From Thermasporomyces composti (lineage in GTDB: Bacteria > Actinomycetota > Actinomycetes > Propionibacteriales > Actinopolymorphaceae), in assembly GCF_003386795.1 (NCBI RefSeq), contig NZ_QTUC01000001.1, forward strand, positions 620,001 to 684,000: a stretch of DNA of 64,000 nt, in the 5' to 3' direction. Both the position numbers and the translations under genes were made by a program. The notes beneath the pieces are model-generated. The model saw only the letters and a list, made by a program, of their open reading frames with translations, did not search any database and was not told the origin of the DNA. How positions within the stretch are numbered: position 1 is the first letter of the stretch; every line of letters starts with the position of its first letter. Below are positions 1 through 64,000 of this stretch, piece by piece.

Positions 1-539
1 AGCAGCAGGCCGAGCGGCCGACCGACGGTGATGCCGCGGCCGATCACGCACACCTCCGCGCCGGCGATCGGAACGTCGTACCGGCGGAGCAGCTCGACGA
101 TCCCGCGCGGCGTGCACGGCAGCGGGGCGGGATGACCGTGGACGAGCCAGCCCAGGTTGACCGGGTGCAGGCCGTCGGCGTCCTTGCGCGGGTCGATCCG
201 GGCCAGGACGCGGTCGGCGTCCAGGTGCGGAGGCAAGGGCAGCTGGACGATGTAGCCCGTGCAAGCCGGGTCGTCGTTGAGCCGGTCGACCGCCGCCTCC
301 ACGTCCTCCTGGGTCGCGGTCGCGGGTAGGTCGACGCGGATGCTCTCGATCCCAACCTTCGCGCAGTCGCGGTGCTTGCCGCGGACGTAGGCCTGGCTGC
401 CCGGGTCGTCGCCCACCAGGATGGTGCCGAGGCCCGGCGTGACGCCCCGGGCGCGGAGGGCCTTCACCCGCTCGGCGAGATCCGCCCGGATCTCCGCCGC
501 GGTCGCCTTGCCGTCCAGGATCCGCGCGGTGTCGGTCAC
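1..539 (-). CDS. folD: FolD methylenetetrahydrofolate dehydrogenase/cyclohydrolase (3' part outside window)
   Basis: Bifunctional enzyme interconverting 5,10-methylene-THF and 10-formyl-THF in the cytosol. The visible 179 residues begin with GTG and read as the FolD catalytic domain: [15 protein letters not shown] near the N-terminus, the lysine-containing segment [12 protein letters not shown], then QLPLPPHLD and [11 protein letters not shown], followed by the start of the NAD(P)-binding domain ([15 protein letters not shown]). The C-terminal third lies beyond the window start. The GTG overlaps the purU stop in a GTGA arrangement, so translation is probably coupled to purU. The pairing is metabolically sensible because PurU hydrolyses 10-formyl-THF, which FolD makes or consumes. 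Confidence 0.95.
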
Positions 540-1444
540 CGGAAGACCACCGTCCTTGTCCCGTTGAGGATGACGCGATGTTCGAGGTGCCAGGTGACCG
601 CCCGGGCGAGCGCGAGACACTCGAGGTCACGTCCGACGGCCGCGAGCTTGGCGGGCGTCAACGAGTGGTCGACGCGGGCGACCTCCTGCTCGATGATAGG
701 CCCCTCATCGAGCTCCTCCGTCACGTAGTGGGCGGTGGCACCGATGAGCTTGACGCCGCGCTCGTAGGCCTGGTGGTACGGACGCGCGCCAGCGAAGCTG
801 GGCAGGAACGAGTGGTGGATGTTGATCGCCCGGCCGACCAGCTTCTCGCACATCTCCTTCGACAGCACCTGCATGTAGCGGGCGAGGACCACGAGGTCGA
901 CCTGGTACTCCTCGACGATCCTGAGGATCTTCTCCTCCTGCTCCCGCTTGGTCTCCGGGGTGACCGGGAAGTGGTAGAAGGGCAACCCGACCGACTCCAC
1001 CATGGGCCCCGCGTTGGGGTGGTTGGAGACGACCGCCACGATGTCGCCTGGGATCGCGCCCACCCGGCAGCGGTACAGCAGGTCGTTCAGGCAGTGGTCC
1101 TGCTTGGAGACCAGCACCAGGATCCGCTGGCGGACGGCGAGGTCGTGCAGCTGCCACTCCATGCCCCAGGCCGCACCCACGGGCGCGAACTCCGCCTGAA
1201 GCCGTTCCAGGGTGACCTCACGGCCGGCCTGCACGTGGACCCGCATGAAGAAGCGCCCGTTGATCGGGTCGCTGAACTGCTGGCTGTCGACGATGTTGCA
1301 ACCTCGCTCGGCGAGGAAGCCCGACACCGCGTGGACGATGCCGAGCCGGTCCATGCAGGACAGGGTGAGGACGTACTCCTGGCCCGAGCTGGAAGCGCGC
1401 GCGCCGGAGCCGCCCGTGGTGGAGTCACTCACCTGGGTGCTCAT
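536..1444 (-). CDS. purU: Formyltetrahydrofolate deformylase PurU
   Basis: Hydrolyses 10-formyl-THF to formate and THF, balancing the one-carbon pool. The 302-residue protein has an N-terminal ACT domain (about residues 22-100, starting [20 protein letters not shown]) and a C-terminal formyltransferase fold. The latter shows the N/H/D catalytic set in [27 protein letters not shown] and nearby segments. Length is normal for the family. ATG start, with no close upstream gene on the same strand. It overlaps folD downstream by 4 nt. No glycine riboswitch or other leader element was recognised in the 280 nt upstream. Confidence 0.95.
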
Positions 1445-1726
1445 GGTCCGTTCCTCGTCGTTTCGTCGAGCCTCGTCGGGCGGGCAGGCGGGTCGCTTCG
1501 GGGCACCGCGAGCGTCCCGGCCCTCTCCAGTACCCGTTCCATCGTCGACGGGGGCGTGCTCAGCCGCTGGCCATTGTCTCGATCGGGGCGAGGCGCCCGG
1601 CGCACGCCCCCTCGCCGGCCGCGGCCGGGCATGCGACCGCGATGCCCGACCCGTCCGCTACGCCCGGCTCGCCCGGTGGGCCGACCCGCGGAGACCCCCA
1701 CCATCGCCACGGGGCATGATGCAGGG

Positions 1727-2230
1727 ATGGCGAGGAGTCACGAGCGCGCGGTCATGGAGGCCCGGCGCGAGACCCCGTTCCAACGCGCGGACCGCAACTT
1801 CCAGGAACTGCTGGCCGAGCTGCGTGTGCTGCAGACGGTCGTCCAGATCCTCTTCGGCTTCATGCTGATCCTCGCGATCCAGCCGAGGTTCGCCGCCGCC
1901 TCGGGCTTCACTCACGTGACGTACCTGATCGCCCTCGTGCTGTGTTGTACGGCGACCGCACTGCTGATGGCGCCGGTGGCCTACCACCGCACGCTCTTCG
2001 CCCGCGGCCTGAAGCCGGAGGTGGTGCGCGTCTCCGACCGGCTGGCCCGCGGCGGCATGGTGGCGCTGTTCCTCGCGATCGTCGCCTCGGTCCTGCTGGT
2101 CTTCGACCTCGCGGTCAACCGGTTCGTCGCTGTCGTGCTGACGGTGTGCGTCGCGACCGTCTTCGTCCTCCTGTGGTACGTCATGCCGCTGCGCCGGCTG
2201 CGTCAGCTGCAGCTCGCCGACGACCAGTGA
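1727..2230 (+). CDS. DUF6328 family membrane protein
   Basis: 167 residues. The N-terminal part (RRETPFQRADRNFQELLAEL, then LRVLQTVVQILFGFMLILAI) is the hallmark of the actinobacterial DUF6328 family, whose function is unknown. Four hydrophobic segments are visible, at about 33-53, 58-80, 105-125 and 128-150, with a basic C-terminal tail. The reading frame stays open for more than 1 kb upstream, but that part is antisense to purU and is not coding. The ATG at 1727 is the first that leaves a normal family N-terminus; an internal ATG (MEARRETPF) is an alternative. Monocistronic and divergent from purU. Confidence 0.8.
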   Translation: MARSHERAVMEARRETPFQRADRNFQELLAELRVLQTVVQILFGFMLILAIQPRFAAASGFTHVTYLIALVLCCTATALLMAPVAYHRTLFARGLKPEVVRVSDRLARGGMVALFLAIVASVLLVFDLAVNRFVAVVLTVCVATVFVLLWYVMPLRRLRQLQLADDQ

Positions 2231-2377
2231 CCTGACCGCTTTGGGTCCTTTTCACCGAGCGGACGCCCAGGCGTGATCGCCGCCCGCTACTCTCCCTGCC
2301 CGCACGTCCTGCTCGAGCGCCCACACGGGCGGCCCACGGCAGGACGGCGCTCTCACGTCAGGACGGAGGAGGCTGTC

Positions 2378-4654
2378 ATGCCCGAGACGAGTGGCCCGCC
2401 ACTCAGCCAGTCCACCGCTCCAGGCTCAGCAGGTCAGGGATCTCGGTCCTCGCTCGGCCGGCGGCGCCTGCTCACTCTGGCTGGTGCCGGCGCGGTCGGC
2501 GCCGTCGGCGGTCTTCACGCCATCGGGCCCGCGCTCGCGGACAGCCGGACGGCGACCCGGGCAAGCCGCGCCGCGCCGCCGGCAGGCGGTCAGTCGTTGT
2601 CGTTCGCGGTCGTCACCGACACGCACGCCACGCCCACGGAGCCAGCACGCCTGGACATCCTGCGGCGGACGTTCGCGTCCATCGCCTCGGCCTCGCCGAC
2701 CTTCGTCCTCAACTGCGGGGACATCACCGACCACAGCGGGGAGGACGAGTACGCCGCGTACCTGTCGACGATTCCCGACTCGCTGCGCGGCCGGATCCGA
2801 CACGTCCCCGGCAACCACGAGGTTCGCTGGGACGTCAACGCCAAGCAGCTCTACCACCGGCTGTTCGGGCCGACTCCCTACTCGTGGGACGTCGGCGGCC
2901 TGCACCTGGTCGGACTGGACCCGACCCAGACGCTGCAGGAGCCGGGCCACTTCGGACGGGAGCTGTTGGACTGGCTCGCCGCCGACCTGCGCACGGCCGG
3001 TCCGAGCGTGCTCTTCCTCCACTATCCGCTCGGGTCGGAGCACTACTACGTCAACGACCAGGACGCGTTCTTCGAGACGATCGCGCACCTGCCGGTCCGC
3101 GCGGTGTTCGCCGGGCACATCCACCGGGAGCACGTCGTTCGGACCAACGGCTTCACCCAGCTCGCCGGTCCCGCGGTCAGGAACGGCGCGAACTACTACT
3201 GGGTCGAGCGTGGCGACGACGCCCAGCACACCGTCCTCCGGGTCTGGATGGTCACGGTCGCGGAGGACGGCACCGAGACTCGGCGTGAGGTGACGACGAT
3301 CCCGCTGACGGGTCGGGACGAGGACCAGCATCTCCGTCCGGTCCGGATCGACGTCGGCGCTCCCGCACCGACCGGCAAGATCCCGGTCACCGTCCGCCTT
3401 CGCGGCTCCTCGACCGCGGCGTCGGTGCGCGCCCAGGTGTATCCGCAGCATGTGTTCGGCGGCGGGAACGCCGGCAGCTGGGTGGAGCTGACGCCGACGC
3501 CCCAGGGTTGGCGGGGAACGGTCGACGCTGACGCGATGGCTGCGGGCGTGCACCGGCTCCAGGTGCGCGTCGCTGACGAGCGTGGCGCGAGCTACGACGC
3601 CACCGAGCTGTTCACGATCTCGTCGACCGGCCCCGCGCCGGTCGAGCGGTGGCAGGCCCGGATGACCGGCTCCATCCAGGGCGCCTTGGCCGAGCGGGAC
3701 GGCCTGGTCGTGGCCGCCACGACGAAGGGGCACGTCGAGGCGTTCCGTCCCGAGCGACGTCGTCGCCGGGTGGTGTGGCGGTCGCACGTCGGACCCGTCT
3801 ATCGCGGCCCGGCGTTCACCCTCGACGGCGCGAGGCTCGTGGTTCCCTCGGCCGACCACCACCTGTACGTCCTCGACGCCGGGACAGGTCAGGTTCAGCA
3901 GCGACTGCGGCTGGCTGGACCGGTGCTCAGCAGCCCGCTCGTCACAACGGTCGACGAGACGGAGACCGTGTTCGTCACCGCCGGCACCACGCTCTACGCC
4001 ATCGACCCTCGGGCCGTTCGGATCCGCTGGTCAGCCGACCTGCACGGGTTGTTCGCCGGCCGGCCGGCGTGCGACGGCGAACGCGTCTACGCCGGAAGCG
4101 GCGACGGCAACGCGTACGCGTTCGACGCCGCCAACGGCGCGCTCGTCTGGTCGGTGTCGATGACGACCCGCGAGGACCCGCACGGACGCCTGCTCTACGG
4201 TCCGTGGGACGACGTGGTGACACTGCTCCCGGACGGCGCGGTGCTCTTCTCCACCGTGAGCACCGCCACCGCGCTCGACCGAGCCACCGGGTCCCAGCGG
4301 TGGTCGGCATCCGGCGGTTTCCTCTACCCGCCGGCGCGGCTCACCGACCAGGGCCTGCTTCTCGTGGACGAGTGGGGCAAGGCCCAGCTGGTCGACCCGG
4401 CGAGCGGGACGGCGACGTGGGTCACCGAGCTCGGCGTGCGCGTGTTCAACGCCGGGCCGGTCCTGCGCAAGGGCCAGGTCTGGATCGTCGCCGCGACCGG
4501 GCTCCTCAGCGGGATCGACCTCGCGACCGGCGAGGTGCGCCACCAGCGCCAGCTCGGCCCGGGCAACACGTTCAGCACGCCCGCTCTCGTCGGCGACCTG
4601 CTCATCACCGCCGACCAGGACGGCCTGCTGCGCGGCGTCGAGCTGCCGGCCTAG
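2378..4654 (+). CDS. Tat-exported calcineurin-like metallophosphoesterase with PQQ-type beta-propeller
   Basis: 758 residues. The N-terminus carries a twin-arginine signal (GRRRLLTLAGAGAVGAVGG, residues 28-46, then PALAD), so export is probably by Tat. Residues 75-290 contain the metallophosphoesterase blocks: VVTDTH, NCGDITDH, PGNHE, LHYPLG and AGHIHREH, covering the metal-binding Asp, Asn and His residues. Residues 420-758 contain repeated PQQ-like blades (DAGTGQVQ, DAANGALVW, DRATGSQRW, DPASGTATW). The start was chosen because GGACGGAGGAGG lies 8-17 nt before this ATG; an in-frame upstream start would bury the Tat signal. The substrate is unknown; phosphodiester or nucleotide cleavage outside the membrane is the family expectation. 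Confidence 0.85.
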   Translation: MPETSGPPLSQSTAPGSAGQGSRSSLGRRRLLTLAGAGAVGAVGGLHAIGPALADSRTATRASRAAPPAGGQSLSFAVVTDTHATPTEPARLDILRRTFASIASASPTFVLNCGDITDHSGEDEYAAYLSTIPDSLRGRIRHVPGNHEVRWDVNAKQLYHRLFGPTPYSWDVGGLHLVGLDPTQTLQEPGHFGRELLDWLAADLRTAGPSVLFLHYPLGSEHYYVNDQDAFFETIAHLPVRAVFAGHIHREHVVRTNGFTQLAGPAVRNGANYYWVERGDDAQHTVLRVWMVTVAEDGTETRREVTTIPLTGRDEDQHLRPVRIDVGAPAPTGKIPVTVRLRGSSTAASVRAQVYPQHVFGGGNAGSWVELTPTPQGWRGTVDADAMAAGVHRLQVRVADERGASYDATELFTISSTGPAPVERWQARMTGSIQGALAERDGLVVAATTKGHVEAFRPERRRRRVVWRSHVGPVYRGPAFTLDGARLVVPSADHHLYVLDAGTGQVQQRLRLAGPVLSSPLVTTVDETETVFVTAGTTLYAIDPRAVRIRWSADLHGLFAGRPACDGERVYAGSGDGNAYAFDAANGALVWSVSMTTREDPHGRLLYGPWDDVVTLLPDGAVLFSTVSTATALDRATGSQRWSASGGFLYPPARLTDQGLLLVDEWGKAQLVDPASGTATWVTELGVRVFNAGPVLRKGQVWIVAATGLLSGIDLATGEVRHQRQLGPGNTFSTPALVGDLLITADQDGLLRGVELPA

Positions 4655-4666
4655 GCATCCGCCAGG

Positions 4667-5555
4667 TCAGCGGTCCATGCCGGCCTCGGCGACGTCGAGC
4701 CAGTGGTCGACGTCGCCTGGGCCGAAGTGGCGGATCGCCCAGTCGGCCATCCGCAGGCTCATGTGCGCCCAGGACACCCGGCGGGTCGCCGGGTCGAGGA
4801 GATCGTCCACCAGTCCGTCCACCCAGCGCGCGAGCGTCTCGTCCCGACCCGGCTCGCTCAGGGCGAAGCGCAACGTCACCAGCGCGAACCGCCGGTCGCC
4901 TCGACCGATGCCGTCCCAGTCGACCACGCCGGTGATCGCTCCCGACGCGTCGACAGCACGTTCCCCGTGGTAGTCGAGGTGGACCAGGTCGGCACCGGAC
5001 ATCACGGCATCCGACGCCGCACCGACGTCCCTCACCCACGCGAGCAGTCGCCGGCTTCGTGCGCTGTGCAGCTCCAGGGGCCGGTGCAGGCAGAACCCCG
5101 GCCCACTGGCTCGCAGGTAGAGGTCGGGGACCTCGACGTCGGTCCGCCCGGCGAGCAGCCCAGCGAAGCGTTCGTGGAGCGCCACCATCTCCTCGACCAG
5201 GCGTCGGTCGACTCGGGACGGCGGCGATCCAGGCAGGCGCTCCTGCACGATCGCGGTGGCGTCGGGCACCTCGGCCACCAGGTCGTACGCCGGCACCGGC
5301 AGCCCCCGCTGTCGGGCGAGGTTCAGCACCTCGCCAACCTGCCGCGCCCGCGCTCCATGACCGCCCGGAAGCAAGGTGAGAACACCCTCCCGACCGTCGG
5401 GCCAGCGAACGTAGGCGGCACAACCTGGCCACCGGGCGCGGGGCCGAGCAGGGTGAGCCGCGCGCCGGCGTGGTCGTTCACCAGCGCCGCGAAACGAGCG
5501 GCGTCGAGCCTCCGGACAGCGCGAGGTCGGGATCGACAGACGCGTCACTCGACAT
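4667..5555 (-). pseudogene. Aminoglycoside-phosphotransferase (APH)-like kinase, frame broken twice
   Basis: The long downstream frame reads as an APH/choline-kinase-like C-lobe: LVHLDYHGERAV in the catalytic-loop position and GVVDWDGIGRGD as the Mg-binding DxD segment. The N-terminus is split over three frames. An ATG at 5555 starts MSSDASVDPDLALSGG; a second frame gives LDAARFAALVNDHAGARL and LLGPAPGGQ; a third gives AAYVRWPDGREGVLTLLPGG. Adding one G near 5525 and one near 5420 would join all three into a continuous APH N-lobe. The usual catalytic loop H-G-D-x-H-x-x-N is also altered: the last residue reads Arg, not Asn. Either a decaying gene or two missed G residues in the assembly. It converges on the phosphoesterase gene. 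Confidence 0.6.
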
Positions 5556-5678
5556 GGACGCTCACCTAGTGTCCCCCGGCCGACGTAGGTCGCGCTGTCA
5601 TCTCCCCATCAGCCACGATGTCGATCAGCCCAAGGCTCTGAGACCGGTATTCTCCCGCTCGAGGCAAAGGAGGCCACC

Positions 5679-5879
5679 ATGGGACAGCAGCCAGCCGATC
5701 CCCAGTGCGACCGTCCCGAGCGTACTGACGACACCGACAAGCCTCAGGCCGAGACGACCACGTTCCGCTCCGACCGGTTCACCTGGGACGCACCCGTCGC
5801 CATCCTCTATGACCCACTGCGCGACGGACCGAAGCGACCACAGCCCGACCACCGCGGCGAGCCTGGGACGCGCCAATGA
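5679..5879 (+). CDS. Small hypothetical protein with strong ribosome binding site
   Basis: 66 residues, very hydrophilic, with no membrane segment or recognised domain. The composition is rich in Asp, Arg, Pro and Thr, with a C-terminal stretch FRSDRFTWDAPVAILYDPL that looks like a short folded element. The case for a real gene rests on AAAGGAGG at 5666-5673, five bases before the ATG, one of the best Shine-Dalgarno matches in the window. The downstream half overlaps in antisense the degraded end of an SseB/SUKH-array copy. Function unknown; it could be a small regulatory or toxin/antitoxin-type peptide, but nothing in the sequence proves this. Confidence 0.5.
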   Translation: MGQQPADPQCDRPERTDDTDKPQAETTTFRSDRFTWDAPVAILYDPLRDGPKRPQPDHRGEPGTRQ

Positions 5880-6320
5880 CAAGGGGGAGGCGACAGGACG
5901 CTGACGTCCTCGTACGCGGCGGTGGTCGGAGCTCACCGCGATTCCCGACCTTCGCCTGAGCCCGGCGGTAGAGGCTCGCCGTGGCGCGTTGCCACTCCAT
6001 CAACACGCGCCCTGAGTTCAGACGGCTCGGCGGCACCTCGGGACACTGATAACCCACCGCGACGATGTGGTTCGAGAACGCGGCTCCGGGGCGAGACCGT
6101 CCTTGCCGAGGTAGTACCCCATGCCGTCCTGCCATACCCACGTGCCGTCCGTGAGAGTGTTGGCCGGCACCACCTTCCCCCGATCCGGGTCGAACACGTC
6201 TCGCGCCAAACCCGCGGTGCCTGCAGCGCCGCTCCGGAAGCCGTAGCACTGCGTGCACTCCTTCGCCTTACGGGCGTCGAGGAACTTGAGCTCTTCCGCC
6301 TTCTGGCTGCTCCGCTTCAC
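5779..6320 (-). pseudogene. SseB/SUKH-array copy C, truncated and frame-shifted
   Basis: Third member of a tandem family on the minus strand, just after the intact copy B. A GTG at 6320 starts VKRSSQKAEELKFLDARKAK, matching the copy B start (FIDACQAKDPEQC). Most of the SseB-like core is then missing and the frame jumps to SGAAGTAGLARDVFDPDRGK and ANTLTDGTWVWQDGMGYYL, parallel to copy B residues 188-232. One base is missing near 6080; the match resumes in the next frame as NHIVAVGYQCPEVPPSR and LMEWQRATASLYRR. No SUKH domain follows. Probably a non-functional relic of recombination inside the array. The downstream frame runs on to 5779, antisense to the small ORF. Confidence 0.65.
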
Positions 6321-6381
6321 GTCCGCCCCTGGCCTGCCGCGACTGCTCTTGTCACGCGCTTCCGACGCTGAGCGCTGCTCG

Positions 6382-8265
6382 TCACGACCTCGACGTGGAT
6401 GGTCGGTCCTTGGCCGGCAGCGCCTTTCCCATGTCGTCATCGCGAACGACCGTTGCCGCGCCGGAGGTCACCGCCGAGCGCGCCACCTCACACAGCCACT
6501 CCGGGACGGGCACGAGCTGCCGCAGGAACACGTCGAAGCTGTCCGCGCACCGCCGCAACAGGTCACGACACACGATCACGGCGTCGTAGCGGTCGTCATC
6601 GTGGAAGTCGTCAGCGTCCCAGAACCACACCGACCCGGCGTCTGGGTCGGTGAGTCGGAGCGCGAGCATGCCGCCCTGGACGCGCGCGATGCCCAGGAAG
6701 TCGTTGGTGAATCGGTCGCCGAGGAACGGGCGCAGGTACCTGAGGTTGTTCAATAGATTCCTCCTGCCACGGGCGGCGTGCAGGAAGGTCTGGTCCACCA
6801 CGAACCCGAAATCCGGGTGCACCGCTGGCCTGGTCGGTCGACCTCCGCCCGTGGCGATCAGGAAGTCTCGGTACGGCTCTGGGACCGGCACACCGAGAGA
6901 CGTCTCCAGCCGGTCGACATCCACCTCGGCCTGCTCCGGAACCGGCTCGAAACCGACGGGCTCGGTCCCGCACATCGAGACGCCCCGGCCGGGATGCGGC
7001 GTGAGTCGAGTCGCGATCCCACCCGCGTGCCGAAACGCGACCGCGAGCTCCGCGGGAACCAAGGCCACCTGCCGGCTGTACGGAAGGTGCCGCCACAACC
7101 AGCCATCCGGGGTCGCGAGGCTGCCGGCCGTGCCGGCCCAGAGCGGATCCTGAGCCTCGACCATGACCGCGTTCGCGGTCAGCACATCGAGCACACGGAG
7201 CTCGTCGGCGGTCAACGCCTCGTCCGCCTCTGGAAGCTCCACGATGGCTCGCGCGTATGGAATCCAGTCCACGCAGCCGCGCAGGTTCACGTACACCCCG
7301 TACGGATACCTGGTGCGCAGCAAGGGAGGCTCGAACCTGACGATCTGCCCGAGCCAGCGTGACGCGGGCGGGACGAACTCGTCCGTCGCCGCGATGCGGG
7401 TCAGCGTCCGGCTTGCGCGACTGCGGCGGTAGAGCTTGGCCGTGGCACGCTGCCACTCCATCAAGGCCCGCCCTGCCGCCTCCAGCCGACTCGAAGGCAC
7501 CTCGGGACACCGGTAACCCGCCGCGACGATGTGGTTCAGGAACTCCGGTTCCGGGGCGAGCCCGTACTTCTCGAGGTAGTAGACCATGCCCTCCTGCCAC
7601 ACCCAAATGCCATCCGTCAGAGTGCTGGCGGGTACGACCTCGCCGCGATCCGGGTCGAACATGTCCTGCGCCCGACCCGCGACCGCCTGCAGCACGGCTC
7701 CGGACTGGAGATAACCGCGTATCTTCGCCTTCTCCTCCAGATCGATGATCATCCGCCGCGCAGGGAGGATCGCGGGACGACCCTCGTCGTCGAAGCCGTC
7801 GGCGAGAGCGGCGAACCGAAACTCCCCGACCTGGGTCACCGGCAGGGTCACGGGATCCCTAGTCCGCGCTATCGCGAACAGCTTGACACGATGTTGTTCG
7901 GCAAACTTGCGGATATCGGGGAAGGCCTCCGGCAGGATGTGCAGCTCGCTGTCGCTGTCGGGATTGACCACCAGGCCGTACTCGGTGCTCTTCCAGCTCT
8001 CGACGAGTTCAACGAAGTGTCGGCTCACCGGCGCGTTGAGGTCCACGCCCGGGACCACGACCGATTCGGCACGCTCCCGTGAGGTGTACGTGTGCACCAG
8101 CTTGTAGCCATCCCGTTCGGTGACGACGTACCCGTTGTTCGGCGCCATGACCGGCAACCACAGGGTCATGCCGAGCAGGAGGCGTACACACTGCTCAGGG
8201 TCCTTCGCCTGGCACGCGTCGATGAACTGAAACTCCCGGCGATTCCACACCGTCGCATCCCCCAC
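6382..8265 (-). CDS. SseB-like / SUKH (SMI1-KNR4) multidomain protein, array copy B (intact)
   Basis: 627 residues from GTG 8265 (GTG 8250 is an alternative). Residues 10-150 resemble SseB N- and C-like domains (LLLGMTLWLPVMAP, YKLVHTYTSRER, GLVVNPDSDSELHILPEAF). Residues 184-282 form a Trp/Tyr-rich module (TLTDGIWVWQEGMVYYLEKY) also present in the two broken neighbours. Residues 447-590 carry a SUKH fold signature (GVPVPEPYRDFLIATGGG, DFLGIARVQGGMLALRL, VWFWDADDFHDDD). SUKH proteins are commonly immunity proteins for secreted polymorphic toxins; SseB-like domains often accompany type VII secretion loci. No toxin or T7SS gene is visible here, so the role is inferred only from family. It starts 17 nt after the remnant stop of copy A. 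Confidence 0.75.
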   Translation of the reverse strand: MGDATVWNRREFQFIDACQAKDPEQCVRLLLGMTLWLPVMAPNNGYVVTERDGYKLVHTYTSRERAESVVVPGVDLNAPVSRHFVELVESWKSTEYGLVVNPDSDSELHILPEAFPDIRKFAEQHRVKLFAIARTRDPVTLPVTQVGEFRFAALADGFDDEGRPAILPARRMIIDLEEKAKIRGYLQSGAVLQAVAGRAQDMFDPDRGEVVPASTLTDGIWVWQEGMVYYLEKYGLAPEPEFLNHIVAAGYRCPEVPSSRLEAAGRALMEWQRATAKLYRRSRASRTLTRIAATDEFVPPASRWLGQIVRFEPPLLRTRYPYGVYVNLRGCVDWIPYARAIVELPEADEALTADELRVLDVLTANAVMVEAQDPLWAGTAGSLATPDGWLWRHLPYSRQVALVPAELAVAFRHAGGIATRLTPHPGRGVSMCGTEPVGFEPVPEQAEVDVDRLETSLGVPVPEPYRDFLIATGGGRPTRPAVHPDFGFVVDQTFLHAARGRRNLLNNLRYLRPFLGDRFTNDFLGIARVQGGMLALRLTDPDAGSVWFWDADDFHDDDRYDAVIVCRDLLRRCADSFDVFLRQLVPVPEWLCEVARSAVTSGAATVVRDDDMGKALPAKDRPSTSRS

Positions 8266-8281
8266 GGGAGCCACCCACACC

Positions 8282-9123
8282 CTACGGCGACGTCCGACGG
8301 TACAGGTCAGCCGTGAGCCGTTGCCATCCATCAACGCACGCCCAGCGAACTTTGCCGACTCTGCGGCACCTCCGGGCACTGGTAGCCGGCCGCGGGCGAT
8401 GATCCATACTCCGGCTCCGAGGCGAGCCCGTACGTGTCCAGGTAGTAGACCATGCCCTCCTGCCACACCCAGGTGCCAGCGGTTAGCGTGCTGGCGGGTA
8501 CGACCTCGCCGCGAGTTGGATCGAACGTCTCCGGGGCCCCGCCCGCGTGTGCCTGCACGACGGCTCCCGACCGGAGGTAGTCCAGGATCCTTCGCTTCTC
8601 TTCCAGGTCGGTGATCACCCGCCGCGCGGGGCGGATCCGCGGGGCGACCCTCGTCGTCGAAGCCGTCGACGAGGGTCCGAACCGGAGATCGTCAGGCAGG
8701 ACAGCGGCAGCGTCACGGGCTTGCGTCGCGCGCCATCGGGACCATCTCGACCCGAATCCGTTGGGCGAGCTCCTCCACCTTGGGGGAAGGATGCGGTGGG
8801 ACGTGGGTCTCGGGGTCGCGGTCGGGGTTGACGATGAGCCCCACGGTGGAGGAAACGGCCAGTACTCGACAAGGTCCACGGACGCGCGACGCACCGCCGC
8901 GCTCACACCCACGTCCGGCCGGTCGACCGCTTTGACCGGCTCCGGCGAGGTGTACGAGCGCACCAGCCTCCGGTCACCCCGCTGGACGACGAGGTAGGAG
9001 CCTCCCATTGTGACCGGCAGCCACAGCGTCATGACGAGCAGCAGGCGCACGGTCAACGTGATGTCCTTCGCCCATGGCGTCCAGGAACCGCTGCTCCGGC
9101 GGAGGGTTCCATCCGGTCACCAT
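8282..9123 (-). pseudogene. SseB-like array copy A, multiple frameshifts, no SUKH domain
   Basis: Reads as a shorter paralogue of copy B. ATG 9123 (preceded by GGGGAG) gives MVTGWNPPPEQRFLDAM; after one extra base near 9080 the SseB-like core continues as TVRLLLVMTLWLPV and RLVRSYTSPEPVKAV. Further breaks occur around 8830 (GLIVNPDRDPETH in another frame), 8720 and 8640. The Trp/Tyr module is then readable as GEVVPASTLTAGTWVWQEGM. It ends, after one more break, at MEWQRLTADLYRRTSP and TAG 8284-8282. At least four frame changes make it non-functional as written. The ancestral form had SseB plus Trp/Tyr modules and no SUKH part, so the array members differed in architecture. Confidence 0.65.
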
Positions 9124-9229
9124 CCGCTCCCCTACACTCAGCGATCCGCACGCCCAGCGACGACACGTCGAGCACAATGCCGAGCGGTTCGAACGGCAGA
9201 CATAGCCCGTCGACGAGGCTCGCCCCGCG

Positions 9230-9775
9230 CTAACGCTGACCCTGGGAGAACCACCAGTCGTGGGCGTGCCGTGGAACTCCCTCTGGGGGTGTCCCGACCC
9301 GCTCCAGGCGGCTCGCCGCGTCGGCCAGCTCCTGATGGAGCTCCATCAGCTGGTCCCCGTCGACCAGCTCGAACGTGGCACTGCCCACGAAGTGGGAGGA
9401 CAAGGCCTCCATTCCGGATCGCCGGACGCACGCCCTCGTCCAGGCGGAGATTCCGCCGCGTCGCGCATCGGCGACGGGAGGGCGACGTAGTTCGCGAGGA
9501 GGTCGGCACCGTCGGCGAGAAGGGGATCATCGCCTCCTGCAAGCCGTAGAGGCGATGACGAGGCAGCGGACCCTCTCGTCGCTCGGCGATCGCGAACCTG
9601 AAGGCCATGAGCATGGCTCGGGCGAAGTGGCCCCGCGCCATGGTGTCGAGCTCCGCGCCGACCTCCGTGTCCCTGTGTCGTTCGACCGCCTCGCGGAGGT
9701 CGGCGAGCAGGTGTTCAGCGTACGCGTCGGCCGATCCGCCGAAGGCGAGCGCTGGTTCTCGATGGCGAGCGCTCG
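9230..9775 (-). pseudogene. Degraded gene of unknown function
   Basis: Two coding-like frames join only through a frameshift near 9525. The upstream frame reads YAEHLLADLREAVERH, ELDTMARGHFARAMLMAFRF and LYGLQEAMIP with no usable start before the internal ATG at 9641. The downstream frame reads LLADGADLLANYVALPSPM, AEISAWTRACVRRSGMEALS and FVGSATFELVDGDQLMELHQ, ending at a stop near 9230. The amphipathic, Leu/Ala/Glu-rich pattern and codon bias look like a genuine helical protein rather than noise, but I do not recognise the family. It sits between rlmN and the SUKH-type array and may once have belonged to that locus. Confidence 0.4.
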
Positions 9776-9791
9776 TAGCGACGGACGCTCT

Positions 9792-10988
9792 CTACGAGCC
9801 GCTCTCCTTGGCGGCGAGCTGCCCGCAGGCCCCTTCGATCTCCCGCCCGCGGGTGTCGCGCACGGTCACCGGAACGCCGTGGTCGCGGAGCCGACGAACG
9901 AACTCCCGCTCGTCCTTCGGTCTGGACGCCGTCCACGTCGAGCCGGGCGTCGGGTTGAGCGGGATGAGGTTCACGTGGGCGAGCCGGCCGGAGAGGAGCC
10001 GTCCCAAGAGGTCCGCCCGCCAGGACTGGTCGTTGACGTCTCGGATCAGGGCGTACTCGATCGACACGCGCCGCCCGGTCTGCTCGGCGTACTCCCACGC
10101 GGCGTCGAGAACCTCCGCCACCTTCCAGCGCGCGTTGACCGGGACGAGCTGGTCCCGGAGCTCGTCGTCTGGTGCGTGCAGGGACACGGCCAGGGTGACG
10201 GACAGCCCTTCCCGCGTGAGCTGGCGCATGCGGGGGACCAGGCCCACCGTCGACACCGTGACGGACCGCTGGGAGATGCCGAGACCGTCGGGGACGGGAT
10301 CGGTGATGCGCCGGACGGCGGCGAGAAGCGCCCGGTAGTTGGCGAGTGGCTCACCCATGCCCATGAAGACGACGTTGGTCACCCGCGTGGGCGTCTGCAC
10401 GATCGCGTCGTCGCTGTCGCGGCCACGCTGCCCCGTCGACTCCCCCGCGGGCTCGGGGACCTCACCCGCCGCCAGCATTCGGGCCCCGGCCACCACTTGG
10501 CCGACGATCTCGGCCGTGGAGAGATTGCGGGTCAGGCCCGCTTGTCCGGTGGCGCAAAAAGGACAGGCCATCCCGCACCCGGCCTGGCTGGACACGCACA
10601 TCGTGACCCGTCCCGACCGGAGCCGACCGTTGGTGCCCATCGTCGCCGGGTAGCGCATGAGCACGCTCTCCACCAGCGCGCCGTCGAAGAGGCGCCAGAC
10701 CGTCTTCACCGTGGCGCCGCCGTCGCAGGCGACGGTGCGAACCGGGGTGAGCAAGCGTGGCAGGAACTCCTGGACCAGACGCTCCCGAGCCGCCGCCGGG
10801 AGATCGGTCATGCGTCCCGGATCCTCGACGTATCGGGCGAAGTAGTGGGTGGACAGCTGCCGGGCTCGATAGGCGGGCTCTCCCAGGGCGACCATCGCCT
10901 CCCGACGCTCGGCGGCGTCCAGGTCGGCGAGGTGCCGGGGTGGCTTGCCGCGGCGCGGCGGAACGAGGACGAGGTCAGCGACAGGCAT
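9792..10988 (-). CDS. rlmN: Dual-specificity RNA methyltransferase RlmN
   Basis: Radical-SAM enzyme methylating C2 of A2503 in 23S rRNA and A37 of some tRNAs. The 398-residue protein shows the radical-SAM cysteines (CGMACPFC), the GMGEPL motif, and the ARLNPT-like end block [19 protein letters not shown]. Start ATG 10988 is chosen because [11 protein letters not shown] ... RHLADL is the usual actinobacterial N-terminus; in-frame starts up to 11030 are less likely. A hydrophilic insert of about 25 residues (around [13 protein letters not shown]) interrupts the core near residue 195. No operon partner on either side. Confidence 0.93.
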
Positions 10989-11220
10989 GGCGGGTCCAGT
11001 GTCGCACGCGGCCATCCTCGACCGAACCACCCGAGGCTGGTCGTAGCGTCCGGCGACTCGAGCAGCGAGTCGTGGATGTGACGACGCCCGTCCGGGCCTC
11101 CCATCGGGCCGCGTCGTGGCGACCTAGTCTGCGGCGCATGACGCTTGACGCGCCGCGCCCGCGACACCACCCCGGGCGGCCGGCCCGCCACCGCGCGAGG
11201 TGTGCCGGACAGGTGCCGCC

Positions 11221-11634
11221 GTGCGCTTGACGGAGGACGAGGCGCGCCGGCGGTTCTCGACCGGACGGGTCGCTCGCCTTGCGATGGTCGACGAGACGGG
11301 TCAGCCCTTCCTCGTCGTGGTGACGTTCGCGGTCTCCGGCTCCATGGTCGTCACGGCGGTGGACCAGAAGCCCAAGACCACTCGACACCTGCGCCGCCTC
11401 CGCGTCATCGCGGCGAACCCTCGGGTCAGTCTCCTCGTCGACCACTACGACGAGGACTGGAGCACGCTGTGGTGGGTCCGTGCCGACGGCACCGCCAGGA
11501 TCCTCGCGGACGACGTCGCCGAGCCTCGAGCCTTGCTCGTGGCGAAGTACTCCCAGTACCGCGACGACCCGCCCACCGGTCCCTACATCCGGATCGACGT
11601 CGCCCGTTGGCACGGCTGGGCAGCCGCCCAGTGA
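11221..11634 (+). CDS. PPOX-class F420-dependent oxidoreductase (TIGR03668-like)
   Basis: 137 residues from GTG 11221 (an in-frame GTG at 11200 is possible). It is a split-beta-barrel flavin/F420-binding protein: EDEARRRFSTGRVARLAMVD, PFLVVVTFAVSGSMVVTAVD, KPKTTRHLRRLRVIAANPRV, then SLLVDHYDEDWSTLWWVR and a C-terminal WHGWAAAQ. This matches the short actinobacterial PPOX group that uses deazaflavin F420. Cytosolic; the substrate is unknown. Transcribed alone and divergently from rlmN. A second F420-type enzyme (LLM class) lies at 54.6 kb, which supports the presence of F420 in this organism. Confidence 0.8.
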   Translation: MRLTEDEARRRFSTGRVARLAMVDETGQPFLVVVTFAVSGSMVVTAVDQKPKTTRHLRRLRVIAANPRVSLLVDHYDEDWSTLWWVRADGTARILADDVAEPRALLVAKYSQYRDDPPTGPYIRIDVARWHGWAAAQ

Positions 11635-11749
11635 TGGTTCCCAGTGATGGGCCACGTTTCGCGACACCACCGGCACCGTCCGTCGACGCGCGCGACGGAA
11701 CGCGACCGATCGATTTCGACGTGTTGATCGAATTCCGAAAAAGAAAAGT

Positions 11750-11764
11750 GCTGACGTTATCAGC
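11750..11764. promoter_or_regulatory. Short palindrome in the AT-rich leader of the ABC exporter operon
   Basis: GCTGA and TCAGC arms flank a 5-nt centre (CGTTA). The element lies about 140 nt before the exporter start, in the only AT-rich stretch (about 11710-11765) of this neighbourhood. Position and symmetry suggest an operator for a MarR- or TetR-like regulator, but no regulator gene is adjacent and five-base arms can occur by chance. Confidence 0.3.
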
Positions 11765-11904
11765 GACCATCGACAGTTCAAGGCCTCGTGGAAATTGGCT
11801 GGCGGCCGAGCCCCAGGCTTGCTACATCTGGTAGGTCTCGCGTCTCTCGCGCCAGGCGAGACGTACGGCGCTTCCCCCTTGTGTCTCGTGGAAGGCAACA
11901 TCTC

Positions 11905-13980
11905 GTGGCCACGCGCAGGTCAGAGTTCACGGTCGCTGACCAACGCCCCACCGACCGACGCGGCCCCATCCGGTGGATCCTGTCCCACCAACGCCGCAAC
12001 GGTCGGTACGTCGCGGGCTTCCTGCTCGGATCGCTGCTCATGGTGCTGCTCAACTCGAGCATTCCGCACCTGACCGGAGCGGCGTTCGACGCGGTCCTCG
12101 CCAGGGACGAGAACACCGCGAGAACCCTCACCGCGATCGCCGTCGCCTTGCTGGTGATCGTGCTGGCCCGCGGTGCCTTCGACCTGCTCGCGCGGCTGAG
12201 CGTCGAGGTCCTCGCCAAGCGCATGGAACGCGACGCCCGCGACGAGCTCTACACCAGCCTGTTGGGCAAGAGCCAGACGTTCCACAACCGGCAACGGGTC
12301 GGCGATCTCATGGCCCGGACCGCCAATGACGTCCGGCAGCTGGGCCACATGTTCTCGCCTGGCATCGATCTCATCGTCGACTCGATGCTGCAAGGCCTGG
12401 TGCCACTCGCCTTCATCGCCTTCATCGACCCGCGCCTGCTGGCCTCTCCGCTCCTCTTCGCGGTCGGCTTCGCGATCGCGATCCGCCACTACATGCGCCA
12501 GCTCAACCCGGTCTCGACGCGCATGCGGGAGCAGTTCGGCGACCTCAACGCTGGGCTCAACGAAGCGGTCCGCGGCATCGAGGTCGTCAAGGTCACCGCG
12601 CAAGAAGACCAGGAACAGCGCCGGTTCGAGACGAGCGCTCGCGCCTACCGCGACTACTTCGTCCGTCAGGGGATGGTGCAGGCGCGCTACCTTCCGACGT
12701 TGCTCCTCGCGGTGGCGACCGCCGGCGCCCTCCTGCACGGACTGCTGCTCTACCGCGACGACGCCATCACCTTGGGCGACCTGGTCGCCTACCTCGGTCT
12801 CATGGGGATGCTCTCGTTTCCGACCCACATCTCGATCTTCAGCTTCTCGCTGGTGCAGATGGGGCTGGTCAGCGCCCGCCGGATCCTGACGATCATGGAG
12901 GAGGAGACCGAGCTCGACCAGAACCCCCACGGTCACCGCGGCCACATGCGCGGGGAGATCGTGTTCGAGAACGTCTCCTTCGGGTACGGCGGGGAACCAG
13001 TGCTGCGCAACGTGTCCTTCCGCGCGGAGCCCGGACAGACGATCGCCATCGTGGGCGAGACGGGGGCAGGCAAGAGCACCCTCACCAAGCTGGTCAACCG
13101 CATCTACGACGTCGACGAGGGGCGCGTGCTCATCGACGGGGTCGACGTTCGCGAGTGGGATCTCGACGCGCTCCGGTCGCAGATCTCCACGATCGAGCAG
13201 GACATCGTGCTGTTCTCACGATCCATCGCCGAGAACATCGCCTTCAGCCTCGGTCAGCGGGTGAGCCGCGAGGACATCGTGCGAGCCGCCAAGGATGCCC
13301 AGGCCCACGGCTTCATCGAGGAGCTCGAGGACGGCTACGACACGGTCATCGGTGAGCGCGGGGTGACCCTGTCCGGCGGTCAGCGCCAGCGGCTCGCGAT
13401 CGCTCGCGCGCTGCTCACCGACCCGAGCATCCTGATCCTCGACGACTCCACCAGCGCCGTCGACAGCGCGACCGAGGACGAGATCCAGCGGGCCATTCGC
13501 CGCATCCTGCACGGCCGCACCACCCTCCTCATCACGCATCGGCTCGCGCAGATCCGCTGGGCCGACAAGGTCCTGCTCCTCCAGCGTGGCCGGATCGTCG
13601 ACCAAGGCACCCACGAGGAGCTGTACGAGCGTTGTCCGCTCTACCGCCGCATCTTCGCGCACTACGACGAGATGGCGCCCGCCTCCGGAACCTCCGGCGC
13701 GACCGCGGCACCGGCAGGCCGACCACCCATCGCCGGCGACGGTTCCCTCACTCACGGTGACCTCGCACCAGGTGACCTGGGAGTCACCGATGGCGGGGTC
13801 GTGTCGCGCGACACCACGAGGCGGCTGGACGGTCACGCTCGACTCGACGGTGGACACCTCGACGGGCACGACCGCGAGCATCGGGACCCGCACGCCGACG
13901 GACCCAACGGCGCGGTCCGGACGGTCACCGAGGAAGCGCTCGCCATGCCCGCGCACAGCCACGACGGCGAGGAGCACTGA
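11905..13980 (+). CDS. ABC exporter half-transporter, degenerate-site subunit, His/Asp-rich tail
   Basis: 691 residues from GTG 11905 (GGAAGG 10 nt upstream). Residues 30-330 are a six-helix exporter membrane domain; residues 350-585 are the nucleotide-binding domain. Walker A GETGAGKST (384-392), signature LSGGQ (489-493) and switch His545 are normal, but Walker B reads ILILDD, with Asp514 where the catalytic Glu should be. That is the hallmark of the degenerate subunit of heterodimeric exporters such as TM287/288 and BmrCD. A tail of about 100 residues (592-691) rich in Gly, Asp and His (HLDGHDREH, HSHDGEEH) follows and may bind metal. The stop overlaps the next start by one base (TGATG). 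Substrate unknown; multidrug or lipid export is the family expectation. Confidence 0.85.
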   Translation: MATRRSEFTVADQRPTDRRGPIRWILSHQRRNGRYVAGFLLGSLLMVLLNSSIPHLTGAAFDAVLARDENTARTLTAIAVALLVIVLARGAFDLLARLSVEVLAKRMERDARDELYTSLLGKSQTFHNRQRVGDLMARTANDVRQLGHMFSPGIDLIVDSMLQGLVPLAFIAFIDPRLLASPLLFAVGFAIAIRHYMRQLNPVSTRMREQFGDLNAGLNEAVRGIEVVKVTAQEDQEQRRFETSARAYRDYFVRQGMVQARYLPTLLLAVATAGALLHGLLLYRDDAITLGDLVAYLGLMGMLSFPTHISIFSFSLVQMGLVSARRILTIMEEETELDQNPHGHRGHMRGEIVFENVSFGYGGEPVLRNVSFRAEPGQTIAIVGETGAGKSTLTKLVNRIYDVDEGRVLIDGVDVREWDLDALRSQISTIEQDIVLFSRSIAENIAFSLGQRVSREDIVRAAKDAQAHGFIEELEDGYDTVIGERGVTLSGGQRQRLAIARALLTDPSILILDDSTSAVDSATEDEIQRAIRRILHGRTTLLITHRLAQIRWADKVLLLQRGRIVDQGTHEELYERCPLYRRIFAHYDEMAPASGTSGATAAPAGRPPIAGDGSLTHGDLAPGDLGVTDGGVVSRDTTRRLDGHARLDGGHLDGHDREHRDPHADGPNGAVRTVTEEALAMPAHSHDGEEH

Positions 13981-15800
13981 TGGGCTTCATCCTGGACGGC
14001 CTCGACGCCGAGGACTACGACCGGCACTACAACGACCTCGACCTGCTTCGGCGGATCTTGGGCTACTTCCGCCCCAAGCTCCCGGCGATGGCGGTGGTCG
14101 CGGTGATGATCGTCGCCACCTCGTTGCTCCAGGCGGTCCTGCCGGTCGTCATCAGCTGGGGTCTCGACCGGCTCGTCGCCGACGACTCCAACCAGTTCCT
14201 CGCCCTGCTCGTCACGCTCATCCTGCTGTCGGGCGTGCTCGCCTGGGTCACGAACTTCGTCCGGCAGAGTCTGAGCGCCCGCGTCGTCGGCGACGTCGTG
14301 CTCCGGCTGCGGGAGGACGCCTTCGCGGCCGTCCTGCGGCGCGACATGTCGTTCTACGACGAGAACCCCTCGGGGAAGATCGTCAGCCGGGTCACGTCCG
14401 ACACCGACGACTTCGCCAACGTCGTGACGCTGACCATGAACCTGCTCAGCCAGGTGCTGCTCGTGGGGTTCATCACAGCGCTGCTGTTCCAGCGTGACGT
14501 CGGCCTGGCTCTCATGACGCTGGCGATCACACCGGTCGTCGTGGGGCTGGCGCTCGGTTTCCGTCGGGTCGCACGCGAGACCACCCGTCGGGCGCAACGT
14601 TCGCTCGCCCGCGTCAACTCCAACGTGCAGGAGACGATGGGCGGCATCGCGGTGGCGAAGAACTTCCGCCAGGAGCAGACCGTCTACGACGAGTTCCGTC
14701 CCATCAACGAGCAGAACTACCAGGTGACGCTGCGCCAGGGCATGGTCTTCAGCGGCATCTTCCCGGTGCTGTTCCTCGTCGCCGGCCTGGGCACCGTCCT
14801 GCTCGTCTACGCCGGCGGGCGTCGGGTGCTCGACGGATCGGTCTCACCCGGGGACTGGTACCTGTTCCTGCAGGCGGTCGGGTTGTTCTGGATGCCGCTC
14901 ACGAGCATCGCGTCGTTCTGGTCCCAGTTCCAGCAAGGCCTCTCGGCCGCCGAGCGCGTCTTCGCCTTGATCGACGCGACACCGCGGGTCGTCCAGACCG
15001 ACGAGCGACCCGTCGGTCGGCTCGCCGGGCGGATCGAGTTCAAGGACGTCACGTTCGGCTACGTGCCGACCCAGCCAGTCCTCAAGAACTTCGACCTCAC
15101 CATCGAGGCCGGAGAGATGGTGGCGCTCGTCGGCCACACCGGCGCGGGGAAGTCCACCCTCGGCAAGCTGATCACCCGCTTCTACGAGTTCCAAGGTGGC
15201 CGGATCGAGATCGACGGCCGCGACATCCGCACGTTCGACCTCCGCGAGTACCGCCGCCAGCTGGGTGTGGTCCCCCAAGTGCCGTTCCTGTTCTCCGGCA
15301 CCGTCGCCGACAACATCCGCTACCCCCGCCCGGAGGCGACCGACGAGGAAGTGCGCCGGGCCGCCGAGCACATCGGCAACGGCGACTGGCTGGACGCGCT
15401 CCCCGAAGGACTCGACACCAAGGTGGGTGAGCATGGTCGCGCCTTGTCGATGGGACAGCGCCAGCTCGTCGCGCTCGCCCGGCTGCTCATCCAGGACCCC
15501 GCGATCGTCATCCTCGACGAGGCGACGGCCAGCGTCGACCCGCTCACCGAGGCGCAGATCCAGGAGGGACTCGACGTCGTCTTGCATGGCCGCACGTCGA
15601 TCGTGATCGCACATCGCCTGTCGACCATCCAGCACGCCGACCGGATCATCGTCCTCCGCGAGGGCCGTATCGTCGAGGAAGGCGACCACGCAACCCTCAT
15701 GCGTCTGGGCGGCCAGTACTGCGAGGTCTACAACACCTACTTCCGGCACCAATCGCCCAACTACAAGCCGGGAACCGGCTTCGTCCCCGTCCTGGGGTGA
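13980..15800 (+). CDS. ABC exporter half-transporter, catalytic subunit
   Basis: 606 residues. Membrane domain about 25-330, nucleotide-binding domain about 350-590. Walker A GHTGAGKST, Walker B VILDE with the catalytic Glu514, and the H-loop IVIAHRLST are intact. The signature is LSMGQ rather than LSGGQ. Together with the upstream subunit (Asp for Glu, normal LSGGQ), this predicts one consensus ATP site (this Walker A/B with the partner's LSGGQ) and one degenerate site (the partner's Asp with this LSMGQ). The start overlaps the partner stop by one base, so the two are co-translated and probably form an obligate heterodimer in the cytoplasmic membrane. Confidence 0.88.
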   Translation: MGFILDGLDAEDYDRHYNDLDLLRRILGYFRPKLPAMAVVAVMIVATSLLQAVLPVVISWGLDRLVADDSNQFLALLVTLILLSGVLAWVTNFVRQSLSARVVGDVVLRLREDAFAAVLRRDMSFYDENPSGKIVSRVTSDTDDFANVVTLTMNLLSQVLLVGFITALLFQRDVGLALMTLAITPVVVGLALGFRRVARETTRRAQRSLARVNSNVQETMGGIAVAKNFRQEQTVYDEFRPINEQNYQVTLRQGMVFSGIFPVLFLVAGLGTVLLVYAGGRRVLDGSVSPGDWYLFLQAVGLFWMPLTSIASFWSQFQQGLSAAERVFALIDATPRVVQTDERPVGRLAGRIEFKDVTFGYVPTQPVLKNFDLTIEAGEMVALVGHTGAGKSTLGKLITRFYEFQGGRIEIDGRDIRTFDLREYRRQLGVVPQVPFLFSGTVADNIRYPRPEATDEEVRRAAEHIGNGDWLDALPEGLDTKVGEHGRALSMGQRQLVALARLLIQDPAIVILDEATASVDPLTEAQIQEGLDVVLHGRTSIVIAHRLSTIQHADRIIVLREGRIVEEGDHATLMRLGGQYCEVYNTYFRHQSPNYKPGTGFVPVLG

Positions 15801-15862
15801 GTCATGGCCGGGAGCACATCCAGGCCCAGGCGTCCGCTCCGTCCGTCGGTGCCGAACCGAGC

Positions 15863-16435
15863 TCAGGCGCGGTCCGCCCAGGAGCCCCAGGACGCGAGGA
15901 CGCGTGCCGTCTCGTCCCCGACCTCGAGCAGGCAGTGATCCGGCAAGCGAAGCCGCTCCCACGCCTCCAGATCGGGTGGTCGCCCGGTGAGGGCCGCGAC
16001 GAGCAGCGTCCACGCGGTGCCGTGGCCCACCAGCACGATCTCCTCGCCCGGACAGCTCTCACGGATCCGAGCCACGACACCCACGACTCGTTCCGTGGTC
16101 GCCCTGGCGCTCTCCCAGCCGGGCGCGGCCGGCGTGTCCGGCTCCGTCATCGAACGGCGGACCAGCGCGGCCCACTCCGCGGTGTCCAGCCAGGCCCGCG
16201 CCGGCCGCGTCATCTCACGGAGCCCGTCCACGAGACCCAGCGCACCGTCGGTGAGCGCCCGCGCGGTCGCGAAGGCCTTCGGCTCGGGCGAGGAGAACCA
16301 CCGGCCGCGCTCCGGTAGCACCCCGGACCGTCGGAGCTTCGTCACCCCCTCATCGGAGGGGTCCAGCGGCCACTCGGCCGCCCGCCGATCGTCGGGGCGC
16401 GGCCGCCCGTGGCGGACCAGATGGAGGCGCGTCAT
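15863..16435 (-). CDS. Histidine phosphatase family protein
   Basis: 190 residues. The phosphohistidine motif LVRHGRP lies at residues 6-12, the SSPEPKAFATA block follows, and the second catalytic His is in LVGHGTAWT. This is the phosphoglycerate-mutase-like acid phosphatase fold. Cytosolic; the substrate is not predictable from sequence. It starts 4 nt after the cdsA stop and is therefore probably the last gene of the rpsB-tsf-pyrH-frr-cdsA unit. It converges on the ABC exporter operon. Length is typical for small actinobacterial members. Confidence 0.85.
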   Translation of the reverse strand: MTRLHLVRHGRPRPDDRRAAEWPLDPSDEGVTKLRRSGVLPERGRWFSSPEPKAFATARALTDGALGLVDGLREMTRPARAWLDTAEWAALVRRSMTEPDTPAAPGWESARATTERVVGVVARIRESCPGEEIVLVGHGTAWTLLVAALTGRPPDLEAWERLRLPDHCLLEVGDETARVLASWGSWADRA

Positions 16436-16439
16436 GGCG

Positions 16440-17345
16440 TCATCCCACCGGGACCAGCAGGCTCAGGACGAGCCAGCTCACCACAGCGGTCGGCAGGAGG
16501 GAGTCCAGACGGTCCATGACACCTCCGTGGCCCGGGAGCAGGCTCCCCATGTCCTTGATCCCGATGTCCCGTTTGAGCATGGACTCCACCAGGTCACCGA
16601 GCGTCGCCGTGACGGTCGCGACGGCCCCCACGACCAGCCCGGCCCACCAGGAGCCGTGCAGCAGGAAGACGACGCCCGCGACTCCCGCGACGAGGCAGCA
16701 CAGGGTCGAGCCGGCCAGTCCCTCCCACGTCTTCCCGGGACTGATCGTGGGCGCGAGCTTGTGCCGTCCGAACAGCACTCCCGCCGCGTAGCCGCCGATG
16801 TCGCTGGCGACCGCGACGGCGACGAAGACCACGACCCGGAGCGGACCGTCCTCCTCGCGGAGCAGCAGCATTGCGAAGGCGGCGAGGAACGGGACGTAGA
16901 GCGCGACGAAGAGGCCAGCCGTGACGTCACGGACGAAACCCTCGCGGCCGCCGGGCAACCGCCCGACGCAGACCGCGAGGGCAGTGAGGCCGAGTGCGGC
17001 CACCAAGGCATGGGTCTCCCCCACGTAGGCGCCGACCAACATCCCGACCACCCCGGCCAGCAGGGGAAGCAACGGCAGCCGGACTCCGGCCGGCCGCAGC
17101 GCGCGGGACAGCTCGATCACCGCGACGCTCACCGCGACGACGACGAAGGCGACGAAGACCGCTTTGACGATGAAGAGCGACGCGGCGACGACAGCGGCCA
17201 GGAGCAACCCCACGCCGATAGCGGCGGTCAGGTTGCGGCCGAAACGATTACGGGACTTGCTTGGGACGTCGTCGCCCCCTCCACGCGGCTCGGTCACGAT
17301 GTGTCGCGTCGTGTGCTGGCTCCGAGGTCGGATTCGGGTGTCCAC
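16440..17345 (-). CDS. cdsA: Phosphatidate cytidylyltransferase (CDP-diacylglycerol synthase)
   Basis: Makes CDP-diacylglycerol from phosphatidate and CTP, the branch point of membrane phospholipid synthesis. 301 residues with about eight hydrophobic helices and the C-terminal family signature LKRDIGIKDMGSLLPGHGG, followed by MDRLDSLL. GTG 17345 lies 6 nt after the frr stop, and GAGGTCTAGGGC (frr end) can serve as its ribosome site. A GTG at 17297 is an alternative start. Gene order frr-cdsA is the usual actinobacterial one. Confidence 0.93.
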   Translation of the reverse strand: MDTRIRPRSQHTTRHIVTEPRGGGDDVPSKSRNRFGRNLTAAIGVGLLLAAVVAASLFIVKAVFVAFVVVAVSVAVIELSRALRPAGVRLPLLPLLAGVVGMLVGAYVGETHALVAALGLTALAVCVGRLPGGREGFVRDVTAGLFVALYVPFLAAFAMLLLREEDGPLRVVVFVAVAVASDIGGYAAGVLFGRHKLAPTISPGKTWEGLAGSTLCCLVAGVAGVVFLLHGSWWAGLVVGAVATVTATLGDLVESMLKRDIGIKDMGSLLPGHGGVMDRLDSLLPTAVVSWLVLSLLVPVG

Positions 17346-17351
17346 GCCGCC

Positions 17352-17912
17352 CTAGACCTCGAGGATCTCTTCTTCCTTGTGCTTGAGCACCTCGTCAATC
17401 TGGGAGATGTACTTGCGCGTCTCGGCGTCGAGCTGCTTCTCGGCCCGGGCGACGTCATCCTCGCCCACCTCGCCGTCCCGAGCGAGCCGGTCGAGCGTCT
17501 CCTTGGCGTGCCGGCGCACGTTACGCACCGACACCCGCGCTTCCTCCGCCTTCTGGCGAGCGAGCTTCACGTACTCCTTGCGACGTTCTGCGGTCAGCTC
17601 CGGCAGCACGACGCGGACGACGTTCCCGTCATTCGTGGGGTTGACCCCGAGGTCGGAGTCCCGAATGGCCTTCTCGATCGCGCCCAGCGCGTTCTTGTCG
17701 TAGGGCGTGATGACGACGAGCCGCGCCTCGGGGATGTGGAACGACGCCAGCTGCTGGATGGGAGTCGGACTGCCGTAGTAGTCGGCTTGGATCTTGGCGA
17801 ACATCGCCGGGTGGGCCCGGCCCGTGCGGATCGCCGCGAACTCCTCCTTGGCGACCTCGACGGCCCTGCCCATCTTCTGTGCCGCGTCGCGGAGAGTCTG
17901 GTCGATGGTCAC
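17352..17912 (-). CDS. frr: Ribosome recycling factor
   Basis: Works with EF-G to split post-termination ribosomes. 186 residues, the standard length. Recognisable blocks are [31 protein letters not shown], the central [17 protein letters not shown], and the helical end [22 protein letters not shown] start. It lies between pyrH and cdsA in the conserved order, with a 162-nt gap from pyrH. Confidence 0.97.
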
Positions 17913-18074
17913 GGTCGTGATCTCCTTGTCCCTCGGTTGCTCGGCCGTCGGCCGGCGGGTGCACTACCGGTGTGCGCACATGCCGACGCGTGATCGGACC
18001 CGTTCGTTCCATCCGGCACGGACGTCCCGATCGGTCGCCTCGCCGGGCCGACAGGCGGTCGACCAGCCGCCCGA

Positions 18075-18830
18075 TCAGGCGTCGGCCGAGACGAGAGTCC
18101 CGATCCTCTCACCTCGAACGGCGCGGGCGATATTGCCGTCCTTGAGGAGGTTGAAGACGATGATCGGCAACCCGTGCTCCATGCACAAGCTAAACGCCGT
18201 CGCGTCCGCCACCCTGAGCTCACGGCGCAGGCATTCGGCGAAGCTGATCTGCTCGAACTTCCGCGCCTGGGGCGCGCGTTTCGGGTCCGCGTCGTAGACG
18301 CCGTCGACGGATGTCGCCTTCAGTAGCACCTCCGCACCGATCTCCAGGGCCCGTTGGGCCGCCACGGTGTCGGTGGAGAAATAGGGCATGCCGGAGCCGG
18401 CGCCGAAGATGACCACCCGACCCTTCTCCAGGTGTCGGATCGCCCGCCTCGGGATGTAGGGCTCGGCGATCTGCCCCATGGTGATCGCCGTCTGGACCCG
18501 GGTGTCGACCCCAGCCTTCTCCAGGAAGTCCTGCAGGGCCAGGCAGTTCATGACCGTCCCGAGCATGCCCATGTAGTCGGCGCGGGCGCGGTCCATGCCG
18601 CTCTGCTGGAGCTCGGAGCCTCGGAAGAAGTTCCCTCCGCCCACGACAGCGGCGACCTGGACCCCGCCCCGCACCACTTCCGCGATCTGTGCGGCGATGT
18701 TGGCGACGACGTTGGGATCCACACCCAGTTTGCCGCCGCCGAACACCTCGCCGGACAGCTTGAGCAGGACTCGCCGGTACGGCACCAGCGCGGACGTCGG
18801 ACCGTTCGAGATCGTCTTGGTCGTCGTCAC
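18075..18830 (-). CDS. pyrH: Uridylate kinase PyrH
   Basis: Phosphorylates UMP to UDP in pyrimidine nucleotide synthesis; bacterial amino-acid-kinase fold, usually hexameric and allosterically controlled by GTP and UTP. 251 residues. Diagnostic segments are [62 protein letters not shown] and [10 protein letters not shown]. The start is GTG; the first 17 residues are a variable extension before the kinase core. It follows tsf by 113 nt. Confidence 0.97.
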
Positions 18831-18943
18831 GAACCCACCCCCATGGTCACCTGCACGATCTCGCCTCCTGTCCGTCCGCCTCGCTGGCCCTGCCTCCTCA
18901 GGTCGGTGCGTACCCGACCCGCCGCGCCACGCGTGCGAACGGC

Positions 18944-19762
18944 CTAGGCCTGACCGACCTCGAACCGGACGAAGCGCGTCACGGTGACACCCGCTTCCGC
19001 GAGCAGCTGTCCCACGGTCTTCTTCTGATCGTGCACGGACGGCTGCTCCACGAGCACCGCGTCCTTGAAGAAGCCTTCCAGGCGCCCGTCGACGATCCGC
19101 GGGATTGCCTGCTCGGGCTTGCCCTCATTGCGGGCGGTCTCCTCGGCGATGCGGCGTTCGTTCTCGACGACCTCCGCGGGAACCTCATCCCGGGTGAGGT
19201 ACTGCGGGCGCATCGCCGCCACCTGCATCGCGGCCGCCTTGGCGGCCTCCTCGTCGTCCCCCTCGTAGGCGAGGAGCACGCCCACCTGCGGCGGCAGGTC
19301 GGTGGCTCGGCGGTGCAGGTAAACGGTGGTCTTCCCGTCGAACACCGCCACCCGGCCGATCGCCAGCTTCTCGCCGATGACCGCGGCGAGACCGTCCAGC
19401 GCCTCACCAGCGGTCCGGCCGTCCGGCAGCTTGGCCGCGACCAGCTCGTCGGGCGTGCTCGGCCGCGTCTGGCTCGCGAGCGCGACCAGCTCGGCACCGA
19501 GCGCCTGGAACTGCTCGTTCTTGGCGACGAAGTCGGTCTCGCAGTTCAGCTCGAGCAGCGCGCCGTCCTTGGCAACGACGAGGCCGTTGCCCGCGCTACG
19601 CTCCGCGCGCTTCGCGGCCTTCGCAGCCCCTTTGACGCGGAGGATCTCGACGGCTCGGTCGAAGTCGCCCTCCGCCTCCTGCAGGGCGTTCTTGCAGTCC
19701 ATCATCCCGGCTCCGGTCGCGTCCCGAAGCCGCTTGACGTCAGCGGTGGTGAAGGTGCTCAT
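18944..19762 (-). CDS. tsf: Elongation factor Ts
   Basis: Nucleotide exchange factor for EF-Tu. 272 residues. The N-terminal UBA-like part reads [20 protein letters not shown], followed by the core blocks [36 protein letters not shown] and [23 protein letters not shown] start, 72 nt after the rpsB stop, so the two are presumably co-transcribed as in nearly all bacteria. Confidence 0.97.
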
Positions 19763-19834
19763 CGTGTGTGAGTCGCTCTCTTCGGTCGATGTCGATGTCG
19801 ATGGCGTCGGTCCACACGGAGGAAGCCCGGGCTC

Positions 19835-20764
19835 TCAGGCGCCAGACTCGCTGGACGCCGCGTCGCCACTCTCACCCGCGGGCGACGACTCCGGAGTCGC
19901 GCTCGTACCCTCCGAGCCGGCTCCCTCACCTGCCGACTGCTCCGCGCTCGAGGCGCTTTCGGCCTGGGCCTCCGCGGTCGGCGCGCTCTCGCCACTCTCG
20001 GAGCGAGCGAGCAGCTCACGCTCCCACTCCGGCAGAGGCTCCTCGGCGCCCACCTGCGACTCGTCGCTCACGCCGGCCCGCGCCATCAGTCCATCGGCCA
20101 CCGCGTCGGCCACGATGCGGGTCAGGAGGGAGACCGACCGGATGGCGTCGTCGTTGCCGGGGATGGGGAAGTCAACCTCGTCCGGATCGCAGTTGGTGTC
20201 GAGGATCGCGATCACGGGGATCCCGAGCTTCTTGGCCTCATCGACCGCGAGGTGCTCCTTCTTGGTGTCGACGATCCAGACCGCGCTCGGGAGCCGCTGC
20301 ATGCGCCGGATACCCCCGAGGGTCCGCTCGAGCTTGTCGCGCTCACGCCGCAGCTGGAGCAGCTCCTTCTTGGTCATGCCCGAGCTGGCGACGTCGTCGA
20401 AGTTGATCTCCTCGAGCTCCTTCAACCGCAGCAGGCGCTTGTAGACGGTCTGGAAGTTGGTGAGCATGCCGCCCAGCCAGCGCTGGTTGACATAGGGCAT
20501 GCCGACGCGCATCGCCTGCTCGGCGATGGCCTCCTGGGCCTGCTTCTTGGTGCCGACGAACAGCACCGAACCGCCGCGGGCGACGGTGTCCTTGACGAAC
20601 TGGTACGCGCGGTCGATGTAGGACAGCGATTGCTGCAGGTCGATGATGTAGATGCCGTTGCGCTCGGTGAAGATGTAGCGCTTCATCTTCGGGTTCCAGC
20701 GTCGCGTCTGGTGCCCGAAGTGAACGCCACTCTCGAGCAGCTGCCTCATCGTGACGACGGCCAT
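19835..20764 (-). CDS. rpsB: 30S ribosomal protein S2
   Basis: 309 residues: a normal S2 core ([64 protein letters not shown]) to about residue 225. A Ser/Ala/Glu-rich acidic extension of about 80 residues follows; such low-complexity tails are common on actinobacterial S2. AAGGAGG lies 11 nt before the ATG. First gene of the rpsB-tsf-pyrH-frr-cdsA unit and divergent from the M23 peptidase gene. Confidence 0.97.
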
Positions 20765-21321
20765 GGCCGCGTTTCCCTCCTTAGCGCCCGCGTGGGCGCG
20801 CTCTCGGTTCCTCGGCCGCGGCCGGACGGCCGTGGCCCCTGACGCTCGCGCACGTACCGCCCCGCGGGACTGTGCGGGGACCGAGAGACGTGCTCACGTC
20901 GAATGCGCGACGCGACAAGCGAGCGTGCGTAGTCTTGTCTTCTCCTGTTGCGGGCTTTCCGCCGATTTGCCCACCTGGCGACACGGTGTCTCCGGGCACC
21001 CCGTGCGCCGCCCGGTGCGGTGAGCCAAGCCAGAGCGTCGCGCGAACCAGCGAGGACCCCACGAACCGGCGGGCGCGGGCGGCGGAATTGCCCGCCAAAG
21101 TGTACTCGATCGCGGTGGACCGCCCCGCCCGCCGTGGCGTGGCGGCGATGTCCCAGGGCGCCGATTCGTCACCTTCACGGGGTCCACACCTTCACGGGGT
21201 CCACGCCGGACTCCGTTCCCTGACGAGCCCGTTGTCCACAGCCTCCCCGGACCGCGTCGTCGTCCACACCTCGCCTCATCCCACCTGGAGGCACCGCCAC
21301 GTCCCCTTGACGATCACCTCC
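20765..21321. other. Divergent intergenic region between rpsB and the M23 peptidase gene
   Basis: About 560 nt that must hold the rpsB promoter on the minus strand and the peptidase promoter on the plus strand. Apart from the rpsB ribosome site (20776-20782 on the minus strand) and a 17-bp tandem repeat, no clear -35/-10 pair, r-protein leader fold or conserved ORF could be defended. The open frames crossing it have no start context and look like high-GC noise. Confidence 0.5.
21171..21204. repeat. Perfect 17-bp tandem duplication
   Basis: ACCTTCACGGGGTCCAC occurs twice head to tail at 21171-21187 and 21188-21204, upstream of the M23 peptidase gene. It could be a doubled regulator site or a recent slippage event; only two copies are present. 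Confidence 0.85.
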
Positions 21322-22641
21322 ATGACGATCCCTGCACAGCGTTCCCCCGTCGTCACGTCGTGGCGTCACCGTCCGTTGCCCACGAACCGCTGGCTTCCCC
21401 CTCCTCAAGGCTGCTGGCCCCGCCCTCGGGCCGGCAAACCTTCCCAGCCGTCCCGCTGTCCAGGGCCCCGCCGCCGGTGGTGGCGCCGCCCGAGCACGGC
21501 GGACCGCCCGGACCAGGGCGAACGGTCGCAGGAGGGCGCCGGTGCCACGAACGGGGACAGTGGTGGTCCGGCGTCGCGGAGCAGGCGTCAGAGCCAGCGC
21601 CGCCGAGGCACCCGCTCTCGCCTCGTGGGCGCGATCGGGGCTGCCGTCGTCGCCCTCCTCGGCCCGACCGGCCCAGCCGAGCCCGCCCACGCAGCCGTCA
21701 CCACGGGCCACGCCCTGTCGACGTCCGCGGACCGCTCGAGCTCCACGGACGGTGCCCGCTCGACCGTCACCTGGACGTGGCCGCTGTCACCACCTCAAAT
21801 CGAACGCTTGTTCGACCCTCCATCCCACCCCTGGGGCGCCGGACATCGCGGTGTCGACCTCGCGGGGGCGGAGGGTCAGGCAGTTCGCTCGGCCGGGGCA
21901 GGCGTGGTCGTCTATGCGGGCCTTCTCGCCGGACGCGGCGTCGTGAGCGTCTCCCACGGGGCGTTGCGGACGACGTACGAGCCGGTGGCACCCGCCGTCC
22001 GCGCGGGGACACGGGTGGCCGCCGGAAGCGTCCTGGGCACCTTGACGACCGACCGGAGCCACTGCCAGCACATGGCCTGCCTGCACTGGGGCCTCCGTCA
22101 GGGCGACCGCTACCTCGACCCGCTGTCCCTGATCGCCACGGGTCCCCCACGGCTGCTGCCTCACCTCGGTCAAGATCGGCTTCCGCGGGCCAGTCCAGTC
22201 CGTGTCATCCGGTCGGGCGGGCGAGCGTCGGCACACGAGGCCACCGCGCCTGGCGTCTCGACCGCGATCTCCAGCCCAGCACCCGGATCAAGGCGCCTGG
22301 AGGACGATCGTTCGGCCGTCTCCGAGGCCCACTCAGCGACGCGGGCGGCCGCGGTGACGGCCCCCGCGCGAGCGAGCCGTGGCCGGTCAGGCGCAGAACT
22401 GGAGGACCAGCCTCGCGAGCCGGACAGGGACTCCGGCACGCGGAGTCTCACTGCCTTCATCGGGGGCGTGGTGGCGGGCGCGGCGACCGCGACACTCGTC
22501 GTGAGGGCGATGAATGCCCGCCGCTTGCCGTGGGAGAACCCGACGCCGCGTCCCCCTACCTCACCTGGCGCCGTGACCTCGGCTGACAGCACAGTCGTTC
22601 CTCTCCGTCGTAGCGAGCGCCCACCGACGGTGGCGGTCTGA
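21322..22641 (+). CDS. M23 family (LytM-like) metallopeptidase with signal segment and C-terminal membrane anchor
   Basis: 439 residues from ATG 21322. An N-terminal Pro/Arg-rich stretch of about 85 residues precedes a signal-like helix (SRLVGAIGAAVVALLG then PAHA). The M23 domain (about 150-275) has both metal motifs: HRGVDLA and CLHWGLRQGDRYLDP. A disordered linker leads to a hydrophobic helix (LTAFIGGVVAGAATATLVV) near the C-terminus, followed by Arg, so the protein may be tail-anchored. Predicted murein endopeptidase or amidase-activator-like protein acting outside the membrane. The start is uncertain: no ATG or GTG lies close before the signal helix in this frame, which makes the long N-terminus odd. 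Divergent from rpsB, as in many actinobacteria. Confidence 0.75.
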   Translation: MTIPAQRSPVVTSWRHRPLPTNRWLPPPQGCWPRPRAGKPSQPSRCPGPRRRWWRRPSTADRPDQGERSQEGAGATNGDSGGPASRSRRQSQRRRGTRSRLVGAIGAAVVALLGPTGPAEPAHAAVTTGHALSTSADRSSSTDGARSTVTWTWPLSPPQIERLFDPPSHPWGAGHRGVDLAGAEGQAVRSAGAGVVVYAGLLAGRGVVSVSHGALRTTYEPVAPAVRAGTRVAAGSVLGTLTTDRSHCQHMACLHWGLRQGDRYLDPLSLIATGPPRLLPHLGQDRLPRASPVRVIRSGGRASAHEATAPGVSTAISSPAPGSRRLEDDRSAVSEAHSATRAAAVTAPARASRGRSGAELEDQPREPDRDSGTRSLTAFIGGVVAGAATATLVVRAMNARRLPWENPTPRPPTSPGAVTSADSTVVPLRRSERPPTVAV

Positions 22642-22722
22642 GAGCAGCCCACCGCAGGTGGTGGCTGACCAGGTGTGGCGCCAGGCACAGGAGACGAAAG
22701 ACCTGCCAAGAAGCACGGTGTC

Positions 22723-23880
22723 TCAGGCGCGCGGGTGGGCCTGGCGGTAGACGGCACGCAGCCGCTCGGCGGTGACATGGGTGTAGATCTGCGTCGTCGC
22801 AAGCGACGCGTGACCGAGCAGTTCCTGGACACTGCGAAGGTCCGCACCACCTTCCAGCAGATGGGTGGCGGCGGAGTGGCGCAAGCCGTGGGGACCGATC
22901 CTCGGAGCCTCAGGAAGATCCGCGAGTCTGGAGTCGAGGATCCGCCGAACCGTCCGGGGGTCCAGGCGTCGGCCCCGCACACCCAAGAAGAGCGCGGGAC
23001 CGCTGTCGGCACGCGCCAACGCGGGTCGGCCGTGGCGGCGGTAGCTCTCCAACGCCTCCGCCGCCGGAGCGCCGAAGGGCACTGAGCGCTCCTTACCGCC
23101 TTTGCCGATCACGCGGATGACCCAACGCTCGTCGTCGATGTCGTCAAGGTCGAGAGCGACGAGTTCCCCCACCCGAATCCCGGTGGCGTACAGCAGCTCC
23201 AGGACCGCGCGATCGCGGCTCGCGACTGGATCGCCGTCGTCCGCCTTGCCAGCGATTTCGAGGAGTCTGCGCGCCTCGCTCTGCTTGAGGACAGCGGGCA
23301 GGCGGCGCTGGGCCTTCGGTGTCTTCAAGAGAGCACCTGGGTCGTGGTCGAGGACGCCACGGCGGTGGGCCCACGCCGTGAAGGTTCGTACCGCAGCCGC
23401 TCGACGGGCGAGGGTGGTCTGGGCCAGCCCGTCACCGCGCATGGTCCCCAACCAGGCTCGAAGGGATTGGAGCGTCAGGTCCACCAGCTCTGGCGACACC
23501 GCACCTGACTGGTCCTCGTCCACCGCGCCTGATCGGCCCTCCTCGTGAACGGGGGTTCGGGGCCTGTCGTGCTCGGAGGCCCGCTGCTCACCGGCACGCT
23601 GTCGGTGATCGTGGTCGTCGGGGACATGGCTGACCGTGGGCAGGTCAGCGTGTTCCGCTGCCTTCTCCGCCTTGGTCGGTCGCCCGCTCGCCGGCGTGAC
23701 CGGCACACGGCGACCGCCGGCGGCGAGGTAGCGCATGAGGTCGAGTACGTCACCGATGTAGGCGCGGACCGTATGCGGCGAAAGCCCACGTTCGACGACG
23801 AGATGACGCTCGAACTCAGCGAGCAGCCGCACACCGGCCCGGCTCGGCTCGTCAACCGATGCCTGCTCGTGTCCTCGCAT
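22723..23880 (-). CDS. xerC: Tyrosine recombinase XerC-like, with a hydrophilic insertion in the N-terminal domain
   Basis: Site-specific recombinase, expected to resolve chromosome dimers at dif. 385 residues from ATG 23880. All catalytic residues are visible: Arg236 (ATGIRVGEL), Lys260 (IGKGGKERS), His331/Arg334 (HGLRH), His357 (LLGHAS) and Tyr366 (TTQIYTHV). The N-terminal SAM-like core-binding domain ([20 protein letters not shown]) is split by an insert of about 70 residues (57-128) rich in His, Asp, Glu and Arg. Family members are usually near 300 residues, so the insert explains the extra length. It sits in the standard place after dprA, with a 182-nt gap. Confidence 0.9.
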
Positions 23881-24062
23881 CTGCGTGTGACCCGCTGCGC
23901 TGCCGGCTTCCACACCTTGACCGTGAACGAAGTGCGCCGCCCATGGCAAGCGACGCGCGCCCACCTTTCCCTCGAACCTTCGCCACAAGGCGGGCCATCG
24001 CAAGCCACGGGAGGTGACCTGACAACGCGAGGGTGCGAACGACCGTCGGCGAGGGCGTGCAC

Positions 24063-25286
24063 CTAGAGGCGTTCGCGGACCACCGTTGACACGTGCTTGC
24101 GGGTTCGGCGTTCCCGAGCGGACAGCCGCCAGCCGTTGCCCTGCTGTTCGACGAAGCCTGCCACGAGGAGATGCCCGAGCGCCGCGAGCGCCTCATCGGC
24201 TGACACACCCGCCGTGGCGGCGATGCTGGCCAGACCGCTGCCGCGTCGCACAGGCACGGCCTCGAGGACCTGGCGGGCGAGTGGGTCGAGGTCGTCGCGA
24301 GCGCGGCGCTCCCCCGTCTTGGGCGGCGCAAGGTCTTCACCAATGCGACCGATCTGCTCGGCGACCTCGGCAGCGTCGGTCACCACGACCGCCCCGCCGT
24401 CGCGGAGCAACCGGTGGACGCCCGCCGAGGCAGCGGACGTGACAGGGCCGGGCACACCCATGACCTCGCGGTGACAGCGCTGCGCCCAAGCAGCCGTGTT
24501 GAGCGCTCCGCTCCGCAGAGCCGCCTCGACGACGACTGTGCCGGCTGTCAGCGCGGCGATGAGGCGGTTACGGACGAGGAACCGCGGCCGTCGAGGCGTC
24601 GCCCCCAGCGGTGCCTCACTCACCAGCACTCCGTCCGCCGCGATCCACTCCAGCAACTGCTCGTGCGCGCGGGGGTAGGGAACGTCGACACCGCAGGCGA
24701 GCACCGCCACCGTGGGGCCGCCGGCCGCGAGCGCTCCCCGGTGTGCGGCGGCGTCGACTCCGAACGCGCCACCCGAGACGGTGACGATGCTCCGATCCGC
24801 CAGTCCGGAGGCAAGCTCGGCGGCGACGTACGTTCCGTACTCGGTCGCCGCTCGGGCGCCGACCACCGCGCAGGCGCGCTCGCTGAGGTGCCGGACATTC
24901 GCACGGCCGCGAACCCACAACGCCAGGGGGACTCCACCGCGTCCGTCGATGTCACCCGCTGTGGCCAACACCTCCAGGCACGGGGGCCACTCCTCGTCGC
25001 CGGGGCAGATCAGCCTGGCGCCCACCCGCTCGCCTCTCTCGAGGTCGCGGCCGCCGTCGGCGGTCGCCAGCCGTGCCTGGTACCCGCCAAGGTGGCGACT
25101 TGGGAACGTCCCTGAGCGAATGGCCTCCACCGCCTCCTCGGCACCGTGGTGGTCGACGAAGCGAGCGAGGACGAGATCACCAGGCTCACCCAGCCGAAGA
25201 AGGACTGCACGGGCACGCCGCTCGGCCTCCGTCACGCGTGGCGGCTCGTCCGTTCGTGGGGACTGGATCTTCCCCTGCCCGGTCAT
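24063..25286 (-). CDS. dprA: DNA-processing protein DprA
   Basis: Binds incoming single-stranded DNA and loads RecA during natural transformation. It is widely kept in actinobacteria whether or not they transform. 407 residues from ATG 25286. The Rossmann-like core shows [78 protein letters not shown] and [17 protein letters not shown]-terminal winged-helix-like domain ([20 protein letters not shown]) follows. The start overlaps the comM stop by 4 nt (ATGA), so the two are translationally coupled. Confidence 0.95.
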
Positions 25287-26872
25287 CCGACCCTCCGTTG
25301 GCGTTGGCGCCCGGCGAGCCGCGGCTCGTAGCCGAGTCGAAGGGTCAGAGCGGTGAGAACGTCTCGACGCCCGGGTCGAGCTCGTCCCGCGAGATCGGCG
25401 ACTGTCCACGCGACGCGTAGAACTCGGTCGACGCCTCGGGCGCTGATCGCGCCCGACGCCAGCAGCTCTTCGACCGCCGGCAGTGCGTCGTGGTCGGGTG
25501 GCCAGCGACGGCGCAGCTCATATCCCGGGACATGGGCATTGAGGGTCCATGGCGTGTCCGCGTAGCGGTGGCGCTGTCGTTCGCGTGCGGCTCGCACCCG
25601 CTCCGCCACCACCGCAGTGGACTCGACCAGGCGCTGGTCGGCCACCATCTCCGCTCGCGCCACAGGCTCGACCGGCTGGTACAGATCTATCCGGTCACGG
25701 ATGGGCCCCGAGAGCCGCTGCTGGTAGCGACTGCGTGCCTGAGGGCTGCAGGTGCAGTACAGGCCCTTGCCGTAGGCCTGACCGCACGGGCACGGGTTCG
25801 CGGCGAGCACGAGCTGGAACCGTGCCGGCATGCGTACCGTGCCACCAGATCGGGCAATGACCACCTCACCGTGCTCGAGTGGCTGACGCAGCGCGTCGAG
25901 GACGGATGGCTTGAACTCAGGGGCCTCGTCGAGGAACAGGACGCCCCTGTGCGCAAGGGAGACCGCTCCCGGCCGAGCCACCCGAGCCCCGCCACCGACG
26001 ATCGCCGGCAACGACGCGGAATGGTGCGGATCGCAGAAGGGAGGGCGGGTGAGCAGCGGCGCGTCCGCTGGTAGGAGGCCCGCGACGGAATAGATCGCGG
26101 TCACCTCCAGGGCCTCGCTCAGCGTCAGATCAGGCAGGAGGCCAGGCAAGCGTTCGGCCAGCATCGTCTTGCCGGCCCCTGGTGGACCTGACAGGAACAG
26201 GTGGTGGCCGCCTGCGGCCGCGACCTCGAGGGCGCGGCGTGCGGCGGCTTGGCCGAGCACCTCGGCGAGGTCGAGGCGTTCGAGGTGGTCGGTGCGGCTG
26301 CGGAGCGTCTTGTCGTCGACGACCTCCTCGTGGGGGGAGGCGGGCTCGTCCGGCACCTCCTCGTCGCGCAGAAGGGCGATCGCTTGGCGTAACGAGCGGA
26401 TGCCGAACACCTCGGCGTCTTGAACCAGCCGTGCCTCGGCGACGTTGGGCTCGGGGACAACGAACCGGCGCCGACCGGCGCACGACGCTGCGAGGACCGA
26501 GGGCAGCGTCCCGCGCACCGGCTTGACCCGACCGTCGAGTCCCAGCTCACCCAGCACGACCACGTCGTCCAAGGCGGCTCGGGGAACGACATCGGCGGCC
26601 CCGAGCACGGCCAGCGCGATGCTGAGATCGAAGTGAGCACCGGCCTTCGGCAACGTGGCAGGCGACAAGGCGACCGTGAGCCTGCGTTGCGGCCAGTCGT
26701 GCCCCGAATTGGCGACGGCGGCCCGGACTCGGGCCCGAGCTTCCGCCAGCGCGGCGTCGGGCAGACCCACGAGGCTGAAGCCGGGGAGGCCGTTGGCGAT
26801 GTGGGCCTCGACGTCGACCATGTGCCCTTGAACCCCAGTGAGGGCGACCGAGTGTGCACGCGCGAGCGCCAC
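25283..26872 (-). CDS. comM: YifB/ComM family Mg-chelatase-like AAA ATPase
   Basis: Hexameric AAA+ helicase-like protein; ComM promotes branch migration during recombination of imported DNA. 529 residues from GTG 26872. The N-terminal Lon-protease-like domain (VDVEAHIANGLPGFSLVGLP) is followed by Walker A GPPGAGKTM, the Walker B region GVLFLDEAPEF, and the cysteine cluster ANPCPCGQAYGKGLYCTCSP. The start is one base after the yraN stop. The yraN-comM-dprA order is standard and suggests a DNA-uptake/recombination unit. Confidence 0.95.
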   Translation of the reverse strand: MALARAHSVALTGVQGHMVDVEAHIANGLPGFSLVGLPDAALAEARARVRAAVANSGHDWPQRRLTVALSPATLPKAGAHFDLSIALAVLGAADVVPRAALDDVVVLGELGLDGRVKPVRGTLPSVLAASCAGRRRFVVPEPNVAEARLVQDAEVFGIRSLRQAIALLRDEEVPDEPASPHEEVVDDKTLRSRTDHLERLDLAEVLGQAAARRALEVAAAGGHHLFLSGPPGAGKTMLAERLPGLLPDLTLSEALEVTAIYSVAGLLPADAPLLTRPPFCDPHHSASLPAIVGGGARVARPGAVSLAHRGVLFLDEAPEFKPSVLDALRQPLEHGEVVIARSGGTVRMPARFQLVLAANPCPCGQAYGKGLYCTCSPQARSRYQQRLSGPIRDRIDLYQPVEPVARAEMVADQRLVESTAVVAERVRAARERQRHRYADTPWTLNAHVPGYELRRRWPPDHDALPAVEELLASGAISARGVDRVLRVAWTVADLAGRARPGRRDVLTALTLRLGYEPRLAGRQRQRRVG

Positions 26873-26873
26873 G

Positions 26874-27230
26874 TCACTCCACCCCACGCACGTGCTCGAT
26901 GACCGCCGGGGCCGCGCCACGTCGCAGAATGCCCACCACATCGATTCGGACCGCGCGAGGCCGGACCTGGTGCTCGGCGAGCCAACATGCGGCCAGGTGG
27001 CGCAGCCGCGTGACCTTCTCCCGGGTCAGCGCTTCCAAGGGCGACCCGTAGCCGAGCCCGGTGCGGGTCTTCACCTCGCAGACCACGAGGACGTCGCCAT
27101 CGCGAGCCACGATGTCGATCTCGCCACGGTCACACGTCCAGTTGCGGGCGAGGACGACGAACCCGTTCGCCTGCAGGTGCCGGACGGCGAGTTCCTCGCC
27201 ATGGCGTCCGATCAGGTCTTTCCGTCGCAC
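26874..27230 (-). CDS. yraN: UPF0102 family nuclease-like protein YraN
   Basis: 118 residues from GTG 27230. The restriction-endonuclease-like core is clear: GRHGEELAVRHLQANGFVVL, NWTCDRGEIDIVARDGDVLV and CEVKTRTGLGYGSPLEAL. The D-x(n)-E-x-K pattern typical of this fold is present. Biochemical role unknown; it is linked by gene order to ComM and DprA. The start was set by the ribosome site at 27236-27243, which would overlap an alternative GTG at 27239 and is well spaced for 27230. It ends one base before the comM start. Confidence 0.92.
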   Translation of the reverse strand: MRRKDLIGRHGEELAVRHLQANGFVVLARNWTCDRGEIDIVARDGDVLVVCEVKTRTGLGYGSPLEALTREKVTRLRHLAACWLAEHQVRPRAVRIDVVGILRRGAAPAVIEHVRGVE

Positions 27231-27235
27231 CGACG

Positions 27236-27243
27236 TCACCTCC
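27236..27243 (-). promoter_or_regulatory. Shine-Dalgarno that decides the yraN start
   Basis: GGAGGTGA on the minus strand, five bases before GTG 27230. The alternative in-frame GTG at 27239 lies inside this element and could not be used with it. Confidence 0.6.
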
Positions 27244-27549
27244 GGCCACCATGCTGCGGCCCACGGTGACCGGAGGCCGTGTCGTTCGACGGCGCTGTGG
27301 AGAAGAACGCCGGCGAGCGTCCTGTGGACAACCCGAGGCGCAGGGACGGCCGTCCGCCGATGTGCTGCCCACCGTCCGAGGGCGATCGTGGGGACGGTGC
27401 TGCGCAGACGACCCTGCTCCCGCGGACGGCCAGACGCCGCCCGCCTGCGCCCACGAGACGCCGAGGTCAGTCAGCCGAACCAGAGAGGCCGCGGCGGAGC
27501 CGTCGGCACGCCGCGCCGCGGGCCAGACCAGCCACCTAGAACCTGCGCC
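27244..27549. other. Intergenic region between DUF2469 gene and yraN
   Basis: About 306 nt without a supportable gene on either strand. A promoter for the yraN-comM-dprA unit is expected here on the minus strand, but no convincing -35/-10 pair, terminator hairpin or RNA gene was found. Confidence 0.5.
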
Positions 27550-27864
27550 CTAGAAGCCGTCCTTGGGTGGATCGAAGTCGCTCTTCGCGAGCTCCTCGAT
27601 GTTGACGTCCTTGAACGTGACGACCTTGACGTTCTTCACGAAGCGGGCGGGCCGGTACATGTCCCACACCCACGCGTCGGACATGGTGACCTCGAAGTAC
27701 GTTTCGCCGCCCTCGTTGCGGACCTTCAGGTCAACGTGGTTGGCGAGGTAGAAGCGTCGATCGGTCTCGACGACGTATTTGAAGATGTTGACGACGTCGC
27801 GGTACTCCCGATAGAGCTGGAGCTCCATCTCGGTTTCGTACTTTTCGAGGTCTTCGGCGCTCAT
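27550..27864 (-). CDS. DUF2469 family protein
   Basis: 104 residues. It is highly conserved in actinobacteria next to rnhB, with the typical acidic and aromatic pattern: MSAEDLEKYETEMELQLYRE, VVNIFKYVVETDRRFYLANH and TYFEVTMSDAWVWDMYRP. No membrane segment; function unknown. The ATG overlaps the rnhB stop by one base (TAATG), so it is translated from the same message. Confidence 0.95.
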   Translation of the reverse strand: MSAEDLEKYETEMELQLYREYRDVVNIFKYVVETDRRFYLANHVDLKVRNEGGETYFEVTMSDAWVWDMYRPARFVKNVKVVTFKDVNIEELAKSDFDPPKDGF

Positions 27865-28679
27865 TACGCGCGCTCTCCTCCCCGACGCGGGATTCCCGCA
27901 GTCACATTCACCAAGTCCTCGTCCCTCGTCCCAGTCGACGGCGTGACGCCGGGCGCGTCCTCCGGGCCGACGGCTCCCGGGCCATTGTCACTCATCTCCC
28001 AGACACCAGCCGAACCCGGTGGGACACCGGCCGCGGCGGCCGCCCGCATGACGTTGACCCAGCGGAGACGATGGACGGGAGACACTCCGTGACGTTCTAG
28101 TGCCGCTTGGTGGTCAGGTGTGCAGTATCCCTTGTGCGTGGCGAAATCGTACGCGGGGTAACGCTCGTGGAGCTCGATCATGAGCCGGTCGCGTGTCACC
28201 TTGGCGATCACCGACGCCGCGGCGATGCAGGCGGCCACCCGGTCGCCCTTCCACACCGCCAAGGTCGGCACCCCGACGCCGTCGACCGGAAAACCATCGG
28301 TCAGCACGTACGCGGGCCGCTGGTCGAGGCGAAAGACCGCCCGTCGCAGGGCCTCGACGTTCACCCGGTGCATCCCGAGTCGATCGCACTCGGCGGGCGG
28401 AACCACGACCACCGACCAGGCCAGTGCCCGCCGCACCACCTCGTCGTAACACCGCTCCCGCGCCTTCGGGGTGAGCAGCTTGGAGTCGGCGAGTTCAGGA
28501 ATCTCCCCTCGGCGCCCGGGAGGCAGGATGACTGCGGCCGCGACGAGCGGCCCCGCGCAGGCGCCCCGCCCGGCTTCGTCGACTCCAGCGACAGGTGCCA
28601 TGCCGGCCCGCAGCAACGCGCGCTCGTAGGCGTAGATGCCTGCGTCCCTGCGAACCAGCACCCGCCGGGAAGGACGCAT
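27864..28679 (-). CDS. rnhB: Ribonuclease HII
   Basis: Removes ribonucleotides and RNA primers from DNA:RNA hybrids. 271 residues. Catalytic acidic residues are in AGVDEAGRGACAGPLV (Asp-Glu) and the later VLTDGFPVDG; other family blocks are ADSKLLTPKARERCYDEV, AASVIAKVTRDRLMIELHER and FATHKGYCTPDH. An extra C-terminal tail of about 50 residues after HRLRWVNV is Gly/Pro-rich and probably disordered. ATG start; 1-nt overlap with DUF2469 downstream. Confidence 0.96.
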   Translation of the reverse strand: MRPSRRVLVRRDAGIYAYERALLRAGMAPVAGVDEAGRGACAGPLVAAAVILPPGRRGEIPELADSKLLTPKARERCYDEVVRRALAWSVVVVPPAECDRLGMHRVNVEALRRAVFRLDQRPAYVLTDGFPVDGVGVPTLAVWKGDRVAACIAAASVIAKVTRDRLMIELHERYPAYDFATHKGYCTPDHQAALERHGVSPVHRLRWVNVMRAAAAAGVPPGSAGVWEMSDNGPGAVGPEDAPGVTPSTGTRDEDLVNVTAGIPRRGGERA

Positions 28680-28826
28680 GCGACCTCCTCGGGATTCGAT
28701 CGCCGGACTGCCTGATCACCGCTCGGACGGCGACACCCGCCAGCTCAGCCCATTGTTGCCCCGCGCTGCCACCCCAACCGGGTGGGGGCCGACCCCACCT
28801 TGCTGGGTCCGCCGTCCCGACCATGT

Positions 28827-28898
28827 GCCCGGCCGACCGAGGCTGCCCAGCCGACGGGGGGTGCCCAGCCGACGGGGGGTGCCCGGCCGACGAGGGTG
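28827..28898. repeat. 18-bp tandem repeat, about four copies
   Basis: The unit GCCCAGCCGACGGGGGGT is perfect twice (28845-28862 and 28863-28880) and is flanked by a diverged copy on each side (28827-28844 and 28881-28898). It occupies the 236-nt gap between the lepB end and the rnhB start. G-runs recur every 18 nt on the plus strand. No CRISPR character, since there are no spacers. Confidence 0.85.
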
Positions 28899-28915
28899 GG
28901 GGCCCGGCCGCCCTG

Positions 28916-29920
28916 TCATCGGGTCGACCGCGGCGACCCTGGACCTCGGGGCGGACGCCTGGTGGGACCGCGGCGGCTTCGGTGATCGTGCGGACCTCGA
29001 CGACAGCTGTCGTCGACGTGTGGGCGACCGGGCGACCGCTCCCCACGCCTCCGGTGACGTCGGAGGACGCGGCGGGTTCCCACCACGGGGACGACGGTCG
29101 CCACCGCCGCGGCGACCGGGGCAGAACCCACGGCGAACCCGGCCAGCGCGGCGGTGCCGGCGGTGTTCTCGGCCAGATCCGGCGTGGCTGGCGCGGCGAG
29201 GCCGGCCTCGGCGTAGGCCTCGGGCCGGTTGAGGAGGGCCAACCGGTCGAGCGGCCAGACGATCATGAAGGCCCGGCCGACCACCTTGTCGATCGGGATC
29301 GTGCCGTTGCCGGGGTCGGAGAGGTGCGCTCGCGAGTCGGCCGACTCCGACCGATGGTCGCCCATGACCCAGACCCGACCAGGTGGCACCACGATGTTGA
29401 ACGGGTCCTGGGAGGGGACGTCACCCGGGTGGATGTAGGACGACTCTTCCAGGGGCGTGCCGTTGATCAGGATGCGGTCCTTCTCGTCGCAGCACTGCAC
29501 CCTGTCGCCGGGCAAGCCGATGACCCGCTTGATGAAGTCCTTCTCGCCCACCGTGGAGAACCCGAACAACTCCCCCACCCGTTGGAGGGCTCGCTGGGCG
29601 AAGCTCCCGGGCTCCGGGACGACGACCTCGCTCTCCCACGAGTCCGCGCCGTTGAAGACGATGACGTCCCCGCGTTGGATCTCGCCCAACCGATAAGCGA
29701 GCTTGTTGACGAGCACCCGGTCGCCGACGAGGAGCGTGCGCTCCATCGACTCCGACGGGATGTAGAAGGCCTGGATCAGAAAGGTTCTGATCAGGAGCGC
29801 GAGCCCGAGGGCGAGTAGGACCATAACGGGCAGCTCACGCCAGAAGGAGCGCTCGTTGCCACGGTCACGAGAGCCCTTTCCGCCTGAGCCCTTGCCGCGC
29901 GACTCCTCATTGGACCCCAC
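28916..29920 (-). CDS. lepB: Signal peptidase I
   Basis: Membrane endopeptidase that removes Sec and Tat signal peptides. 334 residues from GTG 29920, chosen because GGGGAGGGG lies just upstream; a TTG at 29944 is possible. A short cytosolic N-terminus is followed by one TM helix (VMVLLALGLALLIRTFLI), then the catalytic Ser58 (YIPSESMERTL) and Lys131 (DFIKRVIGLPGD). The MGDHRSESADSR box also fits. After the catalytic core comes a second hydrophobic stretch (AVGSAPVAAAVATVVPVVG) and an Arg-rich tail of about 55 residues with poor complexity. The tail is probably genuine but its exact end is less certain. Confidence 0.93.
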   Translation of the reverse strand: MGSNEESRGKGSGGKGSRDRGNERSFWRELPVMVLLALGLALLIRTFLIQAFYIPSESMERTLLVGDRVLVNKLAYRLGEIQRGDVIVFNGADSWESEVVVPEPGSFAQRALQRVGELFGFSTVGEKDFIKRVIGLPGDRVQCCDEKDRILINGTPLEESSYIHPGDVPSQDPFNIVVPPGRVWVMGDHRSESADSRAHLSDPGNGTIPIDKVVGRAFMIVWPLDRLALLNRPEAYAEAGLAAPATPDLAENTAGTAALAGFAVGSAPVAAAVATVVPVVGTRRVLRRHRRRGERSPGRPHVDDSCRRGPHDHRSRRGPTRRPPRGPGSPRSTR

Positions 29921-30002
29921 CTCGGCGCCCCTCCCCGAGATCAACCCACTACTCCGTGCGCGATCTTGGTCGCGCCCTGGGGCCCGAGCCTAGCTGGCAG
30001 GC

Positions 30003-30362
30003 TCACTGCCCGGGAGTTGGCTCCCGCCGCTCCTTGATCTTGGCGGCCTTACCGTGCAGTCCACGCAGGTAGTACAGCTTGGCCCGGCGGACGTCACCCC
30101 GCGAGGCGACCTCGATCTTCTCAATGATCGGGCTGTGCACCGGGAACGTCCGCTCCACACCGACGCCGAAGCTGACCTTGCGGACGGTGAACGTCTCCCT
30201 GATCCCCGATCCACTGCGCCTGAGGCACACGCCCTGGAAGACCTGCACCCGGGTCCGGTTGCCCTCGACGACCTTCACGTGAACTCTGAGCGTGTCGCCC
30301 GGCTGGAACGACGGGATGTCGCTGCGCAGATGGGCGGACTCGACGGCATCGAGCGTGGTCAT
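30003..30362 (-). CDS. rplS: 50S ribosomal protein L19
   Basis: 119 residues. Signature segments are [60 protein letters not shown] and [20 protein letters not shown] 30362 follows GAGGAGAG at optimal spacing, so the open frame further upstream is not used. It lies between trmD and lepB in the standard order. Confidence 0.97.
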
Positions 30363-30706
30363 GTCTCTCCTCGTGGTGCCACAGGTCACCATCGGGTTCA
30401 TGCGGGCATGTCGAAGCTCGCGGGATTCGGCTACGAGGGCGGTCCCACGCTTCCCCTGTGGCAGAAGCGGGTGACTGCGGTACGGGTCCGCACAACGCCA
30501 GCGCCCAAGTCTCTCACACGGGCCGGTCGCCAGGAACATCAGCCCGGCGATCGCCGCCCGTGACCCCGGAACGCAGGGCAGAATCCCCGACCCAGCGTAG
30601 AAGCTGCGGGCGGTCCGTGGAGCCACCCGAGCGGATACACGGGACAAAAGGACGACGGAGAAGCGGAGACGACGCAGGCAGGCGGCCGGCACCGGCCAGC
30701 GCCGCC
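30363..30706. other. Intergenic region between trmD and rplS
   Basis: 344 nt that separates trmD from rplS. A promoter for rplS-lepB-rnhB is likely, but no motif stands out and no small ORF with a ribosome site was found. I saw no intrinsic terminator after trmD. Confidence 0.45.
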
Positions 30707-31465
30707 TCACTCCTCCGGTACCCACCCCTCCTCGGCCAGGACCTCCCGATCCCTGGCGTCCAGGGCCTCCGCGGGCAGGCGGGCCAAGAGGTCCGGCCGG
30801 CGGCGTGCCGTCCGGCGAAGCGCCTGGTCCCTGCGCCATCGAGCGATTCGACCGTGATGGCCGGACAACAGCACGGGCGGGACGTCGAGGCCTCGCCAGT
30901 GCGCCGGCTTGGTGTAGACGGGGTACTCGAGGAGCCCGCCGGTGTGCGACTCCTCGGTGAGCGACTCCGGGTTGCCCAGGACGCCGGGCAGGAGCCGGAC
31001 CACCGCCTCGATGATCACGAGCGCCGCGGCCTCGCCGCCGGCGAGCACGTAGTCACCGATGGAGACCTCGTCGACCCGCATCCGCTGCCCGGCATGATCG
31101 ATGACCCGCTGGTCGATCCCCTCATAACGCCCACAGGCGAAGAGCAGCCACGGCTCAGCGGCGTACTCGTCGGCCAACGCTTGTGTGAAGGGCACGCCAG
31201 CTGGCGTGGGGACGACCAGTCGAGGCTGTGGCCCGCCCGGAGGGGCGAGCGTGTCCAGAGCCTCCCCCCACGGCTCCGGCCGCATCACCATGCCTGGTCC
31301 GCCGCCAGCGGGCGTGTCGTCGACGGTGCGGTGCTTGTCGTGCGTCCACTCGCGCAGATCGTGAACCCGAAGATCCACTATGCCCGCCGCGACGGCCTTG
31401 CCGACCAGCGACAAGCGCAACGGCGCGAGGTAGTCGGGGAAGATCGTCACGACGTCGAGTCGCAC
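30707..31465 (-). CDS. trmD: tRNA (guanine-N1)-methyltransferase TrmD
   Basis: Methylates G37 of tRNAs, preventing frameshifting. 252 residues from GTG 31465, preceded by GAGGGAGG. Trefoil-knot SPOUT features are [54 protein letters not shown] and [18 protein letters not shown]. Standard position between rimM and rplS; 264 nt separate it from rimM. Confidence 0.97.
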
Positions 31466-31729
31466 CGGGCCTCCCTCGTCGTCAGGCTCGGCTGAGCCGG
31501 CCAGCACCCGACCATCACACCCCCGGTAGCCACAATCCAGACAGCCACACCCCGACAGCCCGGACGTCTCACCGGGAGTGCCTCAGCCACAGACAGCTCG
31601 ACACCGTCTCGGGATCGTCCGGTCCAGCGGGCCCAGGACCAGGCCGGACCTCAGCGACGGCTGTGTGGCTGTCGCGCCCGTGTCACCTCATGTGGCGCCC
31701 ACCAGGGAGGCCGTCGCGTCGGGGCCACC

Positions 31730-32230
31730 TTACGGGGAGAGGAGCCCCGGCGGCGGGTCGATGGTGATCGTCCGGGAGCCGAGGTCGACGTCGGGCACGA
31801 TCTCGCTGACGAACGGGACGAGAACCTCGCTGCCGTCGTCGCGACGGACCGCGAGCAGCTCCTGCATGGGCAGGTGAACGACCTCGGTCACCTCACCGAC
31901 CGGCTCACCGTCGACCGTTCGAACGCCCAGCCCGACGAGCTGGAAGTCGTAGAACTCGTCGGGGTCCTCCAGGCGCTCGTCCTCGGGGACATCGGCGACG
32001 AGCAGGACTCCTCGCAACCGCTCGGCGGCCGTCCGGTCGTGAATCCCCTCGAAGGAGACCAGCAGTCGCGACCCATGCCAGCGCGTGCTCCGAACGGTCA
32101 GCTGGCCGGCCTCGGTCGAGAACACCACACCAGGGGCGAAGCGAAGCTCCGGCGTGTCGGTGCGGACATCGACCGCGACCTCGCCGCGCACACCGTGTGC
32201 GCGCCCCACCCGTCCGACCACGACCTCCAT
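31730..32230 (-). CDS. rimM: Ribosome maturation factor RimM
   Basis: Assists 30S head assembly by binding S19. 166 residues: an N-terminal RimM barrel (VVVGRVGRAHGVRGEVAVDV) and a C-terminal PRC-barrel (EFYDFQLVGLGVRTVDGEPV, LPMQELLAVRRDDGSEVLVP, PFVSEIVPDVDLGSRTITID). ATG start, 12 nt after the khpA stop. Confidence 0.96.
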   Translation of the reverse strand: MEVVVGRVGRAHGVRGEVAVDVRTDTPELRFAPGVVFSTEAGQLTVRSTRWHGSRLLVSFEGIHDRTAAERLRGVLLVADVPEDERLEDPDEFYDFQLVGLGVRTVDGEPVGEVTEVVHLPMQELLAVRRDDGSEVLVPFVSEIVPDVDLGSRTITIDPPPGLLSP

Positions 32231-32242
32231 AGGAGACCCGGC

Positions 32243-32488
32243 TCAGCGGCTGGGGCGCGCCTCGACGAAGTCGATGCGTGGGCTGCGACCGTTGCCGAGA
32301 GCGCCGATGACGGTACGGATGGCGGCGGCCGTCCGTCCCCGACGTCCGATCACCCGACCGAAGTCCTCCGGGTGCACCCGAACCTCGAACGTGCGCCCTC
32401 GGTTCCGTGAGTTTCGCACGGTGACGCGCACGTCATCGGGGTGCGTAACGATGCCGCGCACCAGGTGCGCCAGCGCCTCGGCGAGCAT
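32243..32488 (-). CDS. khpA: KH-domain RNA-binding protein KhpA
   Basis: 81 residues from ATG 32488. A single KH domain: MLAEALAHLVRGIVTHPDDV, then EVRVHPEDFGRVIGRRGRT with the GRRG loop and AAAIRTVIGALG. Typical length and place between rpsP and rimM. In other Gram-positives KhpA pairs with KhpB to bind small RNAs and mRNAs; a KhpB gene is not in this window. It starts just after the rpsP stop, with GAGGG in the upstream sequence. Confidence 0.92.
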   Translation of the reverse strand: MLAEALAHLVRGIVTHPDDVRVTVRNSRNRGRTFEVRVHPEDFGRVIGRRGRTAAAIRTVIGALGNGRSPRIDFVEARPSR

Positions 32489-32492
32489 CGCC

Positions 32493-32981
32493 TCAGCCCT
32501 CGCTCTCACCCTCGTCCGCGTCAGACTGGGCGGCGCTCTCGCTGGCCTCGGAGTCCTGGGAGGCCGATGCCTCGGTCTCTTCGCCCTTCGACTTGCGGTT
32601 CTTCTTCTTGCTGCTCACCGCCTCACCCGCGGGCTCAGCGTGAGCCTCCCGCAGAGCCTGGTCGAAGAGAGCCCGCTTGTCGGGCTTCGGCTCGGGAACC
32701 CGCAGTGGCTCCGACGGCAGCGGCTCGCCCTTGAACTTCTGCCAGTCGCCGGTCTTCTTCAAGATGGCGAGGACCGGCTCGGTCGGCTGCGCCCCCACCG
32801 ACAGCCAGTACTGCACGCGCTCGGAGTTGACCTCGATGTAGCTGGGGTCGGTCTTGGGGTTGTACTTGCCGACCTGGTCGATCGTCTTCCCGTCGCGCTT
32901 GGTGCGCGAGTCCGCGACGACAATCCGGTAGTACGGCGCACGGATCTTGCCCATGCGCTTCAGCCTGATCTTGACGGCCAC
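32493..32981 (-). CDS. rpsP: 30S ribosomal protein S16
   Basis: 162 residues. The S16 core ([59 protein letters not shown]) covers the first 85 residues. A charged tail with a Lys-rich patch ([11 protein letters not shown]) and an acidic Ser/Ala/Glu end follows; such extensions are usual in actinobacteria. ATG start. First gene of the rpsP-khpA-rimM-trmD group. Confidence 0.97.
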
Positions 32982-33268
32982 GAGTGTGGTGTCTCCCTGT
33001 GTCGACGAAAGGATGACTAGCGCGTGCCGCGTGGGGGGACGGCACCGAAAGCTCCGGACGCGCGAACCGACGCTGTGAGAGGGCCTACGCCGGTCCGACT
33101 CAGCCCACTATTCTGCCAGATCTCCCTGGCGGCAGCTCAACACCCGGCCCTTCGCCCGGGTCGCCTCGGCCCACCAGGCGGTCCATGCCACCAGCCGACC
33201 ACGGCGGGGCCGCGAGCGGACAACGCTCACCGGACAGCCCGCGGCAAGCCTGACGACGGTCCGGAAGC

Positions 33269-34360
33269 CTACGCGACGATCCGGCCGCGGAGCACGATTC
33301 GCGCTGGATGGGCCAGAACGCCCAAGTCGTCGAGGGGGTTGGAGGGGTAGACCACGAAGTCCGCCGGGGCACCGTCGTCGAGGCCGGCGTGGACGCCCAG
33401 CCACTCACGCGCCCGCCAGGAGCCCGCCGCCAGCGCGTCATACCTGGAGAGCCCCACACGCTCGTGCAGGAGTTGGATCTCCTTCGCGATGAGACCGTGC
33501 GGCAGCACACCACCCGCGTCGGTGCCGGCGTAGATCGGAACACCGGCCTCCGCGGCCGCGCGCAAGGTCTCATCCACTCTGGCGTACAGGGCCCGCATGT
33601 GCGCGGCGTACGCCGGGAACTTCACCTCGCCGCGGCTGGCGTACTCGGGGAAGTTGTCGATCTGTAGACGGGTGGGCACCAGCGCGACGCCGCGTTCGGC
33701 CATGGTCTCGACGAGGTCCGGAGAAAGCCCGGTGCCGTGCTCGATGCAGTCGATCCCGGCGGCGAGGAGAGCGGGGAGCGCGTCCTCGCCGAAGACGTGG
33801 GCGGTCACCCGGGCGCCCTCCTCGTGCGCCGCTGCGACCGCGGCGGCGAGCTCGTCGTCGGGCCAGCACGGCCGCAGGTCACCCATGTCCCGGTCGATCC
33901 AGTCGCCGACCAGCTTCACCCAGCCGTCACCTCGGCGGGCTTGCTCGATCACCGTCTCGACCAGCTCGCTCGGCTCGATCTCGACGCCGAAGTTGCGGAT
34001 GTAGCGCTTCGGGCGCGCGATGTGTCGGCCGGCCCGGATGATGCGCGGCAGGTCGGGGCGCTGGTCGATCCACCGGGTGTCCGCCGCGCTTCCGGCGTCC
34101 CGAATGAGGAGCGTGCCGGCGTCACGATCTTGGAGGGCTTGGCGCTCCTGGACATCCTCCGGCACCGCGCCGTTGGCGTCGAGACCCACGTGGCAATGCG
34201 CGTCGACGAGCCCCGGGACGATGTAGCCCTCCGCGACGAGCTCGGCTCGGCTGACCGGGGTCTCGCTGATCCGTCCGTCGACGACGTAAAGGTCACGGTG
34301 GCGGCCATCGGGGAGGGTGACTCCCCGGACGCGGAACGTCTCCCCCGTGTGTGCCGTCAC
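33269..34360 (-). CDS. Metal-dependent amidohydrolase family protein
   Basis: 363 residues, cytosolic. Amidohydrolase-superfamily TIM-barrel motifs are in order: GLVDAHCHVG (metal-binding HxH), VKLVGDWIDRD (candidate bridging Lys), TAHVFGEDAL and CIEHGTGLSP (metal His), and YAGTDAGG (catalytic Asp). The C-terminal beta-sandwich returns with GAPADFVVYPSNPLDDLGVL. Nearest in style to imidazolonepropionase- or prolidase-type amidohydrolases; the substrate is not predictable. The ATG overlaps the ffh stop (ATGA), placing it in the SRP message, an arrangement seen in other actinobacteria. Confidence 0.88.
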   Translation of the reverse strand: MTAHTGETFRVRGVTLPDGRHRDLYVVDGRISETPVSRAELVAEGYIVPGLVDAHCHVGLDANGAVPEDVQERQALQDRDAGTLLIRDAGSAADTRWIDQRPDLPRIIRAGRHIARPKRYIRNFGVEIEPSELVETVIEQARRGDGWVKLVGDWIDRDMGDLRPCWPDDELAAAVAAAHEEGARVTAHVFGEDALPALLAAGIDCIEHGTGLSPDLVETMAERGVALVPTRLQIDNFPEYASRGEVKFPAYAAHMRALYARVDETLRAAAEAGVPIYAGTDAGGVLPHGLIAKEIQLLHERVGLSRYDALAAGSWRAREWLGVHAGLDDGAPADFVVYPSNPLDDLGVLAHPARIVLRGRIVA

Positions 34361-35961
34361 TGGCCGTCCTTCGAGAGCAGGTCGCGAATCTCCTTGGGCA
34401 GCTCGAACCCGTCGGGCGCCTTGGCCGAGGGACCGAGCAGGTCCGGCAGGTCGCTCCCGCCCAGTGGCGAGCGGAACGCCGCCGCAGCGTCGGAGCTCTC
34501 CGAGGCGGCGACGCTCTCCTGACGCGCCCGCTTGGCGGGGTTTCCGGACCGACCGGCACGCTGCTTCTTGCTCTTGCCCTTCTTGCCCTTACGGCCACCG
34601 CCTCCCACGCCCGGCATGCCGGAAAGCCCGGGCAGCCCAGGCATGCCGGGGAGACCCTTGCCCTGGCTGAGCTGGCTCATCACCTTGCGAGCCTCGAGGA
34701 ACCGCTCGACCAGCAGGTTGACGTCGGACACGGTGGTGCCCGAACCCTTGGCGATGCGCGCTCGGCGTGAGCCGTTGATGATCTTCGGGTCGGCCCGCTC
34801 GGCGGGCGTCATGGACCGGATGATCGCCTCGATCCGGTCGAGCTCGCGGTCGTCGATCTGGTTGATCTGGTCGCGAACCTCGCCGAGGCCGGGCAGCATG
34901 CCGAGGATCTTCGACAACGGCCCCATCCTGCGGACCGCCTGCATCTGGGCGAGGAAGTCCTCGAGGGTGAAGCCCTTCTCGGTTTTGAGCTTGTCGGCGA
35001 CCTCGGCGGCCTGCTTCTCGTCGAACGCCCGCTCGGCCGCCTCGATGAGGGTGAGGACGTCACCCATCCCGAGGATGCGGGACGCCATCCGGTCGGGATG
35101 GAAGACGTCGAAGTCCTCGAGCTTCTCGCCCGTCGACGCGAACATCACCGGCCGGCCCGTCACGTAGCGCACGGACAGCGCGGCGCCACCCCGGGCGTCG
35201 CCGTCGAGCTTGGACAGCACGACGCCGTCGAAGCCCACGCCGTCCCGGAACGCCTCGGCGGTCGTGACGGCATCCTGACCGATCATCGCGTCGACGACGA
35301 ACAAGATCTCGTCGGGCTGGATCGCGTCGCGGATGTCGGCCGCCTGACGCATCATCTCCTCGTCGACGCCCAGGCGCCCGGCGGTGTCGACGATCACGAT
35401 GTCGTAGAGCTTGCTCTTGGCGTACTCGACACTGCGCCGAGCCACGTCGACGGGATCGCCGACACCACTGCCCCGTTCGGGGGCGAAGACCGCCACACCG
35501 GCGCGCTGACCGATGATCTCCAACTGCTCGACGGCGTTCGGACGCTGCAGGTCGGCAGCCACGAGCAACGGCTGATGCCCCTGCTCCTTCAGCCAGCGAC
35601 CGAGCTTGCCCGCCAGCGTGGTCTTACCGGCACCCTGGAGGCCGCAGAGCAAGATCACCGTCGGGGGTGTCTTGGCGAAGCGCAGTCGTCGGGTGTCGCC
35701 ACCGAGGATCTGGATGAGCTCCTCGTGAACGATCTTGATGACCTGCTCGGCGGGGTTGAGCGCCTGGTGGACCTCCGCGCCCCGCGCGCGCTCCTTCACG
35801 TGGCCGATGAACTCCCGCACCACCGGAAGGGCGACGTCGGCCTCGAGCAGCGCGATCCGGATCTCGCGGCACGTGGCGTCGATGTCGGCGTCGGTGAGCC
35901 GACCCTTCCCGCGCAGGCGCTTGAACGTCGCTTCGAGACGATCCTGAAGTGTGGCGAACAC
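34357..35961 (-). CDS. ffh: Signal recognition particle protein Ffh
   Basis: SRP GTPase that binds 4.5S RNA and nascent signal sequences and docks on FtsY. 534 residues from GTG 35961 (VFATLQDRLEATFKRLRGKG). NG domain: G1 GLQGAGKTTLAGKLG, DLQRPNAVEQL, VDTAGRLGVDEEMM and LSKLDGDARGGAAL. The methionine-rich M domain (MGPLSKILGMLPGLGEVRD) is followed by a Gly/Met-rich linker and a Lys-rich patch (RKGKKGKSKKQR), then a tail of about 55 residues. FtsY is encoded at 50.7 kb. 4 nt overlap with the amidohydrolase. Confidence 0.96.
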   Translation of the reverse strand: MFATLQDRLEATFKRLRGKGRLTDADIDATCREIRIALLEADVALPVVREFIGHVKERARGAEVHQALNPAEQVIKIVHEELIQILGGDTRRLRFAKTPPTVILLCGLQGAGKTTLAGKLGRWLKEQGHQPLLVAADLQRPNAVEQLEIIGQRAGVAVFAPERGSGVGDPVDVARRSVEYAKSKLYDIVIVDTAGRLGVDEEMMRQAADIRDAIQPDEILFVVDAMIGQDAVTTAEAFRDGVGFDGVVLSKLDGDARGGAALSVRYVTGRPVMFASTGEKLEDFDVFHPDRMASRILGMGDVLTLIEAAERAFDEKQAAEVADKLKTEKGFTLEDFLAQMQAVRRMGPLSKILGMLPGLGEVRDQINQIDDRELDRIEAIIRSMTPAERADPKIINGSRRARIAKGSGTTVSDVNLLVERFLEARKVMSQLSQGKGLPGMPGLPGLSGMPGVGGGGRKGKKGKSKKQRAGRSGNPAKRARQESVAASESSDAAAAFRSPLGGSDLPDLLGPSAKAPDGFELPKEIRDLLSKDGQ

Positions 35962-36050
35962 TGTGGCAGTGATCCTTGGTCGACGTGTTGGGGTCCTGGC
36001 CAGGGTAGCCGTCCGGATCGGCGGAGGAAGACAGCTGGCCGGGTCGATTG

Positions 36051-40370
<4,320 letters not shown>

Positions 40371-40639
40371 CGCTTCGCCTCCTGGAATGTGGTTTCCCAC
40401 CCGTGGTGGGTGGGCCCGGTGGATGTCGAGCGCCCCATCCACGACGGCGTGGCGGAGCCGAACCCAGACGGACGCGGCCAGCGTGGTCCAGCACTGTTTC
40501 ACGGGCGCGCGCGATCTGTTGCGCACGGATGACGAGACGAGGTCGACTGTGAAATCCAGGTGAACGGCAGCACAGTCGGCGGAGTGGGTCTCGCTACCCC
40601 GGAAAGGCCCTCGTGCAGGCCTTATGCGCGCACACGGTC

Positions 40640-41075
40640 AGTGCTGCTCGGCAGCAGGCCCAGGAGCACCAGCCGTGCGAGCCGCCGTCGCGGCCGAGGC
40701 GATCCACCTCCGTACGGGGCCGCGGTCGGAGTCGCGGAACTCGCGAGCTCGTGGAAGAACGTCACGAACTTCCCGGTGCGACAGGGTACGTCCCGCCCAT
40801 ACGGCGTGGATCTGGTAACCGTGGGGCACACCGCGAGGTCCCCAGGGTCAGGTAACCCGGAGGCGCTCATCGCCGAAAACGATGCTGTGGTCGCCCGCGA
40901 CAACGTAGGAGGTCCGGTCCTCGCGATGGTGCACGTGCAGATGTGGGATGGCGCCACGCGGACCGACGACCTCGAGGACACCGAGGGCGCCATGCGGCTC
41001 CCTCGCCGATGCGAGGATGGACGTCACGCGAGGGTGGAAATGGTCTGTCGGAAGAACGGGTCGACCCGTCACACC
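40640..41075 (-). pseudogene. Cupin-domain protein remnant with several frameshifts
   Basis: Pieces of a single-cupin protein lie in consecutive frames on the minus strand. ATG/GTG near 41072 starts a frame with GALGVLEVVGPRGAIPHLHV and HHREDRTSYVVAGDHSIVFG, the first cupin motif with its His/Glu metal ligands. The sequence then switches frame to PGDLAV, to PHGYQIHAVWA (second cupin motif) and to TGKFVTFFHELASSATPTAA, which resembles the usual end of such proteins. At least three single-base changes are needed to restore it, so it is annotated as a pseudogene. The rest of the 776-nt gap between amtB and the next gene shows nothing else. Confidence 0.55.
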
Positions 41076-41146
41076 TTCGCGCGAGACGCCGAACTGACGC
41101 GAGGTTCAACCGACGGCGCCCAGCCGGGAATCCGGCGCCAGCGATG

Positions 41147-43273
41147 TCAGTCCATCAGCCGGCGGACCGCCGACGCCACCTCCTCGAGCCGTTCCTCGGT
41201 CCGCTGCCGCTGTCGCTTGACCCACTCCTTCCCCTCCGCCGCGATCCCCTCGAGGATCGCGAGGGTGTTCGTGAGCCCTGACGCGTCCAGAGCAACCGTC
41301 GAGGGGACCCCAAGGATTTCACCGTCCCGCCCGTCACCGTCCGAGATCATGGCGTCGGACGGTGCCTCACTGTCCAGTCCTACCCCGCCATCCAGATACC
41401 TTTCGGCGAGCAGCTGTAGGTCGTCGTCCACCAGCGTGTCGTCGAGGAGCTGCGTGTCACCGAGTGCCACTTCGGTCACGGTCACCTCGATCGGATTGCC
41501 ATCGACCAGGGTGAGCTGGAACGTCTGCCGAGAGCTAGCCAACCCGTCGACGCGGACCGCGGCGACCGCGTCGAAGCGGTAGTTGTGTCGCCCCATCACG
41601 CGGTGGGTCCCGTTGACGAAGTCGAGGTCCACATCAACCTGCCGCACCCCGTCGTCAGTCAACAAGAACAGCAGGAGCCGGTACCGGGAGTAACGCCATG
41701 GACCATCCAGGACCCTGGCCCGCTTGTAGGACTGAGCTGGTGACGCAAGGCAGGCGTGAGCGATCACCTGACTCGGTCGAAGCCCGCAACTTCGCATGAC
41801 TTCGTCGAGGATGACTCTTCGGTCGCAGTCGAACCAGAACGCCACCAACGGGTCGGATGGCCGATCGGACAGCTTCCGCTCCCACAAGAAGTGACGGAGC
41901 CGACGACCGGCGAGCTCGTGCGCCCGTTCGAGAGCGTCGGCTCTTTCCCGCCTCCGTTCGGTGCTGATGTAGAGCCACGCCCACACGCCATAGATCGCGC
42001 CTACGACGGCGAGCACGGTCCAGGCGAGGCCAGGCAGTGGCGAGGCAGAGACGGCCCGGCCAGCCACCCGAAGTCCGCCGGCGGTCGCTGTGACGAGTCC
42101 GCCACCGCAGGCGAGCTTGACCCACCACGGAGTACGGAGCTCGTGGACGTACGCGGTGAGACTACCGTTCTCCCACTGCCTCCGGACCCTGCCGACAAGG
42201 TGACGAACTAGCCACGCGAGCTGATCGGCGTAGACCCGCTGCTCGCGGTAGATCTCGACGAGCTCGTCCCGCAAACGCTGCCGAATGCCGGCCGTGCCCT
42301 CCAGCCACACGTCACGGTCGGTGCCGGCGGGAACGTAGCGTGCGAAGTACCGGTCGAAGAGCTGGTCGACACCACTCGCGAACCCACCCGCTGGTGGACG
42401 GCGTCTGTGCCTGGAGGGGACGAACTGGGCCTCCTTGGCTTGGCGACGCTCAGTACGGAACCGCCATTCCGCTCCCGCCACGGCGAACGCCACCAGGCCG
42501 AGACCGAGGAGAAGCAGATCGAACCAGGGCGCGAGCGTCCCTCGCTGACCCGCCAGTGGTGCGAGCTTGCCCACGGCGAACAGGAACCCCGCCGTGCCGA
42601 GCGCCAACCGGAGCCAGTCACCCGCCGAGATCGCCGCGGGTCTTACCGGTGCGGCTCGGGGACCGGCTGGGGGCGGCTCGAAAAACTTCCACAGCCTCTC
42701 CCGCCTGTTCCAGGCTTCGCGACCGGCTTTGGCCCGGTCGACCGAGAGCTGCCACATCTGGTCGACCATCGATCCTTCGAGCAGGGCCCCGAGGTGGCCG
42801 ACGATGAGGTCTCGTTGGCGCGGTGGAAGCTGGTCGAGCTGCTTGAGCAGCACCTCCGGGTCGGCAGCGGCCGGCGAGCCGAGCAAGCTCACGATCACTC
42901 GAAGGCCGGCCGTCCACTCGTCCTGAGTGTCCCGCCATGTAACGCGGTCACAGATGGACCGCAGCTGAGCCACGTCCTCCTTGCCCAGCTGCCGCAAGGT
43001 CCGCGCACTCAACAGGGCAAGCAGCCAGTAGAACCGCACCTGGTTGTTCTCATATCCGCGAGCCACGGCGTCCTCGATGTGCTCACGAGCCTTGTCCGGC
43101 AGCCCGGCATCGAGACATGCGACTCCGATCTCGAACCGCTTCTCTGGTGTGGCGTCTGGCGGAGCTTGGTAGACGATGTTGAGGTGGACCGCCTCGGTCT
43201 GGATGCCCACACGAGCGTTATCGCGCGCGATATTGCCACGGAAAGAGTCCTCGTCGCGCGTCAAGCCATTCAT
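41147..43273 (-). CDS. TPR-like, four-TM protein with N-terminal amyloid-like motif (putative receptor/partner)
   Basis: 708 residues; I do not recognise a named family. Residues 14-34 read NIARDNARVGIQ followed by TEAVHLNIVY, closely matching a motif in the upstream gene product (NIATGNARVGIQ). Residues 43-110 form TPR/Sel1-like helices (EKRFEIGVACLDAGLPDKAR). Four hydrophobic helices lie at about 219-240, 248-268, 383-404 and 413-435. The cytosolic C-terminal part (440-708) includes a beta-rich region near 525-605 that may be PH- or bacterial-PH-like. The end is helical (VKRQRQRTEERLEEVASAV). The ATG overlaps the upstream stop (ATGA), so the two proteins are made together. A membrane-bound partner of the nucleosidase protein is the simplest reading; this is inference. 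Confidence 0.7.
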   Translation of the reverse strand: MNGLTRDEDSFRGNIARDNARVGIQTEAVHLNIVYQAPPDATPEKRFEIGVACLDAGLPDKAREHIEDAVARGYENNQVRFYWLLALLSARTLRQLGKEDVAQLRSICDRVTWRDTQDEWTAGLRVIVSLLGSPAAADPEVLLKQLDQLPPRQRDLIVGHLGALLEGSMVDQMWQLSVDRAKAGREAWNRRERLWKFFEPPPAGPRAAPVRPAAISAGDWLRLALGTAGFLFAVGKLAPLAGQRGTLAPWFDLLLLGLGLVAFAVAGAEWRFRTERRQAKEAQFVPSRHRRRPPAGGFASGVDQLFDRYFARYVPAGTDRDVWLEGTAGIRQRLRDELVEIYREQRVYADQLAWLVRHLVGRVRRQWENGSLTAYVHELRTPWWVKLACGGGLVTATAGGLRVAGRAVSASPLPGLAWTVLAVVGAIYGVWAWLYISTERRRERADALERAHELAGRRLRHFLWERKLSDRPSDPLVAFWFDCDRRVILDEVMRSCGLRPSQVIAHACLASPAQSYKRARVLDGPWRYSRYRLLLFLLTDDGVRQVDVDLDFVNGTHRVMGRHNYRFDAVAAVRVDGLASSRQTFQLTLVDGNPIEVTVTEVALGDTQLLDDTLVDDDLQLLAERYLDGGVGLDSEAPSDAMISDGDGRDGEILGVPSTVALDASGLTNTLAILEGIAAEGKEWVKRQRQRTEERLEEVASAVRRLMD

Positions 43274-44505
43274 GATGACAACCCCTTGGCGACGGCGATG
43301 ATCGTGGCCACCTTCGCGGCGAGGTCAGCGACGTCCGCGACCAGGCCCCGCAGCTTCTTGAGCGCCACCAAGGCCTTCGTGGGTGGCGATTCCTTCCTCA
43401 AGGAGTCGTCCGCGACGTCGAGCTCGGCTGTCGCGGCGGCATAGCTCTCCTCGTCCAACCGGCCGTCGCGATACGCCCGCTCGAGGAGCCGCCGAAGGTC
43501 GGCGAGGTCCGCCGCCAGGTCGATCGAGCGTTCTCGGTCACCGCCGACCACGACCGAACCTTGGATCGTTCCCGCCTGGATGCCCACCCTGGCGTTGCCG
43601 GTCGCGATGTTCTGGTGGACGACGCCGAACCGCTCAGATCCCATCCAGTCCGAGCTCACTCCGTCCGGGCCGATGCGCTGGAGCTCCCGAGGCTCAGGCG
43701 CCGTCCTCGCGAACTCGGGTCGCGCACGCGTGGCACCGACGGTCATCGGGTTTGCCTGGTCGCCTCTCGGCGCGGCGACCAGCTCGTCCACCAGCGCCAC
43801 CGCGAAGGCAGCCGCGTGCGCGGCCGCCCGAGGTTGCCAGTTCTCGGCGTCCGTGGCCGCCTTCGTCCCGTCAGCCCGGTCGCTGATGCCCCGGATCACG
43901 ACGACTGGGAGCGAACGGTTGAGGTGTGCCGCCTGTGCGACCCCAGCCGCTTCCATCTCGATGGCCAACGCGTCGTTGTAGTGCTCCCGCACCCACCGAG
44001 CCTGGTCGGAGATCGCCGAGTCGTGCACGACCTCACCCGCGGCGATGGGCCCGAAGTGGACTTTCGGTGTGTCGGCCAGGTCACGCGCCCACTCGTCACT
44101 GCGTGCCACGTGCTGGACGACCTGGCCCGCGACGTGCGCGATCTCCCACGCGCGGGGCCGCGCCTTCAGACCGTCGTCCTCGCTCGTGGCCCCGTGATAG
44201 GCGTAGACCTGCGAAGCGACCACGACGTCCCCGAGCTTGACGCTCGGCCACAAGGCTCCGGCGACGCCCACGAAGAGCACAGCGGCGGGACCGAACAGGT
44301 GGATGGCTCGCTCGGCCAGCACCGCCGCGGAATGGTTGCCCTTGCCCACCAAGCCGAGCGCGACCTGGCAGCGCTCGCCGAACTGCCCGACTTCGAAGCG
44401 CGTGCCGCCAGAGGCCCATTCCACGCGCACCTGACGCATCTTCTTCCGGACCGCCTGGTACTCCAGATTCAAGGCGGTGAGGATCACGACGTCACAGCTA
44501 CTCAT
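43270..44505 (-). CDS. Purine nucleosidase/phosphorylase-like protein with C-terminal amyloid-like motif (putative effector)
   Basis: 411 residues. Residues 4-245 are a PNP_UDP_1/MTAN-type fold: VVILTALNLEYQAV, FVGVAGALWPSVKLGDVVVA, then AIEMEAAGVAQAAH with Glu185 and GISDRADG with Asp209 in the catalytic positions of MTA/SAH nucleosidases. A linker leads to residues 299-320, where NIATGNARVGIQAGTIQGSV plus VV resembles bacterial RHIM/pseudo-palindrome amyloid motifs (core GIQAG). The last 90 residues are helical: DLADLRRLLERAYRDGRLDE, and a hydrophobic end ADLAAKVATIIAVAKGL. Stand-alone metabolic nucleosidases are near 230-270 residues and lack this extension. The start overlaps the NUDIX stop by 8 nt. 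Similar nucleosidase domains act as effectors in NLR-like bacterial immunity, possibly cleaving NAD- or adenosine-type nucleotides. Confidence 0.8.
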   Translation of the reverse strand: MSSCDVVILTALNLEYQAVRKKMRQVRVEWASGGTRFEVGQFGERCQVALGLVGKGNHSAAVLAERAIHLFGPAAVLFVGVAGALWPSVKLGDVVVASQVYAYHGATSEDDGLKARPRAWEIAHVAGQVVQHVARSDEWARDLADTPKVHFGPIAAGEVVHDSAISDQARWVREHYNDALAIEMEAAGVAQAAHLNRSLPVVVIRGISDRADGTKAATDAENWQPRAAAHAAAFAVALVDELVAAPRGDQANPMTVGATRARPEFARTAPEPRELQRIGPDGVSSDWMGSERFGVVHQNIATGNARVGIQAGTIQGSVVVGGDRERSIDLAADLADLRRLLERAYRDGRLDEESYAAATAELDVADDSLRKESPPTKALVALKKLRGLVADVADLAAKVATIIAVAKGLSS

Positions 44506-45277
44506 CGCCTCGGTCTCCCTCCTCGTCAGTGCCCGATTGGCCGGCGACGGGTTGGTCGGCGCCCGGTGGCTCGGGGGCTGGGCGAGTCATCGGCGGGTGC
44601 AATGTCTGTCGAGGACCGCGACGGAAGAGCTGCGCTGGACGACCCGTCTCGGTCTTCCTGGTGGCACCGACCGGGACGACGAAGCCCTCGACGCTCTTCA
44701 CCTTCCGGTAGAAGTTCCGCGGGTCGAGGCGGACGCCCCAGACCGCCTCGTAGACCTGCTGCAGCTCTGCGATGGTGAACTCCGGGCCGCAGAACGCGGT
44801 GGCCAGTGCGGAGTACTCCAGCTTGTTCCGGGCGCGCTCGACGCCGTCGGTGAGGATCTGTCGGTGGTCGAACGCGAGCCGGGTGCAAGGCGACAGCGCG
44901 ACGTCGACGGGCACCCAGCGTGCGGCGGACGCGTCGGTGCCGGCGACGGGCTCCGGAAGGCCGGGCGCGATCGCGAGATACGCGACGGAGATGACCCGCC
45001 CCCGTGGGTCCCGTCCGGGTGCGCCATAGGCGGCGAGCTGCTCGAGGTGCAGCGTGTCGGCGGTGAGGCCGGCTTCCTCGTTCAGCTCGCGGTGTGCTGC
45101 TTCCAGCAGGTCCTCTCCTGCGTTGTTCAAGAACCCGCCGGGGAGGGCGAGCTGCCCCTGGTACGGCTCGATCCCCCGCTCGACGAGCAGCGCGTGGAGT
45201 CGGCCCTCGCGCAGCGTCAGGATGACCAGGTCCACCGCGAGCAGCACGGCGGGAGGAACCCACTGATCGTCGATCAC
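44498..45277 (-). CDS. NUDIX hydrolase with NrtR-like winged-helix C-terminus
   Basis: 259 residues from GTG 45277. The NUDIX box is readable as GGFLNNAGEDLLEAAHRELN then EEAGL, with one extra residue in the first loop relative to G-x5-E but the REL-x-EE-x-G catalytic part intact. Residues 155-215 (KLEYSALATAFCGPEFTIAE, LQQVYEAVWGVRL, NFYRKVKSVEGF) match the winged-helix part of NrtR-type regulators, which bind ADP-ribose and control NAD metabolism. It could be a repressor, an ADP-ribose pyrophosphatase, or both. The last 45 residues are Pro-rich and disordered. First gene of a three-gene overlapping operon; a perfect palindrome lies 15 nt upstream of its start. Confidence 0.85.
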   Translation of the reverse strand: MIDDQWVPPAVLLAVDLVILTLREGRLHALLVERGIEPYQGQLALPGGFLNNAGEDLLEAAHRELNEEAGLTADTLHLEQLAAYGAPGRDPRGRVISVAYLAIAPGLPEPVAGTDASAARWVPVDVALSPCTRLAFDHRQILTDGVERARNKLEYSALATAFCGPEFTIAELQQVYEAVWGVRLDPRNFYRKVKSVEGFVVPVGATRKTETGRPAQLFRRGPRQTLHPPMTRPAPEPPGADQPVAGQSGTDEEGDRGDE

Positions 45278-45292
45278 GGTCGCCAGCGTAGG

Positions 45293-45313
45293 TTCTTGTC
45301 ACTTTGACAAGAA
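45293..45313. promoter_or_regulatory. Perfect 9+3+9 palindrome, likely operator of the NUDIX operon
   Basis: Arms TTCTTGTCA (45293-45301) and TGACAAGAA (45305-45313) are exact inverse complements around the centre CTT. The element is 15 nt upstream of the NUDIX/NrtR-like start codon, where a repressor would block initiation. Length and placement fit a dimeric winged-helix protein binding its own promoter. Confidence 0.65.
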
Positions 45314-45465
45314 GCCCTCGAGCTGGCCGAAGGCGGTCAGGTCACCGGAGAGGCGCCATCCGGAATGGGCGACGTCGGGATGCCCGCCGACCATCGGCTT
45401 CCCTGCGCTTGAGCGACCAACGAGGAGCAACCTCGAATGGCAGAGAACGAACGCGACAGTCGGCG

Positions 45466-47118
45466 TCACAGTCCAAGCGCCAGACCTTCGGCGCGGGGAT
45501 CGCTCCCGCCGACGAGCACGCCGGAGGATGGGTCGCGGGCGATGATTTGCAGGGCGCTCAGACCGCTCCACTCACCCTCGACGACGACCTGGTGCCCGCG
45601 GTCCCGCAACGCCTCCGCGAAGGCCGGGCCGAACCGTCCTTCCAGCCTCAGCTCGAAGCCGTTCGAGCTGGCCGGCGGTGTCGTGGTCACCCACTGGGGC
45701 CGCTCCACCACCTGCTGGACGTCCCACCGACCGTCGATGAGGCCCACCACGGCCTGGAGGTTCCACTGTGGCTGGCGGTCGCCGCCCGGTGTCCCGCCGA
45801 CCACGACCACGCGCCCCTCGCCGTCGGCGACGAGGTAGCAGTTGAGCGTGTGCATGGGCTTCTTTCCAGGAGCGAAGACGTTGGGGTGCCGGTCGTCGAG
45901 CGAGAACGCCTGGGCTCGGTTGTTGAGCAGGACCCCGGTGTCACCCGCCACGACCCCACTGCCGAAGTTGCTGGCGACCGACTGGATGAGCGACACCATC
46001 ACCCCCTCGGCGTCGACGACGCACAGGTAGGTGGTGTCACCGTCATCGAACACCCCGGGCGGGACGTCGACACTCGCGGGCTCGCCGATCGTCCGCGCTC
46101 GCTCCCGCGCCCAGTCCTTGGAGAGCAGCCGCTCGACCGGCGAAGGTCCGAACGCTGGGTCCTGGCAGTAGGCGTGGCGGTCAGCAAAGGCTCGCTTGAT
46201 CGCCTCCACGAGGACATGGGTGGCCTCCGGCGTCGCGACGCCCATCCCTTGGATGTCGAACTCCTCGACGATGTTGAGCGCCTCGAGCATGATCAGCCCC
46301 TGGCTCGGCAGCGCCGTCTGGTAGACGGTGAAGCCGCGATAGGTCGTCGCGTATGGAGGCGACACCACGGTGCGGTGGTCGGCGAAGTCACTGGCCCGCA
46401 ACGCTCCACCAAGCTCTTCCACCGCCACCGCGATCTGCTTGGCGATCTCACCGCGATAGAAGACGTCGGGGCCGGATTCGGCGATCGCCTCCAGCGTGCG
46501 GGCAAGGTCGTCTTGCCGCAGGACGTGTCCCGGCGAGGGAGGACGACCATCGGGCAGGAACACCTTCGCCGTCGCCGGGTACGCCCGGAGCAGGTCGGCG
46601 AAGGCGGCGATGTAGGACGCCAGCACCGGCGAGATGGCGTGCCCCCGGGCGTACTCGACCGCGGGCTCGACCAGCTCCGCGAACGACCGCGTGCCCCACC
46701 GGTCCAGGAGCGTGAAGTAGCCGTCGACCATGCCGGGAACCGTGATGGACAGCGGTCCGGTGCTGGGCATGCGTCCCCCTCCGGCCTGACGCATCCCCTC
46801 GAGCGTGGCGCCCCGGGGCGCGATGCCGCTGCCCTGGACGGACCACACCCGACCCGCGCCACCGTCGTCGCGAGGGTCGTAGACCAGTGCGAAGAGATCC
46901 CCGCCGAGCGCGCACATCTCGGGCATCACGACCGACGCCACGAGGCCTGCGGCGACAGCCGCGTCCACCGCGTTGCCGCCCCGGGCCAGCACGTCCAGCC
47001 CGGCTCTGGTCACCAGCGGATGCGCCGCCGCCACCATCCCGCGCCGCGCGAACACGGGAGCGACGCGGCGGCGGGGCCACTCGAAATCCGACGCATCCGT
47101 TCGTGGGAACCCAATCAT
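45466..47118 (-). CDS. Gamma-glutamyltransferase family protein, no signal peptide
   Basis: 550 residues from ATG 47118. Ntn-hydrolase features are ARRGMVAAAHPLVTRAGLDV, RGGNAVDAAVAAGLVASVVM, GPLSITVPGMVDGYFTLLDR, and the autoprocessing site DDGDTTYLCVVD with nucleophile Thr362; then NNRAQAFSLD and VVVGGTPGGDRQPQW. Unlike secreted Ggt, there is no signal peptide, so it should act in the cytosol on gamma-glutamyl or related amides. The start overlaps the stop of the substrate-binding protein gene upstream (ATGA), suggesting it processes what that protein helps import. No permease genes are adjacent. Confidence 0.87.
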   Translation of the reverse strand: MIGFPRTDASDFEWPRRRVAPVFARRGMVAAAHPLVTRAGLDVLARGGNAVDAAVAAGLVASVVMPEMCALGGDLFALVYDPRDDGGAGRVWSVQGSGIAPRGATLEGMRQAGGGRMPSTGPLSITVPGMVDGYFTLLDRWGTRSFAELVEPAVEYARGHAISPVLASYIAAFADLLRAYPATAKVFLPDGRPPSPGHVLRQDDLARTLEAIAESGPDVFYRGEIAKQIAVAVEELGGALRASDFADHRTVVSPPYATTYRGFTVYQTALPSQGLIMLEALNIVEEFDIQGMGVATPEATHVLVEAIKRAFADRHAYCQDPAFGPSPVERLLSKDWARERARTIGEPASVDVPPGVFDDGDTTYLCVVDAEGVMVSLIQSVASNFGSGVVAGDTGVLLNNRAQAFSLDDRHPNVFAPGKKPMHTLNCYLVADGEGRVVVVGGTPGGDRQPQWNLQAVVGLIDGRWDVQQVVERPQWVTTTPPASSNGFELRLEGRFGPAFAEALRDRGHQVVVEGEWSGLSALQIIARDPSSGVLVGGSDPRAEGLALGL

Positions 47119-48956
47119 CGCGCTCCCTTCGCGGGGACGAGGCGACCGGCGTACAGCAGCATGACGGTGAAGTTGTCGGCGTAGGGCGAGTTCTGCAGGA
47201 TCGGATCGTCGTCCGGTGGCCACGAATCCACTCGGTGCCCTTCCAGGACCGGGTTGTTCCCGTAGCGCTCGAACAGCGGGACCATCGGAAGCAACTCGTT
47301 GAACGCCAACGCGAGCGAGGTGACCGTCCGTCGCTGAGCCTCCTCGTCCAGCCCTTCACCCGACTCGACGACCAAGCGCTCCAGGTCGACCGTGCCCAGC
47401 GCCTTCGTCTCCTGACGGAGCTCGAAGCCCATGCCACGCCCACCTTGGTTCGCCGCCACCGGGATGTTGTGGGTGAACAGGTCCTGGACGAACGCGAAGT
47501 GAGGGTGCGGGTGGGCCGACGTGCCCCACGCTTGGATGGCGAGCTCGAAGTTGCCCTTGTCGACGTCGATGGGCTGCTGGGTGTGGGTGACGCCCCGCCC
47601 GACCACCTCGATGCCGAACGCCGACAGCTGCGAGGCGACGTTCTCACCGGCGGCGGACCAGTCGGCGAACTCGGCGGGAAAGATCAGCTCGTACCGCGCC
47701 GGCCTCCCGTCCGGCGTCAGCCACCGCTCGCCCTCCTTGCGCCAGCCGGCCTGCGCGAGCAGCTCAGCGGCACGCTCCTGGTCATGCTCGTAGCGGTTCA
47801 GCAGGTCGATGTCGTCTGACGCCAGCCAGAGCGGCACCAGGTTGTCGGAGAACCCGGCCATGTACCGCACACCCTTGCCGGACCTCCCAAGGGACACTTC
47901 GCCGTTCTCGTCACGGTCGATCGCGTGGGCGAAGGCTTGACGTACCCGCACGTCGGTGAGCTCCTCGCACCTGGCGAGGTTGAACAGCAGGGCTGGTCCG
48001 GAGTAGATCGGCGGGCGAATGATCCGGAAGCCCTTGCGGACCAGTTGTCGCTCGGTCGCGACCGGGAAGCCGTGGGTGGCGTAGTCCATGTTCCTCGCCA
48101 GCACCACCGGCGTGATCGTGGTGGTCTCGCCGTTGTGGATGACGACCCGGTCGAAGGCCACCCGATCCGCGGCGTACCCCCTGGGGTTCTTGACCAACGT
48201 GAGCTCGGCGTTGGTGATCGTGTCGTAGTCGTAGTCGAACGGGCCGGAGACGATGGCCCGCTCGGGACGGAACGCCTGGAACTCCTCGTTGAGCCGTTTG
48301 CCTTCCGGCGTCTCGAGGTCCCCGCCGTTGCGGAACAGCTCTTCCGCCCGCCGCGCCCACGTGCCGTACGTCGCGTCCGCGTGGATGCGCTGCCGCAGGA
48401 TGTAGCGCTCGAGCACGCTGGACGGCTTCTTCATCGTCACCACGACCGTGCGGTCATCCGCGGCCTCGACGCGGTCGATGTACTCCCACAACGAGTTGCG
48501 CATGATGCGCAGGCACCAGTACGTCGACAGCGCGTCCCGGCTCGTGATCGGCGTTCCGTCGCTCCAGGTGAGCCCGTCCCGCAGCGTGAACGTGAAGGTC
48601 CGCGCCGTCTGGTCGGTCTCCCAACGCTCGATGAGCATGGGTTCCCACGTCCGCTCCTTCCAGCGGTACATCGCGCCTGGCGTCATCACCAGGTCGATGT
48701 AGAAGTGGCCGCCCAGGATCGAGTCGGGAACGCCGTCCATCAGGTTGAAGTGGCCCTTGGGCGGCACCTGGTAGGCGGTGCCGCCGTGGAACACCGCGGG
48801 CCGAGCGGCGCCGCGGTCGGAATCATCGCCGCACGATGGGAGGGTCAGAGCACTCGCACCCCCACCGAGAAGGGCCAGCACGTGCCGGCGAGTGAGCGGG
48901 CGTCCCGAGACGCTCACGTGGTCGGGGCGACCAGAGCGCGGATGTGATGAGGCCAC
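47115..48956 (-). CDS. Peptide/oligopeptide-type ABC substrate-binding lipoprotein (SBP_bac_5), Tat-like signal
   Basis: 613 residues from GTG 48956 (GGAGGG just upstream; GTG 48968 is an alternative). The N-terminus has RPLTRRHVLALLGGGASAL and a lipobox ending LPSC, so it is probably a Tat-exported lipoprotein. The body shows family 5 features: ERTWEPMLIERWETDQTART, FTLRDGLTWSDGTPITSRDA, VRVRQAFAHAIDRDEN and the C-terminal PMVPLFERYGNNPVLEG. Expected ligand: peptides or similar. It is co-translated with the GGT-like enzyme, but no ABC permease or ATPase is encoded nearby, so it is an orphan receptor in this window. Confidence 0.87.
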   Translation of the reverse strand: MASSHPRSGRPDHVSVSGRPLTRRHVLALLGGGASALTLPSCGDDSDRGAARPAVFHGGTAYQVPPKGHFNLMDGVPDSILGGHFYIDLVMTPGAMYRWKERTWEPMLIERWETDQTARTFTFTLRDGLTWSDGTPITSRDALSTYWCLRIMRNSLWEYIDRVEAADDRTVVVTMKKPSSVLERYILRQRIHADATYGTWARRAEELFRNGGDLETPEGKRLNEEFQAFRPERAIVSGPFDYDYDTITNAELTLVKNPRGYAADRVAFDRVVIHNGETTTITPVVLARNMDYATHGFPVATERQLVRKGFRIIRPPIYSGPALLFNLARCEELTDVRVRQAFAHAIDRDENGEVSLGRSGKGVRYMAGFSDNLVPLWLASDDIDLLNRYEHDQERAAELLAQAGWRKEGERWLTPDGRPARYELIFPAEFADWSAAGENVASQLSAFGIEVVGRGVTHTQQPIDVDKGNFELAIQAWGTSAHPHPHFAFVQDLFTHNIPVAANQGGRGMGFELRQETKALGTVDLERLVVESGEGLDEEAQRRTVTSLALAFNELLPMVPLFERYGNNPVLEGHRVDSWPPDDDPILQNSPYADNFTVMLLYAGRLVPAKGAR

Positions 48957-49389
48957 GCCACCCTCCACCTGCGTCGAGCACGGCGACCTCCCCGTGGGCG
49001 CCCAGGGGTACGTGCGGCCGCTTGTCGCTCAGGAGTCTTCCGCCAACTCAGGCGCAGGTGAAGGTTCGCGGTGCACCGCGTCCTCCATCGGACTCACGAC
49101 ACCAGGCGTCCAAGGTCACGAAACACCGCCGTCACGACGGCGCGCTTGGTGGACCGTGTCGGAAGTCCCGACCGCGATGGAGGGATGTCGTCGACGATCC
49201 GGAGCCACTCGGCGCCTCCTCATCGTGCGTCCTTCGACGGACGAGGCGGCCGAGGCGCAGCGGCATGACCGCGACGTTGTCGGCGTCAGGCGGGGCCCGC
49301 GCGGAAGGCGTGGCTCCCGCGGCAACCGGCGCTTCCGGACCCGATGCCCTCGAGACCAGCGGCCCGAGGGCGTCAGGCTGCACCCTCGC
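48957..49389. other. Intergenic region containing a remnant of a second SBP-gene end
   Basis: 433 nt without an intact gene. At 49236-49289 the minus strand encodes PPDADNVAVMPLRLGRLV, parallel to the SBP C-terminus SPYADNFTVMLLYAGRLV. By eye about 42 of 54 bases agree with 47136-47189. The frame continues for about 30 unrelated residues. This looks like the leftover 3' end of a duplicated SBP gene. The remaining sequence shows no promoter or RNA element that I can defend. Confidence 0.45.
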
Positions 49390-50697
49390 CTACCGCAGGG
49401 CCTGGTCGACGGCGGACAGGGCGGACGACAGGATGCCGAGCCCTTCCTCGATCTCGTCCTCGGTCACCGTCAGCGGCGGACCGATCCGGATGACGTTGCC
49501 GTACAGGCCGCCCTTGCCGACGAGCAGACCACCACGCCGGCACTCCTCCATCACCATGCTCGCCGCTCGCGGGCTCGGCTCGGTGCCACCCGGCTCGACG
49601 AGCTCGACGCCGATCATGAGCCCCTTCCCTCGCACGTCGCCGACCACCGCGAGGTCGTCAGCGCATGCCCGCAGCCCGGCCAGCAGCTTCCCGCCGAGCT
49701 TGGCGGCGTTCGCCTGCAGGTCGTGCTCGAGGATGTAGTCGAGCGTCGCCTGCGCAGCCGCCATGGTCAGCGGATTGCCGCCGAACGTCGACAGAGAGTT
49801 CGCGGTCAGCGCGTCCATGATCTCCGCGCGCGCCACCACACCACCGATCGGCAGGCCACCGGCCGCGCCCTTGGCGAAGGTGAGGATGTCGGGCACGATG
49901 CCGTGCGCCTGGTACCCCCAGAAGTGCTCGCCGGTGCGCCCCCACCCGGTCTGCACCTCGTCGGTGATGAAGAGGATGCCGTACTCGTCGAGCACCTCCT
50001 TCATGGCGGCGAACAAGCCGTCGGGTGGCGCGGTGAATCCACCCACCCCCTGGATGGGCTCGGCGATCATGCAGGCGACGTCGCCGGAGGTCATCGTCTG
50101 CAGGACGTCCCGGAGGTCGTCGACGCAGGCCTTGATGTAGTCGGCGTCCGACAGGTGGCGGAACGGGCTGCGGTAGCGGTACCCGCCGTGCACGTAGCTG
50201 ACGTGGACGGGCGACAAGGACGTGGTCCCCCAGCTGCGGTTCCCCGTGACCGCGACGGTCGCGAAGGCCCGGCCGTGGTAGGAGTTGCGCAGGGCGAGAA
50301 CCTGGTTGCTGCGGCGGTACGCGGTGGCGAGCAGCAGCGCCGCCTCGTTCGCCTCGGTCCCGGAGTTGACGAAGAAGACCTTCGCGTCAGGGATGCCCGA
50401 CAGCTCGGCGACGCGTTCCGCGTACTCGACCTGACGGCGACCGAGGTAGGCGGTGGACGTGTGGACGACACCGCTTCGAAGCTGCTCCTCCACGGCCTTG
50501 GTCAGCTCCGGGAGCCCGTAGCCGAGGGAGTTGGTGAGGATGCCCGCGAAGAAGTCGAGGTAGACGCGACCGTCACCACCGGTGAGCCGACGTCCCTCAC
50601 CGCCGACGATCTCGAGCGGCTGGTCGTAGTAGAGGGTCATCCACGCGGGCATCACCGCGCGGTGCCGGCTGAGTAGGTCGTCGTGGCTGTTGGTCAT
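49390..50697 (-). CDS. Class III PLP-dependent aminotransferase
   Basis: 435 residues from ATG 50697 (GAGGTGACC upstream). Fold-type I class III landmarks are [70 protein letters not shown] and the PLP lysine in [15 protein letters not shown]. It most resembles the AGXT2-like or omega-amino-acid:pyruvate group; the donor is not predictable. It ends 433 nt before the SBP-GGT pair on the same strand. That context hints at amine or gamma-glutamyl compound use, but co-transcription is uncertain. ftsY lies 40 nt upstream. Confidence 0.88.
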
Positions 50698-50737
50698 CGG
50701 GTCACCTCGGTTCCTCGCGCCTGGCTCCCTCGGCGTC

Positions 50738-51925
50738 TCAGTCGGCCAGCAGTGCGTCGACGAACGCGGTCGGCTCGAACGGCGCGAGATCGTCGGCACC
50801 CTCGCCCAGGCCAACCAGCTTGACTGGAACGCCGAGCTCACGCTGTACGGCGACGATGATCCCGCCCTTGGCCGTGCTGTCAAGCTTGGTGAGGACGATG
50901 CCGGTGACGTTGACCACCTCGGCGAAGACCCGTGCCTGGATGAGCCCGTTCTGACCGGTCGTCGCGTCGATCACGAGGAGGACCTCCGAGACCGGCGCCT
51001 GCTTCTCGACGACGCGCTTGATCTTGCCGAGCTCATCCATCAGACCGGTCTTGGTGTGCAACCGTCCCGCGGTGTCGATGAGGACGACGTCGGCCTCCTG
51101 CTCGATGCCGGCCTTCACCGCCTCGAAGGCCACACTCGCCGGGTCGCTGCCCTCCGGACCGCGAATGGTCGGGACACCGACCCGCTCACCCCAGGTCGCG
51201 AGCTGGTCGACGGCCGCGGCGCGGAAGGTGTCGGCGGCGCCCAGGAGCACGTCCTTGTCCTCGGCCACGAGGACCCGGGCGAGCTTGCCGACCGTGGTGG
51301 TCTTGCCGGTGCCGTTGACCCCCACGACGAGGACGACCGCTGGCTTTCCGCCCTGGCGCGCGACGTGCAGCGACCGGTCGAGGTCGGTGCCCACCAGCGT
51401 GAGCAGCTCGTCGCGCAGAATCGCCTTCGCCTCCTCGGGGCTCGCAGCGCCCTCCACGCGAACTCTCGTCCGCAGCCGCTCGATGAGCTCCTGGGTCGGC
51501 TTGACCCCGACGTCGGCGGACAGGAGCGTGTCCTCGATCTCCTCCCAGGTGTCCTCATCGATGCGGTCCCGCGAGAGCAGAGTGAGTAGCCCTCGGCCCA
51601 AGGTCGACTGGGATCGGGCGAGGCGCGACCGGAGCCGGACCATCCGTCCCTTGGCCGGGGCCGGCTTCTCGACCACCGGCGCGGGTGGCTCCTCGACGAC
51701 CCCAAGATCGTCAGCGCCGGTGGGCGGACGCTCGTCGGTGACAACCCCGCCGCGTCCAGCCGCTCCCTCCTCCTCCCGCGTGCCGGCGGCACCACCCGTG
51801 GAGGTGGAAGAGGTCTGCCGCTGCTCGGGAGCTGTGGCCTGGCCGCCTCGCCGGCCCATAGCGACGAAGGCCGCGATGACGACGACCATGACGGCGATGA
51901 CGATGGCTGCGACGACGTACTCCAC
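50738..51925 (-). CDS. ftsY: Signal recognition particle receptor FtsY
   Basis: 395 residues. An N-terminal TM helix ([20 protein letters not shown]) followed by a charged, disordered linker is the actinobacterial style of membrane attachment. NG domain: [64 protein letters not shown] and [12 protein letters not shown]. Partner of Ffh at 34.4 kb. In most relatives ftsY adjoins smc; here 6.6 kb of other genes separate them. Confidence 0.96.
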
Positions 51926-52214
51926 GGTCGTTCATCCTCGCAGACGCGAGCTGGTCACACCGACCAGCCCGGGAACCTCCACCGCACCGCTACGCGTGGT
52001 TGGACGACGCGCACACGGATCGCACACCCTCACCGATCGTCGCGCGTCGTGCGGGAGCCCGTCACCCGCGGCCGGCGACGAACCCCCAGGTGCTCCGTCC
52101 GTTGGAGTCGCGCATCTGGGGAGGTCGGGGCGACGTTGCTCCATATGCCCTCACGTCCGCGCGTCCGTGAGGTTCCATGAGGGAGGGTCGACAGGTTCGG
52201 TGAGGGGGACGGCC
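51926..52214. other. Divergent intergenic region ftsY / ECF sigma gene
   Basis: About 290 nt between two divergent genes. Promoters for both are expected. No duplicated -35/-10 signature that would indicate sigma autoregulation could be picked out by eye, and no RNA element was recognised. Confidence 0.4.
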
Positions 52215-52292
52215 ATGGTCGATCGACCCCTGGGCGGCCAGGGTCGCCCAGGCGCGAAGCCCCGGTGCGTCCCGACTCGGGGATCGCCGTGA
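52215..52292 (+). CDS. Possible 25-residue leader peptide overlapping the sigma gene start
   Basis: ATG 52215 is preceded by GAGGGGGAC at about 5-nt spacing. It encodes MVDRPLGGQGRPGAKPRCVP and five more residues. Its TGA overlaps the sigma-factor GTG as GTGA, the layout of translational coupling. Composition is basic and Gly/Pro-rich with no domain. It may only be an upstream coupling ORF for the sigma gene, or chance. Confidence 0.35.
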   Translation: MVDRPLGGQGRPGAKPRCVPTRGSP

Positions 52293-52963
52293 CCCGCTCC
52301 GACGTCGCCGCACTGGTCCTTGCGGTGCGTTCGGGCGACCGTCAGGCGTTCGAGCCGCTCTACCGGGAGAACCTCGGCGCCGTCTACTTGGCCGTCCGAG
52401 ATCAGCTGCGAGACCCCGACCGCGTCGCCGACGCGGTCCAGGAGACCTTCGCCCGTGCGCTCGCCTCCCTGGACAAGCTTCGCGATCCGGACCGGTTCCG
52501 GCCGTGGCTCTTGGCGATCGCCCGGCACACCGCCGTCGACTTCCGGCGCGGCCAGAACCGGGTGACGCTCGACGAACTGGCTGAGCACGACCTGGCGACG
52601 CCGGACGGCTCCGACCCGGCCGAAGTCGCCGCCCTGCGGGACACCGCGGCGCTCATCAGCGGCCTCGTGGTCGGCCTCTCGCAGCGGGACGCCCTCGCTC
52701 TCAGCCTGGCCACACTGGGTTTCGAGGTCGCCGACATCGCGACCGCCCTGCGGGTGACCCATGGCGCTGCCAAGGTGATGCTCCACCGCGCTCGGCGACG
52801 GCTGCGCGCCGCGCTCGTCCTCCGGCTGCTCGCCGGCGGCGCGACCGCGCGCTGCGCCGATCTCACGAGGATCCTGGACCGGGACGGGCCCCAGGCCGCC
52901 GCCCGCCACGCGGAAGCCTGTCCCACCTGCGAGAACCTGGCCCGACGGGCCGTCTACGGGTGA
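52289..52963 (+). CDS. ECF-type RNA polymerase sigma factor with C-terminal zinc-finger-like tail
   Basis: 224 residues from GTG 52289 (GTG 52265 possible). Sigma region 2: YRENLGAVYLAVRDQLRDPD, VQETFARALASLDKLRDP and RFRPWLLAIARHTAVDFRRG. Region 4: QRDALALSLATLGFEVADIA and THGAAKVMLHRARRRLRAAL. The last 40 residues include RHAEACPTCENLARR, an H-x3-C-x2-C pattern normally found in zinc-binding anti-sigma factors. No separate anti-sigma gene is adjacent; the next gene is convergent. The tail may make the factor self-inhibited or redox-responsive, which is inference. Confidence 0.85.
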   Translation: MTRSDVAALVLAVRSGDRQAFEPLYRENLGAVYLAVRDQLRDPDRVADAVQETFARALASLDKLRDPDRFRPWLLAIARHTAVDFRRGQNRVTLDELAEHDLATPDGSDPAEVAALRDTAALISGLVVGLSQRDALALSLATLGFEVADIATALRVTHGAAKVMLHRARRRLRAALVLRLLAGGATARCADLTRILDRDGPQAAARHAEACPTCENLARRAVYG

Positions 52964-53303
52964 CCGTCCCGGCGCGGCGTCGCACCGCCGTGGCGGGCTC
53001 AGCCGTGACCCATCGAGTCCGGCGTACCGCGACAGCGCGGACCGTCCTGTAACCGCGGGCCGGCTCAGCCGACGTGAATGGTGGGTGGACGCTAGCGAAC
53101 CTGGGCCAGGGGGGTGGGTCCGGGCTCGCGCGGACGGCGACCATCCGACAAGGGGGACGGCGGATCCGTGGTGGACTGGGCTCCCAGGCCCCGCGGATCC
53201 GCCTTCTCGTCACCTGGTCCGCGCTCCTGTGGTCCGGTCCGGCCCACGGCCGCCTCGTCCGCGGTCGCGCGGACGGCCGCGGTGTGTCCGGTGTCTGGGT
53301 CGC
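52964..53303. other. Convergent intergenic region between the sigma gene and the DUF3048 gene
   Basis: 340 nt lying between two convergent stops. A terminator would be expected, but no clean hairpin plus T-run was found on either strand; several GGATCC/GCGGATCCGC-type short symmetries occur and are not convincing. Confidence 0.4.
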
Positions 53304-54359
53304 TCAGGCCTTGGCGAAGACCACCCAGACCTGACCTGGCGCGAAGGTCAGTGGTTCGCCTGTCTCGGTCTCGAACGTCGTGCCGGACGTGGGGCTGGGG
53401 CGGGACCACCGCGCGTCGTACGCGCGCCCATCCCGGAGCACCAGAGCGCGGCCAGCGCCGACGGATTCGGTGTAGGGGGTGTTGTTCCCCAGCTTGTCGC
53501 TGAACCGAGACGGACGGATCGAGGTGTACTGCACCACGACCGTCGAGGCCTGCGGCGCCGGCCCGGAGGCCGACTCCAGCGGCTCACCGTCCATGGAGAC
53601 GGTCCAGCGCCGGTCAGAGGTCGACCAGTGGAAGCTCACCTGGAACGCCGGGTAGTCGACGGTGTGCTCGGTGGCGGGCCGGCCGCCAGCCGGGGCCGGG
53701 CCGAACCGGAAGCCGATGTCCTTCGCGACGCTCGCCTTCGGCGCCTTCTCGAGCAGCTCCCCGGTCCTGGCGTACAGGTTGTGCGGCGCGGGACGTGTGC
53801 TGCCCCGCAGGTACGCCGATCCGGCGTGCGCGGGCGAGACGTCGTGGACGGGCGCGCGCCCGATGATGGGAAGCACCCTGCTGTGCGCCCCTGAGTAGGC
53901 GAACGCTGGCTCACCGAACTGGCGGAGCAGTTCCAGGTCGGATTCACGGGCACTGCGGATCGGCCCGATCAGCTCGGGGCGCTTGGACGAGAAGATCGCC
54001 AGGATGCGTCCGAGGCCACCCTCGACGGGCTCGATGTAGACGATGTCGGCGTCCGCCAGACCGGTATGCGGTCGAGCCGCCCGCACGTTGTCGAACTTCA
54101 CCGCGAGGACGGGTTCGCGGTGATCGCCGGGAAGCCCGGTGAACGGCGAGATCGGTGCCGGCGTCGACGTCCGGGCGGGCGCGGTTCGTCGTGGAGTCGG
54201 AGAGGTCGCGGTCGGGGTGGCTGTCCTGGCGGGCTCGGGCTCGGCTGTCGGCGATGCCACGGGCGAGCCCATCACCCGTGGGACCGCCTGGGCCGAGCAG
54301 GCGGTGGCCGCGACCGCTGCTGCGACCGCCAGGATCGCGGGGAGGCGATATCGATTCAT
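53304..54359 (-). CDS. DUF3048 (YerB-like) domain lipoprotein
   Basis: 351 residues. The N-terminal signal ends in AATAC, so Cys21 is a probable lipidation site. A Thr/Pro/Ala-rich linker (about 30-70) leads to the YerB-like domain: SPFTGLPGDHREPVLAVKFD, ARPHTGLADADIVYIEPVEG, GPIRSARESDLELLRQFG, PHNLYARTGELLEKAP and the C-terminal part ending GQVWVVFAKA. Predicted surface-attached; biochemical role unknown, family members are linked to cell-wall or sporulation contexts. No Shine-Dalgarno is visible before the ATG, and an AT-rich leader with TTTGT/ACAAA arms precedes it. Confidence 0.88.
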   Translation of the reverse strand: MNRYRLPAILAVAAAVAATACSAQAVPRVMGSPVASPTAEPEPARTATPTATSPTPRRTAPARTSTPAPISPFTGLPGDHREPVLAVKFDNVRAARPHTGLADADIVYIEPVEGGLGRILAIFSSKRPELIGPIRSARESDLELLRQFGEPAFAYSGAHSRVLPIIGRAPVHDVSPAHAGSAYLRGSTRPAPHNLYARTGELLEKAPKASVAKDIGFRFGPAPAGGRPATEHTVDYPAFQVSFHWSTSDRRWTVSMDGEPLESASGPAPQASTVVVQYTSIRPSRFSDKLGNNTPYTESVGAGRALVLRDGRAYDARWSRPSPTSGTTFETETGEPLTFAPGQVWVVFAKA

Positions 54360-54425
54360 GACAATGACGGTTTTGTCTCACACAAACATGTCGTCCACTT
54401 TCCCATGACCTTTCCGTCCTTGACG

Positions 54426-54465
54426 AAAAAGGTCCCTTCGTATGGTCAGGCCATACGAAGGGACC
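54426..54465 (-). terminator. Intrinsic terminator after the LLM oxidoreductase gene
   Basis: A perfect 15-bp stem (arms GGTCCCTTCGTATGG at 54431-54445 and CCATACGAAGGGACC at 54451-54465) with a 5-nt loop. On the minus strand it is followed immediately by TTTTT. It is 96 nt after the LLM stop and 70 nt before the DUF3048 start, so it isolates the two genes. By far the clearest terminator in the window. Confidence 0.85.
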
Positions 54466-54524
54466 CATCATGCACGATGGAGACCGACCAAAGACCAGGC
54501 CGGCTTCCATCCATTGGACACTAG

Positions 54525-54534
54525 TGAGCGCTCA
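54525..54534. promoter_or_regulatory. TGAGCGCTCA palindrome
   Basis: A perfect 10-bp palindrome just after the LLM gene end and about 170 nt upstream of the DUF3048 start. The sequence is typical of TetR-family half-site symmetry, but no TetR gene is adjacent and the distance is long; it may be incidental. Confidence 0.25.
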
Positions 54535-54560
54535 TTCTGGATGTTCAGCCAAAAACGAGA

Positions 54561-55526
54561 TCAGCTGAATCGCGGAATGATCTCCTCGGCGAACCGGTGG
54601 AGCGGTTCGTGGTCGTAGGCCACGCCCGGAATGTAGGTGATGATGTAGTCCGAGCCGGCTTCGAGCAAGGCCTCCACCCGTGCCGCGATCTCGTCAGGCG
54701 TTCCCACGATGGACGACTTCGCCAGCTGTTCGAAGCTCATCCGCCCGCGGGCCTTCGCGGTCGCCTTCTCCGGGTCGGCCCCAGCCGGAATCGGAAAGAC
54801 GTTGATGCTGGTGGACTTGATGATCTCGGTGTAGTCGCGGCCCAGCTTCTCGCAGTGGGCGCGCAGCACCGACGCCTTGTGCTTGAACGCCTCCGGGTCA
54901 CCGCCGCCGAAGTTGGCCGCGTTCCCGTACTGGGCGACGAGCTTCAACGTCACCTTCTCGCCACCACCACCGATCCAGAACGACGGGTGGGGCTTGCGAA
55001 CGCCCTTCGGCTCGTTGATCGGCTTGTCGATGGAGTAGTACTTGCCGTGGAAGACCGGCTCGTCCTCGGTCCACATCCGGTAGATGATCTCGACGGCTTC
55101 ACGGAAGGCACCCATCCGGTCCTTCAGCTCCGGCCACGGGTAGCCGTAGGCCTTCCACTCGTGCTCGTACCATCCGGCGCCGATGCCGGCGTAGAGACGT
55201 CCATGGCTGGCCACGTCGACCGTCGACGCCATCTTCGCGAACAGGGCCGGGTGCCGGTACCCGTTGCAGCCCACCATCTGGCCGACGTGGACCCGTTGGG
55301 TGTCACGCACCAGCGTCGAGGTGATCGTCCAGCACTCGAAGGTGGTGTTGTGCGTCGGCTCAGGGACGGTGTGGAAGTGGTCGTAGACCCAGATCGAGTC
55401 CCACGGCCCAGCGTCCGCGGCCTTCGCGACCGCGGTCATCGCCTCGTACTGCTCGATCGGGTCAGCGATCTCGACCAGGTCCATCCGCCAGCCCTGCGGT
55501 ACGAACACACCGAAACGTGGCGTCAT
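54561..55526 (-). CDS. LLM-class F420-dependent oxidoreductase
   Basis: 321 residues, luciferase-like TIM barrel. Diagnostic segments are FGVFVPQGWRMDLVEI, WDSIWVYDHFHTVPEPTHNT, GQMVGCNGYRHPALFAKMAS, HGRLYAGIGAGWYEHEWKAY and KPHPSFWIGGGGEKVTLKLV. This matches actinobacterial F420-using LLM enzymes, which reduce varied substrates with F420H2; the substrate is not predictable. ATG 55526 is preceded by AGGAG at good spacing. Followed by a strong terminator and divergent from the BlaI-like regulator gene. Confidence 0.88.
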   Translation of the reverse strand: MTPRFGVFVPQGWRMDLVEIADPIEQYEAMTAVAKAADAGPWDSIWVYDHFHTVPEPTHNTTFECWTITSTLVRDTQRVHVGQMVGCNGYRHPALFAKMASTVDVASHGRLYAGIGAGWYEHEWKAYGYPWPELKDRMGAFREAVEIIYRMWTEDEPVFHGKYYSIDKPINEPKGVRKPHPSFWIGGGGEKVTLKLVAQYGNAANFGGGDPEAFKHKASVLRAHCEKLGRDYTEIIKSTSINVFPIPAGADPEKATAKARGRMSFEQLAKSSIVGTPDEIAARVEALLEAGSDYIITYIPGVAYDHEPLHRFAEEIIPRFS

Positions 55527-55639
55527 CGCTCACTCTCCTGGTCTCGGCGTACCGGACATTCGTCGTGACCTTATCGGCCCAGGCAAGCGTCCTGCCTTGC
55601 GTGGGGCGCCGGCGGAGAGCAGACCAACCCAGGTCGACA

Positions 55640-55656
55640 TACGACACGGCGTCGTA
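55640..55656. promoter_or_regulatory. BlaI/MecI-type operator candidate
   Basis: Arms TACGAC (55640-55645) and GTCGTA (55651-55656) flank ACGGC. The site lies 11 nt upstream of the BlaI-like start codon. Known BlaI operators are TAC-ending dyads of similar size (TACTACA-N2-TGTAGTA in mycobacteria), so autorepression is plausible. Confidence 0.5.
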
Positions 55657-55667
55657 GGATGGAGAGC

Positions 55668-56063
55668 ATGGCACGGCTGGGCAACCTTGAGCGCGACGTC
55701 ATGGAGCAGGTGTGGGCCGCGGGAGCGCCGGTGACGGTGCGTGAAGTGCACGAGGCGCTCGCCAAAGACCGCGACCTCGCCTACACCACGGTCATGACCG
55801 TGCTCGACCGACTCGCGAAGAAGAACGTCGTCCGTCGAGTCCGGGACGGCCGTGCCTACCGCTACGAGGCTGTCGCGACCAAGGATCAGATGGTGGCCGA
55901 CCTCATGCGCGAGGTGCTCGACGGCGCCGGAGACGGAGCCGACCGTACGGCCGCTCTGGTCCGTTTCGTGGGACAGGCCACCCCCGAGGAGGCCGCCGCG
56001 TTGCGTGAGGCCCTGAGTATGTTCGAGGACGACGAGACGAGCTCCCGCTCACGCCGGGGGTAG
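55668..56063 (+). CDS. BlaI/MecI/CopY family transcriptional repressor
   Basis: 131 residues from ATG 55668, with GGAGAG just before it (ATG 55659 is the alternative). Winged-helix domain: LERDVMEQVWAAGAPVTVRE, VHEALAKDRDLAYTTVMTVL, DRLAKKNVVRRVRDGRAYRY. The C-terminal dimerisation part follows (VADLMREVLDG ... VRFVGQATPEEAAALREAL). In this family a membrane M56 protease, encoded here by the next gene, inactivates the repressor. A dyad consistent with its operator overlaps the promoter region. No beta-lactamase gene is nearby, so the target process is unknown. Confidence 0.9.
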   Translation: MARLGNLERDVMEQVWAAGAPVTVREVHEALAKDRDLAYTTVMTVLDRLAKKNVVRRVRDGRAYRYEAVATKDQMVADLMREVLDGAGDGADRTAALVRFVGQATPEEAAALREALSMFEDDETSSRSRRG

Positions 56064-56070
56064 TAGCCCC

Positions 56071-56982
56071 ATGACGCCGGTCATCCTGGGCCTCCTGGCG
56101 CTCCTGCTCGCCGGGCCGGTTCCCGTGCTGCTGGCGCGTGCGCAGTGGCCGCACCGCGTCCCCCGCGCGGCCATCGTCTTGTGGCAGGCGCTCGCGCTCG
56201 CGGCGGTCCTGGCGGCGTTGGGCGCGGGACTCTCCCTCGGTAGCGAGCTGATCCTGCAGCCCGAGCTCGGTCCGCTCGAGATCGCGTTGTACACCCTCGT
56301 GACGGTGCTCACCTGTGTCGTGGCGGGTCGTCTCTTCTGGGCGACCGTCAAGGTCGCGGTCCGCACCCGTGCGCGGCGTCGGCGACACCGTGAGCTCGTC
56401 GACCTGCTCGCCCGACACTTGCCGGCGACAGGAGTGGCTGGCGTGAGCGTTCCCAACATCCGAGTCCTCGCCGAGCGCACTCCCCTGGCGTACTGCCTGC
56501 CCGGCGTCCGTGGTTCTCGCGTGGTCGTCTCCGAAGGCGCGCTGGAGCGACTTCGCCCCGAGGAGCTGGCTGGTGTCCTCACCCACGAGCTCGCCCACGT
56601 CCGTGCCCGCCACGACTTGGTGGTCGAAGCGTTCACCGCACTGCGCGAGGCTTTCCCGAGCTTCGTTCGGCTCCGCATGCCGCTCGAGCAGAACCAGCTG
56701 CTCATCGAGATGCTGGCCGATGACGCGGCGCGCCGACGCGTGGGCGCGGCTCCCGTCACGCGGGCGCTGGTGACCCTGGCCACCGCGAGCGCCCCGGCGG
56801 GCGGCCTGGCCGCCGCGGCGAACGGGACGCTGCTTCCGCGGGTTCGCCGGCTCGCCGAGCCGGCGTCTCCACATCGCCTGCTGTCCGCCGTGACCTACCT
56901 CACCGCGGCGGCCATCGTGACGGTGCCGACCGTCACCGTCGCCCTACCCTGGCTGATCCGACTGGCCGACGCTCTTGCCTGA
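56071..56982 (+). CDS. M56 family membrane metallopeptidase (BlaR1/MecR1-type protease domain)
   Basis: 303 residues. TM helices lie at about 2-22, 33-55, 70-92 and near the C-terminus (LTAAAIVTVPTVTVALPWLI). The zinc site is HELAHVRARHD, with the upstream block AERTPLAYCLPG and a downstream Glu-containing helix (LIEMLADDAARRRVG). It lacks the extracellular penicillin-binding sensor domain of BlaR1, as usual for actinobacterial M56 proteins paired with BlaI. Starts 7 nt after the blaI-like stop; the two form a sensor/repressor unit. Confidence 0.9.
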   Translation: MTPVILGLLALLLAGPVPVLLARAQWPHRVPRAAIVLWQALALAAVLAALGAGLSLGSELILQPELGPLEIALYTLVTVLTCVVAGRLFWATVKVAVRTRARRRRHRELVDLLARHLPATGVAGVSVPNIRVLAERTPLAYCLPGVRGSRVVVSEGALERLRPEELAGVLTHELAHVRARHDLVVEAFTALREAFPSFVRLRMPLEQNQLLIEMLADDAARRRVGAAPVTRALVTLATASAPAGGLAAAANGTLLPRVRRLAEPASPHRLLSAVTYLTAAAIVTVPTVTVALPWLIRLADALA

Positions 56983-57183
56983 CAGCGGCCGGAACTCCTC
57001 GTCAGCGGGCGGCCGCTGGCTCGGGAACGAGGGCGACGGAACGGAGTGATCGTGGCGTGGACGCGGTCGCGCCGGAGCGTGACGGTCGAAGACCGCGACC
57101 ATCGCCAGCGTCACCACCGCAAGTGTCACGATCATCAACAACGCTCCTGCTACCGCAAGCACATCTCTAGGATGCCTCCGCAC
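56944..57183 (-). CDS. Possible small single-pass membrane protein
   Basis: 79 residues from GTG 57183 (GTG 57213 possible). A strongly hydrophobic helix (VLAVAGALLMIVTLAVVTLA) after a basic N-terminus is followed by a Pro/His/Arg-rich tail. It converges with the M56 gene and overlaps its last 39 nt in antisense. The membrane helix does not lie in the overlap, so it is not just a reflection of the M56 sequence. No family recognised, and the ribosome site is weak. Confidence 0.4.
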   Translation of the reverse strand: MRRHPRDVLAVAGALLMIVTLAVVTLAMVAVFDRHAPARPRPRHDHSVPSPSFPSQRPPADEEFRPLSGKSVGQSDQPG

Positions 57184-57220
57184 CTGATCGCAAAACCGGG
57201 TGGCTCGCCGCACGCCATTC

Positions 57221-57279
57221 GCCAGTCACGTCGCCAGGTCGCCAGTCACGTTGTCAGGTCGCCAGTCACGTCTCAGGTC
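57221..57279. repeat. 20-bp direct repeat, three copies
   Basis: GCCAGTCACGTCGCCAGGTC (57221-57240), GCCAGTCACGTTGTCAGGTC (57241-57260) and a 19-bp third copy (57261-57279). The array starts near the alternative start of the small membrane protein and runs into the last codons of the metal-binding lipoprotein gene. No spacers, so not CRISPR. Confidence 0.85.
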
Positions 57280-58415
57280 AAGGCCCGCACGATCTCCTCG
57301 GCTGCCCACTGGAGTGACACGGGACCACCGAAGAACCACGTCCTGGGCCGTAGGGCGCGGACGCGCTTCGCCTCCACGAACTCCAGGTCCCGCCATTCGG
57401 TCGTGGCGGCGAGTGTGCCGGAGACGATGTCGTCGCCCTCCACCGGGACGTACAGGAACTCCGCCATCGCCACCGCCCGCAGGTCCGCCACCTGCACCGT
57501 GGACAGGCCGTCCGGCTCCGGTCGGCCCCGCCACGGGTTCTGCAAGCCCAGGCGAGCCAAGAGATCACCGGCTAGCGACGTTCGAGCGAACACGCGGATG
57601 ACGGGCAGGCCGCGGTCGGCGTAGCTGATGGCGACGACTGTCGGCGTGTGCGACCAGCCCACGTCGGCAAGAGCCTTCCGCGACCGGTCGATGGTCTGGT
57701 CCAGCCGGGTCAGGACTCGCTCGGCTTGGGCGCGTCGCCCGACGGCGCGGGAGAGCTCGATGAACGTCGTCCGCATCTCCTCCCACGCCGACATGTCGGG
57801 GCGCTGGGGATCGAACACCAGGACCGGGGCGATGAGCCGGAGGGCGTTGATACGCCCCAGCGGACGCGAGCGGTCGGTGACGATGAGGTCCGGTTTCAGC
57901 GCCCTGATGACATCCAAGTCCGGCGTCTCGCGCTTCCCGACGTCGCGGACCGAGGCCGGCATGCGCGGTGCTCCGCCGATCGTCGCGTAGCCCGCCTTCT
58001 CCGCCACGCCGACCGGCGTAACACCGACGGCCAGCAGGTTCTCGGCGTAGGTCCACTCGAGCGCGACGACCCGGCGCGCCGGGCCGTCCAACCGCACCTC
58101 GCCCGTCGCGTCCCGCACGACGAGGCCTCGCCCGGCGCGCCGCGCGTCGCTCGGTCTGGGCGACCCGCTCGGGCTCGACGAGGCCGGACTCGCCGAGGCA
58201 GTGCTCGCTGGGCTCGCTGTGCTGTTCGGTCGTGCCGGAGTCTCCACGGTCGTGGGCGTACGAGAGCCGTGCGGTCGTACCGCATCGGAACTCGTGCCCC
58301 CACCGGTGCATGACGCCAAGCCGACGACGAGCAGGACGCTGGCCACGCAGCGGGACACACGTTGGACAGACACGGCAGTCGCCTCTCGCCGGATGGACTC
58401 CTCCACCGGGTCCAT
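57273..58415 (-). CDS. Periplasmic-binding (TroA/FecB-type) lipoprotein, probable siderophore or cobalamin receptor
   Basis: 380 residues from ATG 58415 (GTG 58373, with GAGAGG upstream, is also plausible). A signal helix ends in the lipobox GLASC, followed by a Ser/Pro/Ala linker of about 65 residues. The binding fold then shows RVVALEWTYAENLLAVGVTP, VRDVGKRETPDLDVIRALKP, DLIVTDRSRP, and the C-terminal lobe FARTSLAGDLLARLGLQNPW. This is the clade III pattern for Fe(III)-siderophore or vitamin B12 uptake. No permease or ATPase genes are adjacent, so it would need partners encoded elsewhere. Its 3' end contains the 20-bp repeats. Confidence 0.87.
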   Translation of the reverse strand: MDPVEESIRREATAVSVQRVSRCVASVLLVVGLASCTGGGTSSDAVRPHGSRTPTTVETPARPNSTASPASTASASPASSSPSGSPRPSDARRAGRGLVVRDATGEVRLDGPARRVVALEWTYAENLLAVGVTPVGVAEKAGYATIGGAPRMPASVRDVGKRETPDLDVIRALKPDLIVTDRSRPLGRINALRLIAPVLVFDPQRPDMSAWEEMRTTFIELSRAVGRRAQAERVLTRLDQTIDRSRKALADVGWSHTPTVVAISYADRGLPVIRVFARTSLAGDLLARLGLQNPWRGRPEPDGLSTVQVADLRAVAMAEFLYVPVEGDDIVSGTLAATTEWRDLEFVEAKRVRALRPRTWFFGGPVSLQWAAEEIVRALT

Positions 58416-58570
58416 ACCCACGACGACGGTCCCGGTGAGGTGGGTGCTCGGTGAGGTGGGTGCCGCCGTGGCCTGACAAGACACGCGACGTCGACCACAC
58501 ACGACGTCGACCACGCAACGTGAGCCGCCCACGCGACCCCACCAGCGGTGTCTGACACGCCCGGCGGCTG

Positions 58571-61500
58571 TCAGGCCGGCTCGGCCTCCCGCAACCGCTG
58601 GCTGATCACCGTGGAGACGCCGTCCCCCCGCATCGAGATGCCGTACAAGGCGTCAGCGATCTCCATCGTCCGCTTCTGGTGGGTGACGATGAGCAGCTGG
58701 CTGTTCTCCCGCAGCTCCTCGTACAGCTCCAGCAGACGACCGAGATTCGTGTCGTCCAGGGCCGCCTCAACCTCGTCGAGGAGGTAGAACGGGCTGGGGC
58801 GAGCCTTGAACAACGCGACCAGGAACGCCACCGCGACGAGCGACCGTTCCCCACCGGACAGCAGGGACAGCCGCTTGACCTTCTTGCCCGGGGGGCGTGC
58901 CTCCACCTCGACGCCGGTGGTCAGCATGTTGTCCGGGTCGGTGAGGACCAAGCGTCCCTCGCCGCCGGGGAACAGCCGCGCGAACACCCGCTGGAACTGC
59001 TCCGCGGTATCCCGGTAGGCCTCGGTGAAGACCCGTTCCACCCGGTCGTCGACCTCGCGGACGATCTCCAGCAGGTCCTTGCGGGTCTTCTTCAGATCCT
59101 CCAGCTGCTTGGAGAGGAACGCGTGGCGCTCCTCCATCGCCGCGTACTCTTCCAGCGCCAAGGGGTTGACCTTGCCCAGCTGGGCGAGCTGACGCTCCGC
59201 GGTTCGGTACCGCTTCTCCTGCTCGGTGCGGTTGTAGGGCCTGGTCTCGACCTCGTCCGCCTGCTCGCCGGACGCCTCCGCCGGTTCCCCGGGAGCGCCC
59301 GGCGGACGAGGCGTGACGGGGACGGGCACGTGCGGTCCGTAGTCGCGGACGAGCGTGTCCGGATCGATGCCGAGCTCGTCGACGCACCGCTGTTCCAGCT
59401 GCTCGATCCGCATGCGTTGCTCAGCCCGCGCCATCTCGTCCCGGTGGACGGAGTCGGTGAGCTCGTCGAGCTCGGTGGCGAGCGCACGGACTTTTTGTCT
59501 GACCTCTCGCACCTCAGCCTCGCGGGCGGCGCGGACCCGCTCGGCCTCCTCACGCTCGCGACCCGCCTCGGCCAGCGACGCCTCCAGCCGGGCCAGAACC
59601 TGCTCTGTCGCCGCGAGGACCGCGCTCGCCACCTGAGCGGAGCGGATGCGTCGCTCGCGACGCGCCTGGGCGCGTTCCCGTGCGGCGCGCTCCTCCCGAG
59701 CGGCACGCTCGAGAGCTTCGGCCCGGCCGCTCAGGGCTCGGGCGCGCTCTTCGGCGGTGCGCAGCCCGAGCCGCGCCTCCATCTCGCGCTGCCGAGCCTC
59801 CTTGGCTGCTTCGGCGAGCCGGTCACGCTCGTCGGTCGAGGGCTCCTCCTCGGGAACCTCCTCCGCGGCGGCCAACCGCTCCTCCAGCTCCGCGAGCCTG
59901 GCCTGGTCGCGCGCCATCTCCTCCAGCGCGTCGTCGATCGCCTTGGCGAGCCGCTCCGCCTCCGCCGTCGCCGACCGTACGGTCGACCCCAGCTGGCCCA
60001 GCCGCTCGGTGACCGCGGCCACCTCGGCGTCCGACTCGTGCAGCCGCGCGAGGGTCGCCTCCACCTCGGCGGCGACCACGGCCCGCTCCTCCTCCGCCGC
60101 AGCCCGCTCCGAGCGCAGCCGCTCGACTCGCTGGGTCGCCTCGCGGAGTCGCTCGGCCGCGTCATCGACCGCCGCCTGCACCTCCAGGAGGCTCGGTTGG
60201 GCGCTGGAGCCGCCGTGCCCGACGTGGGTGGCGAGCAGGTCACCCTCGCGGGTCACCGCCACGACGTCGGGCAGGGCGTCAACGAGCGCGCGGGCGGCCC
60301 GCAGGTCGTCGACCACGGCCACCTTGTGCAACAGCCGCCTCAACGCGGGCGTGAGCTCGCTTGGCGCGCTCACGACCTCGACGGCGTAGCGCGCGCCGTC
60401 AGGCAGCGCGGGCCACTGCTCGGGATCGTCCGCGGCCGTGGGTACGACACCGCCGATGACGAACCCGGCCCGGCCGAGATCGTCCGACCGCAACCGCTCC
60501 AGGCTGTGGACCGCCGCGTCGACTGACGCCACCGCGACGGCATCCGCCATGCGGCCGAGCGCGGCCGCCACGGCGGCCTCGTATCCGGGTTGGACCGTGA
60601 GCAGCGCAGCCAGCGAGTCCAGCAGGCCAGGCCCACGCTCGCTCGCCAGCAGCGCGGCCGCGCCGTCCTTACGGGTGAGTCCGAGCTCGAGCGCCTCCTT
60701 GCGGGCGGCCAGCGCGGCACGCTCCCGCTCGGCCTCCTGCTCCTCGCGACGCAGGGTCGCCAGCCGCTCCTCGACCGCCTCCAGTGCCGCGCAGGCGCTC
60801 TCGTGCTGAGCGTCCAGGCCTTCCTCGCCGGCGTCGAGGCTGGCCATCCGGGATTCGAGGACGGCGAACTCCTCCTGCGCTTGTGCCGCGCGCGCCTCGG
60901 CCTCCTCACGGGCCTGGGTGAGGCGCGCCAGCTCACGGTCGCGAGTCTCGAGCCGGCCCCGGACGGTCTCGACCTGTCCGGCCAGCCTGGCCAGACCCTC
61001 ACGGCGATCGGCAGCCGCTCGCAGAAGCGCCGCCACTCGACGCTCCTCAGCGGCGTGTGCCGCCTCTTGTTCCTGCCGGTACGCGATCGCCTGGTCGAGC
61101 GCCGCCTGGTGGGCCTCGATCTCGGCCGCGATCGCCGCTTCCTCCTCGCGGATCACCGCGGCCTCCGCCTCGAGTTGGTCCGGATCGCGACCCGACGTCT
61201 CCTCCTCGGGTTCCTCGGCGAGGTTCCGGATCCGCTCGGCGGCGAGGCTCGCCGTACCGCGGAGGCGCTCTCGAAGGCTGGACAGGCTGTAGTACGTCTC
61301 TTGGGCCGCCGTGACCCGTGGCTGGTCGGCTCGAAGGGCCTCCTCCAGCTCGGCCTCGGTCTGCCGAGCGAGCATGAGCTCGTGCTCCACGGCGGCTCGG
61401 CGTTGTCGGACAGCTTGCTCGTCGGCGATGTCCTTCGCCAGCGCCTCACGGAGCTGGACCAGGTCGTCGGCGAGCAGGCGCGCCTTGGCGTCACGCGCCT

Positions 61501-62161
61501 CCGCCTGAATGAGGGCCGCCTTACGCGCCGCTTCCGCCTGCTTCCCGAGCGGACGTAGCGCCCTGCGAATCTCGGTGAGGAGGTCCTGCAGACGGGTGAG
61601 GTTGCCCTCGGTCGCCTGAAGCTTACGGAGCGCCTTCTCCTTGCGCTTGCGGTGCTTGAGAACACCGGCCGCTTCCTCGATGAAGCCGCGCCGCTCCTCC
61701 GGTGTCGCGTGCAGGATCGTGTCAAGCTGACCCTGCCCCACGATCACGTGCATCTCCCGACCGATGCCGGAGTCCGACAGCAGCTCCTGGATGTCGAGGA
61801 GACGGCAGGTCTGGCCGTTGATCGCGTACTCCGAGCCGCCGTTGCGGAACATGATCCGGCTGATCGTGACCTCGGAGTAGTCGATCGGGAGTGCGCCGTC
61901 GGAGTTGTCGATGGTGAGGACGACTTCGGCACGACCGAGCGGTGGCCGCCCGGCCGTGCCGGCGAAGATGACGTCCTCCATCTTCCCGCCGCGCAGGCTC
62001 TTGGCGCCCTGCTCCCCCATCACCCACGCGATGGCGTCGACGATGTTGCTCTTCCCGGAGCCGTTGGGGCCGACGACGCACGTGATGCCCGGCTCGAAGC
62101 GCAGAGTCGTCGAGGAGGCGAACGACTTGAACCCCCGAAGCGTCAGGCTCTTCAGATACAA
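58571..62161 (-). CDS. smc: Chromosome segregation protein SMC
   Basis: 1196 residues, the usual size. N-terminal ATPase half: YLKSLTLRGFKSFASSTTLR and VVGPNGSGKSNIVDAIAWVM. Two long coiled-coil arms surround a hinge at about 515-660 (GPGLLDSLAALLTVQPGYEA). The C-terminal half has LSLLSGGERSLVAVAFLVAL (signature) and YLLDEVEAALDDTN (Walker B). It organises and segregates the chromosome with ScpA/ScpB. ATG start, 190 nt after the small coiled-coil gene. The ftsY gene that often follows smc lies further away here. Confidence 0.97.
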   Translation of the reverse strand: MYLKSLTLRGFKSFASSTTLRFEPGITCVVGPNGSGKSNIVDAIAWVMGEQGAKSLRGGKMEDVIFAGTAGRPPLGRAEVVLTIDNSDGALPIDYSEVTISRIMFRNGGSEYAINGQTCRLLDIQELLSDSGIGREMHVIVGQGQLDTILHATPEERRGFIEEAAGVLKHRKRKEKALRKLQATEGNLTRLQDLLTEIRRALRPLGKQAEAARKAALIQAEARDAKARLLADDLVQLREALAKDIADEQAVRQRRAAVEHELMLARQTEAELEEALRADQPRVTAAQETYYSLSSLRERLRGTASLAAERIRNLAEEPEEETSGRDPDQLEAEAAVIREEEAAIAAEIEAHQAALDQAIAYRQEQEAAHAAEERRVAALLRAAADRREGLARLAGQVETVRGRLETRDRELARLTQAREEAEARAAQAQEEFAVLESRMASLDAGEEGLDAQHESACAALEAVEERLATLRREEQEAERERAALAARKEALELGLTRKDGAAALLASERGPGLLDSLAALLTVQPGYEAAVAAALGRMADAVAVASVDAAVHSLERLRSDDLGRAGFVIGGVVPTAADDPEQWPALPDGARYAVEVVSAPSELTPALRRLLHKVAVVDDLRAARALVDALPDVVAVTREGDLLATHVGHGGSSAQPSLLEVQAAVDDAAERLREATQRVERLRSERAAAEEERAVVAAEVEATLARLHESDAEVAAVTERLGQLGSTVRSATAEAERLAKAIDDALEEMARDQARLAELEERLAAAEEVPEEEPSTDERDRLAEAAKEARQREMEARLGLRTAEERARALSGRAEALERAAREERAARERAQARRERRIRSAQVASAVLAATEQVLARLEASLAEAGREREEAERVRAAREAEVREVRQKVRALATELDELTDSVHRDEMARAEQRMRIEQLEQRCVDELGIDPDTLVRDYGPHVPVPVTPRPPGAPGEPAEASGEQADEVETRPYNRTEQEKRYRTAERQLAQLGKVNPLALEEYAAMEERHAFLSKQLEDLKKTRKDLLEIVREVDDRVERVFTEAYRDTAEQFQRVFARLFPGGEGRLVLTDPDNMLTTGVEVEARPPGKKVKRLSLLSGGERSLVAVAFLVALFKARPSPFYLLDEVEAALDDTNLGRLLELYEELRENSQLLIVTHQKRTMEIADALYGISMRGDGVSTVISQRLREAEPA

Positions 62162-62276
62162 CGACGACTCCCCTTGACACTGTCGGACGGCGGTCGGACG
62201 AAACCCCGCACGACGATACCGGCGCGCGGTGGCCGAACCGACGGCAACGCGCGCTGAAGGACCCCGGACATGGCAA

Positions 62277-62300
62277 ACGGGACGCCACGAGGCGTCCCGT
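62277..62300 (-). terminator. Perfect 10-bp hairpin between the small coiled-coil gene and smc
   Basis: Arms ACGGGACGCC (62277-62286) and GGCGTCCCGT (62291-62300) with loop ACGA. On the minus strand it sits 50 nt after the small gene stop and is followed by only TTTG, so it is a weak terminator or attenuator at best. Confidence 0.45.
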
Positions 62301-62351
62301 CGCTGATGCTGTCCGTCGAGGCTGGTCCACGGACGAGCCCGGAGAGCTCCC

Positions 62352-62549
62352 TTACGTCAAAGCGGGTTCCTGCTGCGTGTCGATGGTCAACAGTTGCCCA
62401 CCGTGAATCGCCGCGCTGAGGGAGTCGTTCTCTGCCTGGAGCCGCATCACGTGCGCCTCCAGCTCCGATACTCGCTGCTGCAGACGTCGCACCTCGGAGA
62501 CCAGACGGGGGTCAGGGCCACCGACGTGGCCGAGGAGCGCTTTCGCCAT
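62352..62549 (-). CDS. Small conserved coiled-coil protein upstream of smc
   Basis: 65 residues from ATG 62549, with GGAGG eight bases upstream. The N-terminus MAKALLGHVGGPDPRLVSEV and the heptad-like stretch RRLQQRVSELEAHVMRLQAE form a short coiled coil; the tail is polar. Very similar small proteins are familiar from actinobacteria, but I know no function. An upstream in-frame ATG would extend it by 18 residues with no better ribosome site. Confidence 0.75.
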   Translation of the reverse strand: MAKALLGHVGGPDPRLVSEVRRLQQRVSELEAHVMRLQAENDSLSAAIHGGQLLTIDTQQEPALT

Positions 62550-62732
62550 ATGGGGTCCTCCACGCTGAGTGACCGGAAGGTGGGTCGCAAATCTCCGCAG
62601 CACTCGAGATGGACAGGGAGTGCAGGCGGTGAACCTAGGTTCTCACTTCGACGGCCGTGACGTCAAGGTGACCACATAGATACTCAACGTAATTGACCTG
62701 TCGCGCTTCCCATACATCCCGACATACCCGAC

Positions 62733-63599
62733 TTACCAACGCCCACGCCGTGGAGGCCGCTGACAACGCGGACACGTGAAGGAGGAGCGATTCATAAATG
62801 GATCACGGCGAATCGGCGTGCCACAACGGCGACACGGCTGTCCCTCTCGACCGTAGACGGCCAGCTCGCGCTCGAAGTAGCCGCTACGGCCATTGACGTC
62901 GACGTACAAGCTGTCGAACGACGTACCGCCTGAGTCGATCGCCGCCACCATGACAGCGCGGACCTCCGCCAGCAGCGTGGAGACCTCGCGAGGACGCAGC
63001 AACTCGGTGGCCCGCGCGTAGTGCAGTCGCGCACGCCACAGTGCCTCGTCGGCGTAGATGTTGCCCACGCCGGAGATCAGCGTCTGATCGAGCAAGGCAC
63101 GCTTGACGCCGGTGCGTCGTCGGCGCAGTGCGGCGACGAACGCCTGATCGTCGAATTCCGGATCGAGCGGATCTCGGGCGATGTGGTTGATCTCCGCCGG
63201 AAGCCGCGCACCACCCGTACTGATCGACAAACCGCCGAACATTCGCTGGTCGACGAACCGAAGCTCAAACGGGGTGCGGCCCTCTACCGGCACGAACGAA
63301 AAACGTACGCGCAGATGCCGCTCGTCTTCCGATCCAGGCTGTCGGAGGACGAACTGGCCGCTCATCCCGAGATGAGCCAGAAGCGCGTCACCCGAATCGA
63401 GCGGAAGCCACAGGTACTTCCCGCGCCGACACGCACCGAGGATGCGGCGCCCGATCAGCCGGTCGCAGAAATCTCTGGGTCCGGCGAGGTGACGTCGGAC
63501 CGATCGGGGATGTCCGACCTCGACGGCCGCGATGTGAGCTCCGGCGACGAAACGCTCCAAACCACGCCGGACGACCTCCACCTCGGGAAGTTCGGGCAT
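62733..63599 (-). CDS. mutM: Formamidopyrimidine-DNA glycosylase
   Basis: Excises oxidised purines (8-oxoG, Fapy) and cleaves the abasic site. 288 residues. Catalytic N-terminus [17 protein letters not shown] (Pro2, Glu3), the lysine-containing stretch [13 protein letters not shown], helix-two-turn-helix [20 protein letters not shown], and the C-terminal zinc finger [20 protein letters not shown] then CPRC. ATG start, 9 nt after the rnc stop; the rnc-mutM-smc order is conserved. Confidence 0.97.
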
Positions 63600-63608
63600 C
63601 CCAGGCAG

Positions 63609-64000
63609 TCAGGCGTCGCTGGAACGGCTTTGCGAGCCGCCGGTCCCGTTCCCAGCGCTGTCGTCGGTGCTCTCGCCCAGCATGGCGCGGATCGCCGTCC
63701 AGGCCGCCTCGGCAGCCTTCTGCTCGGCCTCCTTCTTGCTGCGGCCGACCCCGGAGCCGTAGTCGGTGTCCCCGACCACGACGTGGGCGGTGAAGACCTT
63801 CTCGTGGTCGGGGCCTTCCTCCTCCACGACGTACTCCGGCACGCCGAGAGAAGCCCGCGCGGTCAGCTCCTGCAGGCTGGTCTTCCAGTCCAGACCAGCG
63901 CCCATCCGCGCGGACGCCTCCAGCAGCGGGTCGAAGAGGCGGTGCACGAACTCCGACGCCAGCGGGAAGCCACCGGCGAGGTAAACGGCACCGATGACCG
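63609..64000 (-). CDS. rnc: Ribonuclease III (5' part outside window)
   Basis: Double-strand-specific RNase that matures rRNA and some mRNAs. The visible 130 residues contain the end of the nuclease domain ([20 protein letters not shown]) and the double-stranded-RNA-binding domain: [40 protein letters not shown] and [18 protein letters not shown] short Ser/Gly-rich tail follows. The N-terminal catalytic motif lies beyond the window end. Confidence 0.95.

Follow-up and report, generated by a model that had tools for sequence, protein, structure and literature searches.

A conserved palindrome as the probable operator of a self-regulated NUDIX/winged-helix and nucleosidase cassette of actinobacteria

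The palindrome described here is located in a window of 64,000 nucleotides of the Thermasporomyces composti genome, which is the whole stretch of DNA that was analysed, directly upstream of three tightly packed genes on the minus strand that we call P1, P2, and P3. The P1 gene (44498–45277) codes for a protein of 259 amino acids, which had been recognised in the preliminary description as carrying a NUDIX domain and a winged helix; this assignment was borne out by domain matches to NUDIX (E-value of 1.3e-19) and NrtR_WHD (4.1e-16), with Pfam scores of 71 bits for PF00293 and 59.3 bits for PF21906 (cut-off 27). The NUDIX sensor domain comprises residues 15–142 (44852–45235, minus strand) with the catalytic residues E55, R63 E64 L65, and E67 E68 intact, and the NrtR-type winged helix follows at residues 164–219 (44621–44788, minus strand), including a predicted recognition segment RNFYRKV (187–193). 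A PDB profile search with P1 yielded AraR and Shewanella NrtR on top, the best match being 5bs6, the AraR protein of Bacteroides (BT0354), at 6.4e-34. The P2 gene (43270–44505, minus strand) overlaps P1 by 8 nt and codes for an enzyme with the fold of MTA/SAH nucleosidases (residues 1–245), followed by a disordered linker and a four-helix C-terminus, and the P3 gene (41147–43273, minus strand) overlaps P2 by 4 nt (ATGA). Downstream of these genes, an ordinary nitrogen-control cluster is present at 36051–40526, containing glnD, glnB/PII, and an ammonium transporter gene.

At positions 45293–45313, we found the sequence TTCTTGTCA-CTT-TGACAAGAA, a 21-bp palindrome of the form TTCTTGTCA-N3-TGACAAGAA in which both 9-bp arms are perfect and which is separated by 15 nt from the GTG start codon of P1 (45277, minus strand); its position, symmetry, and distance to the gene agree exactly with what had been claimed beforehand. 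As a bare inverted repeat, the palindrome is unremarkable, as the window contains 18 inverted repeats with arms of at least 9 nt and spacers of up to 9 nt, and a first-order Markov control gave about 10. Because chance alone would give some ten comparable repeats in the window, any inference from the palindrome statistics alone was dropped. The palindrome stands out above chance because it is conserved across loci, as detailed below, and it is also distinguished by its AT-richness: it is the only inverted repeat of the window with a GC content below 40%, the window as a whole having 70%, and AT-rich repeats did not occur among the matches of the Markov control. The preliminary description had proposed a genome search for further copies, and when we ran it with up to three mismatches over the 64-kb window and the whole 4.37-Mb genome, no copy was found beyond that of this operon; this and the other genome-wide statements are based on pattern searches. 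Elsewhere in the window, at 54431–54465, a perfect 15-bp inverted repeat of the form GGTCCCTTCGTATGG-N5-CCATACGAAGGGACC is found once in the genome; it precedes a DUF3048 gene (53304–54359, minus strand) by about 70 nt and represents a candidate operator or terminator.

For the comparison with related loci, we fetched 80 loci by their P1 proteins (64–82% identical), resulting in a set of 81 together with the window locus. By title, nearly all of them belong to actinomycetes. One locus, L009, comes from a metagenome bin that carries the label Acidobacteriota; the cassette is located there on a short contig, and its P1 is 72% identical to that of the window, which points to either transfer or mis-binning. 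Absence of the palindrome upstream of orthologous operons had been named as the test of its role, and the site turned out to be present upstream of every operon fetched, preceding the orthologous start codon in 80 of 80 related loci at a distance of 11–28 nt, mostly 14–20 nt. The consensus of the 81 sites is TTnyTGTCannnTGACAnnAA, with the half-site TTnyTGTCA. Eight arm positions are invariant in all of them (T1, T2, T5, G6, T7, A15, C16, and A20), T13, G14, A17, and A21 are kept in 76–79 of the 81, and the flanks are near random. Because the sites were located by their likeness to the palindrome of the window itself, control windows were needed: while the best arm match within 75 nt of the orthologous start covered 12–18 of 18 positions in all 81 loci (mean 15.2), not one of 20,457 other 78-nt windows from the same loci reached 14 of 18. 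In the T. composti genome, a relaxed pattern with one mismatch allowed matches this place alone. The strict pattern yielded exactly one match in 22 of 28 cassette genomes, each adjoining P1, and none in the other six, because the sites there deviate from the pattern; a reversed control pattern gave no match in the 28 genomes. With one site per genome, the regulon is therefore confined to this operon, within the limits of a pattern search of this kind.

The promoter elements around the site were deduced from cross-species conservation because a scan with a strict sigma-70 pattern called no promoter here. Of the 81 loci, 76 have a TAnnnT box that ends 5–8 nt ahead of the start codon (at 7 nt in 53 and at 6 nt in 21 of them), and the counterpart of this box in the window is the candidate −10 element TACGCT (45285–45290, minus strand), located 7 nt before the GTG start. 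The candidate −35 element TTCTTG (45308–45313, minus strand) lies within one arm of the palindrome at a distance of 17 nt from the candidate −10 element. An SD-like core was detected before P1 in only 2 of 81 loci, compared to 69 of 74 before P2. Because the site covers the −35 region and the spacer of this putative promoter, the −10 box is located 5–8 nt from the start codon, and SD-like cores are almost absent, the palindrome appears to be a DNA operator placed as expected for repression of a leaderless promoter. Streptomyces loci have their −10 box about 4 nt farther from the palindrome than the window does, and the exact −35 hexamer may therefore differ between the groups, with operator and promoter overlapping in both.

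An inverted repeat in this place might also act at the RNA level, either as an attenuator or as a terminator of the upstream gamma-glutamyltransferase gene, and the copy in the window indeed folds well as RNA (z of −3.95) and is located past the end of the upstream gene on the same strand (45466). However, the upstream genes are not conserved between the loci, and the short distance of 5–8 nt from the −10 box to the start codon places the site upstream of the likely transcript. Moreover, the zero-based columns 3 and 17 of the 81 sites are complementary in 28% of the cases, compared to 45% predicted under independence, and only 7 of the 81 sites are fully palindromic, whereas TT--TGT is invariant. 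In view of the missing base-pair covariation and the leaderless geometry, we rejected an RNA hairpin or terminator as hardly probable at all and continue to regard the palindrome as a probable DNA operator.

The genes behind this operator are kept together in a constant order, with P1 and P2 present in 80 of 80 related loci and P3 in all but one, which is cut off by the contig end. P2 and P3 usually overlap by ATGA, P1 and P2 overlap or abut, and the neighbouring genes are mostly unrelated between the loci. Because the three genes overlap or abut and each orthologous operon fetched has the site in front, P1 should control the nucleosidase and TPR genes as well; the proposed autoregulation is strongly supported by a site that is present in a single copy per genome, before one tight operon and nowhere else, and that is conserved in 81 of 81 loci. 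Judging from these sequence comparisons, we consider it very probable that P1 uses the palindrome as its operator and autoregulates the P1-P2-P3 operon. When 297 genomes of the class were independently searched with a P3 profile, 16 proved to contain a full-length P3, and comparison with the P1 positions placed a P1-like gene next to P3 in all 16. Three of these cassettes are divergent (P1-like protein 57% identical) and were left out of the motif definition; their operator, which agrees with the consensus in 13–14 of 14 positions, is located between the NUDIX gene, which it closely follows, and the remaining genes. Since it does not precede a full-length P1 gene there, strict autoregulation need not hold everywhere. 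The cassette is present in at least seven actinobacterial families and represents a mobile-looking three-gene set; a search of plasmids and phages for the cassette, based on a comparison of P1, retrieved P1 relatives at only 32–63% identity. Some single loci were organised differently. In L158, one of the three divergent cassettes, a second, NUDIX-only reading frame (1391–1867) carries an operator 15 nt before its likely ATG and is adjoined by a separate full-length NUDIX-winged-helix gene. L013 (Actinosynnema) retains P1 and the operator, and its P2 and P3 seem to be broken into short frames. In the Nonomuraea loci L053, L071, and L074, the P2 matches span about 1.6–2.2 kb between P1 and P3, and two nucleosidase-like reading frames in the P2 interval of L053 and L071 suggest a duplication of P2.

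The P1 proteins of the cassettes form a single group in the tree (100/100 support), and their Nudix catalytic E/REL/EE residues are invariant in 81 of 81 sequences. The T. composti genome contains a second NrtR_WHD gene (G000:C1:446200), which is oriented divergently from nadA; the name nadA was assigned by inspection of the translation. This paralog reads RRQLAEK and has lost the Nudix catalytic residues, a degeneration that was found in none of the 81 P1 sequences. The interval between it and nadA carries GGGTTTTCG-N9-CGAAAACCC, a GTTTTCG-type box resembling the box GTTTTCGA-N7-TCGAAAAC of Mycobacterium smegmatis (PMC6800001). P1 scored 132.9 bits against the NCBIfam equivalog NF050029 for NrtR, far below the cut-off of 400, and NAD-metabolism genes are found neither next to P1 nor behind the operator, whose single genomic copy is that of this operon. 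The preliminary description had placed the operon under the control of NAD turnover, and this part did not hold up: the link to NAD is unsupported because the NrtR linked to nadA is encoded by another gene and has a box of its own and P1 belongs to a distinct clade with intact Nudix residues, and no copy of the site is present near NAD genes. An NAD regulon was rejected on these grounds, together with the lack of further sites.

A sister clade of NUDIX-winged-helix proteins with about 60% identity is encoded divergently from an SPFH/band-7-like gene (assigned by inspection) and goes along with TTATCGTC-type (TCGTC-type) palindromes, probably representing a separate regulatory pair; in these loci (L119–L135, e.g. 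L122 and L126), two TCGTC-type palindromes are often present between the genes, one per promoter. The pairing of regulator and operator is clade-specific, with TGTC-type sites for P1, TCGTC-type sites for the SPFH-linked, and GTTTTCG-type sites for the nadA-linked regulators. At residues 173 and 190, 81 of 81 cassette P1 proteins have Q and Y, and 17 of 17 SPFH-linked proteins have R and H; we hypothesise that these two residues may set the preference for TGTC or CGTC. This hypothesis is weakened by the three divergent cassettes, which have either Y or H at residue 190 and a TGTC site all the same. Three regulator clades with three distinct operators and Tyr, His, or Gln at position 190 lend themselves well to the study of DNA recognition by NrtR-type winged helices. 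Palindromes of such size are bound by many regulators, and as the pairing of P1 with the site is a prediction, a different host regulator might be the one that binds, the conservation of the site then reflecting recruitment of a common actinobacterial regulator. This would be difficult to reconcile with a site occurring in one copy per genome, with the cassette only, across several families, or with sister clades of P1 that have related yet distinct operators beside their own genes, and we consider it quite improbable compared to binding by P1.

The P2 protein matches PF01048 with 115.7 bits, and its model shows the MTAN fold (TM of about 0.86 by target length), with MTA/SAH nucleosidases as the closest relatives and E15, E183, E185, and D209 as invariant residues. 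For P3, a Pfam search gave no family, an NTPase family being absent from P3 and its relatives alike, and no convincing relative was found in the PDB by sequence or fold. Its structure model (mean pLDDT of 83) consists of a disordered N-terminus, TPR-like helices, long helices resembling membrane hairpins, and a beta domain. The P2 linker and the P3 N-terminus contain a common motif around VGIQA, represented by NIATGNARVGIQAGTIQGSVV at residues 299–319 of P2 (43549–43611, minus strand) and NIARDNARVGIQTEAVHLNIV at residues 14–34 of P3 (43172–43234, minus strand), which falls into low-confidence segments of both models. The best local match of the C-terminal part of P2 against P3 begins within P3 residues 1–60 in 54 of 57 genomes, with modest scores that exceed those of every shuffle in 14 of the 57. 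The shared motif seems to resemble bacterial amyloid-signalling motifs, and as in BASS, it is a short motif in a disordered segment common to the proteins of two neighbouring genes. However, P3 lacks the nucleotide-binding domain of an NLR partner, and because it is not an NLR, we do not claim BASS membership and liken the motif to BASS by layout alone. P2 has the PF01048 fold and the catalytic Glu/Asp residues expected of a PNP-domain immune effector and was matched by PADLOC to the PN-superfamily effector model (1.6e-19), the matches being limited to generic nucleosidase effector models; P1 and P3 matched no PADLOC system. The identity of the cassette as a named PADLOC system was rejected.

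These properties of P2 could also be read in purely metabolic terms. P1 would then respond to NAD or ADP-ribose at its own operator, P2 would be a housekeeping MTA/SAH-type nucleosidase salvaging adenine nucleosides, and P3 an accessory membrane protein, in keeping with the MTAN fold and the invariant E15, E183/E185, and D209 of P2 and with the regulation of metabolism by NrtR relatives (PMC6800001, PMC4666351). We nevertheless regard a plain metabolic unit as unlikely: the cassette has a patchy distribution (found in 16 of the 297 genomes searched), its flanking genes are mostly unrelated, the genome already contains other PF01048 (PNP-family) genes, the nadA-linked NrtR is separate, and salvage would not need a motif common to P2 and P3. 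Because this motif is BASS-like in layout and the cassette is patchy with unrelated flanks, a repressed conflict or cell-death system is suggested instead, although for such a role of the cassette we see the case as evenly balanced. Overall, we consider the cassette most likely to serve stress or phage defence as a self-regulated unit, and not to belong to ordinary NAD metabolism.

In the mechanism we propose for this unit, P1 would act as a one-component NUDIX/winged-helix repressor of its own operon, binding presumably as a dimer to the palindrome and thereby covering the −35 region and spacer, which would keep the operon nearly off. A ligand of the NUDIX pocket, for which ADP-ribose or another NDP-X nucleotide is our best guess, would build up under stress that consumes NAD or nucleotides, for instance when phages attack, and ligand-bound P1 would release the operator and allow P2 and P3 to be made. 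By analogy to related regulators, an ADP-ribose-like ligand is a reasonable candidate, to which we give about equal weight for and against. Because its Nudix catalytic residues are intact, P1 could remove its own ligand, and this putative hydrolysis might reset the switch. P2 would serve as the nucleosidase effector and P3 as its membrane-bound, TPR-like partner, the motif in the disordered segments of both probably coupling the two. A bolder version, which we put forward only tentatively and hold to be rather doubtful, is a horizontally moving actinobacterial immune or cell-death cassette in which an active NUDIX repressor both senses and erases an ADP-ribose-type alarm and a non-NLR membrane sensor activates the nucleosidase by templating the shared amyloid-like motif.

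No description of the P1-P2-P3 cassette was found in the literature searched. The single palindrome provides a defined, testable switch for a cassette occurring in at least seven actinobacterial families. NrtR proteins, such as the auto-repressor MsNrtR of Mycobacterium smegmatis (PMC6800001), share with P1 the combination of NUDIX and NrtR_WHD and the palindrome at their own promoter. They differ in the box, which is GTTTTCGA for NrtR and TTnyTGTCA in the P1 system, and the P1 system is further set apart by the lack of NAD genes, the retained Nudix catalytic residues, and the nadA-linked paralog in the same genome. The sugar regulator AraR of Bacteroides (BT0354) has the same NUDIX-winged-helix architecture as P1 but differs in targets, taxon, and ligand class, and it illustrates that the ligand in this family need not be ADP-ribose (PMC4666351). 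In the Nudix-HTH or WYL regulated ARG conflict systems (Iyer et al. 2022), Nudix-HTH negative regulators were proposed as sensors of ADP-ribose derivatives (PMC9503650). As proposed for the P1 cassette, a one-component Nudix-HTH negative regulator precedes a conflict-type operon (PMC9503650), whereas the P1 cassette lacks an ADP-ribosylglycohydrolase or phosphatase and carries a nucleosidase and a TPR-like/membrane protein as payload. P2 resembles the PNP-domain immune effectors, namely Cap17 of CBASS, Detocs, and NLR-like systems (PMC10952713, PMC11249213), as a PF01048 enzyme in a putative conflict operon, and effectors of this fold degrading ATP are known from Detocs and CBASS (PMC10952713, PMC11249213); P2 is nearest to MTA/SAH nucleosidases instead, and the known partner genes are absent. 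If our model is true, it would link an ADP-ribose-type sensor to a nucleosidase effector. Finally, BASS (Dyrka et al. 2020, as summarised in PMC7889193 and PMC8086366) are similar to P2 and P3 in that neighbouring genes share a short glycine-rich motif, which is placed near the N-terminus of one protein and within a disordered segment of its partner, and BASS pairs occur in filamentous actinobacteria. The P2/P3 pair differs from them by the position of the motif in the middle of P2 and by a partner protein that is not an NLR, and if the proposed coupling is true, it would offer a concrete case for the question raised in PMC7889193 of signalling amyloids in NLR-independent bacterial pathways.
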